Source: Methanospirillum sp.
Lineage (GTDB): Archaea > Halobacteriota > Methanomicrobia > Methanomicrobiales > Methanospirillaceae
Assembly: GCA_012728895.1 (NCBI GenBank)
Contig: JAAYEG010000060.1
Span: forward strand, 1 to 50,431
Direction: 5' to 3'
DNA: 50,431 bases
The notes under the pieces are model-generated. The model was not told the DNA's origin. It was given only the letters and a program-made list of their open reading frames with translations, and did no database searches. The position numbers were made by a program, and so were the translations under genes. This document shows, piece after piece, positions 1-50,431 of this stretch. The stretch's first letter is position 1, and each line of letters starts with the position of its first letter.

Positions 1-181
1 AAACCTCATGCCAGTTTGGACTATAAGGTGCCCGAAACGGTCTTCGTTGAACGATTGCCGCCGGAACGGATCTTCGGGTACGCACAGAGGTGGTTGTGTG
101 AGTGAAATGATTCCGAGATCCTACAGGTTGCCGGCCACATGCGAAGGTAGATATGGAAATCCGGATAACGTGGTAAGACGA

Positions 182-255
182 GGGGCCATAGGGTAGCCTG
201 GCCATCCTAGGAGACTGGGGGTCTTCTGACCTGCGTTCAAATCGCAGTGGCCCCA
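182..255 (+). tRNA. tRNA-Pro (anticodon GGG)
   Basis: The cloverleaf can be folded by eye. The acceptor arm GGGGCCA (182-188) pairs with TGGCCCC (248-254), followed by discriminator A255. The anticodon stem GGAGA/TCTTC encloses the loop CTGGGGG, giving anticodon GGG, which reads proline codons. The T arm CTGCG-TTCAAAT-CGCAG is complete. The D arm is weaker, with one or two non-Watson-Crick pairs. No CCA is encoded, and a T-rich run follows immediately and may end transcription. The 181 bases to its left show no convincing gene. Confidence 0.9.
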
Positions 256-291
256 TCCTTTTTTCCCTACCATCGCCGATCCAGTACCCGC

Positions 292-1143
292 ATGCCCGTC
301 TCAGCTGAATGCGCCGACTGCCTCATCTCGCGGATCGAACAGAGCTGCGTCATCGCGGGACAGCCCCGGGAAGCCCCGCGGGTTGCAGAGGTCTGCGCCG
401 GACTGCTCGAGGAGCTGAGAGAGGTCGCGGTCCCCCAGCCCGTGGTCGCCAGCGAGCTCCACCGGCTGGCCTCAAGGATGCTCGGCGTGCCTGACCCGTA
501 CGCCGGTGTCAAGGAGGCCAGCACCCGGGCCGTACTCGAAGCGTGCCCCGCTATCCGTCCCCGCCTGCGCACCTTCCGCTACTTCGTCACGGCGGCGATC
601 ATTGGCAATACCTTCGACCACGGCGTCAAGGGACACCGGGTGACGGAGAACTTTTCCGCCTTCTTCGACGCGGAGTTCGTCCGGCCGCTCGCGATCGACG
701 ACTGCGACAGGATCGAGGAGCGGCTCGGCTCGGTGGTCTACCTCACCGACAACTGCGGCGAGATCGTCCTGGACGCCCTCCTGATCGGGCACCTGGCCAG
801 GCGCGGAGCGCGGGTCACGGTCGCTGTCCGGGACGGCCCCATCCTGAACGACGCCACGCTCGTGGAGGCACGCGCCGTGGGGATCGACCGCGTGGCGGAC
901 CGCCTGACCACGACCGGCGGCGGGAGCGAGATCGGCGTCCCCCTCGACCGGATTCCGGCAGATCTCGTCCGGGCGATCGACCGGGCCGATCTGATCATCG
1001 CCAAGGGGATGGCGAACTACGAGTCGCTCGAGGAGTACGGCGGACTGCCCCCGATTGCCTACCTGCTCGCGGCAAAGTGCCGGCCCATCGCTTCACGGCT
1101 CGGGGTCTCAGTCGGCGACAAGGTGGCCCTGCTCCGGGAGTGA
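292..1143 (+). CDS. DUF89 / ARMT1-like damage-control phosphatase
   Basis: This 283-residue protein resembles the archaeal DUF89 family (AF1104 type), metal-dependent phosphatases proposed to remove damaged sugar-phosphate metabolites. An N-terminal CxxC lies at residues 7-10. The metal-site motif TDNCGE is at 152-157 (D153, N154), followed by PILNDAT and KGMANYESL-type motifs typical of the family. The frame is open back to 247, inside the tRNA, so ATG 292 is preferred because it starts after the tRNA and gives the usual N-terminus. It stands alone between the tRNA and the convergent ftsZ. The real substrate is not known. Confidence 0.8.
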   Translation: MPVSAECADCLISRIEQSCVIAGQPREAPRVAEVCAGLLEELREVAVPQPVVASELHRLASRMLGVPDPYAGVKEASTRAVLEACPAIRPRLRTFRYFVTAAIIGNTFDHGVKGHRVTENFSAFFDAEFVRPLAIDDCDRIEERLGSVVYLTDNCGEIVLDALLIGHLARRGARVTVAVRDGPILNDATLVEARAVGIDRVADRLTTTGGGSEIGVPLDRIPADLVRAIDRADLIIAKGMANYESLEEYGGLPPIAYLLAAKCRPIASRLGVSVGDKVALLRE

Positions 1144-1155
1144 AAAAAGAGGGGG
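1143..1155 (-). terminator. C-rich plus T-run terminator of the ftsZ operon
   Basis: Read on the minus strand, the ftsZ stop is followed by CCCCCTCTTTTTTCA. This matches archaeal U-tract termination without a hairpin. The same C-then-T pattern follows several other genes in the window. Confidence 0.5.
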
Positions 1156-2319
1156 TTACTGGACGACGTCGATCAGCGAACCGCCGCTCGCCTTCTCGCG
1201 GGGATGGTGGTACCGGACACCGAGTGCCTTGTGGGGCTCCTGGACGGTCTGGATGCCGGGGGTCCGCGGGGGGTTCTGGTTCTGGTTCTTGTTCTGGCCA
1301 CCGATGATCTGGGCGGAACGGACCCCGGTCATGATCGCCATGACCCGGACGCGTCCCTCGAACTCGTTCTTGATCCGCGCCCCCCAGATCACGTCGGCGT
1401 GGGGGTCGAGTTCGTAGGTCAGCTCGCTCGCGATCGCCTCCGCCTCTTGGAGGGTGAGGTCGCTCCCGCCCGTGATATGGATCAGGGCCCCGGTCGCGCC
1501 GTGGTAGTCGATGTCGAGCATCGGGTTCGAGAGGCACTCGCGGACCACGGTCTCGGCCTTGTTCTGCTGCTTGGACTCCCCGACGAGCATCACGGCAACC
1601 CCGCCCTTGCCCATGATCGCACGGACATCGGCGTAGTCGATGTTGATCAGAGACGGCTCGGTGATCGTCTCGCTGATCCCCTTCACGGTCTCGGAGATCA
1701 GCTGGTCCATCACCGAGAAGGCCTGGCCGAGCGGCAGGTTCGGGACATACGACTTGAGCCGGTTGTTGTCGAGCACGATTACGGAATCGGCGGACTGGCT
1801 GAGCGTCTCAAGCCCCTCCTCGGCCCGGAGGAGTCGCGCCTTCTCGACCTGGAACGGGTAACTGACCATCCCGACCACGATCGCGCCCTGGTCCTTCGCG
1901 ATCTGCGCGACCACCGGTGCGGCCCCTGTCCCCGTGCCACCCCCCATGCCGGCGGTCACGAAACAGAGGTCGACGTTCTCGAGCACGTTCTCCAGGGTAG
2001 GCCGGGCCATCTCGGCCGCGCGCTTCCCGATGTCGGGGTAACCGCCGGCGCCAAGCCCCTTGGTCAGCGACTTGCCGATCAGGATGCGCTTGTCGGCCTG
2101 GATCATGTCCAGGTGCTGCTTGTCCGTGTTGACTGCGATCGTCTCCGCCCCGGTGACCTGGAGGTGGTGGAGGCGGTTGATGGTGTTGTTGCCCGCCCCG
2201 CCGCATCCGACGATCACGATCCGCGGCTGCCCGTCGAACTCGTCCTCGTTGACGAGCCCTTTCAGGAGTTCGCGTTCGATCTCGGCGTTCTTGAGTGCCT
2301 CGTTGATGATGGTCTGCAT
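1156..2319 (-). CDS. ftsZ: Cell division protein FtsZ (FtsZ2-type)
   Basis: Tubulin-like GTPase that polymerises into the division ring. The 387-residue protein has the GTP-binding motif GGGTGTG at 126-132 and the T7-loop catalytic residues N226, D228 and D231 (motif NIDYAD). Its N-terminus [13 protein letters not shown] and the motif [16 protein letters not shown] resemble haloarchaeal FtsZ2 more than FtsZ1 (from memory of those families). A tail after about residue 330 is rich in Asn, Gln and Pro and is probably the flexible C-terminal linker. It starts 10 nt after the stop of the small RHH gene and is surely co-transcribed with it. A GGGG stretch before the ATG is a plausible ribosome binding site. 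Confidence 0.96.
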
Positions 2320-2329
2320 TGAAAACCCC

Positions 2330-2506
2330 CTAGAGTTTGAAAGAAACCTGGTCCTTGTCCCGCAGGATCCGGTTGCCCCGGCGTTCGATCAGGCCCCGAA
2401 CAGCGTCGCGCACGGCCTCGGAGACGGTCGGGAACTCGCCGTCCGCGACCATCTGTTCCAGCAGTTCCACCTGCTGCTCGGGCAACCGTATGGTGATCCG
2501 CTTCAT
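2330..2506 (-). CDS. cdrS: CdrS-like ribbon-helix-helix regulator
   Basis: A 58-residue ribbon-helix-helix protein. The N-terminal strand [12 protein letters not shown] is followed by two helices carrying a VSEAVRDAV-type turn. In haloarchaea the small RHH protein CdrS is encoded directly upstream of ftsZ2 and controls it, and this gene has the same size, fold and position. An upstream in-frame start exists, but ATG 2506 is preferred because the conserved strand begins exactly there. Three TGTC/GACA palindromes lie just upstream and could be its own operator. The orthology is inferred from context and fold, not from alignment. Confidence 0.85.
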
Positions 2507-2516
2507 GGTAATCGAG

Positions 2517-2560
2517 TTTGTCCGACAAATAGATGACATTTGTCATCTTTCTGTCAGACA
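2517..2560 (-). promoter_or_regulatory. Array of three TGTC/GACA palindromes (candidate CdrS operator)
   Basis: Three consecutive inverted repeats share the half-site TGTC/GACA: TTTGTC-C-GACAAA (2517-2529), AGATGACA-TT-TGTCATCT (2531-2548, perfect 8-bp arms) and TGTC-A-GACA (2552-2560). They begin 11 nt upstream of the RHH start codon. RHH proteins bind short palindromic or tandem half-sites as dimers of dimers, so autoregulation of the cdrS-ftsZ operon is the simplest reading. Binding is inferred; the palindromes are directly visible. Confidence 0.6.
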
Positions 2561-2600
2561 TGCGGCGACTTCACGTCGGACCCGCTGACGGTTCAGGGTT

Positions 2601-2620
2601 GAACATGTTCTTATAAATTC
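2601..2620 (-). promoter_or_regulatory. TATA-like element beside palindrome GAACATGTTC
   Basis: The perfect 10-bp palindrome GAACATGTTC (2601-2610) directly abuts TTATAAATT (2611-2619). Read on the minus strand this is a TATA-like element about 100 nt upstream of cdrS. It could instead serve the plus strand, but the next plus gene starts 170 nt away. The span from here to 2785 shows no gene. Confidence 0.4.
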
Positions 2621-2785
2621 GTTTCGTTTTTTTCCTGTCAGAAACTGGTCCTCATCGTGTAAATGCGACCTGCTGGCGGAGGAGCGGCGACGTCTGGAAG
2701 GGGGTGGAGGATAAACCGTGAGCGGGCAGGGATTCCACGCGCCACGCAAACCTGCATCTTGGATCAGGAACAGACAGACTAGGCG

Positions 2786-3775
2786 ATGGAGCGACCGATC
2801 CCAGAGCGTGCCGTCCACGGGGGGCTCCGGCAGTCCGAGCAGGGTGAGCATGGCTGGCTCGACTTCTCGGCCAACCTCAACCCCTTCCCACCGCGTGTCT
2901 CCTGGGCCCCGGACCCCTCCTGCCTCGGACACTACCCCGACGATCGTTACCCCGCGCTCAAGGAGGCGGCGGCGCGGACCTTCGGCCGGCCCCCGGACGA
3001 GATCACCGTCGGGAACGGTTCCGTCGAGGTGATCCGCTCGTTCTGCATGGCGACGCTCGCGCCCGGGGATCGGGTGCGGATCGACGGGCCGACCTTCGGG
3101 GAGTACCGGTTCGCGGCCGAGCTGGCAGGCGCCTCCGTAACGGGGGTCGACGGCGGAGCGGCTGTGCGCTTCCTCTGCAACCCGAACAACCCGACCGGCA
3201 CCCTGCTCTCTCGCCCGGGGATCAGCGAGATGCTCGACGCGACCCCGTCCGGGACCCGTCTCTTCGTGGACGAGGCCTTCATCGAGCTCTCCGATCCGTC
3301 GGCCTCAATGATCGGCGCGGAGGACGACCGGGTCTTCGTCATGCGTTCGATGACCAAGGCATTCGCGGTTCCCGGGCTACGGCTGGGCTTCGGGTTCGGC
3401 GACCCCGCCCTGGTCGACCGGTGCGAGCGCTGCCGGAGCCCCTGGTCGGTGAACGGGTTCGCACTCTCGTTCGCCCTCGCGGCGCTCCTGGAATACCCGG
3501 CTCTCGAGGAATCCCGCGCCCGGATAAGGGAGGAGCGCTGGAGGCTCGAGGCGGGGCTCGTGGCACTCGGCTTCGAGCCGTTGCCGGCGGCCGCGAACTT
3601 CGTCTGCGCCAGAAGCCCTGTCCCGGTCGGTGCGCTCTTTGACCGGCTCGCCCGCCAGCGGATCCGCGTTCGGGACTGCGCGTCCTTCGGCCTTCCGGGC
3701 TTCGTCCGGATAGCGGTGCGCACGCGCGACGAGAACCGCCGCCTGCTCGAGGTGCTCGAGACGTGCTCGGCCTGA
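2786..3775 (+). CDS. cobD: L-threonine-O-3-phosphate decarboxylase-like PLP enzyme (CobD)
   Basis: A 329-residue fold-type I aminotransferase-like enzyme. The CobD hallmark LDFSANLNPF is at 25-34, the PLP-contact motif CNPNNPTG at 131-138, the D162-E163 pair in VDEAF, and the Schiff-base lysine K191 in SMTKAF. CobD decarboxylates threonine phosphate to the aminopropanol phosphate linker of cobalamin. The next gene, cobY, overlaps it by 13 nt, which supports cobalamin synthesis over the related histidinol-phosphate aminotransferase. Threonine phosphate is also a building block of coenzyme B, whose pathway genes lie 4 kb away. Confidence 0.85.
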   Translation: MERPIPERAVHGGLRQSEQGEHGWLDFSANLNPFPPRVSWAPDPSCLGHYPDDRYPALKEAAARTFGRPPDEITVGNGSVEVIRSFCMATLAPGDRVRIDGPTFGEYRFAAELAGASVTGVDGGAAVRFLCNPNNPTGTLLSRPGISEMLDATPSGTRLFVDEAFIELSDPSASMIGAEDDRVFVMRSMTKAFAVPGLRLGFGFGDPALVDRCERCRSPWSVNGFALSFALAALLEYPALEESRARIREERWRLEAGLVALGFEPLPAAANFVCARSPVPVGALFDRLARQRIRVRDCASFGLPGFVRIAVRTRDENRRLLEVLETCSA

Positions 3776-4392
3776 TCCTCGCTGGGGGGCGCGGCACGCG
3801 CTTCGGCAGGGGAGAGAAGCCCCTCGCGCTCTGCGCCGGTCGACCGATGATCGAGAGGGTGGCGGACGCGCTCACCGGGGCGGGGCTCGAGATCGTGGTC
3901 GTCACCTCGCCGTCCACTCCCTTCACCCGGAACTGGTGCTCCGCCCACGGGCTGGCCTGCCTCTGCGCGGGGGGTGCCGGGTACGTCGAGGATCTGGCCG
4001 AGGCCGCCGGTGCGCTCGGTGTGGACGGCCCCCTTCTCTGCGTCTCGTCCGACCTCCCCTGCCTCACGCCCTCCCTCGTCGAGCGGGTCCTGTTCGCCTA
4101 CGCAGCCCAGCCCCTCCCGGCGCTCTCGGTCTGGGTGCCCGTCGGCACCGACGGGGGTGCCGGCGCGCCATGCATCGAGACGTTCGACGGGACGAGGGCA
4201 GTCCCCGCCGGGATCAACGTCCTGTACGCTAGCCGGATGGAAGGCCAGCAGGAGGAGGCTCGGCTTCTGATCGATGAACCCCGGCTCCGTTACAACGTCA
4301 ACACGCCAGGGGTTTTGCTCGAGGCGGAGACGTTCCTGGCAGCGACCGGAGACCCCCCGTGCCAGGGCACCGGAACACCGGAAAAGGGATAA
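3763..4392 (+). CDS. cobY: Adenosylcobinamide-phosphate guanylyltransferase CobY
   Basis: A 209-residue nucleotidyltransferase with the N-terminal signature LILAGGRGTRFGRGEKPL. CobY is the archaeal replacement for the guanylyltransferase activity of CobU; it transfers GMP to adenosylcobinamide phosphate during nucleotide-loop assembly. The SSDLPCLTP segment near residue 90 is the expected metal and substrate loop. It starts with GTG inside the 3' end of cobD (13-nt overlap), so translation is probably coupled. MobA-type enzymes are the main alternative, but size and neighbour favour CobY. Confidence 0.87.
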   Translation: MLGLILAGGRGTRFGRGEKPLALCAGRPMIERVADALTGAGLEIVVVTSPSTPFTRNWCSAHGLACLCAGGAGYVEDLAEAAGALGVDGPLLCVSSDLPCLTPSLVERVLFAYAAQPLPALSVWVPVGTDGGAGAPCIETFDGTRAVPAGINVLYASRMEGQQEEARLLIDEPRLRYNVNTPGVLLEAETFLAATGDPPCQGTGTPEKG

Positions 4393-4418
4393 TCGAACCC
4401 GTTCGAGAGTACAGGCAT

Positions 4419-5681
4419 ATGACGACCTCGCGGGAGATCGAACTCGAGGGACACATCATCGACTCGGGGATCATGACCCGGGCCCTGGACCGGATCATGG
4501 ACCGGGGAGGGTCGTTCGAGATCCTGGAGTTCCAGGTGGGCAAGCACAAGACAGACCCGTCTTTCGCGCGTTTGAGCGTCACCTGCGAGGAGCCGACCAC
4601 GCTCCAGCTCATTCTCTCCGACCTACACCGCCTCGGCGCCCGGCAACCGACGGTCGAAGATGCCGGCCTGGAGCCGGCAGAGGCCGATCGTGTTGCGCCC
4701 CGCGGGTTCTATTCGACCACGAATTACCCGACCGAGGTGAAGTTCCGCGGCACCTGGCTCCCGGTCAGGGATATCGAGATGGACTGCCTGATCACGGTCG
4801 ACCCCGCGGGCCAGGTGGCCCAGTGCCTCCCGTTCTCGAAGCTCCGCAAGGAGGCGCTCGTCGTGGTCGGCGAGGAGGGCGTCCGGGTATTCCCGCCTGA
4901 GAGGCCTCGCGAGACCTCGACCTTCGAGTTCATGCACGGGACCGTCTCGTCCGAGCGGCCGAGCGAGACCCTCATCGCCCGGATCGCAGGCGAGATGATC
5001 CGGGTCAAGCAGGCGGGCGGGCGGATCGGGCTGGTCGGGGGCCCGGCGATCGTCCACACGGGGGCGGGGCCGGCGCTGGCCTGGATGGTCCGGAACGGAT
5101 TCGTCGACGTGATCTTCGCGGGGAACGCGCTCGCGACCCACGATATCGAGTGCAGCCTCTTCGGGACCTCGCTCGGCATGGATCTCGCGACCGGGACGCC
5201 TGTCCGGGACGGGCACCGGAACCACCTGGACGCGATCGCCGAGATCCTGCGGGCCGGTTCGATCGCGGATGCCGTCGAGCAGGGGATCGTGACGAGCGGG
5301 GTGATGTACGAGTGCGTGCGGAGCGGCATCCCGTACGTCCTCGCCGGTTCGATCCGAGACGACGGTCCCCTCCCCGACGTGATCACCGACACGGTCCTGG
5401 CCCAGGACGCGATCCGCGAGCACCTCCGGGGGTGCGGCATGGTCCTGATGATCGGGACCCTGCTCCATTCGGTCGCGGTCGGCAACTGCCTCCCGGCCGA
5501 GGTCAAGACGATCTGCGTCGATATCAACCCGGCATCGGTGACGAAGCTGATGGACCGGGGAACGATGCAGGCGATTGGGATCGTCTCGGACGCGGGCACG
5601 TTCCTGCCCCTGCTCGCCCGCGCCCTCGGGTACGATGGGGGCGCGCCCGACGCGATAGACGGCTCACCGCGTGAGCGGTAG
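4419..5681 (+). CDS. TIGR00300-type ornithine cyclodeaminase / LOR-SDH domain protein
   Basis: A 420-residue protein of the archaeal LOR/SDH bifunctional-enzyme family, members of which act as ornithine cyclodeaminases making proline from ornithine. The N-terminal half begins REIELEGHIIDSGIM, and the middle carries the family segment FRGTWLPVRDIEMDC. The C-terminal half has a Rossmann-like region with GLVGGPAIVHTGAG and FAGNALATHDIE. ATG 4419 is chosen over the open frame back to 4359 because conserved sequence starts there and the upstream gene ends at 4392. Its 3' end overlaps the convergent RaSEA gene by 18 nt. The enzymatic assignment rests on family resemblance. Confidence 0.75.
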   Translation: MTTSREIELEGHIIDSGIMTRALDRIMDRGGSFEILEFQVGKHKTDPSFARLSVTCEEPTTLQLILSDLHRLGARQPTVEDAGLEPAEADRVAPRGFYSTTNYPTEVKFRGTWLPVRDIEMDCLITVDPAGQVAQCLPFSKLRKEALVVVGEEGVRVFPPERPRETSTFEFMHGTVSSERPSETLIARIAGEMIRVKQAGGRIGLVGGPAIVHTGAGPALAWMVRNGFVDVIFAGNALATHDIECSLFGTSLGMDLATGTPVRDGHRNHLDAIAEILRAGSIADAVEQGIVTSGVMYECVRSGIPYVLAGSIRDDGPLPDVITDTVLAQDAIREHLRGCGMVLMIGTLLHSVAVGNCLPAEVKTICVDINPASVTKLMDRGTMQAIGIVSDAGTFLPLLARALGYDGGAPDAIDGSPRER

Positions 5682-6635
5682 ACAGTATGGACGCTCGTGC
5701 TCGAGCACGAACTCCCACTCTCTTTTACAGTCGCACGGGATCGCCATCGCCTCGACGAGCCGCGAGCGGTCGGCCTCGAGCGAGTACGAGCGGATCGCGT
5801 CCACGATCTCGCGGTCGCAGGCTCCGCAGTTGTGCGGCCCGCGGCGTCTCCCCCCGCCGAGCGGGTCCGCGCTGACGTGCCGCTGCGCTCCGAGCAGGAT
5901 CGAGAGCACGGACCAGAGGTAGGGGGGCCGGTACGCTCCCTGCCGCCAGTGGCGCTCGAGCTCGGTGTTCCGCTGAACCGTGCACGGGTTCATCGAGATC
6001 AGGTCAGCGTGGGGTGACACGTCGGTGATCGAGCGCTCCATGTCCATGAGCGCCTCGGACTCGGTGAGGAAGAGGGGCTTGTGGAGGAGGTAGGCCTTGA
6101 CCCTGGCTCCCGCCGCCCGGGCCTCGCGGACCGCGTTGAGGTACATCGAGAACGAGAAGCCCTTGTCGATCGACTTCTCGCGCACCATGTCGTTCGTCGT
6201 CTCGAGCCCGATGGCGACCTGGACGGGATTGGCGCTCCTCCCGGTGTCGACCCTTGCCGCAAGCCCGGCGACCCGTTCCCGGTCGACGAACTCGGGCCGG
6301 GACTCGACGAGCAGGGTCTTACCGCGGAAGGCGTCCCCGATCGCGTCGAGAGCGGGCGGCGGCACCTCGCCGGGGTCGAGGAGGCTACCCGAGCTGAAGA
6401 CCTTGACGTAGTCGTACTCCCGGCCCCCGTGCTCGTTCTCGACCCATGCCAGCTGGCCCCGGACCAGCCGCTCGGCCTCCTCGAGCGTTCCGTGCTGCTC
6501 GTGGCGGTACGAGCACATCCGGCAGCGCCGCCACGAGCAGCCGGGGGTCCGGAGGATCAGCGTCAGGGTCGGAACCACCCGGTCTTCGAGGCGGTCGGAG
6601 CCGATCCAGCTGGCGAGGGGTCTTTCCGGGTCCAT
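5664..6635 (-). CDS. Archaeosine biosynthesis radical SAM protein RaSEA
   Basis: A 323-residue radical SAM protein. The cluster motif is CSWRRCRMC (C33, C38, C41), the CX4CX2C spacing typical of the RaSEA / TIGR01210 family rather than canonical CX3CX2C. RaSEA works with ArcS to turn the lysine-preQ0 adduct at position 15 of archaeal tRNA into archaeosine. Motifs VKVFSSGSLLDP and LVESRPEF and the C-terminal HNCGACD segment (a likely extra metal site) fit the family. arcS is not nearby. The start lies 84 nt from the divergent surface-protein gene, so the two share a short intergenic promoter region. Confidence 0.85.
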   Translation of the reverse strand: MDPERPLASWIGSDRLEDRVVPTLTLILRTPGCSWRRCRMCSYRHEQHGTLEEAERLVRGQLAWVENEHGGREYDYVKVFSSGSLLDPGEVPPPALDAIGDAFRGKTLLVESRPEFVDRERVAGLAARVDTGRSANPVQVAIGLETTNDMVREKSIDKGFSFSMYLNAVREARAAGARVKAYLLHKPLFLTESEALMDMERSITDVSPHADLISMNPCTVQRNTELERHWRQGAYRPPYLWSVLSILLGAQRHVSADPLGGGRRRGPHNCGACDREIVDAIRSYSLEADRSRLVEAMAIPCDCKREWEFVLEHERPYCLPLTR

Positions 6636-6719
6636 GGCGTGAAGCGTTTAATAGGTCTCGTGCCAATAGAAACGTTACGATCCGGCCCCCTTTCCCGGGG
6701 GCTATCCGGAGCCGATAGA

Positions 6720-7520
6720 ATGATCAGACGACTGCTGCTCATACTCTGCATAGGTGCGCTGCTGGTTTCGACCGCCGGGGCGTACGTGGTGACCATCGAC
6801 GCTCCTGGCACGCTCGTCGTGGGCGAACCTCTCGTCGTGAACGGGTCCTCGACCCTTCCCCCGGGATACACCCACCCCCTGGTCCTCTACCTCGGACCAG
6901 CCGAGCGGGGCCGGACGGCGATCGTGGTGCAGCCGGACGGGACCTTCTCCGAGACCTTCGAGACGGCGGGCCTCCCCGGCGGAGACTACCGGGTCGAGCT
7001 CGAAAGGCCCCGCGACCCCAGTTTCTTCGGGTCTTCCTCGACGACGTGGCGATCCGTGACCCTCGCCGACCGGTCGGGCGAGGTCGTCGTGACCTCGCCG
7101 CCGGTCCAGATCGATTCCGGGAGCCTGGTCGTCTCCGGAACCGCGACGGGAAGGGCGGGAGGCTCGATCGGGATCGGGGTGACGGGGCCCGGGAACTTCA
7201 CCTACGGCCCCGAGTTCGTGGCGATCGGTGCCGACGGGCAGTACTCGGCGACGGTCCAGGTTCCCGGGCCAGGCGAGTACCGTGTCGCGCTCTCCGACGC
7301 GGCGGGCCTCATCGGGCGGTACACTGTGGCAGTCCGGGAGGAGCCCACCGCCGCGGCGTCCCCGACGGTGACCCCTACGGCGGCAGCGAGCATGACGACG
7401 AATGCGAGCGAAACGACCCCTGTCCCGGTCTCGCCTGCCCCGACCCGGGCATCGCTCTCGCCGCTCCTGGCCGCCCTCGGTGCGGGGCTCCTGCTTCTCG
7501 TTTGCGGACGGCAGGACTGA
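6720..7520 (+). CDS. Secreted, C-terminally anchored surface protein of unknown function
   Basis: A 266-residue protein with a clear signal peptide (positive start, hydrophobic core to about residue 21, ending STAGA) and a C-terminal hydrophobic anchor (about 245-262) followed by a short charged tail. The mature part has beta-rich, Ig-like repeats beginning VVTIDAPGTLVVGEPLVVNG, resembling DUF3821-type methanogen surface proteins. A Thr/Ala/Pro linker sits before the anchor and is probably glycosylated. The open frame extends far upstream, but ATG 6720 immediately precedes the signal peptide. TTTAATA at about 6647-6653 is a plausible TATA box. The function is not recognised. Confidence 0.8.
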   Translation: MIRRLLLILCIGALLVSTAGAYVVTIDAPGTLVVGEPLVVNGSSTLPPGYTHPLVLYLGPAERGRTAIVVQPDGTFSETFETAGLPGGDYRVELERPRDPSFFGSSSTTWRSVTLADRSGEVVVTSPPVQIDSGSLVVSGTATGRAGGSIGIGVTGPGNFTYGPEFVAIGADGQYSATVQVPGPGEYRVALSDAAGLIGRYTVAVREEPTAAASPTVTPTAAASMTTNASETTPVPVSPAPTRASLSPLLAALGAGLLLLVCGRQD

Positions 7521-7523
7521 ACT

Positions 7524-7533
7524 CCCCCTTTTT
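7524..7533 (+). terminator. C-rich plus T-run terminator
   Basis: CCCCCTTTTT directly after the stop of the surface-protein gene, between two convergent genes. It matches archaeal U-tract termination of the plus-strand transcript. Confidence 0.45.
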
Positions 7534-8487
7534 CTACAACCCGGCAACGACGGCCGTTCCGAACGCGATCGTCGAGGCCGTCCCCCCGAGGTCGGGAGTG
7601 ACGAATCCTCTGGCCAGGACACGTTCGATCGCGGCATCGAGCCGCGTCGCGTCAGGGAGATCGCCGAGGTGCTCGAGGAGCATGACGACGCTGCGGAGCG
7701 CGGCCACCGGGTTCGCGATCCCCCGGCCCGCGATGTCCGGGGCCGATCCGTGGACCGGCTCGAAGAGCGCGTGACGCTCTCCGAGGTTCGCGCTCGGCAG
7801 GAGGCCAAGCCCACCGGCGTGGTACGCGGCGACGTCCGAGAGGATGTCGCCGAACATGTTCTCGACCAGGATCACGTCGTAGCGCTCGGGCCGGCAGAGG
7901 ACGTCGAGGCAGAGGGCGTCGATGAACGCGTCGTCGGTCGGCACGCCCTCACCCGACGCGACGTCGCGGGCGATTTCGAGGAAGAACCGGTCCGCCGCGA
8001 GCACGTTCGCCTTGTGGCCGATGGTGAGCTTCCGCCGGCCGGCTGCGACGCGGCACGCGGCACGGGCGATCCGCTCGGTCCCCGCCCGGGTGATTACGCG
8101 CTCGGTGCAGGCCCGGTCCGCCTCGATCCGTTCTCGGCCGGCGTAGAGCCCCTCCGAGTTCTCGCGCACGACAATGAGATCGCACGCGCCCCCGCGGACG
8201 GGGCGGATGTTCGCGAAGAGGCCGAGTTCACGCCGCAGCCGGAGCACCACGCTGGGATACTCGCCGTGGGGGGCCGAGCTGACTGCGCCGAAGAGCACGG
8301 CGTCGCACGAGGAGACGAGATCCAGGTCCTTCTCGTCGACGGCGGTCCCCGTGCGCCGCCAGCGCTCGAGGCCGAGTTCGACCGGCACCTGGTCCCAGTC
8401 GGGGCGGAGGAGGCGGAGCGCTTCCGCCGCCACGGGGATCACCTCGCGCCCGATCCCGTCCCCCTCAACGACCGCGATCCGCGTCAT
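7534..8487 (-). CDS. aksF: Homoisocitrate dehydrogenase AksF
   Basis: A 317-residue member of the isocitrate/isopropylmalate dehydrogenase family that oxidatively decarboxylates homoisocitrate and longer homologues with NAD(P). Visible are the N-terminal VEGDGIGREV, the substrate arginines in RRELGLFANIRPVRG, the VVRENSEGLYAG loop, the KANVL lysine, and the metal aspartates in VENMFGDILSD. It is the last gene of the nine-gene operon and begins 23 nt inside the preceding Cys-rich gene. Sequence alone cannot separate AksF from LeuB, but the homoaconitase signature in the neighbouring small subunit and the aksA context make AksF the better call. Confidence 0.85.
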   Translation of the reverse strand: MTRIAVVEGDGIGREVIPVAAEALRLLRPDWDQVPVELGLERWRRTGTAVDEKDLDLVSSCDAVLFGAVSSAPHGEYPSVVLRLRRELGLFANIRPVRGGACDLIVVRENSEGLYAGRERIEADRACTERVITRAGTERIARAACRVAAGRRKLTIGHKANVLAADRFFLEIARDVASGEGVPTDDAFIDALCLDVLCRPERYDVILVENMFGDILSDVAAYHAGGLGLLPSANLGERHALFEPVHGSAPDIAGRGIANPVAALRSVVMLLEHLGDLPDATRLDAAIERVLARGFVTPDLGGTASTIAFGTAVVAGL

Positions 8488-9277
8488 GCATCCTCCAGGC
8501 CGCGGCGAGGGCGCGGACCGCGTCGAAGATCTGGGCGGGGGAGTCCCCCCAGTGGACGACCGTGCCGAAGAACCCACGGACCTCCCGGAGACCGCGGCGT
8601 TCGGAGCGGCAGCACCGGGCCACGAACGGCTCGGCGTTCACGTGCCCGAGCGGGCAGGTGTCGTCCTGGACGAACGGGACCCCGTAGCACTCCTCGACCA
8701 GCTCGCGCCCGGTCGTGCAGCAGGCCACGGTCTCGCCGGCCTCCACGCGGTCCGCGTCGAGGGTCCGGGGAAAACCGGCCGCCCGGCACGGGTAGACCGA
8801 CGCCCCGGCACCCCGGATGTCGCGGACGTGGTGGCAGAAAGTGACGGACAGGTCGCCGAAGAGGCCGAGCGCCTCCATCTCGCGTATCCCGGCCGAGAGG
8901 TTCGGGCGCGGGGGCTCGATGTCGTAGACGTGGACCTCGAGGAGGGGTTCGCTCTCCGGGTCGAGGACGAAGGTCACGTGCTCGTCGAGCCCCGTGAAGA
9001 CCGTGCACCGCCGCCCCGAGGCACGCGCGAGCCTGACGAGGAGGGCGCGGTCCCAGAGCCGGACGCGGTCGGGGTGGACCGCCACCTCGTCGGCCCGGGC
9101 CAGGAGCCGCCCTTCTGAGACCGGCCGCATCAGCCCGGGCGAACCGGGATCAGTATCGACCGCGAACAGGTCGAACGAGTCGCCGGACGGCCGGAGCAGG
9201 TAGCGGGTCAGGAAGTAGACCGTGTCGCCACAGGGGTTCCCGCTGACGACCCCGACCTCCCGACAATCGGGGATCAT
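8465..9277 (-). CDS. Cys-rich conserved protein inside the coenzyme B operon, function unknown
   Basis: I do not recognise this 270-residue protein. It has 11 cysteines, including the pairs ACC and RCC and the motifs NPCGD, TFCHH, YPCR, EECYG and DTCPLGH. That is unusually many for a cytoplasmic protein and suggests a metal or Fe-S site or a sulfur carrier. There is no signal peptide or membrane segment. It is wedged between aksE (4-nt overlap) and aksF (23-nt overlap), so it is made with the 2-oxosuberate pathway. A role in putting sulfur on the coenzyme B side chain, or in the following reduction, is a testable guess and nothing more. Confidence 0.85.
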   Translation of the reverse strand: MIPDCREVGVVSGNPCGDTVYFLTRYLLRPSGDSFDLFAVDTDPGSPGLMRPVSEGRLLARADEVAVHPDRVRLWDRALLVRLARASGRRCTVFTGLDEHVTFVLDPESEPLLEVHVYDIEPPRPNLSAGIREMEALGLFGDLSVTFCHHVRDIRGAGASVYPCRAAGFPRTLDADRVEAGETVACCTTGRELVEECYGVPFVQDDTCPLGHVNAEPFVARCCRSERRGLREVRGFFGTVVHWGDSPAQIFDAVRALAAAWRMHDADRGR

Positions 9278-9747
9278 GCCGTGCCCTTCAGCAGCTCGAC
9301 CAGTCCGCCGGCACCGAGGATCGCGCGCATCCGCGGCGAGAGCGGTGCGATCGGCACGGGGGGGCGGTCCCCGGCGCGGACGAGGCCCGCCTCCAGGTCC
9401 ACCTCGACCGGGTCCCCGTCCTCGCAGTCGAGTTCGGCCTCTGCGATCGGCAGCCCCAGGTTGATCGCGTTCCTGTAGAAGATCCGCGCGAACGACGGCG
9501 CGACCACGGCGACCACGCCGGCCTCGCGGAGCGCGACCGCTGCCTGTTCGCGCGACGACCCGCAGCCGAAGTTCGGGCCCGCGGCGATTACGGCCCCTCT
9601 CAATCGACCGGCGAGGGTGGGGTCCAGGTCCTCGAACGCGCGCGCGGCCCAGACCGACCGGTCCTTCGTCCGGAGGTACCGACCGGCGATGATCATGTCC
9701 GTGTCGATGTCCGGGGGCAGCCGGATCGCCCGTCCCGCGAGCCTCAT
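9274..9747 (-). CDS. aksE: Homoaconitase small subunit AksE
   Basis: A 157-residue swivel-domain subunit of the aconitase superfamily. It begins with the typical IDTDMIIAGRYLRT segment and has the GPNFGCGSSREQA motif at about 58-70. The flexible loop reads Y24-L25-R26-T27. Work on the Methanocaldococcus jannaschii proteins found Arg26-Thr27 in homoaconitase (MJ1271) where the isopropylmalate isomerase subunit has Val-Tyr, so the residues here point to homoaconitase. It overlaps aksD by 4 nt and the downstream Cys-rich gene by 4 nt. With AksD it isomerises homocitrate and its longer homologues. Confidence 0.9.
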   Translation of the reverse strand: MRLAGRAIRLPPDIDTDMIIAGRYLRTKDRSVWAARAFEDLDPTLAGRLRGAVIAAGPNFGCGSSREQAAVALREAGVVAVVAPSFARIFYRNAINLGLPIAEAELDCEDGDPVEVDLEAGLVRAGDRPPVPIAPLSPRMRAILGAGGLVELLKGTA

Positions 9748-10955
9748 GCGGCCCCCTCCGGCGGTGCGATCTCGCCCGCGAGCGAGGACGCGGCCGCCGT
9801 CCCGACCGAGGCAAGGTAGACCTCGCCGCCGACACCCATCCGGTTCCGGAAGTTCCGGTTCGCGGTCGAGAGGCAGACCTCGCCCTCGCCGAGCACGCCC
9901 AGATGCATGCCCAGGCACGGGCCGCAGCCCGGCGGGCCGACCGTGCAGCCGGCCTCGACTATCGCTTCGAGCGCTCCCGACCGGATCGCGCCTGCGAGCA
10001 CCCGGCGCGAAGCGGGGATCACGACCGTCCGGACCCGGACGCGCCTGCCCTTGATGGCCGCCGCGAACCGCTCCAGATCCTCGAGCCGGCCGTTGGTGCA
10101 GGTGCCGACGAAGACCTGGTCGATCGCCGTGCCGGCAACGCGGTCCACGGGGCGGGCCGAGTCGACACGGTGCGGGACCGCCACGAGCGGCTCGACGGCG
10201 CCGAGGTCGATATCGTGCTCGTCGGCGTAGTCCGCGTCCTCGACGGTCTGGGGGGAGGCCTCGACACCGAACCCCGCCAGGTACTCGCAGGTCGTCCTGT
10301 CCGCGTAGAAGAGCCCGGTCTTCGCGCCGGCCTCTATCGCGAGATTCGAGCAGGTGAGCCGGCCGGCCATCGAGAGCGTCGCCGCCCCCTCGCCCCTGAA
10401 CTCGAGCGCCCGGTAGGTGGCGCCGTCCATGCCGAGGCGGGAGACGTAGGCGAGCGCGAGGTCTTTCGCCTCGGCACCGCCTCCGAGCTCTCCCGAGAGC
10501 GAGATTTTCGTCGTCTCGGGCACGCGGAGCCAGGTCTCCCCGGTCGCCCAGATCGCGGCCATGTCGGTCGCGCCGACCCCCGTGGCGAACGCGCCGAACG
10601 CACCGAGCGTGCAGGTGTGCGAGTCGGCCCCGATCACGACCTCGCCCGGCCGGACGCCGCCCTCGCCCATGACCTGGTGGCAGATCCCCTCGCCGACGTC
10701 GCAGAGAGGGACCCCGCTCTCGTGCGCGAACCGGCGGAGCTCGGCCTGGAGGGTCGCGGTCTCGGAGTTGTTCGCGGGCACGATGTGGTCGAAGAGGAGG
10801 CGCATCCTGCCGGGCCGGGCGAGCGGCTTGCCGATCGTGCGGAAGGTCTGGAGCGCGAGCACCCCCGTCCCGTCGTGGGCGTAGGCGACGTCGATCGCCC
10901 TGTCGACGCACTCGCCCGCGGGGGCTCCAAGGATACGCTCTGCGAGGGTCGGCAT
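9744..10955 (-). CDS. aksD: Homoaconitase large subunit AksD
   Basis: A 403-residue large subunit of the isopropylmalate isomerase/homoaconitase family. The three 4Fe-4S ligands are C286 (GTCTNGR) and C344 and C347 (PPGCGPCLG). Substrate and cluster motifs include DHIVPANNS near residue 56 and GADSHTCTLGAFG at 109-121. ATG 10955 shares its A with the last base of the aksA TGA stop, and the 3' end overlaps aksE by 4 nt. It catalyses dehydration and rehydration of (homo)n-citrate in the chain-extension cycle. LeuC is the alternative; the small-subunit loop and operon context favour AksD. Confidence 0.9.
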   Translation of the reverse strand: MPTLAERILGAPAGECVDRAIDVAYAHDGTGVLALQTFRTIGKPLARPGRMRLLFDHIVPANNSETATLQAELRRFAHESGVPLCDVGEGICHQVMGEGGVRPGEVVIGADSHTCTLGAFGAFATGVGATDMAAIWATGETWLRVPETTKISLSGELGGGAEAKDLALAYVSRLGMDGATYRALEFRGEGAATLSMAGRLTCSNLAIEAGAKTGLFYADRTTCEYLAGFGVEASPQTVEDADYADEHDIDLGAVEPLVAVPHRVDSARPVDRVAGTAIDQVFVGTCTNGRLEDLERFAAAIKGRRVRVRTVVIPASRRVLAGAIRSGALEAIVEAGCTVGPPGCGPCLGMHLGVLGEGEVCLSTANRNFRNRMGVGGEVYLASVGTAAASSLAGEIAPPEGAA

Positions 10956-12082
10956 CACCCCTCCCCGCGGACGCGGCGGATCAGGTCCATCAGCACCTCG
11001 GGTGTGACGGTGCACTTCTGATGTTCCCCCCGTTCCTTGACGAGTTCGAGCACGCGCGAGATCTGACGGTCGTCGAGCCGGCACCCGAGCGAGCAGACCA
11101 CGTGCTCGAGCGCCCTGCGCCCCGAGTGCTTTCCGAGCACGAACCTCCGTTCGGCCCCGATCTCGGCGGGGTGGACGTACTCGTAGGTGTTTGGGTCCTG
11201 CAGCAGGGCAGCGATGTGGATCCCCGACTCGTGCGCGAACGCGTGCTCGCCGACCACCGGGTGGGTCTTGCCGACGGGGATCCCGGAGCACTCGGCGACC
11301 AGGGCGGAGAGGGCCGGGAGGTGGTCCAGGCGGTACCGGTCCACGCCCCCCTTGTGAAAGAGCCCGACGAGCACCTCCTCCAGGCGCGCGTTGCCTGCCC
11401 GCTCCCCGATCCCGTTCACGGTCGTGTGGAGCTGGAAGGCGCCGGCCTGGGCCGCCGTGAGGGTGTTCGCGGTCGCGCACCCGAGGTCGTTGTGGCAGTG
11501 CGCACAGAGCGGGACGCGGCTCTCGGAGACCAGCTGGCTCATGACCCGGTGCATCTCGAGCGGGACGAGGCAGCCGACCGTGTCCGCGAACGAGACCAGG
11601 TGCGCCCCGTGCTCGGCGCCCCGTCGGTACATCTCGTGTAAAAACGCGGTCTCCGTCCGGGAGGCGTCCTCTGCCGCGAACCGGACAGAGAGGCCGTGGT
11701 CGCGCGCGTAGTCGACCATCCGGAGGGCCTCGTCGAGCACCTCGGCCCGCGGTCGCCGGTACTTGAGCCGGACATGGAGGTCGGAGGTCGCGATGAAGAT
11801 CGAGACCATGTCCACCTCCGCCGCGATCGCGGCGTCGATGTCCCCCTGCTTCGCACGGGCGAGGCAGCAGATCCGTGCCTCGAGGTCGAGGCTGGTCACG
11901 GCCCGGACGCACTGCAGCTCGTAGGCCGAGACAGCGGGGAAACCAGCCTCGATCACCTCGATCCCGGTCTTATCGAGGAGGGTGGCGATCGCGGCCTTCT
12001 CCTCGCATGTGAACGAGACGCCGGGGGTCTGTTCGCCGTCCCGGAGCGTCACGTCGCAGATCTCAACATTCCATGGTTCCAT
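10955..12082 (-). CDS. aksA: (Homo)n-citrate synthase AksA
   Basis: A 375-residue member of the isopropylmalate/homocitrate synthase family. Motifs are the N-terminal VTLRDGEQTPGVSF with the metal Asp, HCHNDLGCATANTL with the metal histidines, and the glycine loop NGIGERAGNA. It condenses acetyl-CoA with 2-oxoglutarate, 2-oxoadipate and 2-oxopimelate, the committing and repeated step toward 2-oxosuberate. There is no long C-terminal leucine-regulatory domain, which argues against LeuA, and CimA is less likely with aksD/E/F downstream. It starts 20 nt inside the ThDP-enzyme gene and ends on the aksD start codon. Confidence 0.9.
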   Translation of the reverse strand: MEPWNVEICDVTLRDGEQTPGVSFTCEEKAAIATLLDKTGIEVIEAGFPAVSAYELQCVRAVTSLDLEARICCLARAKQGDIDAAIAAEVDMVSIFIATSDLHVRLKYRRPRAEVLDEALRMVDYARDHGLSVRFAAEDASRTETAFLHEMYRRGAEHGAHLVSFADTVGCLVPLEMHRVMSQLVSESRVPLCAHCHNDLGCATANTLTAAQAGAFQLHTTVNGIGERAGNARLEEVLVGLFHKGGVDRYRLDHLPALSALVAECSGIPVGKTHPVVGEHAFAHESGIHIAALLQDPNTYEYVHPAEIGAERRFVLGKHSGRRALEHVVCSLGCRLDDRQISRVLELVKERGEHQKCTVTPEVLMDLIRRVRGEG

Positions 12083-13334
12083 AACGGGCTCCTGCGGGGC
12101 AGTCGCCCCGCACGATGACGGTCGTTGTCCGGTCGGGGGGGGCGATCGCCCGGGCGAGCCCCACCCGGTCGACCGCGTCGAGCACGGTCGGGTCGGCCCA
12201 GGCGAGGTAGGGTTCGACACCGTGGTGGGGCTGCCGCCCGGTCATGGCGAGGCACCGGTTCTCGAGCACGACGCAGAGGAAGGGTACGGCCTGCTCGTAC
12301 ACGTCGATAAGGGCGTTGATCCCCGAGTGGAGGAGGGCGTAATCTCCGATCAGGGCGACTCCGGTACTCGTCGCGGCGACACCGACCGAGGAGCCGAGGC
12401 CGTACCCGGCGACACCGTTCGCATAGGGGGGGGCAAGCGACATCAGCGCGCACCCGGTGTCGCAGACGGGGACGAGGCCCCGTTCCGCGAGCAGGGCGAG
12501 CACCGGGGCGAACGGGCAGTCCTCGCAGAGCACTGTCCGCCGGCCACGGCGCGCGTAGGTCTCGGGCTCGCCTGGGTCCGGAGGGGGCCGGAGCCCCCGG
12601 TGCTCGCGGACGAACGGCCGCCCGTGCTCGTGGACCCCGACACCGGTCCCGATCCCGGGCGGCGGCGGATAGACCGTGACCACGCGGGCGTCGCCGTCGG
12701 CCGCGCCGACGCCGACGGCTCCCCGTCCCGGCCGGTTGAGGCGCGAGTCGGCGGCCCACCGGAAGAGATCGCGGGTGCCCCGCCGGGCGCGGGCGGCGCG
12801 ACCCCTCATGGTCAGGTCGTCGGCGGGGCAGGGCGGTGCGCGCGGCCCGCGGGACCGCGGGGGCGGGGCGGCGTCCGACTCGAGGAGCGCGGGGGTGACG
12901 CGGAGCAGGGCGACGCGGGAGGCCGCCTCCGAGACCCGGAAGGCCTCCTCGACCGCGTCCGCGACGGTCGCGCCGTCGGGCTCGAGGACGGGGACCTCGG
13001 CGAGCTCGCCGTAGTAGCGCGAGTCCTGCGCGTTCTCCGACCAGCGCGCGGTCACGTCGTCGCCGACCACGATTACGACCCCGGCCGAGATGCCGCGGGT
13101 CGTAGCCTGCACGAGCGGGTCGGCGCAGGCGTTGAGGCCGACGTGCTTGACCACGAGGCCCGAGCGCCGGCCCGAGAGGGAGTGGCCCAGGCAGTGCTCG
13201 AGCCCGACCTTCTCGTTCGCCGGCAGGCCAGCGCCGAGCCCGGCCGCGATCGCGGTCACGGGGTAGCCCGGCACGCCGTACCAGTGGTCGGCGGCCGCGC
13301 GGAGGGCCGCCACGAGCGCGGTCTCGGCGTTCAC
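12063..13334 (-). CDS. IorA-like thiamine-diphosphate enzyme; candidate 2-oxosuberate decarboxylase
   Basis: A 423-residue ThDP enzyme resembling the alpha subunit of indolepyruvate:ferredoxin oxidoreductase. The N-terminal pyrimidine-binding half has NEKVGLEHCLGHSL (catalytic Glu41) and KHVGLNACADPL. The C-terminal half has the cofactor/metal segment GDYALLHSGINALID (330-344) and ENRCLAMTGRQ. IorA is about 600 residues and ends in a two-cluster ferredoxin domain; that domain is absent here and no IorB gene is adjacent, which suggests non-oxidative decarboxylation. It begins with GTG, overlapping the radical SAM gene by 4 nt and aksA by 20 nt. Decarboxylation of 2-oxosuberate to 7-oxoheptanoate is an inference from context. 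The middle (about 155-265) is low-complexity, Arg/Pro-rich linker. Confidence 0.8.
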   Translation of the reverse strand: MNAETALVAALRAAADHWYGVPGYPVTAIAAGLGAGLPANEKVGLEHCLGHSLSGRRSGLVVKHVGLNACADPLVQATTRGISAGVVIVVGDDVTARWSENAQDSRYYGELAEVPVLEPDGATVADAVEEAFRVSEAASRVALLRVTPALLESDAAPPPRSRGPRAPPCPADDLTMRGRAARARRGTRDLFRWAADSRLNRPGRGAVGVGAADGDARVVTVYPPPPGIGTGVGVHEHGRPFVREHRGLRPPPDPGEPETYARRGRRTVLCEDCPFAPVLALLAERGLVPVCDTGCALMSLAPPYANGVAGYGLGSSVGVAATSTGVALIGDYALLHSGINALIDVYEQAVPFLCVVLENRCLAMTGRQPHHGVEPYLAWADPTVLDAVDRVGLARAIAPPDRTTTVIVRGDCPAGARYGTMEC

Positions 13335-14299
13335 AGGTCCCTCCAGGCCGCAAGATCGCAGCCCGTGCAGGCGCCGCACATGCTCAGGGCCCCGGACGGG
13401 TCGAGCCCCGCCCGGTCGAGCGCACGGGAGAGGTGGCGGGCGGCGCGGACGAGCCGCTCCGGGGTCGGGCGGGGGAGGTTTCGGCAGCCCGCGGCCGGCG
13501 TGAGCGGCCGGAGCACGGGGACGACACCGAGAGCGACGAGCCCATCGACGCAGCGGTCGAGCTCGCCGTCGGTCTCGCCGAGGCCGACGAGCACGTTCGA
13601 GAAGACGTGCCCCCGCCCGAAGAGCGGCACGGAATCGGCGAGCGCCTCCCGGACCGTTTCGTACGGGAGTCCCGGGCAGTGCGCGGCGAAGAGTTCGGGC
13701 GTGGCCGTCTCCAGGTTGAACTTGACCTCGGCAACACCGAGGGCGTGGAGCCGCGCGGGGGTTGCGAGGGTCGGGAAGATCGAGACCCCGATCGGGAGAT
13801 CGAAGCCCCGGAGCGCCTCGACCACCCGGCAGACGTACTCCTCCTCCTCCTCGACCGAGACGGCGACCCCGCTCGTTAGCGCGATGGCGTCGACCGACCC
13901 TGCGACGGATTCGACGAGGGCGACGATCTCCCCGACCGTCTTTCTCGCGCCCCTGCAACCTGGGACCCGGCAGTAGACGCAGTCGAAGACGCAGGACTCC
14001 GAGACCGTGACGAAGGCCTGACGGGGACAGTGGAGACCGACCGGCTCGAGACGACCATCCGCCCGCTCGCCCCCGCAGGAGAGCTCGGCACGTCCGTCCT
14101 CGTGAACGATCAACCGGGCCGGGCCGCCGGACCCGAGAGGGATCCGGATCCGTCGACCCCCCCGCGAGAAGAAGACGGCGCCGTCCCCCCCGGCGCCGGG
14201 CCCAGCCGTCGACCGGGCCACCGCGCCCGGAGGGAGCTCGCCCTCGATCCGGCACCCGCCCCCGGCGAGCACGGCCGCCTTCAGCCCGGTCCATCCCAC
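13331..14299 (-). CDS. Radical SAM protein with C-terminal Cys cluster (coenzyme B operon)
   Basis: A 322-residue radical SAM protein. The canonical motif CVFDCVYC gives C103, C107 and C110 (CX3CX2C), with C115 just after. The C-terminus has CGACTGC (C308, C311, C314), a CX2CX2C that could bind an auxiliary Fe-S cluster. The N-terminal 90 residues are a separate beta-rich region with two more cysteines. The start is a GTG 19 nt inside mmp11, with no nearer ATG. The 3' end overlaps the ThDP-enzyme gene by 4 nt. The family is not assigned; sulfur insertion or another radical step in coenzyme B or a related cofactor is plausible but unproven. Confidence 0.8.
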   Translation of the reverse strand: MGWTGLKAAVLAGGGCRIEGELPPGAVARSTAGPGAGGDGAVFFSRGGRRIRIPLGSGGPARLIVHEDGRAELSCGGERADGRLEPVGLHCPRQAFVTVSESCVFDCVYCRVPGCRGARKTVGEIVALVESVAGSVDAIALTSGVAVSVEEEEEYVCRVVEALRGFDLPIGVSIFPTLATPARLHALGVAEVKFNLETATPELFAAHCPGLPYETVREALADSVPLFGRGHVFSNVLVGLGETDGELDRCVDGLVALGVVPVLRPLTPAAGCRNLPRPTPERLVRAARHLSRALDRAGLDPSGALSMCGACTGCDLAAWRDL

Positions 14300-15174
14300 A
14301 GCGCAAGCGCCTCCTCGTAGTCGGTGTAGAACGGGATCGCGGCGACAGCGCCGACGGCGCCCCGCCCGGCCATGCAAAGGTCGAGGCAGGGGTCCCGGAG
14401 CCGTCCGAGCTCTCCGGGATCGATCTCGCCGCGCTTGACCCGCTCCCCGAAGGGTCTCAGCGGGGATGGGTCGAACCCTGTATAGACGGCCATGCCGGTC
14501 TCGCCCGAGAGCGTATGCTCCTCGAGAAGGGCCTTGAACCGGGATGCGAGGGCTGCAGGGGTCCGCGACGCGAACTCGACGACGATGCCGACGCAGTTCT
14601 TTGTCCGGAAGGGGACGGGATAGAGCTGCACGATTGTGTGCGAGAGGTAGACGTCTTCGTCGTTCTCGACGCCCCGGGCGATGGTGTGGGCGAGCGTCCA
14701 GGTTGCCCCTGCCTCGGGGGTGTCGGTATCGTCGACCCCGATCAGCACCCGCTGGCGGAGCGGAACCCAGACCTTCGAGCCTGCCCGCTTCCCGCCGCCG
14801 CACGGATCGCTCTCTGCCCTGGCGAGCCCGCCGGCCCGGCTCCGCGATCCGGACGCTCCGACGCCCCCGCCGCCGAGCCCGACGTAGGTGACCGCGAGCT
14901 CGTCGTCGCACCGCTCGACCCCGGCGATACCGGCGGGGAATCTCGATCCCTCGAGCGCCAGGTCGACCGCCCCCTCGGAGAGGAGATAGCGCATGGTCGG
15001 GCCGACGCAGCGGGCATCGCGGACGAGAGGGCTCTGCCGGTAGTGGTGGCGGGACCACATCGCGCCACCGATGCAGTCGTAGAACTCCACGAGCTCGATC
15101 TCGTCGTGCCCGGCGCCGGCAACTGCCACGAGGCGGCGGTACGGCACTGTATACGGGTCAGAGATCTTCTCCAT
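14281..15174 (-). CDS. mmp11: Methanogenesis marker protein 11
   Basis: A 297-residue protein matching my recollection of methanogenesis marker 11, a family restricted to methanogens. It begins SDPYTVPYRRLVAVAG, has FYDCIGGAMW near 31-40, a glycine run GLGGGGVGA, and GVDDTDTPEAGATWTLAH at about 146-163. The DDTDT motif resembles the ATP-binding part of TiaS (tRNA-Ile2 agmatidine synthetase), so an ATP-dependent activation step is possible. A KNCVG segment and AVYTGFD follow, both shared with the upstream paralogue. It overlaps its neighbours by 17 and 19 nt. No reaction is established that I know of. Confidence 0.75.
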   Translation of the reverse strand: MEKISDPYTVPYRRLVAVAGAGHDEIELVEFYDCIGGAMWSRHHYRQSPLVRDARCVGPTMRYLLSEGAVDLALEGSRFPAGIAGVERCDDELAVTYVGLGGGGVGASGSRSRAGGLARAESDPCGGGKRAGSKVWVPLRQRVLIGVDDTDTPEAGATWTLAHTIARGVENDEDVYLSHTIVQLYPVPFRTKNCVGIVVEFASRTPAALASRFKALLEEHTLSGETGMAVYTGFDPSPLRPFGERVKRGEIDPGELGRLRDPCLDLCMAGRGAVGAVAAIPFYTDYEEALALWDGPG

Positions 15175-16114
15175 AGAGCCCTGCTGCCTCCGGTCCCTCG
15201 TCGGCCCAGAGCAGTGCTCCGAGCGCGCCGATCCTACCCTTGCCCCGGTTCTGATCGATGAACCGAACGTTCAGCCGCTCCGCCTCGTCCTCGGCCTCGG
15301 CCCTTGTCAGGATCTCGGTCTTGACCCTCCGCATCGCGTCGGCCCCGCCGGGATGGACGATGCCGGAGCGGACCGCGATACCCGCATCCGGCGAGAGCGA
15401 GTGCTCGCGGACGAAACTCGAGACGAATTCCTCAAGCTCCCCGATCTTTCCGGGCCGCACGGCGTAGACGAGCGCCGAACCGACGCAGTTCGTGGTCTTG
15501 TTCGGGACCGCCGGGTTGAGCTGGACCAGGCGCATGCCGAGCAGGTGGACGTCCTCGACCGGGCAGGCGGCCGCACACTGGAGCGCGAGCACCCAGGTGG
15601 CCCCTCCGGCCTCGGTGTCGGTGTCGTCGATCCCGAACGTCACCTTCTCGTACACGGGCGAGACGATCCGGACCCGATTAGCCCTCGCGCCGCCGACTGA
15701 GAGGTCGGCTTCGTCGGGGTACTCGGCCCGGATCACCCCGGGGGCCTGCGGCAGGCAGGCCGCGATCCCCACGCCGGCGCCGGCGATCCCGGCCCAGCTC
15801 GTGACCACCTCGTCGCCATCCATCTCGACGGCCTCCAGCGCCTGGCCCCCGCTCCTCGCCTCGGCTGGGCCGAAGCGGACGGGGAACCGGCCGAGCCGCG
15901 TCCTGATCCGCAGCGTCGAGCCGTCAACGGAACAGGAGTCGATCGCACCACCGGCACGCCGGCGGTTCATCGCGTCCCATTCCACCGGGCCCCGGGCGCG
16001 GCAGGTCTCCAGGATCTCGGCTGCTCCAGCCGCACGATCAACCATTACCAGGAATCGCTCGGAGAACAGACGGCCGAAACGGTTCCTGACTTCGTCGGGT
16101 GTGAGCGTGATCAT
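15158..16114 (-). CDS. Mmp11/TiaS-like paralogue, first gene of the coenzyme B operon
   Basis: A 318-residue protein whose C-terminal two thirds mirror Mmp11: FGIDDTDTEAGGATWVLAL (160-178), a TNCVG segment, and the REHSLSPDAGIAVRSG stretch that aligns with the corresponding Mmp11 segment. The N-terminal third differs. It lacks the C-terminal zinc ribbon of true TiaS and is shorter, so tRNA modification is unlikely. A tandem duplication with Mmp11 followed by divergence is the simplest explanation. It is the first gene after the operon promoter and overlaps mmp11 by 17 nt. Its function is unknown. Confidence 0.75.
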   Translation of the reverse strand: MITLTPDEVRNRFGRLFSERFLVMVDRAAGAAEILETCRARGPVEWDAMNRRRAGGAIDSCSVDGSTLRIRTRLGRFPVRFGPAEARSGGQALEAVEMDGDEVVTSWAGIAGAGVGIAACLPQAPGVIRAEYPDEADLSVGGARANRVRIVSPVYEKVTFGIDDTDTEAGGATWVLALQCAAACPVEDVHLLGMRLVQLNPAVPNKTTNCVGSALVYAVRPGKIGELEEFVSSFVREHSLSPDAGIAVRSGIVHPGGADAMRRVKTEILTRAEAEDEAERLNVRFIDQNRGKGRIGALGALLWADEGPEAAGLYGEDL

Positions 16115-16154
16115 GATACCGCCGAAATATTCGTTAACAGGATTCTCGGCAACA

Positions 16155-16170
16155 TCCTATTTATTTCCTC
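16155..16170 (-). promoter_or_regulatory. TATA-like promoter of the nine-gene operon
   Basis: On the minus strand GGAAATAAATAGG lies about 45-50 nt upstream of the first ATG (16114). AAATAAAT is a good archaeal TATA box and predicts a transcript start near 16137. No other promoter-sized gap exists in the operon, because every following gene overlaps its neighbour. Confidence 0.5.
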
Positions 16171-16548
16171 GTGTACCCTCCCGGGCCCCCGGGAGCCAGC
16201 AGGGGTTGAGGTGAGCCGGCGATGGGGTGGATCCCACGATAATAGACGAACCGGCAGGCCTTCAACGAGCGGAAGATCCCCGCGAGACAGGGACAATCGG
16301 AGAGAAATGGCCCTGCGATCCAGAAAAAGACGAATAGACGAGCCTCGATCCCGAAAAGGGGCCAGATTGAACCACGTTGAGATGATCCAGGGATGTACCG
16401 GACGCGGTTTAAAAATTCGGCACTATCTTCTATTTATAGTGTATGATACCAGGATCAAACATCTCCATCCGCATTTAACCTTAATAACGGATAATTGAAC
16501 CCAAACTGGTCAAACAAGTTCAAATTTGGTCAGGTCTTAAAAGATCAT
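16171..16548. other. Intergenic region upstream of the giant surface-protein gene
   Basis: No convincing gene is seen in this span. Its right half is AT-rich, with a TATA-like TTTAAAAA near 16408-16415, an imperfect hairpin CACTAT...ATAGTG (16421-16441), and two TGGTCA repeats around 16506 and 16527 that could be regulator half-sites. A 95-codon open frame at 16211-16498 looks accidental, being Arg-rich with no recognisable fold. Confidence 0.5.
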
Positions 16549-16559
16549 GTATAAATAAT
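16549..16559 (+). promoter_or_regulatory. TATA box of the giant surface-protein gene
   Basis: GTATAAATAAT is centred about 42 nt upstream of ATG 16596, predicting a transcript start near 16580 and a short leader. AGAGGGTGG between them is a plausible ribosome binding site. Confidence 0.55.
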
Positions 16560-16595
16560 CAAACGTTCCTGTATTGATCGACTAGAGGGTGGTTG

Positions 16596-19500
16596 ATGAA
16601 GGTCTGGAAGCTTGTCCTCTGTGCACTCATTCTTGGAATTGTCTTGTTGGCGCAGTCTGCCATCGCCGCCACGATCGTGGCCGCCAGCGACGCGAGCGCC
16701 ACCTCGAAGGCCTCGGCACAGTACATCTGTGACGGGGTCAACGACCAGGTCGAGCTGAACAACGCGCTCGCGAGGGGTGGGGAGGTCGTCATGACCGAGG
16801 GCACCTTCCGGACGTCGGGCACGATCGTGGTCAAGGGGAACACGGTATTCAGGGGGCAGGGGCCTGGCAAGACGGTCCTCTCGATGGCCGGCGACTACGG
16901 GGCCCGAGTAGACATCTCCCAGCCCGATGTGACTGTGAAGGACTTCAAGATCACGCAGAGGGGATGGCTGATGATAACCACCTCGCGCGTGAAGGTTCAC
17001 GACGTGACCATCCAGGACTCCAAGAAGACCGCGCCTACCGTCAACGGCATGTTCTTCGTCTGGGCCAGCAACACCGCATGCGAGGATATCGAGTTCATTC
17101 GGTGCAAGGCGATCGACGTCGGGTCGACCGGGTTCAACCTCAACGGCCAGGGCTCGCCACGGGTGAACCGGAACATCCGGTTCGATGATTGCCTCGCGCT
17201 CCGGTGCGGCAACGCGGGCTCTGGCAAGATCTGGGCGGTCGGGTTCGACTTCCACGAGGGCGCCGATCTCTACGACCTGACCGTCACCAACTGCCGAGCG
17301 GAGGACTGCTGGGAGTCCGGGTTCTATTTCGAGCCGAATTTCTGGAACGGGAACGACCCCAACAGGGCCATCCCTGTGCAGGTCAACAGCCGGTTAAGCA
17401 ACTGCGTCGCCGTCAACAACGGGTGGCGGAACACCGAGCCGACCCGATTCTACATGACCGGTTACTACCTGACCTGCGGTGTCACCGTCACCAACTGCGT
17501 CTCTGTCAACAGCAGGAACAACGGTTTCTGGCTCTGGCAGAACTCCAAGGACGTGATCCTGAACGGTTGCACTGACGACGGCTCGGACAAGTCCTTCCAG
17601 GTGAGGACCGGGACAAACCTCCGGTTCAACGACTGTATCTCCAAGAACGCGAGGACCCACGCCCTCTACATGTGGGGGTCCTCCGGTGTGGTATTCGACA
17701 AATTCCGGATCATCAACCCGAAGAAGTCGAGCGGCGCCGTTTCGCTCGGGCTCCGCGAGGACCACCCGAACGACCCCTGGCCGGTGACCGGGTGCACGCT
17801 AGATATCCTGCTGACCGGGGGCGATCCCGGCACCCTGGTCAACTATTACAATGCGAAGAACAACAAGATCACGATCAACGGCGACACTTCCGAGATCCCG
17901 ACCGGCACCGTGACGCCGATCCCCGTCGTGTCGGGCGACACGACGCCCACGCCCACGCAGGTCCCCGAGGGCGAACTGCCGTCCGGCGCCGGCAACGGCG
18001 TGATCCCGGGGACGATCGAGGTCGAGGACTACGACGGCGGCGGCCAGAACGTGGGCTATTTCGACACCACTCCCGAGAACGAGGGGGGTGCGTACCGCAG
18101 CGATGGCGTCGACATCGAGTACAGCGCCGCCGCCGGGGGCAACGTTGTCGGATACAACCGGCCGGGAGAGTGGCTCCAGTACACGGTCGAGGTCAAGGAG
18201 ACGGGGACCTACCAGGTCTCGCTGAGGGCAGCCAGCCCCAACAGCGACACGTCCCTCAAATTCCTCGTTGACGGGAAGGAGACGGCGACGTTCGCTATCC
18301 CGAACACCGGCAACTGGTACACGTTCGCCGACGTGAAGACCACGGTCACCCTGAGCAAGGGCGAGCACGTCCTGCGTCTCTCGACCGGGGGATACCACAA
18401 CCTCGACCGGATGACGTTCTCGACGTCTGGCACAGTCACTTCCACGACGACGGCGACGCCGACGCAGCCCACGATACCGGGAGCAGCGGCGATCCCAGGG
18501 CTGATCGAGGCCGAGAACTACAACAGCGGTGGCGAAGGGGTGGCCTACCACGACACGACGCCCCAGAACGAGGGAGGAGAGTACCGGCAGGACGGGGTCG
18601 ATATCGAGATGGCCAGCTCCGAGGGGAGCTACGTGGTCGGATGGGTACGGCCTGGCGAGTGGCTGAAATACTCGGTGAACGTCGCCACCGAAGGGGTCTA
18701 CGACGTCTCGTTCCGGGTCTCGAGCCCGAACAGCGATGGCTCCTTCAGGATGCAGGTGGACGGCACCGACGTCTGCACGGTGATGGTCCCGAACACGGGG
18801 AACTACAACTCCTACACCACGGTCGTTCAGCAGGTCTCGCTCCCGGCGGGAGGACACACGATCCGGCTCTACTTCAACGGCTATACGAACCTGAACTGGA
18901 TGAAGTTCCAGACCAACACCGGCATCACGCAGGGGACCGCGACGCCGACAGCGACACCGACGGTCACGGCAACCAGCGGGCAGGGCCTGACGCTTCCGGC
19001 GCCGCTGCCGACGACCTACGGCAGCGGCGTGATCCCCGGGGTGATCCAGGCAGAGGACTACAACATCGGCGGTCAGAACGTGGGCTACTACGACACCACC
19101 TCGTCGAACTTCGGAGGCATCTACCGGAACGAGGACGTGGACGTGGAGCTGGCCGACGGTGGCGACGACCCTGTGGTCTGCTGGGTCCGGCCTGGCGAGT
19201 GGCTCAAGTACACGGTGAACGTGCGGCAGACGGGCGACTACGACGTGGTCTTCCGCGTCTCGAGCCCGAACGCCAACACCCAGATGCGCCTGCAGGTCGA
19301 CGGTGTCCAGGCCACGACCTTCACCGTGCCGAAGACCGGCAGCTACCAGACGTACACGGACGTGACCCAGACGATCCCGCTGAAGGCGGGCCCGCACGTG
19401 CTCCGGCTGGTCCTGGGTGGTTACCACAACATCAATTACATGGCCTTCACGCCGAGCGGCTCGACGGCAGGGCTCAGGTCACTCGCGCCCGAGACCGTCG

Positions 19501-20417
19501 ACATGACCCCGGTGTCGACCGTGAACGCGACGCCGACCGCGACCGTCGACATGACCCCGGTGTCGACCGCGACCGCGACGCCGGCTGCGACCGTCGACAT
19601 GACCCCGGTGTCGACCGCGACCGCGACGCCGGCTGCGACCGTCGAGTCGACCCCGGTGTCGACCGCGACCGCGACGCCGGCTGCGACCGTCGAGTCGACA
19701 CCGGTGGCGACCGCGAACGCGACGCCGGAGCTCACGACGGTGCGGCTCCTACCGGCCCGGGGCAGCCCGCCGGTCGGGACGACGGCCGGACCGGTGGTGA
19801 CCGTGACCCAGGAGCCACCGGTGGTGACGACCGAGGCGCCCTCGCCGGCGCTGATGGAGCTCGTCCTTGACGACCGGAACCTCTCCACCTTCGCCAGACT
19901 GGCGCAGGAGGCCGGGCTGAACGGAAACCTCGGCGGTGACGAGCCGCTGACGGTCTTCGCGCCGACCGATGAGGCTTTCGACGCCCTTCCGGACGGCGCC
20001 CTCGAGGGGCTCCGTTCCGACCCGGCACGGCTCGCCGCGGTGCTCGGTTTCCACCTGGCCCCGGGGCGGTTCACGTCCGGCGACCTCGATCGCATGACCT
20101 CGGTCGAGACTCTCGACGGGCTGGAGGCCTCGATCGTAATCCGGCCCGACGGGGTCCTCGCGATCGCCGGAGCGGGGATGAACGCGACCGACCGCATCGC
20201 GGGCAACGGCGTGCTCCACGTCGTCGACGCGGTGATGCTCCCCCTCGGCTGGGACACGACCCCGACCACGGACCTCCCGACCCCCCCGGAAGTGGCGGGG
20301 GGGACCCCCGGTGAGATCCCGGAGCCGGCCGGCACGGCGACGTCCCTCCCAGAGCCCGGTGTTCCTGATGCTGTGAACGGGACCGGAGAGGCGCTCGTGC
20401 CCCCGGTCGCCGATTAA
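16596..20417 (+). CDS. Giant secreted protein: beta-helix, three CBM6-like domains, Thr/Pro repeats, FAS1
   Basis: A 1273-residue extracellular protein. Residues 1-24 are a signal peptide ending QSAIA. About 30-445 form a right-handed parallel beta-helix of the pectate-lyase-like type (repeating rungs with Asn and Cys ladders such as VTNCRAEDC). Three CBM6/CBM35-like carbohydrate-binding domains follow at about 468-612, 632-776 and 809-955, each opening with a PGxIExE-type strand and containing RPGEWL. Then come five 16-residue Thr/Pro repeats (970-1049), a linker, and a FAS1 adhesion domain (about 1088-1215) with PLTVFAPTDEAF. There is no C-terminal membrane anchor, so it may be released or bound through glycans. 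ATG 16596 fits the signal peptide better than TTG 16593. Confidence 0.9.
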   Translation: MKVWKLVLCALILGIVLLAQSAIAATIVAASDASATSKASAQYICDGVNDQVELNNALARGGEVVMTEGTFRTSGTIVVKGNTVFRGQGPGKTVLSMAGDYGARVDISQPDVTVKDFKITQRGWLMITTSRVKVHDVTIQDSKKTAPTVNGMFFVWASNTACEDIEFIRCKAIDVGSTGFNLNGQGSPRVNRNIRFDDCLALRCGNAGSGKIWAVGFDFHEGADLYDLTVTNCRAEDCWESGFYFEPNFWNGNDPNRAIPVQVNSRLSNCVAVNNGWRNTEPTRFYMTGYYLTCGVTVTNCVSVNSRNNGFWLWQNSKDVILNGCTDDGSDKSFQVRTGTNLRFNDCISKNARTHALYMWGSSGVVFDKFRIINPKKSSGAVSLGLREDHPNDPWPVTGCTLDILLTGGDPGTLVNYYNAKNNKITINGDTSEIPTGTVTPIPVVSGDTTPTPTQVPEGELPSGAGNGVIPGTIEVEDYDGGGQNVGYFDTTPENEGGAYRSDGVDIEYSAAAGGNVVGYNRPGEWLQYTVEVKETGTYQVSLRAASPNSDTSLKFLVDGKETATFAIPNTGNWYTFADVKTTVTLSKGEHVLRLSTGGYHNLDRMTFSTSGTVTSTTTATPTQPTIPGAAAIPGLIEAENYNSGGEGVAYHDTTPQNEGGEYRQDGVDIEMASSEGSYVVGWVRPGEWLKYSVNVATEGVYDVSFRVSSPNSDGSFRMQVDGTDVCTVMVPNTGNYNSYTTVVQQVSLPAGGHTIRLYFNGYTNLNWMKFQTNTGITQGTATPTATPTVTATSGQGLTLPAPLPTTYGSGVIPGVIQAEDYNIGGQNVGYYDTTSSNFGGIYRNEDVDVELADGGDDPVVCWVRPGEWLKYTVNVRQTGDYDVVFRVSSPNANTQMRLQVDGVQATTFTVPKTGSYQTYTDVTQTIPLKAGPHVLRLVLGGYHNINYMAFTPSGSTAGLRSLAPETVDMTPVSTVNATPTATVDMTPVSTATATPAATVDMTPVSTATATPAATVESTPVSTATATPAATVESTPVATANATPELTTVRLLPARGSPPVGTTAGPVVTVTQEPPVVTTEAPSPALMELVLDDRNLSTFARLAQEAGLNGNLGGDEPLTVFAPTDEAFDALPDGALEGLRSDPARLAAVLGFHLAPGRFTSGDLDRMTSVETLDGLEASIVIRPDGVLAIAGAGMNATDRIAGNGVLHVVDAVMLPLGWDTTPTTDLPTPPEVAGGTPGEIPEPAGTATSLPEPGVPDAVNGTGEALVPPVAD
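19503..19742 (+). repeat. Five tandem 48-bp units in the surface-protein gene
   Basis: Five in-frame 48-bp units encode a 16-residue Thr/Pro/Ala repeat of the form xTPVSTxxATPxxTVx. The second, third and fourth units are nearly identical at DNA level and the outer two are more diverged, as expected from slippage or unequal crossover in the centre of an array. The repeat probably forms an extended, O-glycosylated stalk. Confidence 0.9.
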
Positions 20418-20427
20418 CTTATTTTTT
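20418..20427 (+). terminator. T-run terminator after the giant surface-protein gene
   Basis: CTTATTTTTT begins right after the TAA stop; the run of six T follows the archaeal U-tract pattern. Confidence 0.45.
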
Positions 20428-20443
20428 CCGTTCGGCCTGACCG

Positions 20444-20461
20444 ACCCGCTTCGCCGCGGGT
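20444..20461 (-). other. GC-rich hairpin downstream of the SpeD-like gene
   Basis: ACCCGC (20444-20449) and GCGGGT (20456-20461) form a perfect 6-bp stem with a 6-nt loop, next to the palindrome GGGTTCGAACCC. It lies 29 nt beyond the end of the minus-strand SpeD-like gene and may shape its 3' end. No T-run follows on that strand. Confidence 0.3.
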
Positions 20462-20489
20462 TCGAACCCCGTGAAAGAAGAGAGATCTG

Positions 20490-20891
20490 TTACTGTCTCA
20501 GGATTGTTCGGACCGTCGCCGAGCCGGCGCCGAAGAACCGGCGCGTGAAATCGGCCGCCAGGTCGGGTTCGTACTCCTTGCAGCTGAAGATGTCGATGTA
20601 GGCCGAGTTCGTCTCGTTCGCGAAGTGTCCCGAGATGAGGGAGGTCTCGATCAGCTGCGTCATCGAGTAGCCGGCAACGCGGTTGGTCGGTCCGAAATGC
20701 ACGACCTGCGGCTCTCCGAACCGCTTCATCCCGATCAGGTCGCAGACCTCGACAAGGTACTGCCGGATGCGGTCGGCATCGCGGATCCCTGCAGGGTCGC
20801 ATCCCAGGAGATCGATACAGGTGCAAAGCCCCCACGCGTCGGTCTCCCGGAACTCCCGGACGACCGAGCTCACGCCGTTTGTTTCTGCCAT
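20490..20891 (-). CDS. Diverged S-adenosylmethionine decarboxylase (SpeD) homologue
   Basis: A 133-residue SpeD-like pyruvoyl enzyme. The LLGCDPAGIRDADRI opening, an MTQLIETSLISGH centre and the AYIDIFSC strand follow the SpeD pattern. In SpeD the self-cleaving serine sits five residues before a conserved His; here the S-L-I-S-G-H segment keeps that spacing although the residues around the serine differ (ETS rather than ESH). SpeD homologues in archaea include decarboxylases of S-adenosylmethionine and of arginine, so the substrate is open. It stands alone, without polyamine genes nearby. Confidence 0.75.
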   Translation of the reverse strand: MAETNGVSSVVREFRETDAWGLCTCIDLLGCDPAGIRDADRIRQYLVEVCDLIGMKRFGEPQVVHFGPTNRVAGYSMTQLIETSLISGHFANETNSAYIDIFSCKEYEPDLAADFTRRFFGAGSATVRTILRQ

Positions 20892-21425
20892 TCAGAACTC
20901 CTCGTGACGTCGATCCGCCGCTTTTTATGCGCCTCTACATATATCAGGCAGAGAGACTTAAATTTATTTAATCGGACCGTGACCTCCTGGCGAACAATCG
21001 GCCCACCGGGTTAGATTCCTGCGCAGGAGGCCGGACGGGCGTCTCCGGCGCCATTCCCGCCCCGGAGGGGGGTCGAACGAATCGGAGTTCGGCAGATGCC
21101 GCATCACCCGATCCGCGTCCTCGCGTATCGGGCGAAATTCGCGCGCCGATCGACCGAAAACACCCCGGGAGAAAGAGTTATGTACAGGCATCCCGCCGTT
21201 CTACCCCGCAATTCGAGAACAAAGCATTAATTCGGGGATTTATTAATAACTTCCATTTACCACGCCCCCTGGAACCCCTCCGCCGACAGGCCCGAATTAC
21301 CGGTCTTTTTGGAAAACAAATGGAAAATTTTTTATGAGACCACAAAGGATTTTTACATTGACCTAACCGCGACCGTATAATACGTTGCTGGTATAGGTGC
21401 ATGATTCAAAGAGGTGTATCGATCG
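20892..21425. other. Long intergenic region upstream of fdhC
   Basis: No convincing gene is seen in 534 nt. The left part has AT-rich motifs (ACATATATC near 20938 and AAATTTATTTAA near 20960) suited to the divergent SpeD-like gene. The right part from 21220 is strongly AT-rich, with ATTAAT, TTTATTAATAA and GAAAATTTTTTATG, and GTATAATACG at about 21374 as a possible TATA box for fdhC. Minus-strand frames at 20964-21191 and 21178-21402 look accidental. The length suggests several regulator sites or a long leader. Confidence 0.5.
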
Positions 21426-22337
21426 ATGGCATTTAATCCACCAGTAGCAATCGTCGCGAAGGCAGGCGACGCGGGGAAGTACAAGACCGGCCTGCCCGCC
21501 TGGAACATGGTGCTCCGCGGGTTCTTCTCCGGGGCGTTCATCGCGATGGGCGCAGGCCTCGCGACTGTCTGCAGCACCGGCATTGTAGCCGGCCAGGCTG
21601 CTCTCGACGCGGGCTTCGTCAACGCCGGCTTCGCATCGGCGGGTATCTCCCAGCTCATCCTGGGCTCCGTGTTCCCTGTCGGGCTTATCATCACCATCCT
21701 GACGGGTGCGGAACTCTTCACCGGCGACGCGATGCTCGCGCCTGTCGCCGCCTTCGTCCACAAGGTCTCGTGGGCGAGCGTGCTGAACCTCTGGCTCTGG
21801 GTCTACATCGGGAACTTCATCGGCTCGATAACGTGGGCATACATCATGACCTACGGCCCGTACGCGTCGATCACCTCGACGGGGGCGATCTCGGCCAGTG
21901 CGTTCGGCGTGAGGGGGGTCCAGATCGCCCTCGCCAAGGTGAGCTATACCAGCATGCTCGGGCTCTGGTCCGCGTTCCTGAAGGGCATCGGCTGTAACTG
22001 GCTCGTCAACCTGGCCGTCCTGCTCGGGATCTGCGCCGACGATGCGGTCGGCAAGTTCTTCGGGATCTGGTTCCCGATCATGGCCTTCGTCTCGTCCGGA
22101 CTGGAGCACTCGGTAGCGAACATGTTCTTCATCCCGGCCGGGATCCTGACATCGGGCATCCTGAGCGAGGCCCAGATCGCCACCCTCGGCGCGGAGAAAC
22201 TGGCAGGTCTCAACTGGGTCACCTTCTTGACCAACAACCTGATCCCCGTCACGCTGGGCAACATCGTGGGCGGGATGGTCTTCGTCGGCCTGCTCTACTG
22301 GATCGCCTTCCGCAAGGAGATCCAGGCGCTCAAGTAA
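21426..22337 (+). CDS. fdhC: Formate/nitrite transporter family protein FdhC
   Basis: A 303-residue FNT-family channel with six predicted membrane helices. Motifs are GFFSGAFIAMGAGLA in the first helix, the LFTGDAMLAP loop, and the KGIGCNWLVNLAVLLG segment that corresponds to the FNT pore region. In methanogens FdhC brings formate in as electron donor, usually with formate dehydrogenase; fdhAB are not in this window. ATG 21426 is preceded by GAGGTG (21409-21414) at good spacing, which favours it over the in-frame GTG at 21414. The next gene begins 13 nt after its stop. Confidence 0.93.
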   Translation: MAFNPPVAIVAKAGDAGKYKTGLPAWNMVLRGFFSGAFIAMGAGLATVCSTGIVAGQAALDAGFVNAGFASAGISQLILGSVFPVGLIITILTGAELFTGDAMLAPVAAFVHKVSWASVLNLWLWVYIGNFIGSITWAYIMTYGPYASITSTGAISASAFGVRGVQIALAKVSYTSMLGLWSAFLKGIGCNWLVNLAVLLGICADDAVGKFFGIWFPIMAFVSSGLEHSVANMFFIPAGILTSGILSEAQIATLGAEKLAGLNWVTFLTNNLIPVTLGNIVGGMVFVGLLYWIAFRKEIQALK

Positions 22338-22350
22338 CCCGATACTCCAA

Positions 22351-22902
22351 ATGGAGATTGGCAAAATCAGGGTGAGGCCCGCGATCCTCCCGATCGTGGC
22401 CTTCCTCTTTCTCACTTTTATTCTCCTCTACACCGTCTACGTCACCGGCGACACCTCCCTGCTCGTCTGGGGAGTCCCGGCGCTCGCCTTCATCCTGATC
22501 GCCCCGCTCATACTCAACTACATGAGCCAGTCCCAGTACGCGGGCCTTATCCCGATCTACGAACGGGACGCGAAGCCCGTCAGGGTGAACCAGGTCAACA
22601 TCTCGATGCTCGCGGACCCGGTGCGGCTCACGGGGATCGTCGAGGAGGTCCACTTCCAGTTCCTGAACCGCCCCTCGTACCTCGTCGGGGACCGCACCGG
22701 TGAGATCTCGGTCAAGATGTTCACGTCGCCGGCCGAGAAGATCCGCAAGGGCGACCGTGTCGAGGTGCTCGGGCAGGTGATCAAGCGGTTCGTCGCCGCC
22801 GGCGAGCCGGTGATCAACGCGGTCTCGATCCGCAAACTCGACCCGATCCAGGACGAGGCGGTCGCGCCGTCTCCTCCCGGGAAGAAGGCCAAGAGGCGGT
22901 AG
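22351..22902 (+). CDS. Membrane-anchored OB-fold protein
   Basis: A 183-residue protein with two N-terminal membrane segments (about 12-30 and 38-55) and a soluble part that looks like an OB-fold: VRLTGIVEEVHFQF, EISVKMF and KGDRVEVLGQVIKRF. The basic tail ends KKAKRR. OB-folds bind nucleic acids or oligosaccharides; a tethered one could act in envelope stress or DNA-membrane contact, but no function is known to me. It starts 13 nt after fdhC and may be co-transcribed. Confidence 0.75.
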   Translation: MEIGKIRVRPAILPIVAFLFLTFILLYTVYVTGDTSLLVWGVPALAFILIAPLILNYMSQSQYAGLIPIYERDAKPVRVNQVNISMLADPVRLTGIVEEVHFQFLNRPSYLVGDRTGEISVKMFTSPAEKIRKGDRVEVLGQVIKRFVAAGEPVINAVSIRKLDPIQDEAVAPSPPGKKAKRR

Positions 22903-23024
22903 TCCCGGTCGACCAGCGGGATCGGCTACTCCCCTTTTCTTCGCGGGACCGTCCACGTCCGCCGCCGATACCCCCGATTCTCCGATAAAAAGAGATTTAA
23001 CCGGCAACGGATAGACGTATTCGA

Positions 23025-23657
23025 ATGGCACGGAAGGCCAAGAAGAAGGCGGGGGAGGAGGCCCCGCTCAAGCTCTTCTACATATTCTATAACCGGGAGC
23101 GCTGGAACAACTGGCTGACATCGCTCTCGGAGGCCGACTTCGAAGGCGAGGGCGGCGACGACCTCCCGGAAGGGCTCGCGATGCTCTACTCGTTCTCCGA
23201 GGACATCACCCTCTCCGTTCTGAAGGTTGTGCGGCTCTGGCAGAACGGCCGGTTCAGCTCCGGTGAGGCCCTCGAGAAGATCGGGGAGATCGAGGAGATA
23301 GTACTCTCCGACCTTCCCGACGGCCCGCTGTCCGAGATCGTCACCCCCGTCCAGGAGTCGATGATCGTCCTCTTCGCTGCAGCCCGTCGGCACATCGCCG
23401 GTGACTTCGAAAAAGACGTGAAGGCGCTGGTCAAGCGCGGACGTGCCCTTGCCGCGGAGGGGGCAGACGAGACCCTGGACGTCGCTGCCGAGATCGGGGC
23501 CGCCGTGATCGCCGGGGCCGCCTGCTGCGCCAGGTACATCAGGGACGACCTTGAGGACCCGACCATCTTCGACGACTGGCTGGTCGAGATCGAGACGATG
23601 GGTGAGGCGATGAAGTCGCTCAAGGGTTTCGACGAGGAGGCCGGCGAGTCCTCGTGA
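23025..23657 (+). CDS. DUF2150 family archaeal protein
   Basis: A 210-residue acidic, largely helical cytosolic protein resembling the uncharacterised archaeal DUF2150 family (from memory of its FYIFYNRERWNNWL opening and LYSFSEDITLSVLKVVRL segment). The N-terminus is Lys-rich. It overlaps the next gene by 4 nt (GTGA), so the two are probably co-translated and may act together. Confidence 0.7.
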   Translation: MARKAKKKAGEEAPLKLFYIFYNRERWNNWLTSLSEADFEGEGGDDLPEGLAMLYSFSEDITLSVLKVVRLWQNGRFSSGEALEKIGEIEEIVLSDLPDGPLSEIVTPVQESMIVLFAAARRHIAGDFEKDVKALVKRGRALAAEGADETLDVAAEIGAAVIAGAACCARYIRDDLEDPTIFDDWLVEIETMGEAMKSLKGFDEEAGESS

Positions 23658-24106
23658 TCGCGGATAAAGCCCGGTTCCGGGCATCCCGCCGTCTCGAGCG
23701 ACTGGCGGGTTTCCGGCTGCCCGACAAGGCCTTCCACGGGCTCGTGCTCGACACCCTCTCCTCGCGACTGGACTTCGACCGCCTGGACCCCACCACCCGC
23801 GCCCAGCTCCTGGAGTTCATCGCCGACTTTCTACGCTGCGGCTGCAAGAAAGCGCCCCACTGTGGCTGTCCCGAGCGGTTCTTCGCCGCGCTCGTGGTCG
23901 AGCTGCGCGAGCAGGGGCTCGACCACCGCCAGATCAGCGTCCACCTCGCCGACGCCTACGGGATCGAGATCTATCCGGCCGACATCCTCTCGTTTCTCGA
24001 GGACTCCGTCCACGTGCTCGAGGCGATCTCGGATGTGGCCGCACTCAGGGAGCGGAAGGATCTCTCTGCCCGGGCCCACGAGCACATCGCCGCGCTCGAG
24101 CGCTGA
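23654..24106 (+). CDS. Small Cys-cluster protein resembling a helicase-associated domain (DUF5814-like)
   Basis: A 150-residue protein with a central Cys cluster CGCKKAPHCGCPE (about 63-75) that probably binds zinc, followed by helices containing DILSFLEDSVHVLEAI. The cluster and the helices after it resemble a domain found within archaeal superfamily II helicases; here it stands alone with no helicase motifs. The GTG start lies in a 4-nt overlap with the DUF2150 gene. Confidence 0.65.
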   Translation: MIADKARFRASRRLERLAGFRLPDKAFHGLVLDTLSSRLDFDRLDPTTRAQLLEFIADFLRCGCKKAPHCGCPERFFAALVVELREQGLDHRQISVHLADAYGIEIYPADILSFLEDSVHVLEAISDVAALRERKDLSARAHEHIAALER

Positions 24107-24136
24107 GGGTTCCTTCCTTCCCGCTCGCCTCGATAC

Positions 24137-24148
24137 CTTTTATATTTT
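24137..24148 (+). promoter_or_regulatory. TATA box, probably leaderless transcript
   Basis: CTTTTATATTTT is centred about 26 nt upstream of ATG 24169, the distance at which archaeal transcripts start, so the mRNA probably begins at the start codon. This is the reason for choosing 24169 over the in-frame ATG at 24151. Confidence 0.5.
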
Positions 24149-24168
24149 CCATGCCGACGTGTCTGGGA

Positions 24169-25083
24169 ATGAAGGTCGTGGTGACCGGGGGGGCCGGGTT
24201 CATCGGTTCCAATCTCGCGCAGGAACTCTCAAAGCGCTACGAAGTGACCGTTATCGACGACCTCGCCACCGGGCGGGAGTCGAACCTGGCGGGCCTGGAC
24301 GTCAAGTTCGCCAGGGGGTCGATCCTGGACACGGACCTCCTCGAGCAGGTCTTCTCAGACGCCCGATACGTCTTTCATCAGGCAGCCCTCCCGTCGGTCC
24401 AGAGGTCCGTCGACGACCCGGCCCGGACGAACCTGGTGAATGTGAACGGAACCCTGAACGTGCTGGTGGCCGCCCGCGACACTGGCGTGAAAAAGGTGGT
24501 GTTCGCCTCGTCCTCGTCGGTCTACGGAGACACGCCGACCCTGCCGAAGCGGGAGGCGATGATCCCCGACCCCAAGTCGCCGTACGCGGTCACGAAACTC
24601 GCGGGCGAGCACTACTGCCGGGTCTTCTCGTCGCTCTACGGCCTCCCGACGGTCGCGCTCCGCTACTTCAACGTCTTCGGTCCAAGGCAGGACCCGACCT
24701 CGCAGTACGCGGCCGTGATCCCGAACTTCATCACCCGGGTCCTCGGAGGGGAGCCCCCGGTTATCCACGGGGACGGGCGCCAGACGCGAGACTTCACCTT
24801 CGTCCGCGACGTGGTCGCGGCCAACATCCTGGCGGCCGAGAGCGACGCCGTCGGCGTCTTCAATATCGCATGCCAGCGGCGGGTCGACCTGCTCGAGCTC
24901 GCCGATAGGATCATGGGTCTGGTCGGCACACGTCACGACCCGGTCCACGAGGACCCCCGCCCCGGCGACGTCCGCGACTCGCTCGCGGACATATCGCTCG
25001 CCAGCGAGGCGTTCGGCTACGCCCCGCACTACTCGCTCACCGACGGGCTCAAGGAGACGATACAGTGGTTCACCTCAACGTGA
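24169..25083 (+). CDS. NAD-dependent nucleotide-sugar epimerase/dehydratase
   Basis: A 304-residue extended short-chain dehydrogenase. It has the NAD motif GGAGFIGSNL at residues 7-16, the SSSSVYGD segment with the catalytic Ser/Thr, and YAVTKLAGE containing the Tyr and Lys of the YxxxK catalytic pair. RYFNVFGPRQDP follows, as in UDP-glucose 4-epimerases (GalE, WbpP-like). It probably epimerises a UDP-hexose or UDP-N-acetylhexosamine for surface glycans. The 3' end overlaps the nucleotide-sugar dehydrogenase gene by 19 nt, supporting a shared pathway. Confidence 0.88.
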   Translation: MKVVVTGGAGFIGSNLAQELSKRYEVTVIDDLATGRESNLAGLDVKFARGSILDTDLLEQVFSDARYVFHQAALPSVQRSVDDPARTNLVNVNGTLNVLVAARDTGVKKVVFASSSSVYGDTPTLPKREAMIPDPKSPYAVTKLAGEHYCRVFSSLYGLPTVALRYFNVFGPRQDPTSQYAAVIPNFITRVLGGEPPVIHGDGRQTRDFTFVRDVVAANILAAESDAVGVFNIACQRRVDLLELADRIMGLVGTRHDPVHEDPRPGDVRDSLADISLASEAFGYAPHYSLTDGLKETIQWFTST

Positions 25084-26318
25084 CGGACCTCTCCGTCTGC
25101 GTGGTGGGGCTCGGTTACGTGGGGTACCCGCTCGCCGAGGCCTTCTCATCGCACCTGCACACGATCGGTTACGATATCGACTCATCGAAACTCGACACGA
25201 TCCGTCGGACCGCAGGTAACCGGATCGACGTGGCGGACGACCCCGCGCGGATCCGAGAGGCCGACGTGGTGATCATCGCCGTGCCGACGCCCGTGACCCG
25301 GGCCAAGGACCCCGACCTCGGTCCGGTCGCCTCTGCCGCCGCCACGATCGGCCGGAACCTGAAGCCGGGGGCGACCGTCGTGCTCGAATCGACGGTCTAT
25401 CCGGGCGTTACCGAGGAGCTGATGGCCCCGGTTCTCGAGCGCGAGTCGGGCCTGACCTGCGGGAAGGACTTCTTCATCGGTTACTCTCCCGAGCGGATCA
25501 ACCCGGGGGACGACGAGCACATCCTCGCCCGTATCGTCAAGATCGTCGCGGGAATGGACGAGAAGACGACTGACCTTCTCACCGGGCTCTACGGCCTGGT
25601 GACCACGGTTCACCGTGCCCCCACTATCCGGACGGCCGAGGCGGCGAAAGTCATCGAGAACATCCAGCGCGACCTGAACATCGCGCTGATGAACGAGCTC
25701 TCACTCATCTTCTCACGGATGGGCCTCAACACCCACGCCGTCCTGGAGGCCGCCGGGACCAAGTGGAACTTCCACCACTACCGGCCCGGGCTCGTCGGCG
25801 GGCACTGCATCCCGGTCGACCCGTACTACCTCGTCTACAAGGCCGAGGAGCTCGGTTACCACCCCCAGGTGATCCTCGCCGGGCGGGCCATCAACGACCA
25901 CATGCCCAAGCACGTGGCCAGTCTCGCGATCAAGGGGATGAACGACGCGGGCAAGGTGATCCGGGGATCGACGGTCGTGATCCTCGGGCTGACCTACAAG
26001 GAGAACGTGCCCGACACGCGCGAGAGCCCGTCGCACGAGATGATCGCCGAGCTTCGGGAGTTCCACGCAGAGGTCTGCGGCTTCGACCCGCTCCTGACCC
26101 CCGAGGAGATCGCCAGGTTCAACGTCCGTCCGCTCGCGGAGCTCGGGGACAGTATCGCCGACTGCCTGATCATCAACGTCCCCCACGACCAGTTCCTGAC
26201 ACTCTCGATCGACGACGTCCGGCGGATCAGCAAGGGGACGCCCGTCGTGGTCGACGTCAAGGGGGTCCATGCCAGGTGGAAGGAACTGGACCCCTCGATT
26301 CACTACCGGACGCTCTAG
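25065..26318 (+). CDS. UDP-N-acetylhexosamine 6-dehydrogenase (WecC/TviB/WbpA-like)
   Basis: A 417-residue UDP-glucose/UDP-ManNAc dehydrogenase-family protein with the NAD motif VVGLGYVGYPLA and the family signatures IGYSPERINPGD, AAKVIENIQRDLNIALMNEL and the active-site loop GLVGGHCIPVDPYYL (catalytic Cys). It oxidises C6 of a nucleotide sugar in two steps to a uronic acid. The start is a GTG 19 nt inside the epimerase gene. The epimerase-dehydrogenase-acyltransferase set suggests production of an acylated amino-uronic acid for N-glycans or a polysaccharide. The exact sugar cannot be told from sequence. Confidence 0.88.
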   Translation: MVHLNVTDLSVCVVGLGYVGYPLAEAFSSHLHTIGYDIDSSKLDTIRRTAGNRIDVADDPARIREADVVIIAVPTPVTRAKDPDLGPVASAAATIGRNLKPGATVVLESTVYPGVTEELMAPVLERESGLTCGKDFFIGYSPERINPGDDEHILARIVKIVAGMDEKTTDLLTGLYGLVTTVHRAPTIRTAEAAKVIENIQRDLNIALMNELSLIFSRMGLNTHAVLEAAGTKWNFHHYRPGLVGGHCIPVDPYYLVYKAEELGYHPQVILAGRAINDHMPKHVASLAIKGMNDAGKVIRGSTVVILGLTYKENVPDTRESPSHEMIAELREFHAEVCGFDPLLTPEEIARFNVRPLAELGDSIADCLIINVPHDQFLTLSIDDVRRISKGTPVVVDVKGVHARWKELDPSIHYRTL

Positions 26319-26355
26319 CTGCCATGAACGCCCGTGAGCCAGGAGGGGGGGACTG

Positions 26356-26964
26356 ATGGTCTCGGCAGAGACCAAGGGGTGGCTCTTTGCCCGCCTGGTG
26401 GTCGTCCTCCGATTTTTCGGGGGTCTCGTCTACGACAGGCGTTACCTGGTCGGGCGGTACTTCGACAACTCGTTCACCGGCTGGAGGTGGGTCGTCAGGG
26501 GGATCCTCTTCCAGAAGATCCTGCAGTTCAACCGGCGCGTCCCCTGGCCCGTCTCGCCGCTCAACACCGTTTCGTGGGGGAGGAACATCGAGTTCCATCC
26601 CGACGACATCAACATGTTCAACGAGATGAGCGGGAAGTACTTCCAGAACTTCGGCGCCAAGATAACGATCGGGCGGGGGACCTGGATCGCCTCGAACGTG
26701 GGGATCATCACGGCCAACCACGACCCGGACGACCTGGAGAAGCACCTCCCCGGCCAGCCCGTCACCATCGGTGAGAGCTGCTGGATCGCGATGAACGCGG
26801 TGGTCCTGCCGGGGGTGACACTCGGGCCGCACACCATCGTCGGGGCGGGGTCGGTCGTGACACGCTCGTTCCCGGGGGGATACTGCGTGATCGCGGGCAA
26901 TCCGGCGCGCCTCATCCGGGAGCTCGACAGGGATCAGGAGGCCGGCGGTGCGACGCCGAAGTGA
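26356..26964 (+). CDS. Left-handed beta-helix acyltransferase (hexapeptide repeat)
   Basis: A 202-residue O-acetyltransferase-like protein. After about 80 residues of basic, aromatic N-terminal sequence come the hexapeptide repeats: ITIGRGTWIASNVGII, NHD (catalytic His), VTIGESCWIAMNAVVLPG, TIVGAGSVVT and VIAGNPARLIRE, the classical end of WbbJ/LacA-type enzymes. AGGAGGGGGG is an excellent ribosome binding site 7 nt before ATG 26356. It probably acetylates the sugar made by the two genes upstream. Its 3' end overlaps the convergent secreted-protein gene by 31 nt. Confidence 0.85.
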   Translation: MVSAETKGWLFARLVVVLRFFGGLVYDRRYLVGRYFDNSFTGWRWVVRGILFQKILQFNRRVPWPVSPLNTVSWGRNIEFHPDDINMFNEMSGKYFQNFGAKITIGRGTWIASNVGIITANHDPDDLEKHLPGQPVTIGESCWIAMNAVVLPGVTLGPHTIVGAGSVVTRSFPGGYCVIAGNPARLIRELDRDQEAGGATPK

Positions 26965-27389
26965 CCCATCCCGCGGGGGAAGGTGTCGGTCTGGTTGAAC
27001 TCCCGCGTGCTCTGCGGGCTCGATACCGCGAGCGACGGCACGACGACGCCGAAGGTGTGCGCCGGGAACCAGAACGACCCGTCGCCGTAGTTCGAGGAGG
27101 CGGCCTCGACCAGGAGCTCAGCCCTGTCGAGACTGAGAGAGAGCACCTTCGCGTCCTCGAACCCCATCATCCGCCGGACCTTCCGGTGGAGATCGCCCCG
27201 GCCGAAGATGGCCACGAGCGGTCGGATCCCGGGATCGATCCTGTACTCGACCGAGACCCGGGCCTGTTCCTCAGAGAGAGCGATCTCCACCCGGTCGAAC
27301 TGCAGGTAGCTGTAGCGGTTCGTGTCGGCTGCCGCACCGGCGCCCGCCAGGAGCAGGAGCACCAGGATGCAGAGGAGGTGCTTCCTCAT
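26934..27389 (-). CDS. Small secreted protein of unknown function
   Basis: A 151-residue protein with a signal peptide (MRKHLL, Leu-rich core, ending AGAGAAAD). The mature part looks beta-rich, with YSYLQFDRVEIALSEEQ and an acidic/hydrophobic repeat; no known domain is recognised. The open frame continues upstream to 27479, but ATG 27389 immediately precedes the signal peptide. It is convergent with and overlaps the acyltransferase gene. Confidence 0.7.
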   Translation of the reverse strand: MRKHLLCILVLLLLAGAGAAADTNRYSYLQFDRVEIALSEEQARVSVEYRIDPGIRPLVAIFGRGDLHRKVRRMMGFEDAKVLSLSLDRAELLVEAASSNYGDGSFWFPAHTFGVVVPSLAVSSPQSTREFNQTDTFPRGMGHFGVAPPAS

Positions 27390-27590
27390 CGGTAGATCAG
27401 TCGCATGCTGCGGGATATAGGTCTTTTCCTCCGGGCACCGGCCGTAGCGTCGCGAACCCATCCCACCCGATCGAACCACCCCCGAGGTGTCCGGGGCTCC
27501 GTGCCACGGGCGGTCCTCCGGTCAGTTCCGTCGCGAGCGTCGCATCGCCACGACCGATATCGCTGGTTTCCATGCTGCAGGGCGACGATC

Positions 27591-27815
27591 TCCGTTCCGG
27601 GCGAATCCTGCCGCGATCACCCCGTCTCTCTTCCCGTACACCCGCTCGATCGTACTGATCGGCTTCAGACGGTTCTTCCTCACTGCGACACCCAAGCGAG
27701 CCGGCGTCACCGGTTGTCCCGGCGCACGGTTCGTGACGCCGGCCTTCCGGCACGAGACGAACCGGGGACCGTGGTCCTCCGGGATCTCGGTCGGGAGTCC
27801 ATTCCGGGCGAACCC
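27591..27815. repeat. 18-bp imperfect direct repeat around an 11-bp inverted repeat
   Basis: TCCGTTCCGGGCGAATCC (27591-27608) recurs as TCCATTCCGGGCGAACCC (27798-27815), with 16 of 18 bases the same. Between them GCCGGCGTCAC (27700-27710) and GTGACGCCGGC (27733-27743) are perfect 11-bp inverted repeats, and GGACC-GT-GGTCC lies at 27766-27777. The meaning is unknown. Confidence 0.55.
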
Positions 27816-28383
27816 GGTGTCACGCCGCGCAAAGGGGGGGGCGCAACGATCATCGTTCCCGGGAAGGGACCGGATGGTGACGAACCGGGCACCACTGTCC
27901 TGAACCGCGACTACCCGCCGGACGTCGCCGTCGACGAGAAAAAGATCCCCATCTCGCGGCAGGTGCGCTATCGCATGCTTGAGCTCGGGCCGGGTCCACG
28001 TCCGAACGTTCTTTTCCGCGATCCCGGGGTACGCGGGGCCGTGCACGTCAGGCAGGGTTCGATGCACCGGTGAACCACGGACAGCACCCGGACATAGTCG
28101 TGCGAGGTGCCGGGAGCGGGATCACACCCTCCCGTCGTGGGAGCAGCTCGCACCGGCCGGGACGCTGCGGGAACGGGGGTGCCGGCGGAACCGGGCATCC
28201 TGCAGGGGATCCGGTCGGCCCGACCACAGTCGCCACCGCTGCGCGGTGGTGCGACGGCGAACCCCTCCCCACCCCTGGTACCGGGCGACGATGTCCGCGG
28301 GACCGTTGCTCGCCAGCGTCTGCATCCTCCCGCCTTCGCCGGGTTTCGGGCACCTCCGGGACGCGATGCCCATCGTCGCCGAC

Positions 28384-28404
28384 GGCGTTAGTTATGTAAA
28401 CGCC
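28384..28404 (+). promoter_or_regulatory. Inverted repeat over a TATA-like element before AMP phosphorylase
   Basis: GGCGTT (28384-28389) and AACGCC (28399-28404) are perfect arms around AGTTATGTA, a weak TATA-like sequence about 75 nt before ATG 28470. The arrangement suggests an operator covering the promoter. It is visible in sequence but untested. Confidence 0.35.
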
Positions 28405-28469
28405 CCACCCCCAACTCTCCCTGTTCCCGCGGGGGTCCGTTTCCCCCCGGATGGTAGGACGGACTCAGC

Positions 28470-29996
28470 ATGAAGATAATGGCAAAGACCCTGGACATCG
28501 CGGATCGCGGTGTGCTCCTCAACCGGATCGATGCGCGGAATATTGGCGTGGTCGAGGGCGACCGGCTCCAGGTGATGAACCACGCAAACGATCGGTCGGT
28601 CACGGCGCACGTGGACACGACAGGGTCCATGATCGAGGTCGGTGTCATCGGCATATACGGCCACACGCACTGTGCGCTCGGGGTCCAGGACGGTGCGGAG
28701 GTCGAGGTCTGGGAGGCCCCCAAGCCCGCCTCGCTCGAACTGATCAAGAAGAAGATGGACGGGAATCCGATCACGCGCGACGAGACACGAGTGATAGTGA
28801 ACGACATCGTCAACGACACCCTCTCGCTCCCCGAGCTCTCAGCCTACGTGACCGCGACCTACATCAACGGGATGAGCATGGACGAGATCGAGGACCTGAC
28901 CGTCGCCATGGTCGAGACCGGGAGCAGCCTCTCGTTCCCGACCCGGCCGATTGTGGACAAGCACTCGATCGGCGGCGTCCCCGGCAACAAGATCTCCCTG
29001 CTCATCGTCCCGATCATCGCCGCCTCGGGCCTGAAGATCCCCAAGACCTCGTCGCGGGCGATCACCGGGGCGGCCGGCACCGCCGACCTCATGGAGGTGC
29101 TCGCCCCGGTCGAGTTCTCGGCCGAGGAGGTCCAGGCCATGACCGACAAGGTGGGCGGGGTGATCGTCTGGGGAGGTTCGACCAACATCGCGCCTGCCGA
29201 CGACCGTATCATCGTGGTCGAGTACCCGTTCAAGATCGATGCCCGCGGCCAGATGCTCGCCTCGGTGATGGCGAAGAAGTACGCCGTCGGCGCGAACCTG
29301 GTCGTGATCGATATCCCCGTCGGGCGGACCACGAAGATCCCCGACGTCGCCGAGGGGCGCAAGCTCGCGCGGGAGTTCATCGAGCTCGGTGAGCGACTCA
29401 AGATGCGGGTCGAGTGCGCCATCACCTACGGGGACGCCCCCGTCGGCCACACCATCGGCCCGGCCCTCGAGGTGAAGGAGGCGCTCCGGGTGCTCGAGGG
29501 GGATGCCGAGCCCCAGTCCCTGGTCCAGAAATCGCTCTCTCTCGCCGGGGTTCTCCTGGAGATGGCCGGGAAGGCTGCGCGAGGACATGGTTACGAGATG
29601 GCCGGCGAGCTCCTCTCGTCCGGGAAGGCCCTCGCCAAATTCCGGCAGATCATCGAGGTCCAGGGCGGTGATCCCACCGTCACGGCCGAATCGGTCCCTC
29701 TCGGCAAGCACACGTTCGTGGTCAACGCTCCCGAGTCGGGGTACGTGGTGGAGCTGAACAATCGTTCCCTCGTCTCGCTCGCCCGGCTCGCGGGCGCCCC
29801 GCAGGATCATGGGGCCGGGATCGAGCTCCACGCCAAGCCCGGCGAGCGCGTCGACAAGGGCCAGCCGATCTTCACGATCTACGCGGACCGCGCCTGGCGG
29901 CTCAAGCTTGCGATGGAGGAGGGGCGGCGCCTGATGCCGGTGCTGGTCGAGGGGATGCTCCTCGACCGCGTGCCATCCGAGTACCAGTTCGGGTAG
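28470..29996 (+). CDS. deoA: AMP phosphorylase (thymidine-phosphorylase family)
   Basis: A 508-residue archaeal AMP phosphorylase. It has the archaeal N-terminal domain of about 90 residues, then the phosphorylase core with [13 protein letters not shown] (phosphate-binding Lys/His region), the [18 protein letters not shown] motif and [13 protein letters not shown]. It converts AMP and phosphate to adenine and ribose-1,5-bisphosphate, the entry of the archaeal nucleoside-monophosphate pathway that continues through R15P isomerase and type III Rubisco; neither is in this window. The N-terminal domain separates it from bacterial thymidine phosphorylase. Confidence 0.93.
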
Positions 29997-30003
29997 GGGG
30001 GTC

Positions 30004-30020
30004 GTGCTTAATGCTAGCAC
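30004..30020 (+). promoter_or_regulatory. Inverted repeat upstream of the PaaK operon
   Basis: GTGCT-TAATGCT-AGCAC lies between AMP phosphorylase and the first PaaK gene and includes a TATA-like CTTAATG. It may be an operator or promoter element. GGAGGAGG (30039-30046) downstream could be a ribosome binding site but is 28 nt from the preferred ATG. Confidence 0.3.
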
Positions 30021-30074
30021 AATACAATGATTGGTACAGGAGGAGGTAGGGGGGTCTCCCCTGCGCCTGCACGC

Positions 30075-31367
30075 ATGTACTGGGACGAGAAGCACGAGAC
30101 GATGAGGCAGGCCGAACTGGAGGCGCTCCAGCTCCGGCGGTTGCGGGAGACGCTCACACGGGTCCAGAACGTCGAGTTCTACCGGGATCTGCTCGAGCGC
30201 GAAGGGGTCCGGGCAGAGGAGATACGGACGCTCGAGGACGTCCGCCGGTTGCCATTCACCAAGAAGCAGGACCTCCGCAGCGGCTACCCGTTCGGGTTCT
30301 TCGCCGTGCCGATGCGGGACGTGGTCCGGATCCATACCACCTCGGGGACGACGGGAAAGCCGACGGTGGTCGGGTACACCCGCGGCGACCTCGACAACTG
30401 GTCCGGCCTCATTGCGCGGAACATGACGATGGTCGGGCTCACCGCCGACGACGTCTTCCAGAACGCCGTCAACATGGGGATGTTCACCGGGGGGCTCGGG
30501 TTCCACTACGGGGCCGAGAAGATCGGGATGACGGTCCTTCCCGCCGGCACCGGGAACACGAAACGGCAGGTCGAGATGATCGACGACTTCGGCGTCACCG
30601 CGATCCACTGCACGCCATCGTACGCGATGCATCTGGCCGAGGTGGCCGAGGAGATGGGCTCGGACCTGGCGTCGCTCAAGTGCGGGATCTTCGGGGCAGA
30701 GGCCTGGTCGGACGCGACCAGAAGCGAACTTCAGGACCGGCTCGGCGTGACGGCCTACGACAGCTACGGCCTCTCGGAACTCTACGGCCCGGGCGTCGCG
30801 TTCGAGTGCCCGGAGCAGGATGGCCTCCATATCTGGCACGACAGTTACCTGGTCGAGATCATCGACCCGGTCACCGGGGAGCCCCTCGGGCCGGGCGAGC
30901 GGGGGGAGCTGGTCGTTACCCCGCTCGTCAAGGAAGCGATGCCGCTCCTGCGCTACAGAACCGGCGACATCACGATGCTCTACGAGGACGACTGTCCCTG
31001 CGGCCGGACGATGCGGATCGCCCGTTTCTCGGGCCGGGTCGACGACATGCTGATCATCCGCGGGATCAACGTCTTCCCGAGCCAGATCGAACACGTCCTG
31101 ATGGCCATGCCCGAGGTCGGCGACCAGTTCATGGTCTACGTCGACCGGGGGGAGCGCCACCTGGACGAGATGACGATCGAGGTCGAGATCAAGCGACGGT
31201 TCTTCTCGGGCGAGCTCGCCGACCTTGCCCGGCTCCAGGAGCGAATCGTCCGTGCGCTCCGCGAGGCGCTGGAGCTCCGGACCCACGTCCGGCTGGTCGA
31301 GCCGGGTAGCCTCCCGCGGTTCGAGGGGAAATCGAAACGCGTAATCGACAGGAGGGGAACCCTATGA
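30075..31367 (+). CDS. paaK: Phenylacetate-CoA ligase family enzyme (first of pair)
   Basis: A 430-residue adenylate-forming ligase of the PaaK type. Motifs are the phosphate loop TTSGTTGKPTVVGYT, the YDSYGLSELYGPG region, RYRTGDI, and FSGRVDDMLIIRGINVFP. It activates arylacetates such as phenylacetate or indoleacetate with ATP and CoA. In methanogens such ligases often work with IorAB to make aromatic 2-oxoacids by reductive carboxylation (established for arylacetate assimilation; inferred here). ATG 30075 is chosen over 30027 because family members begin MYWD. It ends in an ATGA overlap with the second PaaK. Confidence 0.9.
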   Translation: MYWDEKHETMRQAELEALQLRRLRETLTRVQNVEFYRDLLEREGVRAEEIRTLEDVRRLPFTKKQDLRSGYPFGFFAVPMRDVVRIHTTSGTTGKPTVVGYTRGDLDNWSGLIARNMTMVGLTADDVFQNAVNMGMFTGGLGFHYGAEKIGMTVLPAGTGNTKRQVEMIDDFGVTAIHCTPSYAMHLAEVAEEMGSDLASLKCGIFGAEAWSDATRSELQDRLGVTAYDSYGLSELYGPGVAFECPEQDGLHIWHDSYLVEIIDPVTGEPLGPGERGELVVTPLVKEAMPLLRYRTGDITMLYEDDCPCGRTMRIARFSGRVDDMLIIRGINVFPSQIEHVLMAMPEVGDQFMVYVDRGERHLDEMTIEVEIKRRFFSGELADLARLQERIVRALREALELRTHVRLVEPGSLPRFEGKSKRVIDRRGTL

Positions 31368-32665
31368 GCATGTGGAATCCACGGTTCGAGAGGATGCCGG
31401 CGATCGACCTTGACCGACTGCAGTATCGTCTGGCGAAGACCCTCGCCTACCGGCTCTACGCCTTCTCGCCGATCTACCACGCCCGGATGCGAGAGGCCGG
31501 TGTCCACCCCGACGACATCCGCTCACTCGCCGACGTGAAGAAGCTCCCGTTCATGTACAAGCGGGACCTGCGCGACACCTACCCCGACGGGCTCTTCACC
31601 GTACCCCGCGAGGAACTGGTCCGCTACCATGTCTCCTCGGGCACCACCGGCAAGCCGACCGTGGTCGGGTACACCGAGCGGGACCTCGACCTCTGGACCG
31701 AGTCGCTCGCCCGGGCCCTCACCTCGGTCGGGCTCTCGCGCGGGGACGTGATCCAGGTGAGCTACGGCTACGGTCTCTTCACCGGGGGGCTCGGGCTCCA
31801 CTACGGGGCCGAGCGGATCGGGGCGACCGTCCTCCCGACCTCGGTCGGGAACACCGAGCGTCAGGTCGAGCTGATGCAGGATCTCGGCGCGACAGCGATC
31901 GCCTGCACGCCGTCGTACCTGCTCCACATCGGCGAGGTAGCCGAGAAGATGGGGATCAACCTGGGACGCGATACGGGCCTCCGGACCGGTATCCTGGGGG
32001 CGGAGCCCTGGTCCGAGCAGATGCGGCGGCACATCCAGGAATGGCTCGGGATCAGGGCCTTCGATATCTACGGGACGAGCGAGATCTCCGGGCCGATGTT
32101 CACCGAGTGTGCGGAGCAGCACGGGATTCACATCTGGCGCGATATCGCGCTGATCGAGGTGATCGATCCCGAGAGCGGGGAGCCCCTCCCGCCCGGGGAG
32201 CGGGGCGAACTCGTCTTCACGATGCTACAGAAAGAGGCCCTCCCGATGTGCAGGTACCGGATCGGGGACATCGCCGCGATCCTGGACGAGGACTGCCCCT
32301 GCGGCCGGCCCCACCCCCGGATAGAGCGCATCACGGGCCGGGTCGACGACATGCTGATCATCCGCGGGATCAACGTCTTCCCGAGCCAGATCGAGCACGC
32401 CCTCCTTGAGCTCCCCGAGGTCGGCGAACACTTCCAGATCGTGGTCGACCGGAAGGGCGCGCTCGACGACATGCTGGTCAGGGTCGAGGTGAAGCGGGAG
32501 GCGTTCTCGGACAAGATCGCGGACCTGATGCATATCCAGCGCCGGGTCGCGCACCGGCTCAAGAACACGCTGAACGTCGCGGTGGACGTCGAGCTGGTGG
32601 AGCCCGGCTCCCTGCCGCGGTTCGAGGGCAAATCAAAACGGGTCATCGACAAGAGGGTGCTCTAA
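31364..32665 (+). CDS. paaK: Phenylacetate-CoA ligase family enzyme (second of pair)
   Basis: A 433-residue paralogue of the preceding ligase with the same motifs: SSGTTGKPTVVGYT, FDIYGTSEISGPM, CRYRIGDIAA and ITGRVDDMLIIRGINVFP. AGGAGGGGA sits upstream of ATG 31364, and the start overlaps the previous stop by 4 nt. Two diverged ligases in tandem suggest different arylacetate preferences or a heteromeric enzyme. The stop shares one base with the ACT gene start. Confidence 0.9.
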   Translation: MSMWNPRFERMPAIDLDRLQYRLAKTLAYRLYAFSPIYHARMREAGVHPDDIRSLADVKKLPFMYKRDLRDTYPDGLFTVPREELVRYHVSSGTTGKPTVVGYTERDLDLWTESLARALTSVGLSRGDVIQVSYGYGLFTGGLGLHYGAERIGATVLPTSVGNTERQVELMQDLGATAIACTPSYLLHIGEVAEKMGINLGRDTGLRTGILGAEPWSEQMRRHIQEWLGIRAFDIYGTSEISGPMFTECAEQHGIHIWRDIALIEVIDPESGEPLPPGERGELVFTMLQKEALPMCRYRIGDIAAILDEDCPCGRPHPRIERITGRVDDMLIIRGINVFPSQIEHALLELPEVGEHFQIVVDRKGALDDMLVRVEVKREAFSDKIADLMHIQRRVAHRLKNTLNVAVDVELVEPGSLPRFEGKSKRVIDKRVL

Positions 32666-33099
32666 TGGCAGCAGACGACTATATCATCCGGCAGATCTCG
32701 GTCTTTTCCGAGAACCGCCCCGGCCGGCTGGCCGCGATCGCCCACGCGCTCGAGGAGGAGTGCGTCAACATATTCGCGTTCTCTATCGCAGAGGCGAGCG
32801 GTTTCGGCGTGGTCCGCGCGCTGGTTGACCATCCCGACCGGGCCTACGAGCGGTTGACGTCCGAGGGGTTCAACGTGGCGTTCACGGACGTGATCGCTGT
32901 CAGGATGCGCGACGAGCCTGGAGGGCTGTTCGAGATCGCGAACCTGCTCGGCGAGGCCGGGGTCAACATCGAGTACAGCTACGCCTACAGCGGGCTGGAC
33001 GGGGGAGTCCTGATCCTGAGAGTGGACCGGCCCGAGGACGCGATCGCCGCGATCCGGGGCGCGGGAAAGGAACTGATCGCCTCATCGGCGTTCGCCTGA
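32665..33099 (+). CDS. ACT-domain protein of the PaaK operon
   Basis: A 144-residue protein made of two ACT domains (about 8-72 and 76-140): ISVFSENRPGRLAAIAHAL and AVRMRDEPGGLFEIANLLGEAGVN. ACT pairs bind amino acids, here probably aromatic ones, and may regulate the ligases or sense their pathway's product. The ATG shares its first A with the TAA stop of paaK. Its 3' end overlaps the convergent HPS-RraA gene by 18 nt. Confidence 0.88.
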   Translation: MAADDYIIRQISVFSENRPGRLAAIAHALEEECVNIFAFSIAEASGFGVVRALVDHPDRAYERLTSEGFNVAFTDVIAVRMRDEPGGLFEIANLLGEAGVNIEYSYAYSGLDGGVLILRVDRPEDAIAAIRGAGKELIASSAFA

Positions 33100-34392
33100 G
33101 CCGGCTCCCCCCTTCTCCCACTTCAGCAGCTCCTGGACCACCGCGAGCGTCGATCCTCGGCGGATCTCCTCGCGGATCCGCTCCTCGGTCTCCCGGACCA
33201 TCACCGAGCGGCGCGCCACCTCGTACGCCCGCTCGCGCGGGACCACGACCACGCCGCTCTCGTCCCCGACGATCCAGTCCCCTGGCCTGACCGCCTGTCC
33301 AGCGCACCGGACCTCGGCGTTGATCTCGCCGAACCCCTTCGGCTCCCCCGCGTTCGGGCAGGTGGCGGTGCACCAGAGCGGGAAACCCATCCGGCGGATG
33401 TCGTCGACGTCCCGGGACGCGCCGTCGATCACGACACCGGCGAGCCCCCGGTTCTTTGCCGATAGGGTCGCGAGCTCGCCCCACGGCGCGACGTGCGTCC
33501 CCCCGTCGTTGTTGATCACCAGCACGTCCCCGGGGCGGGCCCGGTCGATCGCCTCGACGGGCTTGGCCCAGTCCCCGGCGAAGGTCTGGACCGTCACTGC
33601 GGGGCCGGCCATCCGGACGCCCGGTACGAGCGGGACCACGCCGACCATCGCGCCGGCCCGGTGCATCGCGTCGGTGACATTCGGCGCGGAGACCGTGGCG
33701 AAGAGGTCACGGATCTCGTCGTCGAGCGACCGCGACGCGCGCTCGGGGACCACCCCGGACGCGAGCGCCTCCTTCACCCGCCGCGCCTCGCCCTCCGGGT
33801 CGGCCGCCCGGACGATCGCGCCGCCGACGATCACCACGTCGGCCCCGAGGGCGGCGGCCTGGGCCGCCGTCCCGGCATCGAGCCCGCCTGCGACCGCGAG
33901 CGGGATGCCGACCGCGCTCCTGATCGAATCGACAAGTGCCACCGACGATCGGCCGAGCATCTGCTGGTCGATCCCGACGTGGCAGTTCAGGATGTCGATA
34001 CCGAGCTCGGCGAGCCGCTCCCCCCGCGCCACCGGGTCGGGGACGCCGATCAGGTCGGCCATGACCCGGACCCCGTAGAGCCGACCGGCCCGGACCGCCT
34101 CCTCGATCACCGTGTCGTCGGCGTCGGCGAGGACGCAGACCACCGTCGCTCCCGCCTTCGCTGCCATCTCGACCTCGAGCGCCCCCGTGTCCGCGACCTT
34201 CATGTCGGCGACGATCTCGCGCCCGGGAAACCGGGCGGCGAGGGCCCGTACCGCGGCCATCCCCTCGCTCTTGATCAGGGGCGTGCCCGCCTCGATCCAG
34301 TCTGCGCCCCCGGCGACCGCCTCCTCTGCGATGGCGAGCGCGCGGGGGAGATCGAGGAGGTCGAGCGCGACCTGGAGCAGCGGCGTACTCAT
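33082..34392 (-). CDS. Fused 3-hexulose-6-phosphate synthase and RraA-like protein
   Basis: A 436-residue fusion. Residues 1-210 are an OMP-decarboxylase-superfamily HPS: LLQVALDLLDLPRAL, EAGTPLIKSEG, DMKVADTG (catalytic DxKxxD) and VAGGLDAGT. About 215-436 are RraA-like: VTDAMHRAGAM, GDVLVINNDGG, ATLSAKNRGLAGVVIDGASRD and PGDWIVGDESGVVVVP. HPS links formaldehyde and ribulose-5-phosphate with hexulose-6-phosphate and in archaea supplies pentoses by the reverse reaction. RraA-like domains include aldolases and RNase E inhibitors; archaea lack the usual RNase E target, so an enzymatic role is likelier. This fusion is known in methanogens. Confidence 0.92.
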   Translation of the reverse strand: MSTPLLQVALDLLDLPRALAIAEEAVAGGADWIEAGTPLIKSEGMAAVRALAARFPGREIVADMKVADTGALEVEMAAKAGATVVCVLADADDTVIEEAVRAGRLYGVRVMADLIGVPDPVARGERLAELGIDILNCHVGIDQQMLGRSSVALVDSIRSAVGIPLAVAGGLDAGTAAQAAALGADVVIVGGAIVRAADPEGEARRVKEALASGVVPERASRSLDDEIRDLFATVSAPNVTDAMHRAGAMVGVVPLVPGVRMAGPAVTVQTFAGDWAKPVEAIDRARPGDVLVINNDGGTHVAPWGELATLSAKNRGLAGVVIDGASRDVDDIRRMGFPLWCTATCPNAGEPKGFGEINAEVRCAGQAVRPGDWIVGDESGVVVVPRERAYEVARRSVMVRETEERIREEIRRGSTLAVVQELLKWEKGGAGSGERR

Positions 34393-34552
34393 AACGGTAG
34401 GGGTGCGCATCCCCTTCCGATTAAGGTTCCCTGCCCCGAGCCTCTCCCGCCCTATCCTGTCAGGGTTTTTCCGTCGTTGGACCTCGGCTACGGCCTCCTC
34501 TTCGCGGCGCATTGTCCGAGAAAGGATAATACAAATACTATTATTGTCCAAA

Positions 34553-34565
34553 AAATATAAATAAA
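34553..34565 (+). promoter_or_regulatory. TATA box of FAS1 protein gene
   Basis: AAATATAAATAAA is centred about 27 nt upstream of ATG 34586, so the transcript is probably leaderless or nearly so. The preceding 60 nt are AT-rich. Confidence 0.55.
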
Positions 34566-34585
34566 GGCCCCGGTGATTAGCACCC

Positions 34586-35242
34586 ATGGAACCAAAGAGA
34601 CTGGTCAGCGCCCTGCTCGTATGCGTCCTGTTCGGAGTGGCGTGCGCCGGGGTCGCCCAGGGAGTGACCACGACGGCCGGCAATGAGACGCCCAGCCTGA
34701 CGATCGTCCAGATCGCCCAGGCCGACCCTGACTTCTCGACGCTCGTGACCGCCCTGCAGGCGGCCGGCCTCGTCGAGACGCTGAGCGGGGCGGGACCGTT
34801 CACGGTCTTCGCCCCGACGAACGAGGCGTTCGAGGCACTGCCTCCCGGAACGCTGGACGCCCTGCTCGGCAACAAGACGGAACTGACCAGGGTTCTCACC
34901 CACCATGTTGCGCCCGGGAGCTACCTGGCCACGCAGGTGATCGCCCTGTCGTCGCTCCAGACAGTGCAGGGAGACCCGCTCGAGGTGGCCGTCCTGTCCG
35001 GGGGCGGCGTACGGGTCGGGGAGGCGAATATCGTCGAGACTGACATCCGGGCGAGCAACGGCGTGATCCACGTGATCGACGCGGTCCTGCTCCCGGCGGC
35101 CGCGACCGCCACGCCCACCCCGACGGCCACCACCGCCGCGACGACCTCCAGCCCTTCGCCGTCCGGGTTCGACGTCCTGCCAATCGCGGTCACCGCCCTC
35201 GTCGGGCTCGCGTTCCTGGTGGGGACTCGCGGGCACCGGTGA
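34586..35242 (+). CDS. Membrane-anchored FAS1 (fasciclin) domain protein
   Basis: A 218-residue surface protein: a signal peptide to about residue 26, one FAS1 domain (about 38-172) with TVFAPTNEAFEALPPGTLD and the closing motif NGVIHVIDAVLLP, then a Thr/Ala/Pro linker and a C-terminal membrane helix ending GTRGHR. FAS1 domains mediate adhesion. It resembles the FAS1 parts of the two larger surface proteins in this window, so they form a family. Confidence 0.92.
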   Translation: MEPKRLVSALLVCVLFGVACAGVAQGVTTTAGNETPSLTIVQIAQADPDFSTLVTALQAAGLVETLSGAGPFTVFAPTNEAFEALPPGTLDALLGNKTELTRVLTHHVAPGSYLATQVIALSSLQTVQGDPLEVAVLSGGGVRVGEANIVETDIRASNGVIHVIDAVLLPAAATATPTPTATTAATTSSPSPSGFDVLPIAVTALVGLAFLVGTRGHR

Positions 35243-35244
35243 TG

Positions 35245-35255
35245 CCCCTTTTTTT
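35245..35255 (+). terminator. C-rich plus T-run terminator after the FAS1 gene
   Basis: CCCCTTTTTTT follows the stop by two bases, the same layout as after several other genes here. Confidence 0.5.
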
Positions 35256-35369
35256 CAAGCTCCGATACACCCCCGCCGGGCAACCAGTCCCGGGCGCACC
35301 CCGGCGACCAAGTCCCCCCTCCCGGCAGGGGATGATTAAAGAGCCGTCCCCTCCTACCTTCGAGGAACA

Positions 35370-36386
35370 ATGGATCTCCTCACGGGGGCCCTCATCGTCG
35401 TCGGCCTCGTGGTCTTTGAGACGATCAGCAGCATCGACAACGCGATCATCAACGCCGACGTCCTGGCGACGATGGGCCAGCGGGCCCGCCGATGGTTCCT
35501 GATCTGGGGCCTGCTCTTCGCTGTCTTCGTCATCCGTGGGGTGCTCCCGTGGCTGATCGTCTGGATTGCGACGCCGGGCCTGGGTCCGATCGAGGCTCTG
35601 ACCGCCACGTTCTCCGAGGACCCGCGCGTGATCGCGGCGATCGAGGAGTCCGCGCCGATCATGCTGACCGGGGGGGGGACGTTCCTGGTCTTCCTCTTCC
35701 TCCACTGGCTCTTCCTGGAGCCGAAACATTTCGGGCTGCGCGGGGAGCGGATCATCATCCGGAAGGGGATCTGGTTCTACGCCGTCGCCTCGATCGTCCT
35801 GCTGGTGATCGTCTGGATCTGCATCCAGACCAACCCGATGATGGCCTTCGCGGCAGTGGTCGGCTCGACCGGGTTCTTCATCGTCTCGGGCTTTCGGACG
35901 AACGCGGAGCAGGCAGAGCAGCAGCTCGTCGAGGGGAAGACATCGCTCTCGGACTGGTCCAAGATCCTCTACCTCGAGATCATTGACGCGACCTTCTCGA
36001 TCGACGGGGTGATCGGCGCGTTCGCTTTCACGCTCTCGGTCCCGCTCATCCTGCTCGGAAACGGGATCGGCGCGTTCGTGGTCCGGGAGGTGACGATCCG
36101 GCACGTGGACCAGGTCAAGAAGTACCCGTTCCTCAAGAACGGAGCGATGTACTCGATAGCGTTCCTCGGTATGATCATGCTCATGGACGGCTTCGGTTTC
36201 CACATCCCGCCCTGGGTCTCGCCTATCTTCACGATCTCGATCGTCGTCTTCTTCCTGGTCAGGTCGATCCGGTACAACGGCATGGCGCAGGTGAACGACC
36301 CCGCCGCGGCTTTCCCGGACCTCTTCTCGATCGCCGATGAACCGAGCCCGGAGAACGGCCTGATCCCAGATCGGAACGATAAATAA
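35370..36386 (+). CDS. TerC-like / DUF475 integral membrane protein
   Basis: A 338-residue membrane protein with about eight hydrophobic helices. Acidic intramembrane motifs VFETISSIDNAIINADV and LEIIDATFSIDGVIGAFAF are the two halves typical of the TerC superfamily and may bind a divalent metal. Related proteins export manganese or are tied to tellurite resistance. GATTAAAG near 35334 is a possible TATA box and GAGGA precedes ATG 35370. It sits between two FAS1 protein genes without obvious functional link. Confidence 0.85.
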   Translation: MDLLTGALIVVGLVVFETISSIDNAIINADVLATMGQRARRWFLIWGLLFAVFVIRGVLPWLIVWIATPGLGPIEALTATFSEDPRVIAAIEESAPIMLTGGGTFLVFLFLHWLFLEPKHFGLRGERIIIRKGIWFYAVASIVLLVIVWICIQTNPMMAFAAVVGSTGFFIVSGFRTNAEQAEQQLVEGKTSLSDWSKILYLEIIDATFSIDGVIGAFAFTLSVPLILLGNGIGAFVVREVTIRHVDQVKKYPFLKNGAMYSIAFLGMIMLMDGFGFHIPPWVSPIFTISIVVFFLVRSIRYNGMAQVNDPAAAFPDLFSIADEPSPENGLIPDRNDK

Positions 36387-36410
36387 TCGCTCCGGTCTAC
36401 CAATCGAGCA

Positions 36411-36421
36411 ATTTATAAATA
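36411..36421 (+). promoter_or_regulatory. TATA box of the cohesin-FAS1 protein gene
   Basis: ATTTATAAATA lies about 29 nt upstream of ATG 36445 at the distance expected for a transcript starting almost at the start codon. Confidence 0.55.
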
Positions 36422-36444
36422 CGCACCAGCCGATTATTGAGAGC

Positions 36445-37905
36445 ATGCATCGGTTGACTGTGGTGCTAACCTCGCTCCTCCTTGCCCTCTGTGCAGCACC
36501 GCTCGCGGGAGCGGTGGGAGTGGGGACCTTCTCGGTCCAGCAGACGACGCCCGGCGTCGGTGTGAACCAGTTCGTCGTCGGGACTCTCTACATGGACAAC
36601 ACCTGGGAGCCGCTCGCCGACGATGTATACCTCTACGTCACGTGGGACCCGGCCGTGATCCAGTTCATCAGCGCCGACTGGCGGCTCGGGAACACGAAGC
36701 AGGCCACCCTGAACAGCCCCGGGGAGCTCTACCTCCAGTTCGCGGACTTCGCAAACAAGTTCCCGAACGGCAACACCCCTGTCGCCGATATCAACTTCCG
36801 GGCGGTCGGAGAGGGGACGACAAGCGTTGAGGTCCGGATCGACCACGTCCGCTCGCACGAGGGGACCACCTTCGTCGACCACTCCCAGTCCACGATCGCG
36901 TCCCCCGGGACGATCACCGTGGGTGCGGGAGGCGGCGGGGTCACGACCGTGCCGACCGTGCCGACCGTTCCGGTAACCACGGTCTCCGTGCTCCCGACCC
37001 TGACGGTGCCGACCTACGGCACGGAGCCGCCAGTGCAGACCCCGACAACCGCCCCGGTCGTGACCGGCGGTGCGACCGGGCTCCCGACCCCTATCTCGAC
37101 CGGCACGATCCCGCCCCTGACACGCTTCCCGACGGGGGACGCCACCTTGGTCACGACCCTGCCCACGAGTGTTCCGGATGGCGGATCCTACCCCGTCCAG
37201 GGTTCGTCAGGCATCGAGGGGTATACCGGGTTCCTGACCGAAACCCCGACGGTGAACGAGACCTCGACGGTGAACGAGACCCCGGCACCCACGATGAACG
37301 CGACCCCTGTCCCTACCCCGACCGAGGACCTGACCGCGGGGCCATCGATCACCCAGCTCATCTCGGTGAATCCCGACCTGTCGACCTTCGTCAGCGCTGT
37401 GCAGACGGCAGGACTCCTGGAGATTCTTAACGGGACCGGGCCGTTCACGGTCTTCGCCCCCTCTAACGCGGCATTCGATGTCCTGCCCCCGGGGGCCCTA
37501 GAGGGGCTGCGCCTCGACGAGCGGCAGCTCACCTCGGTCCTGACCCACCACCTCGCCACCGGCCGCTACACGCTCGATGACATCGCGGGCATGCCCTCGA
37601 TCGCCACCGTCGGGGGCAACGTCCTCGAGGTGAACGCGACCGGCGGGATCCTGTTCATCGACGGTGCGAAGGTGACGCAGGGCGACGTTCATGCCTCCAA
37701 CGGCGTGATCCACGTGGTCGATGCGGTCCTGCTCCCGCCGGCGGCGAACGTCACCCTTCCACCGACCACCCCCCCGATGACCGGGACCAGCGTTCCAGCC
37801 ACCATGCCGGTGAACACCACTGCAACCCAGGCCGGCATCGACGCACTCCCGCTCGCTGCGGCGTCCCTCGCCGCGCTCACCCTGCTCGCGGCCCGGCGGC
37901 GCTGA
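36445..37905 (+). CDS. Anchored surface protein with cohesin-like and FAS1 domains
   Basis: A 486-residue protein. Residues 1-23 are a signal peptide. About 25-160 resemble a cohesin-type beta-sandwich (VYLYVTWDPAVIQFISADW, VADINFRAVGEGTTSV). Next is a long Thr/Pro/Val linker (about 165-305) with VPTVPTVPV and repeated TVNET units. A FAS1 domain (about 308-440) carries TVFAPSNAAFDVLPPG and NGVIHVVDAVLLP. A final hydrophobic helix ends AARRR. Cohesin-like domains bind dockerin-like partners, so it may organise other surface proteins. No dockerin is seen in this window. Confidence 0.88.
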   Translation: MHRLTVVLTSLLLALCAAPLAGAVGVGTFSVQQTTPGVGVNQFVVGTLYMDNTWEPLADDVYLYVTWDPAVIQFISADWRLGNTKQATLNSPGELYLQFADFANKFPNGNTPVADINFRAVGEGTTSVEVRIDHVRSHEGTTFVDHSQSTIASPGTITVGAGGGGVTTVPTVPTVPVTTVSVLPTLTVPTYGTEPPVQTPTTAPVVTGGATGLPTPISTGTIPPLTRFPTGDATLVTTLPTSVPDGGSYPVQGSSGIEGYTGFLTETPTVNETSTVNETPAPTMNATPVPTPTEDLTAGPSITQLISVNPDLSTFVSAVQTAGLLEILNGTGPFTVFAPSNAAFDVLPPGALEGLRLDERQLTSVLTHHLATGRYTLDDIAGMPSIATVGGNVLEVNATGGILFIDGAKVTQGDVHASNGVIHVVDAVLLPPAANVTLPPTTPPMTGTSVPATMPVNTTATQAGIDALPLAAASLAALTLLAARRR

Positions 37906-38390
37906 GCTCCCGCTCCTTTCTTCGCCCAGGGTCACCCCCCGGATCGCGGGCACCTCCTCGCCCCCCCTGCTGCGGCCGCCCGGTAAGCCCGGGACGCGGG
38001 GGGATCCCAGCCGGCGCATCCACCCATCGCCCTCCCACCGCAGGAGTCCGACCTGCAGATGACGGCATCGGGATGGTTCCCCTGAGGTCGCCGTGCGGTC
38101 CTCGAAGCCGGGCGCATCCCCCTCGAGGGCGACATGGCTGTAGAGGTACCCCGGGGGTGTTCCTCTCGATCGCCCCGCTGCCAGCGGTCCCGATCAGGAA
38201 CCCGGCGCTCCTCCGGAGACGGGTCGTCCACGGCTCCACCCGTCACCGTCCCTGTTATCCGTCTATCATCCCGGAGTACCGCGAACCGACGCCTCTCCCT
38301 CCCGCGGTATTATAATCGTTCGGACTGAACCTTATACGGCATTTCGGCGCCTGTATGGCGGTGTGCGTGCACAGGAGCGACAGACCAGGC
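37906..38390. other. GC-rich intergenic region before lysS
   Basis: No convincing gene is seen in 485 nt. A perfect 7-bp inverted repeat TACCGCG (38277-38283)/CGCGGTA (38303-38309) lies just before GTATTATAATCG, a possible TATA box for lysS; CCTTATACGG at about 38330 is another candidate. The open frames here are Arg/Pro-rich and look accidental. Confidence 0.5.
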
Positions 38391-39908
38391 ATGATTCAGC
38401 AGAACGAGAACGGCCCCTTCGACCCGGGCCGGATCGAGAAGGCCGAGACCCTGCTCACCAGGGGGACGGCCTGTTACCCCTACACCTTCGACCGGACGGA
38501 GACCGTGGCCAGCGCGAGAGCGCGCTTCGACGGGATCGGCCACGATCCGTCCGCCGAGCGCCTCCGGCTCGCAGGCAGGCTGTACACGATCCGGAACCAC
38601 GGCCGGACGGTTTTTGCCGACCTCGGGGACGAGACCGGGCGTATCCAGCTCTATCTTCGGAAGATGGACCTCGGCGACGAAACCTTCGCCCTGTTCGTCG
38701 ATCTCGTGGACCGGGGCGATTTCGTCGGGGTCGAGGGGCGACCGTTCCGGACCAAGGTCGGGGAGCTCTCGCTCTGGGTCGACGAGATCGTCGTTCTCTG
38801 CAAGGCGCTGATCGATCTTCCCGAAAAGTTCCACGGTCTCAAGGATACCGAGAAGCGTTACCGGCAGCGGTACCTCGACCTCGCCATGAACGAGCAGGTC
38901 CGCGAGACCTTCCGGACGCGGAGCCTGGTCATCTCGGGGGTGCGGACCTACCTCTCTGACCGGGGCTTCCTGGAGTTCGAGACGCCCACGCTCCAGCCGG
39001 TCTACGGCGGGGCGAATGCCCGCCCGTTCACCACCCTCCACCACTACCTGGACCAGACTCTCTTCCTCCGGATAGCCCCCGAGCTCTACCTGAAGCGGCT
39101 CGTGGTCGGCGGGTTCGAGAGGGTCTTCGAGATCTCCAAGAACTTCCGGAACGAGGACATCGATTCGAGCCACAACCCCGAGTTCACGATGGTCGAGGCC
39201 TACGAGGCCTACCGGGACTACAACGGCATGATGGATCTCACCGAGGACCTTATCTCGACCCTCGTGCGCGAGGTCCACGGCTCCACCACGCTCGAGTTCG
39301 GCGGGAAGACCCTGGAGTTCGCCGCCCCCTGGCGGCGGATGACCATGGAGGAGGCGGTCCGGGAGCACGCAGGGATCGATACCCTCTCCCTCCCCCTCGA
39401 CGACCTCGCCCGGATCGCCGACGAGCGCGGGATCCCGGGCCGGGAGAAGGCGACAACCCCCCGCGAGCACCTGGTTCTTTTCTTCGAGGCCCTCGTCGAG
39501 GACCGGCTAATCCAGCCGACCTTCGTCCACGACTTCCCCATCGAGAACTCGCCGCTCGCCAAGCGCCACCGGGAGAAGGAGGGGTTCACCGAGCGGTTCG
39601 AGCTCTTCATCGACGGGATGGAGATCGCGAACGGTTTTTCGGAGCTGAACGACCCCCGGGACCAGCTCGATCGGCTCAGGGCACAGGACCGCCGGCGCCT
39701 GGAAGGAGACCTGGAGGCCCAGATGGTCGACATGGACTTCATCACGGCCCTCGGGCTCGGGATGCCGCCGACCGGCGGGGTCGGGATCGGGCTCGACCGG
39801 CTCGTCATGCTGCTGACCGGGCACACCTCGATCAAGGAGGTGATCCTCTTCCCGCAGATGAAGCCCCTCCGCGGGACAGGAACCCCGGGCACGGCGCCCG
39901 GGGAGTGA
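38391..39908 (+). CDS. lysS: Lysyl-tRNA synthetase, class II
   Basis: A 505-residue class II LysRS. An N-terminal OB-fold anticodon-binding domain (about 60-160: GRLYTIRNHGRTVFADLGD) is followed by class II motif 2 FRNEDIDSSHNPEFTMVE and motif 3 GVGIGLDRLVML. It charges tRNA-Lys. Many methanogens use the unrelated class I LysRS, so the bacterial-type enzyme here is notable. ATG 38391 gives the standard N-terminus; the frame is open to 38355 but unlike the family there. It has no operon partners. Confidence 0.93.
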   Translation: MIQQNENGPFDPGRIEKAETLLTRGTACYPYTFDRTETVASARARFDGIGHDPSAERLRLAGRLYTIRNHGRTVFADLGDETGRIQLYLRKMDLGDETFALFVDLVDRGDFVGVEGRPFRTKVGELSLWVDEIVVLCKALIDLPEKFHGLKDTEKRYRQRYLDLAMNEQVRETFRTRSLVISGVRTYLSDRGFLEFETPTLQPVYGGANARPFTTLHHYLDQTLFLRIAPELYLKRLVVGGFERVFEISKNFRNEDIDSSHNPEFTMVEAYEAYRDYNGMMDLTEDLISTLVREVHGSTTLEFGGKTLEFAAPWRRMTMEEAVREHAGIDTLSLPLDDLARIADERGIPGREKATTPREHLVLFFEALVEDRLIQPTFVHDFPIENSPLAKRHREKEGFTERFELFIDGMEIANGFSELNDPRDQLDRLRAQDRRRLEGDLEAQMVDMDFITALGLGMPPTGGVGIGLDRLVMLLTGHTSIKEVILFPQMKPLRGTGTPGTAPGE

Positions 39909-40029
39909 GAGGGCACCGGCGCGGGAGGTCGCCGTCCTGCTTCCCCGATCGTTCGTTTCCAACCGGATTGTTTATCCCTCCTGTTGCCAAGACTACATCG
40001 GCCTGCAGGCCAACGACAGGTGACCCGTC

Positions 40030-40650
40030 ATGGAGAAAACCACGTCCTACTCACTGCCGCCGCTGCCGTACGGCTACGGCGATCTCGCCCCCTCGATCTC
40101 GGAGGAGCAGCTCCGGCTCCACCACGACAAGCACCACAACGCCTACGTGGTCGGCGCGAACGTGATTCTGGAGAAGCTCGACGCCGCCCGGGCGGGTGGA
40201 ACGGACCTCGATCTGAAGGCGACCCTGAAGGAGTTCTCGTTCCACGTCGGCGGCCATACGCTCCACGCGATCTTCTGGAAGAACCTGGCCCCGGCGGGAC
40301 GGGGTGGCGGGGGCACGCCCTCGGGGGAGCTCGGAGAGGCGATAAACGCCGAGTTCGGCTCGTTCGAGCGGTTCAAGAAGGAGTTCTCTGCTGCCGCTTC
40401 AAGCACCGAGGGCTCGGGCTGGGCGGCTCTCTCTCTCTGCCGGATGACGGGGCGTCCGATCATCATGCAGATCGAGAAGCATAACGTCAACGTCTATCCC
40501 GCCTGCGCGATCCTCATGGTTCTCGACGTATGGGAGCACGCCTACTACCTGGACTACAAGAACGACCGGGCGAAGTACGTCGAGAACTTCTGGCAGATCG
40601 TGAACTGGGAAGCGATCGCGAAGCGCTACGAGTTCGCCCGCGGCACCTAA
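40030..40650 (+). CDS. sod: Iron/manganese superoxide dismutase
   Basis: A 206-residue Fe/Mn superoxide dismutase. Metal ligands are H31 ([11 protein letters not shown]), H79 (HTLHAIFW), D166 and H170 ([13 protein letters not shown]). It turns superoxide into peroxide and oxygen, useful to an oxygen-sensitive methanogen. A TATA-like TTGTTTATCC at about 39968 precedes it. Fe versus Mn preference cannot be decided by eye. Confidence 0.95.
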
Positions 40651-40663
40651 CCCCCTCTTTTTT
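40651..40663 (+). terminator. C-rich plus T-run terminator after sod
   Basis: CCCCCTCTTTTTT right after the stop, the same motif as after ftsZ. Confidence 0.5.
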
Positions 40664-40695
40664 CCCGGGCGTTGCCCGGTCCGGCAAGGTCCCGG

Positions 40696-41406
40696 TCAGT
40701 CCCGTTGCATCGCCCGTGCCCTGAGCTCGGGAGGCATCAGTTCGATCGCGTACCGGAGCGTGGTCCGGGGCATGACGCCACGACGGGCGAGAACGAAGGC
40801 GAAGACCTCCTCGCGGTGGCAACGGCTCGTCTCCTTGAGGAGCCAGCCGCAGCCTTTCCGTACCATGTCGTCGGGATCACGGTGGAGAAGGTCCGCGATC
40901 GCGATGGCGTCTTCCAGGAATTCTCCCCGCTTGGCGGGGACCACGAGAGAGACGGCAGCGGCCCGGCGCACCCATCGGTTCGGCGATGCCGTCCAGTCCC
41001 TCAACAGGCCGGCCGTCCAGGGGAACCGGGCGACCAGGTCGCCGACCGCGTGGTTGCAGAGGGTGTCGCAGGCGGCCCAGTTCGTGATGTACCGGTCGAC
41101 CCAGTCCCGCAGGAGAAAGAAGTGGTCAGGTCCGAGCTGCGGGACGAGCCGGACGGCCCAGTCGGCCGCGATGATTGCCTCCTCGAGGTACCCCGTCGCG
41201 AGGAGCGTCTCGCAAGACGAGAGGGCCCGGTCGCTCTCGAGTTCCCGGACATCGTGCCAGTGTCTCCGCGCGATCCCCCGAACGGCAGCGGTCTTCACCC
41301 CGTGCGTCATCACCGGCTCCCGGAAGAAGCGCGCTGCGCTCTCTCTCGTCGCGTCATCCGATCGCTCCAACAGGTCCCCGCGCACCCGGTCCAGGATCCC
41401 TTCCAT
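40696..41406 (-). CDS. DNA alkylation repair protein, AlkD-like HEAT repeat
   Basis: A 236-residue all-helical protein of the AlkD family: FFREPVMTHGVKTAAVRGIAR near the start, WVDRYITNWAACDTLCNHAVG in the middle (the DNA-binding Trp/Asp region), and SPNRWVRRAAAVSLVVPAKRG. AlkD enzymes remove positively charged alkylated bases, though many homologues are uncharacterised. ATG 41406 is chosen because the family begins there; the open frame to 41508 is unlike it. It is convergent with sod. Confidence 0.85.
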   Translation of the reverse strand: MEGILDRVRGDLLERSDDATRESAARFFREPVMTHGVKTAAVRGIARRHWHDVRELESDRALSSCETLLATGYLEEAIIAADWAVRLVPQLGPDHFFLLRDWVDRYITNWAACDTLCNHAVGDLVARFPWTAGLLRDWTASPNRWVRRAAAVSLVVPAKRGEFLEDAIAIADLLHRDPDDMVRKGCGWLLKETSRCHREEVFAFVLARRGVMPRTTLRYAIELMPPELRARAMQRD

Positions 41407-41591
41407 GTTCTCATCGTGTATCCCGGCTGCAGATAAGGAGCACGGCGCGACGCAAGAGACGTCCCCCCGACGCACCTGGAGGGTCCGCCATCGGCGCGGG
41501 GACGGCAATGCTCCCGTAAGCGAAGGTATTTCACGGCGTGGCCCGGAGATCCATTTCCGGCAGTTGCTGCACCGGAGGTTTCACCAGCACC

Positions 41592-42398
41592 ATGCACGAC
41601 CCGTACCCGTTCCTGGTCACCGTGCCGCACGGCGGGCTCCTGGTTCCCGGCGAGATTGCGGATATGCTCGCGCTCGGCCCCGCCGACCTCGCCCGGCTCT
41701 CCGACCCGGCGACCGGACTCCTTTACGACTTCGGGGGTCGGGTCGCGGCCAGGCTCGAGGCCCGGATCTCGCGCGTGGCCGTGGACGTCAACCGGCCCCC
41801 GTATCACCTGCCCCCACTCCATCCCGACGGCGCGATCAAGTCCCGGACGCCGGACCGCCGCGCGGTCTACCGGGGCGGGGGCTTCCCGCCGATCGAGGTG
41901 GTCCACGGATTGATGCTCCGCCACTACTTCCCGTTCCACGAAGCCGTCGACCGGCTCCTCGACGAGAACGGGGTCCGCTGCGCCTTCGACTGCCACAGCA
42001 TGGAGCCGTTCGGCCCGCCCCTCGCGAAGGACGCGGGGCGGCGCCGCCCGCTCGTCTGCCTGGGCAACCACGGCGACGCGAACGGCGAACCCCGCCGGGG
42101 ACGCCTCGCCACCTGCCCGCCGCGGTGGATGCGGATCCTCGCGACACATTTCCAGGCGGCGTTCCCCGAGGGAGAGGTCGCGGTCAACCGGCCCTTCCCC
42201 GGCGGGTTCACATCGATGGCCCACTACTGGCACCGCGGGATTCCCTGGGTGCAGATCGAGCTGAACCGGGGCCTCTACGAAAGCCCGGACGGCGCGGTCG
42301 ACGGGGAAGCCGTCGCGGAGCTCCGAGAGCGGTGCCGGTCCGTGCTCGCCGCGTTCTGGGAGGACACCGGGTCCGGCGAACCGGGCCGAACCGCGTGA
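41592..42398 (+). CDS. N-formylglutamate amidohydrolase family protein
   Basis: A 268-residue zinc hydrolase of the N-formylglutamate amidohydrolase fold: VTVPHGGLLVP near the start (metal His), AVDVNRPP, FDCHSMEPFGPP (metal His) and IELNRGLYESPDG near the end. It normally releases formate from N-formylglutamate in histidine breakdown, but no hut genes are present, so another N-formyl or N-acyl amide may be the substrate. ATG 41592 gives the conserved N-terminus; the open frame starts at 41538. Confidence 0.82.
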   Translation: MHDPYPFLVTVPHGGLLVPGEIADMLALGPADLARLSDPATGLLYDFGGRVAARLEARISRVAVDVNRPPYHLPPLHPDGAIKSRTPDRRAVYRGGGFPPIEVVHGLMLRHYFPFHEAVDRLLDENGVRCAFDCHSMEPFGPPLAKDAGRRRPLVCLGNHGDANGEPRRGRLATCPPRWMRILATHFQAAFPEGEVAVNRPFPGGFTSMAHYWHRGIPWVQIELNRGLYESPDGAVDGEAVAELRERCRSVLAAFWEDTGSGEPGRTA

Positions 42399-42476
42399 CG
42401 GGCTGCGCCGCAACATTGATACCATCCCGGCGGCACCTCGTTCCCTGCTGATGCGGGCGCGCACCGGCATGCCGCC

Positions 42477-44528
42477 ATGACGGAGGAGCACGCGCACCAG
42501 GGGGAGGCCGGGCCGGTGCCGCCCCGGCAGCCCGCGGGTCAGCACGGAGGGACGGGGACGACCCCGCACGACACCCATCCGGGGAGCGGGGGCCATGGAG
42601 CGATGCCGGCCGATCTCCGGCGGAGGTTCGTCGCCTCGCTGGCCCTCACAGTCCCCATCCTGGCCCTGTCGCCCGGGGTGCGTGGACTGGCCGGCACCGC
42701 CGGGCTCGAGTTTCCCTGGGCGGAGCCCGTGGTCTTCCTGCTCTCGACCGCTGTCTACCTGTACGGCGGATGGCCGTTCCTCGCCGGGTTCGCCCGCGAG
42801 GTGCAGACGCGCAGGATCGGGATGATGACCCTCGTCGCAATCGCCATCACCGTTGCGTACGGCTACTCCGCCGCCGTCGTGCTCGGGCTGGTCCCCGGCA
42901 TGGACTTCTTCTGGGAGCTAGCGACTCTGGTCGACATCATGCTCCTGGGCCACTATATCGAGATGCGCTCGGTGATGGGAGCCTCGCGGGCGCTGGAGGC
43001 GCTCGTCCGGGTCATGCCCGCCGGGGCGCATCTCGTGCGTGGCGACGGGTCCGTCGACGTCCCCGTGGGCGAACTCGCGGTTGGCGACGTTGTCCGGGTC
43101 AAACCCGGAGAGAAGATCCCCGTCGACGGCGAGGTGACGGGCGGGGCCTCGACCGTGAACGAGGCAATGCTGACCGGCGAGTCGAAGCCCGTGCGGCGTG
43201 AACGGGGCGATCGCGTCATCGGGGGGGCGATCAACGGCGAGGGATCGCTCACCGTCCTGGTGAGGGCGACCGGGAAGGAGACGTACCTCGCGCAGGTGAT
43301 CGAGCTCGTGCGGCAGGCGCAGGAGTCGAAGTCGCGGACCCAGGACCTCGCCGATTCGGCTGCATTCGTCCTGACCGTTGTCGCGGTGACCGTCGGCGCA
43401 GCCACGCTCGCGGGATGGCTCGTCGCGGGCCAGGAGCCCGCGTTCGCGGTGGAGCGGGCCGTGACGGTGATGGTGATCTCCTGCCCCCACGCGCTCGGGC
43501 TCGCGGTGCCGCTGGTGGTCGCGATCTCGACCTCGCTCGCTGCCGGCGCGGGGCTGCTGATCCGCGACCGGCAGGCGTTCGAGGCGGCCCGGGATCTCGA
43601 GGTCGTGATCTTCGACAAGACCGGGACCCTCACCGAGGGGCGGTTCGGGGTGACCTCGGTCGTGCCGCTCGCCGACCTCGCCGAAGACACGGCGCTCGCC
43701 GATGCGGCAGCGCTCGAAGCGATGAGCGAGCACCCGATTGCGCGGGGGATCGCAGACGAGGCGCGGAGGCGCGGGCTCGCCGTGCCCGCGGCAAAGAACT
43801 TCCGGGCGCTGCCCGGCAGGGGGGTCGAGGGCGACGTCCAGGGCCGGCGGCTGAGCGTGGTGAGCCCCGGCGCCCTCGAGGAGATGGGGATCGCGGTCGA
43901 CGGCACATCTGCGGGAGCCGGCCGCGCGCGAAGCGAGACCGTGGTCTACCTCGTCGACGGCGACCGTGCGCTCGCAGCGTTCTCGCTCGCCGACGTGGTC
44001 CGGCCTGAGGCCCGCGAGGCCGTCGCGGATCTCCGCTCGATGGGCTACCGGTGCGTGATGCTGACCGGCGACAGCCGGACCGTCGCCGAAGCCGTCGCGG
44101 CGGAGCTCGCGCTCGACAACTACTACGCGGAGGTGCTGCCCCACGAGAAAGCGGCGCGGGTCCGCGAGGTACAGCGGACGTCACGGGTCGCGATGGTCGG
44201 GGACGGCGTGAACGACGCGCCAGCGCTGGTCGTGGCCGACGTCGGGATCGCGATCGGCGCCGGCACCGACGTGGCGGTCGAGTCCGCCGACATCGTGCTC
44301 GTCCGATCCGACCCCCGGGACGTGGCGAACCTGATGAGGCTGTCGAAGCGGACCTACCGGAAGATGGCCCAGAACCTGCTCTGGGCCACCGGGTACAACG
44401 TGCTCGCAATCCCCCTCGGGGCCGGCGTGCTCTACGGTGCGGGAGTCGTGCTGACACCGGCCGCCGGCGCCGTGATGATGTCCGCCTCGACCGCGGTCGT
44501 CGCGATCAACGCCCGCCTCCTGCGCTGA
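42477..44528 (+). CDS. copB: CopB-type copper/silver P-type ATPase
   Basis: A 683-residue P1B ATPase. The N-terminus is His/Gly-rich (many His within the first 45 residues) and lacks the CxxC metal-binding domain, as in CopB. Helices carry the transport motif CPH (336-338) rather than CPC. The phosphorylated aspartate is D380 in DKTGTLT, and [11 protein letters not shown] is the hinge motif. The TGE motif and the SEHP nucleotide-binding His are present. CPH defines the CopB subgroup, which exports copper or silver. No copper regulator or chaperone gene is adjacent. Confidence 0.93.
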
Positions 44529-44536
44529 CCTCCGGG

Positions 44537-45757
44537 TCAGCGTGCGACGTGCCCCGGGCCGGCCGACGAGGCGGCGAAGACGAGGGTGACGACGAGGGCG
44601 AGAATTCCGCTCAGGAGAAATCCCCACTCGTACCCGCCGGCGGTGATGACGGCACCCGTGACGAGCGGCCCCGTCGAATGGCCGATGTCCATGATCGAGG
44701 AGAGCGCGCCCATCGAGGCCCCCATCCGCGTGGATGCCGCCACCTCCGCCACGTACGCGCTCGTGGCCACGGTCGAGAGCGAGAGGCCCAGGCCGAAGAC
44801 GGCGCTCACCAGGAGAATGACGGGAACTGACGGTGCGGCCGGGAGAAGCGCGATGGACGCTGCGAGGACGAGGAGCCCGGCCTCGATCTGGACACGCTTG
44901 TCCCTCCGGTCGGCGAGTCGGCCGAAGAGGGGCTTCGTCGCGGCGACGACCACGACCTGGACCGCGAAGACGATCCCGATCGCGTACGCGTCGACCCCGC
45001 GCGACAGGAGGAGGAGCGGCAGGAAGGTTTCGAACGCACCGAAGGCGAAGTAGGCCGCCATCTCGGCGAGGGCCGTTCCCCGCAGCCGCCGGCTCGAGAG
45101 GAACGCGCCGAGACTTTCACGGAAGGCCGGGAGCTCCAGGACTCTGAGCGGCCCCTCCCCCTCCTCCCGGTAGAGGAGGGTCATGACGAGGACGAGGAAA
45201 CCGGCACCTGCCGCGATGGCATAGACTGCCCGGTACGGCACGAGCCCCGGGCCTGCGGCGAACAGGGAGAGGACGGCCCCGCCCACGAGCGGGGCGGCCG
45301 TCCGGCCGACGAGGGTCGCGGAGGAGTACTGCCCGAGTATCTCGCCCGTCCGCGCCGGGAACCGCCCGGCGATGGCGGCGGCGACGACGGGGGCCAGGAT
45401 GGCCGTTGCCGTGCCGTGGAAGAATCGGACCGATATCAGCCACGCGGGATCGCTGATGACGAGGTAGAGCAGGGGCGCGACGAAGAAGACGGTGCCCGCC
45501 GCGATCAGCAGCCGCCTCCTGCCGAGGTGGTCCGAAAGGACGCCCACGGGGAAGGAGAAGAGGATGCCCGCGAACGGCGAGAAGAACGCGATGAGGCCGA
45601 TGACGGCGTCGTCCGCACCCAGTGCCTGCGCGAAGAGCGGCAGCACCGGGTTCTTGGCGATGGTGGTCGAGAAGATCGCGAAGAAGCCGATGAGATAGAA
45701 GGAGGTGAGCGTTCCCCGGGACGGACCGTCGCGAGGGGCTCCCACGGCGGCATCCAT
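44537..45757 (-). CDS. Major facilitator superfamily transporter
   Basis: A 406-residue protein with about 12 hydrophobic helices and the MFS loop-A motif VGVLSDHLGRRRLL between helices 2 and 3, with a second, degenerate copy GRLADRRDK in the second half. It is a drug- or metabolite-efflux type, substrate unknown. ATG 45757 matches the family start; the frame opens at 45823. It is convergent with copB, 8 nt apart. Confidence 0.85.
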   Translation of the reverse strand: MDAAVGAPRDGPSRGTLTSFYLIGFFAIFSTTIAKNPVLPLFAQALGADDAVIGLIAFFSPFAGILFSFPVGVLSDHLGRRRLLIAAGTVFFVAPLLYLVISDPAWLISVRFFHGTATAILAPVVAAAIAGRFPARTGEILGQYSSATLVGRTAAPLVGGAVLSLFAAGPGLVPYRAVYAIAAGAGFLVLVMTLLYREEGEGPLRVLELPAFRESLGAFLSSRRLRGTALAEMAAYFAFGAFETFLPLLLLSRGVDAYAIGIVFAVQVVVVAATKPLFGRLADRRDKRVQIEAGLLVLAASIALLPAAPSVPVILLVSAVFGLGLSLSTVATSAYVAEVAASTRMGASMGALSSIMDIGHSTGPLVTGAVITAGGYEWGFLLSGILALVVTLVFAASSAGPGHVAR

Positions 45758-45912
45758 GCGAGTCGTATGGAGCCGGGGCGAGAAAAACCGGACGGGCGAC
45801 GGGCGCCCCGCCGCGCCCGGCACGCGGGCCTTCGCCGGGAACCTCCATCCTTATCTCCCGGCCCGCCGAACCCCTGAACGCGACACCAGCGATCGCGGGG
45901 AAACGGCATACC

Positions 45913-46440
45913 ATGCGGATCACCACGCCGGGCGCCGTGCTCCTGGACTGGCGCCCGGAGGATGCGCCGTCGCTCGCACGCCACGGCGACAGTCCGGGGA
46001 TCGCGGCGACGATGCGCGACGGGTTCCCGGTGCCCTACACCCTCGAGGACGCGCATGCCTTCATCGGGGCGGCGACGGGGCCCGGCGGACACCTGTATCT
46101 CGCGATCGAGCTCGACGGCGAGGCTGTCGGCGGTATCGGCGTCCGCCCGCTCGGGGACGTGTATTGCCGCACGGCCGAGATCGGGTACTGGCTCTCCGCG
46201 TCCTGCCGCGGCAGGGGGATCGCGACGGACGCGGTGCGGGCGCTCGTCCCCGTCGCGTTCCGGCGTTTCGAGATCCTCCGGCTCCAGGCAGGCGTCTTCT
46301 CGAACAACCCCGCCTCGATGCGGGTCCTCGAGAAGGCGGGCTTCGTCCGTGAAGCCGTCCACGAGAGGGCGATCTGGAAGAACGGCCAGGTCCTCGATGA
46401 GGTCCTGTACGTCCGGTTCGCGCCCGGAGCCGGCCCCTGA
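45913..46440 (+). CDS. GNAT-family N-acetyltransferase (RimJ/RimL-like)
   Basis: A 175-residue acetyltransferase. The acetyl-CoA loop is SCRGRGIATDAV (about 97-108), followed by the NNPASMRVLEKAGF motif and EAVHERAIWKNG, typical of RimJ/RimL-like enzymes that acetylate protein N-termini or small amines. Its target is unknown. It is divergent from the MFS gene. Confidence 0.88.
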   Translation: MRITTPGAVLLDWRPEDAPSLARHGDSPGIAATMRDGFPVPYTLEDAHAFIGAATGPGGHLYLAIELDGEAVGGIGVRPLGDVYCRTAEIGYWLSASCRGRGIATDAVRALVPVAFRRFEILRLQAGVFSNNPASMRVLEKAGFVREAVHERAIWKNGQVLDEVLYVRFAPGAGP

Positions 46441-46475
46441 CGGGCACGCCGGCCCGGCTCCATTGTCACCACAAT

Positions 46476-46490
46476 CATAAATACATATAT
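46476..46490 (+). promoter_or_regulatory. TATA box of the small secreted protein gene
   Basis: CATAAATACATATAT lies about 40 nt upstream of ATG 46527, and GAGGTA (46515-46520) is a plausible ribosome binding site. Confidence 0.5.
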
Positions 46491-46526
46491 CCTTCCCCGA
46501 CAGAGGGAAGAACAGAGGTACGTTCC

Positions 46527-46736
46527 ATGAAAAAGGCGCTCTTCCTTGTCATTGTCGCGGTGCTGCTGGCAACCGGGTTCGCCGGCGGCGCGGTAGCCGG
46601 CTCGGGCGATGAGAATTACAACGGAGAAGACGGCGACCAGCCGGCGCTCGGAGCCGACGACAGCGCCGGCCCGGGGGAGCCGAACACCGGTGCGGCGTCG
46701 GACACGGGGGACCGGACGAGACACAAGGACAGCTAA
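46527..46736 (+). CDS. Small secreted acidic protein
   Basis: A 69-residue protein: signal peptide MKKALFLVIVAVLL to about residue 24 (AVAG), then a 45-residue Asp/Glu/Gly/Asn-rich tail with no cysteines or membrane anchor. TATA box, ribosome binding site and terminator are all in place, which makes a real gene likely despite its size. Function unknown; an acidic exported peptide might bind cations. Confidence 0.7.
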   Translation: MKKALFLVIVAVLLATGFAGGAVAGSGDENYNGEDGDQPALGADDSAGPGEPNTGAASDTGDRTRHKDS

Positions 46737-46741
46737 CCCCG

Positions 46742-46754
46742 TCCCTCTCTTTTT
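46742..46754 (+). terminator. Pyrimidine and T-run terminator
   Basis: TCCCTCTCTTTTT follows the small secreted protein gene. Confidence 0.4.
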
Positions 46755-46842
46755 CGATCGCACGACGAACGGCCCCGGGAGAGGCTGCCGCAGCCCCGGG
46801 GCGGTCGGTTTTAATGTCCCTGCCATACCAGGCACTCCTGTC

Positions 46843-47280
46843 ATGAAGACGCTGATCGTCTACCGGTCCTACCACCGCATGAACACGCAGAAGATCGCCC
46901 GGGCGATGGCCGAAGCGACGGGCGCCACGCTGGTGACGGTCGACGAGGTCCGTCCCGGGGACCTCGCGGATTACGGCCTCGTGGGCTTCGGGTCCGGCAT
47001 CTACGGGGGCAAGCATCATGCGGACCTCTTCGCGCTCGTCGAAGACATGCCCGCCGCGGAGCGGGCGGTCTTCCTGTTCTCGACGTCGGCCGGAGAGGGC
47101 CCGGAAAACCACCGTGCGCTCCGGGAGGCGCTCGTCGCGAAGGGGTGCCGTGTCGCGGGAGAGTTCGCGTGCCGGGGCGAGTTCTGCATCCTGCGGTTCG
47201 TCACGAAGAACCGCGGGCACCCGGACGAGACCGACCTCGCGGCCGCCCGCACCTTCGCGAGGGGGCTCGTCGCCGCGTAG
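46843..47280 (+). CDS. Flavodoxin-fold protein
   Basis: A 145-residue flavodoxin-like protein. The FMN phosphate loop region is VYRSYHRMNTQKIA (residues 5-18), with later loops GSGIYGGKHH and FSTSAGEGPENH. It probably carries electrons through FMN, or acts as a flavodoxin-type oxidoreductase. ATG 46843 matches the usual flavodoxin start (MKTLIVY); TTTTAATG at about 46809 is a TATA-like element. It stands alone. Confidence 0.87.
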   Translation: MKTLIVYRSYHRMNTQKIARAMAEATGATLVTVDEVRPGDLADYGLVGFGSGIYGGKHHADLFALVEDMPAAERAVFLFSTSAGEGPENHRALREALVAKGCRVAGEFACRGEFCILRFVTKNRGHPDETDLAAARTFARGLVAA

Positions 47281-47359
47281 AGGCACGGACCGTGCGGACC
47301 CGCAAAGCGGGCCGACAAAACCGGAAGGGTGAACCCCGCGGTTCGCGCACCTTTCGGCC

Positions 47360-47914
47360 ATGAGGTTCTCAATGGTCCTCCCGGACGATGTCGCGGCGAT
47401 CCTCCAGGAGCGGGCGAAGGCCGACGGGATTTCGCAGTCCGAGTTCGCGCGGCGGGCCGTCGTCGCCGCGTGCGCTCCCGGCGCGCGCCCGGGAACGGAC
47501 GGAGACGGCGGGGGCACGCCGCTCACGGACGGGGAGCGCGAGCGCATGGAAACGGCGCTGCGGACCGTCCAGGAGACCGTGACAGCGCTGACGGCCGAGC
47601 GCGACGTTCTCGCGGCCCGGGTGGCCGAGCTCGAGCACCTCTCCCGCGTCGCCGCTGCCGAGGTGGCCGCCGCCATGGCGGAGCGCGACCGGCTCGCCGA
47701 GCGCGTCGACGGGCTCGAGGACGACCGGACGAGGGCGAAGACCAAGGCCAGCGCGGCGACGAACGACCGGGACCAGGCGCGCGCCGAGCTCGAGGCCCTA
47801 GAGGAGCGGACGCGCGCCCTCCTTGTGTCCCTATCCCCGCCGGAGCGGCCGGCCATCCGGTCCGCCGGAGGGAGGACGCGCCCCTTTCGGGCCTCCCGCC
47901 GCCTCCGGAGGTAA
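47360..47914 (+). CDS. Ribbon-helix-helix protein with coiled coil
   Basis: A 184-residue protein. The first 38 residues (MRFSMVLPDDVAAILQ...SQSEFARRAV) are an RHH DNA-binding domain. A Gly/Asp-rich linker precedes a coiled coil at about residues 56-155 with regular hydrophobic heptads (TALTAERDVLAARVAELEHL). The tail is Arg/Pro-rich and basic. It could be an RHH regulator or DNA-organising factor that multimerises through the coiled coil. No partner is apparent. Confidence 0.72.
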   Translation: MRFSMVLPDDVAAILQERAKADGISQSEFARRAVVAACAPGARPGTDGDGGGTPLTDGERERMETALRTVQETVTALTAERDVLAARVAELEHLSRVAAAEVAAAMAERDRLAERVDGLEDDRTRAKTKASAATNDRDQARAELEALEERTRALLVSLSPPERPAIRSAGGRTRPFRASRRLRR

Positions 47915-48753
47915 TCCACCCGCAGACACGGCAGAATTCGGTTGTCACATGGGTTACCATGACAGTGAACGAAGGCCGATCCGCCGGGCCCGGGTTTTGC
48001 CGATGGTGCAGTGGAACGCCTGAGCCCGCGCGATGATGGAGAGACCTCCGCGAGGGGATGGGTATCGCGGCGAACCCGCGGCGCGGAGATCTATGTGGAC
48101 GGGCGCAACCCGGACCGGATCGAAAAAACCGCCGGTTGGGCTCGCAGCGTACAGGGGCCGTGCCCGCGTACCCAAAGCAGACGCGGTATCGGGGGTGTAC
48201 CGGGAGATCGAGGGGTCCGTGAACGAAGACGGGATCGGCTCCGTCGCCACCGGCGCGGGACGGCGCGTCGTTCGCCGTGGGACAGCCGCGAGCACGGGAC
48301 TGCGGGGATAAGAGGCCGGACATGCCTCGTTTCCAGGTGCGGGAGAGGGTGCACAGGCCGGTCCATCGCGCCGGTAGAATCCGCGGGCGAGGCGGCTGGC
48401 GACGACGGATTATCGGCCCCCGTCAGGACGGGATCCACCATCGCCCGCGCCGAGGGGCCGTGGGGTGTTCTGCTCGTCGCATGTCTTTCCGGTCGGGGTG
48501 CCATAGGCGAGCCCGGATGGCCCTCCGGATCCCGGTGACGGGACCCGAAGACCCGCACGAGGGGGTACCGTGGCTACCCGTGCGAGCGATCGCGGGCGTG
48601 CGGCATTGGAGGCCTGGAGGAATTCACCATGTCTCTCCGGTCCCCCGTCCCGGTGTCGGCCTGGCCCGAGGGATACAGGCATAAAGCGCCGGACCCAATA
48701 CAATCCATGAACAAGGGGACCGTCGCCCTATCCCTTGAGCGGAGGCCGGCCCG
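47915..48753. other. Gene-poor GC-rich stretch
   Basis: No convincing gene is seen in 839 nt; open frames in all six directions are Arg/Pro/Gly-rich without domains. One imperfect hairpin with arms TGTC...ATGG and CCAT-GACA spans 47943-47964, 30 nt after the RHH gene. Otherwise nothing stands out. Confidence 0.5.
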
Positions 48754-48945
48754 GTGACCCCCGGTTTCGACCGTGACGGAACCCGGGCGGATGAGGATTA
48801 CGACGCCTATCTCGACGCCCTCTCGGAAAAGACCGGTCTGAGCCGGGACGCGCTCCGCCGCCGTCTGCGCGATGCCGCCTCGAGGCAGCTCGCCAGGGAC
48901 CGCGCTGCCCTCCCGCCGGACGAGGCCCGCCCGGCCGACCTGTAG
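48754..48945 (+). CDS. Small hypothetical protein
   Basis: A possible 63-residue protein starting with GTG, 12 nt after a purine-rich GCGGAGG ribosome binding site. It is acidic at the front (DRDGTRADEDYDAYLDAL), then helical and basic (LSRDALRRRLRDAASRQLARD), a balanced composition unlike the random frames around it. No domain is recognised; it could be a small regulator. Moderate confidence. Confidence 0.5.
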   Translation: MTPGFDRDGTRADEDYDAYLDALSEKTGLSRDALRRRLRDAASRQLARDRAALPPDEARPADL

Positions 48946-49621
48946 TCCCCGGATACCGTGCGGGACGGGGAACGGCCAGGGCGTCCGGGGATCCGGGAAG
49001 ACCCGCATCCGTCGCCCTGCCGCCCTCCGCCACCCGAATCCCCGGGTGGAGGCGCTGCTGGCGCCCGGCTTCCGACAGTCGTCGGCGGGGGGGCTTAAAC
49101 CGTCTAGGGCAGGGAGCGCCTTCCTGAGCCGATATACGGAACCGCGGTTCCCCCGTCGACGACGGCGATGCCGGCGGACGAGCCGCCAGGTTAAGACTCT
49201 CCTTACACCCGTATTCCCCCAAGCCGGGACGGTCTCCGTGCCGGTCGACATCACACCGCGAGCCGGCAACGGACCAGCGTTCTTTCCCCGGATGACAGAG
49301 GAGGAAGCCGGTGCTCGGTCCGCGGAGCTTCAACCGCGGGACCCGGTATCTCCCTCCGAGTGACGGACGGGCCGGCTCGAGGAGGGATCTACGGTCCCGC
49401 CCAGGTAGCACCCGGTATCCCTGGCCGTGCCATGAGCCCCGCGTCAGGCATGGTGCCGCGTCCGGGACCAGTCGACGAATCGGCGGGGCACGATGAAGGG
49501 TTGCCGCCACGGGCGTCCACTCGACTTGCCGTTCCTGTTTAGCGAGAGACCCTGAGCGGCCCCGGAGGTGGTGCGCTTCACCGGCGGTCGGAGTCTCTCC
49601 CCAATCCTCTCTTTCGGTGGC
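48946..49621. other. Gene-poor GC-rich stretch next to the transposase region
   Basis: No convincing gene is seen in 676 nt. The open frames are Arg/Pro-rich. It may be decayed sequence flanking the mobile element to the right; no clear repeat or promoter is seen. Confidence 0.5.
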
Positions 49622-49912
49622 TCAGATCGCCTTCGATATCCGGTAGAACATGTCGGCGGGGATCGTCTCCAGGGTCTCTGTCCTGACCGATCCGTGCTTG
49701 CCGAGGATTGCGAGCAATTTCACCAGGTTCTCCTTCTCTGGCATGTCGAAGATCAGGACGAAGTCGTACCGGCCGATCATGTAGTACAGGCCGACAATCT
49801 TCCCCCCCAGCGATTCCATGATGTCTGCCAGCTTCCGGTCCCTCTCCTCGATCCCGTCGAGCATGTCGAACGCCTCGCTCTTCAGGTTCCCTAGCATGAC
49901 ATAGAGTGCCAT
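49622..49912 (-). CDS. GYD-domain protein
   Basis: A 96-residue protein of the small GYD-domain family: YVMLGNLKSEAF at the start and a central IGRYDFVLIFDMPEKENL. These proteins have a ferredoxin-like alpha-beta fold; no function is established. The start codon (49912) lies 39 nt from the end of the transposase gene, so the promoter is probably inside or beyond that gene, or was supplied by the mobile element. Confidence 0.85.
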   Translation of the reverse strand: MALYVMLGNLKSEAFDMLDGIEERDRKLADIMESLGGKIVGLYYMIGRYDFVLIFDMPEKENLVKLLAILGKHGSVRTETLETIPADMFYRISKAI

Positions 49913-49923
49913 GCTGCGTCCTT

Positions 49924-49974
49924 CTCGGGTGGTGATAATAAAGATAGGTAATTATTCAGTTACTGCCACCCGAG
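49924..49974. repeat. 9-bp inverted repeat at the transposase 3' end
   Basis: CTCGGGTGG (49924-49932) and CCACCCGAG (49966-49974) are perfect inverted copies around an AT-rich 33-nt spacer that contains the transposase stop codon. It may be a hairpin ending or insulating transposase transcription, or a subterminal site of the element. The true terminal repeat is not identified. Confidence 0.45.
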
Positions 49975-50431
49975 CATATTCACCAAGCGTTGCAATCAAT
50001 CGATCAAAGAGATCGGCGTCCCGGTAGTTATACCTGAACTCCAGTTCCTTGAGGTAGAACGGGAACCTCGCCGGGTTTACCCCATGGTATTTCATGAGAC
50101 GTTCCTTGGCGAAGGACCAGAACCCTTCGATCCCGTTGATGTACACCTTCCCATTGGCGAATCGTTTGCCGTGGTCGATCCGTTTGTGCCGAAACCCGTA
50201 GGAGACCAGGCCGTTGTAGCTATGAAACCGATCTGTGTACACCAGGCTGCCCCGTTTCACCTTCTTGATGGTGAGTTCAAGGAGTGTCTCTCCTTTCACG
50301 TTCCGCACGACCTCAACCCGTACCTTCCCTCCTCGTTCGAGGATCCCGAAGACCGGTACCTTGCCGGCGGCACCTCGCCCCCGTTTTCCTTTTCTCCGGC
50401 CTCCGAAATATGATTCATCGAGTTCTACCTC
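49952..50431 (-). mobile_element. IS1595-family transposase, partial (N-terminus beyond the window edge)
   Basis: The visible 159 residues are the C-terminal DDE part of an ISXO2/IS1595-type transposase and continue off the right edge. Motifs are ELDESYFGGRRKGKRGRGA with the first catalytic Asp, VYTDRFHSYNGL with the second, and INGIEGFWSFAKERLMKYHG with the third acidic residue. The reading frame is open to the last base, so the truncation is the window's, not a mutation. The stop (TAA) lies 39 nt from the GYD gene. Confidence 0.9.

Follow-up and report, generated by a model that had tools for sequence, protein, structure and literature searches.

Most of what is known about how archaea control FtsZ-based division comes from haloarchaea, in which the ribbon-helix-helix (RHH) regulator CdrS is encoded together with FtsZ2. 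In Haloferax volcanii, Liao 2021 (PMC8406309) recovered a symmetric motif by CdrS ChIP-seq, and its 10th nucleotide precedes the ftsZ1 start by 50 nt and the dacZ start by 47 nt; the same study reports that CdrS depletion lowers ftsZ1, so that CdrS behaves as an activator there, and does not report CdrS on its own promoter. In Halobacterium, the sole reproducible ChIP peak of a second RHH regulator, CdrL, is the cdrS promoter (PMC7439475). The cdrS-ftsZ2 locus itself has been described for the class Methanomicrobia and most archaeal clades (Darnell 2020, PMC7439475), and its occurrence beyond haloarchaea, which the original prediction had offered as an extension, is therefore not new. No work on a methanogen CdrS operator emerged when the literature was searched for CdrS together with Methanosarcina, and no earlier description was found of the operator array presented here.

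The window analyzed is a stretch of 50,431 nt from Methanospirillum sp. On its minus strand, cdrS (2330-2506, stop codon included) encodes a 58-aa RHH protein and is followed, after a gap of 10 nt (2320-2329), by ftsZ2 (1156-2319; 387 aa; TIGR00065), which is the gene arrangement that had been predicted. The product of cdrS is a short single-domain RHH_1 protein (Pfam PF01402, E=1.9e-9) with a strand-helix-helix fold in a single-sequence AlphaFold model (strand at residues 3-7, helices at 10-21 and 28-43; pLDDT 85), and a structure search of the PDB gave weak matches to RHH antitoxins and nothing stronger. Since its score of 59.4 bits against the NCBIfam equivalog TransRegCdrSHalo (NF058555) is below the curated cut-off of 100 bits and that model is named for haloarchaea, we refer to it as a methanogen CdrS homologue and not as haloarchaeal CdrS. 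The strand residues R3, T5 and R7 are invariant in 10 of 10 aligned sequences of the order and are also present in the haloarchaeal CdrS sequences read. The window FtsZ shares 64 to 68% identity with the cdrS-linked FtsZ2 of haloarchaea and 43 to 47% with the second FtsZ (FtsZ1) of the same genomes; judged by these identities, it is of type 2, and cdrS accordingly occupies the position directly upstream of ftsZ2 that is characteristic of the gene. Two additional FtsZ2-like genes of the window genome (C56:41346-42353 and C65:3943-4902), 65% and 63% identical to the window FtsZ2, come without a second cdrS and have no array upstream. The sole tRNA found in the window is tRNA-Pro (GGG) at 182-255 on the plus strand.

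Upstream of cdrS, positions 2520 to 2581 contain six 11-bp slots, each consisting of GTCNGAC and 4 bp and read on the minus strand. Slots A (GTCCGAC, 2575-2581), C (GTCTGAC, 2553-2559) and F (GTCGGAC, 2520-2526) are exact units, slot B (AGTCGCC, 2564-2570) is degenerate throughout the order, and slots D (AGATGAC, 2542-2548) and E (GTCATCT, 2531-2537) have only the right and the left half-site, respectively. Together, D and E form a perfect 8-bp palindrome that is the dyad centre of the array, and the linker between them is the only symmetry centre of the array at which dyad matching exceeds that of chimeric controls (z=4.1). The original prediction had identified three TGTC/GACA palindromes in this region, and all of them are present: TTTGTC-C-GACAAA at 2517-2529, AGATGACA-TT-TGTCATCT at 2531-2548 with its perfect 8-bp arms, and TGTC-A-GACA at 2552-2560, the three jointly forming one dyad with 20-nt arms that are 85% complementary. 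They are not independent, however, because they are slots C to F of a single array with an 11-bp period, and three separate palindromes were rejected as a description on the grounds that all units share one 11-bp phase. The predicted extent was likewise correct for slots C to F but too short, as it misses the two slots on the upstream side, A and B (2564-2581). Dinucleotide shuffling of the 130-bp upstream region yielded three exact GTCNGAC units or an equal in-phase score in 0 of 20,000 cases, and TGACANNTGTCA occurs a single time in the 2.28-Mb genome. The cdrS upstream region of the window has GTCNGAC units 11 bp apart, a target site of the type attributed to CdrS, and carries repeated candidate operator words in helical phase at the gene's own promoter, as do the tandem-operator RHH repressors.

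The array is conserved well beyond this genome. The cdrS upstream sequences of about 90 genomes of the order, representing 92 distinct regions, align without gaps in an 11-bp register of six slots, A to F, in which GTCNGAC is followed by a 4-bp, mostly A/T linker and position-wise conservation reaches up to 2 bits per base. Every exact pair of GTCNGAC units in these promoters (129/129) is separated by 11, 22, 33, 44 or 55 bp. Loss of the half-sites upstream of cdrS in close relatives would have spoken against the original prediction, and their conservation was instead found decisively. Outside the order but within the phylum, the 12 non-haloarchaeal cdrS promoters read all contain phased units, numbering from 2 to 8-9, and of their 120 near-perfect unit pairs, 102 keep the 11-bp phase. 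The site also appears to be dedicated to this operon: in the window genome, a profile built from slots C to F matched the cdrS site and no other, and exact two-unit matches outside cdrS in 101 genomes were no commoner than those of a control pattern, those inspected being mostly in coding sequence or beside no consistent gene. Sites at other division genes, for which the original prediction had suggested a search, are absent in the order, with no array upstream of any of 18 ftsZ1 genes. A few genera have a second, shorter array: three-unit phased arrays lie about 135 to 165 bp upstream of the gene for a conserved 106-aa protein with no Pfam match (two genera of the family), and two- to three-unit sites lie 58 to 87 bp upstream of a DUF2551 gene (one genus). 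One genome of the same order, G062 (98% complete), is without CdrS, FtsZ2 and the array; its best FtsZ match is FtsZ1-like, an apparent co-loss of CdrS and the array with FtsZ2.

The array can be connected to CdrS through the haloarchaeal targets of this regulator. In 80 named haloarchaeal genomes, the ftsZ1 loci of which were read directly, GTCNGAC-N4-GTCNGAC is located immediately upstream of the BRE/TATA of ftsZ1, perfectly in 55 and with no more than one of its 12 letters mismatched in 71, and a perfect pair occurs in these promoters at no other spacing between 0 and 15; another count found the site in 9 of 20 promoters. The distance of its centre from the expected start, about 50 nt, agrees with the ChIP-seq position of -50. 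The site is perfect in all nine Haloferax species; if transcription in these began 8 nt ahead of the ATG, the 10th nucleotide would fall at -50 and the start would lie 27 nt after the start of the TATA box, as expected of an archaeal promoter. The identity of GTCNGAC with the H. volcanii ChIP motif is based on position and on these nine species, which do not include H. volcanii, and not on the letters of the motif. At dacZ, no more than two of the 12 letters are mismatched at the N4 spacing and in the same place in 13 of 20 haloarchaeal promoters, compared with 0 to 5 at other spacings, the sites being weaker in form than those of ftsZ1 and missing in some genera. Exact GTCNGAC pairs number 52 in 12 haloarchaeal genomes, against 1 control match. 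Since GTCNGAC-N4-GTCNGAC is found at ftsZ1 and dacZ, two genes targeted by CdrS in haloarchaea, the window array is very probably a CdrS operator, and together with the conservation of the array this strongly supports the predicted operator upstream of methanogen cdrS as a candidate at the sequence level.

The possibility that a regulator other than CdrS binds the array is, in our assessment, quite improbable. It draws on the occupation of the haloarchaeal cdrS promoter by CdrL (PMC7439475) and on the ChIP results from H. volcanii, in which CdrS is not reported at that promoter (PMC8406309), but the GTCNGAC unit marks precisely the ftsZ1 and dacZ promoters that CdrS binds in H. volcanii, CdrL reportedly does not occur beyond the haloarchaea (PMC7439475), and in G062 the array and CdrS are missing together.

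CdrS, very probably bound at its own promoter, would control its own supply and that of FtsZ2, and the geometry of the promoter suggests in which direction. A BRE and TATA box (ACGAAACGAATTTATAAG) are predicted at 2610-2627 on the minus strand, and the position of the TATA box implies a transcription start at 2587-2591, 22 to 26 nt downstream of the TATA centre. The distance from the TATA start to the start of slot A is 36 bp in the window and mostly 38 to 41 bp in relatives. Because the BRE/TATA is upstream of the array, the predicted start falls just before slot A and the array would lie wholly in the leader. We propose that 2520-2581 serves as an operator for CdrS ahead of cdrS itself, with one CdrS dimer contacting each 7-bp GTCNGAC unit through its two-stranded ribbon (presumably by R3, T5 and R7). 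Since the units recur every 11 bp, one turn of the helix, the dimers would sit side by side on one face of the DNA, possibly binding cooperatively, and since the array fills the leader directly after the predicted start and extends through its approximately 80 nt, polymerase would be blocked on the bound DNA. In this way CdrS would restrict its own synthesis and that of FtsZ2, a negative feedback setting the level of the division protein. This would be in line with the statement of Liao 2021 (PMC8406309) that factors bound at the promoter or downstream of it are usually inhibitory in archaea. We infer cooperativity and repression from the array geometry only, and the combined reading, a CdrS operator with cooperative autorepression of cdrS-ftsZ2, appears probable to us on sequence grounds.

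The opposite sign, in which CdrS binds the array and activates its own operon from a true start downstream of the array or from a remodelled promoter, would accord with the lowered ftsZ1 seen upon CdrS depletion at a haloarchaeal promoter with the GTCNGAC unit upstream (PMC8406309) and with the reported activation of ftsZ2 by CdrS in Halobacterium (PMC7439475). We regard it as unlikely: in almost every promoter the sole good BRE/TATA precedes the array, most often 38 to 41 bp from slot A, and the approximately 75 bp between slot A and the ATG are occupied by the array, leaving little room for a promoter.

The predicted location of the array in the leader also raises the question of whether the repeats act as RNA, with a hairpin controlling how the cdrS-ftsZ2 message is translated or how stable it is. 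A folding energy of -36.4 kcal/mol (z=-5.3) was obtained for the window leader, folding is better for real arrays than for chimeras, and the excess of dyad pairing at D/E over chimeric controls would also suit a stem. Set against this, the RNAalifold consensus contains no pairs across the order, the named hairpin is broken in 23% of cells, there is no Rfam match, and haloarchaeal ftsZ1 has this unit, at this spacing, ahead of its TATA box, so that transcription from that promoter should not include it. The covariation is mostly a matching of weak half-sites, which a symmetric DNA operator would be expected to show. An RNA leader is therefore ranked low, though not at zero, and autorepression through a DNA operator remains our preferred reading.

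The haloarchaeal cdrS promoters are organized differently. No GTCNGAC arrays are found at them; they carry GTAAGAC-N4-GTCTTAC or close variants, and the exact form occurs once per genome in 9 of 12 haloarchaeal genomes, in each case at the cdrS promoter. This sequence is absent from the window cdrS promoter, which has GTCNGAC in its place. A CdrL-type protein (RHH with zinc ribbon) is encoded just upstream in most haloarchaea examined, and since the only reproducible CdrL ChIP peak is that promoter (PMC7439475), GTAAGAC-N4-GTCTTAC may be the CdrL operator. One scenario is that cdrS-ftsZ2 was ancestrally under negative feedback, exerted by CdrS from a long, helically phased operator array, and that haloarchaea (i) lost the array, (ii) placed the operon under CdrL by way of a single site of another sequence, and (iii) turned CdrS, with the same GTCNGAC word, to activating ftsZ1, dacZ and further genes; we give this scenario an even chance.

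The array provides a base-resolved candidate operator for the methanogens and other lineages of the phylum, a prediction of autoregulation with a stated sign, a likely CdrS word (GTCNGAC with 11-bp spacing) and a testable case of rewiring of a division circuit between lineages. Relative to the CdrS of Haloferax volcanii and Halobacterium salinarum (Liao 2021; Darnell 2020), the window is alike in protein family and in the cdrS-ftsZ2 pair, and the unit of its array, GTCNGAC with a 4-bp linker, is that of the ChIP-bound ftsZ1 promoter of the H. volcanii system. The haloarchaeal site has two units, lies upstream of the BRE, is found at several genes and is probably activating, whereas the window has a six-slot array in the cdrS leader and a second array in its genome was not found. 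The haloarchaeal control of cdrS-ftsZ2 by CdrL resembles the window in having cdrS-ftsZ2 as the single regulated promoter per genome but relies on an RHH protein with zinc ribbons that is reported absent from methanogens, and its site is GTAAGAC-N4-GTCTTAC in contrast to the GTCNGAC array. MetJ with its met boxes, Omega with its heptads, CopG, ParR and Arc are small RHH dimers that bind repeated short words cooperatively, often at their own promoters. In sequence, window CdrS resembles these repressors at the level of the RHH fold only, and word, period and setting differ, the window combining an 11-bp period with an archaeal division operon.
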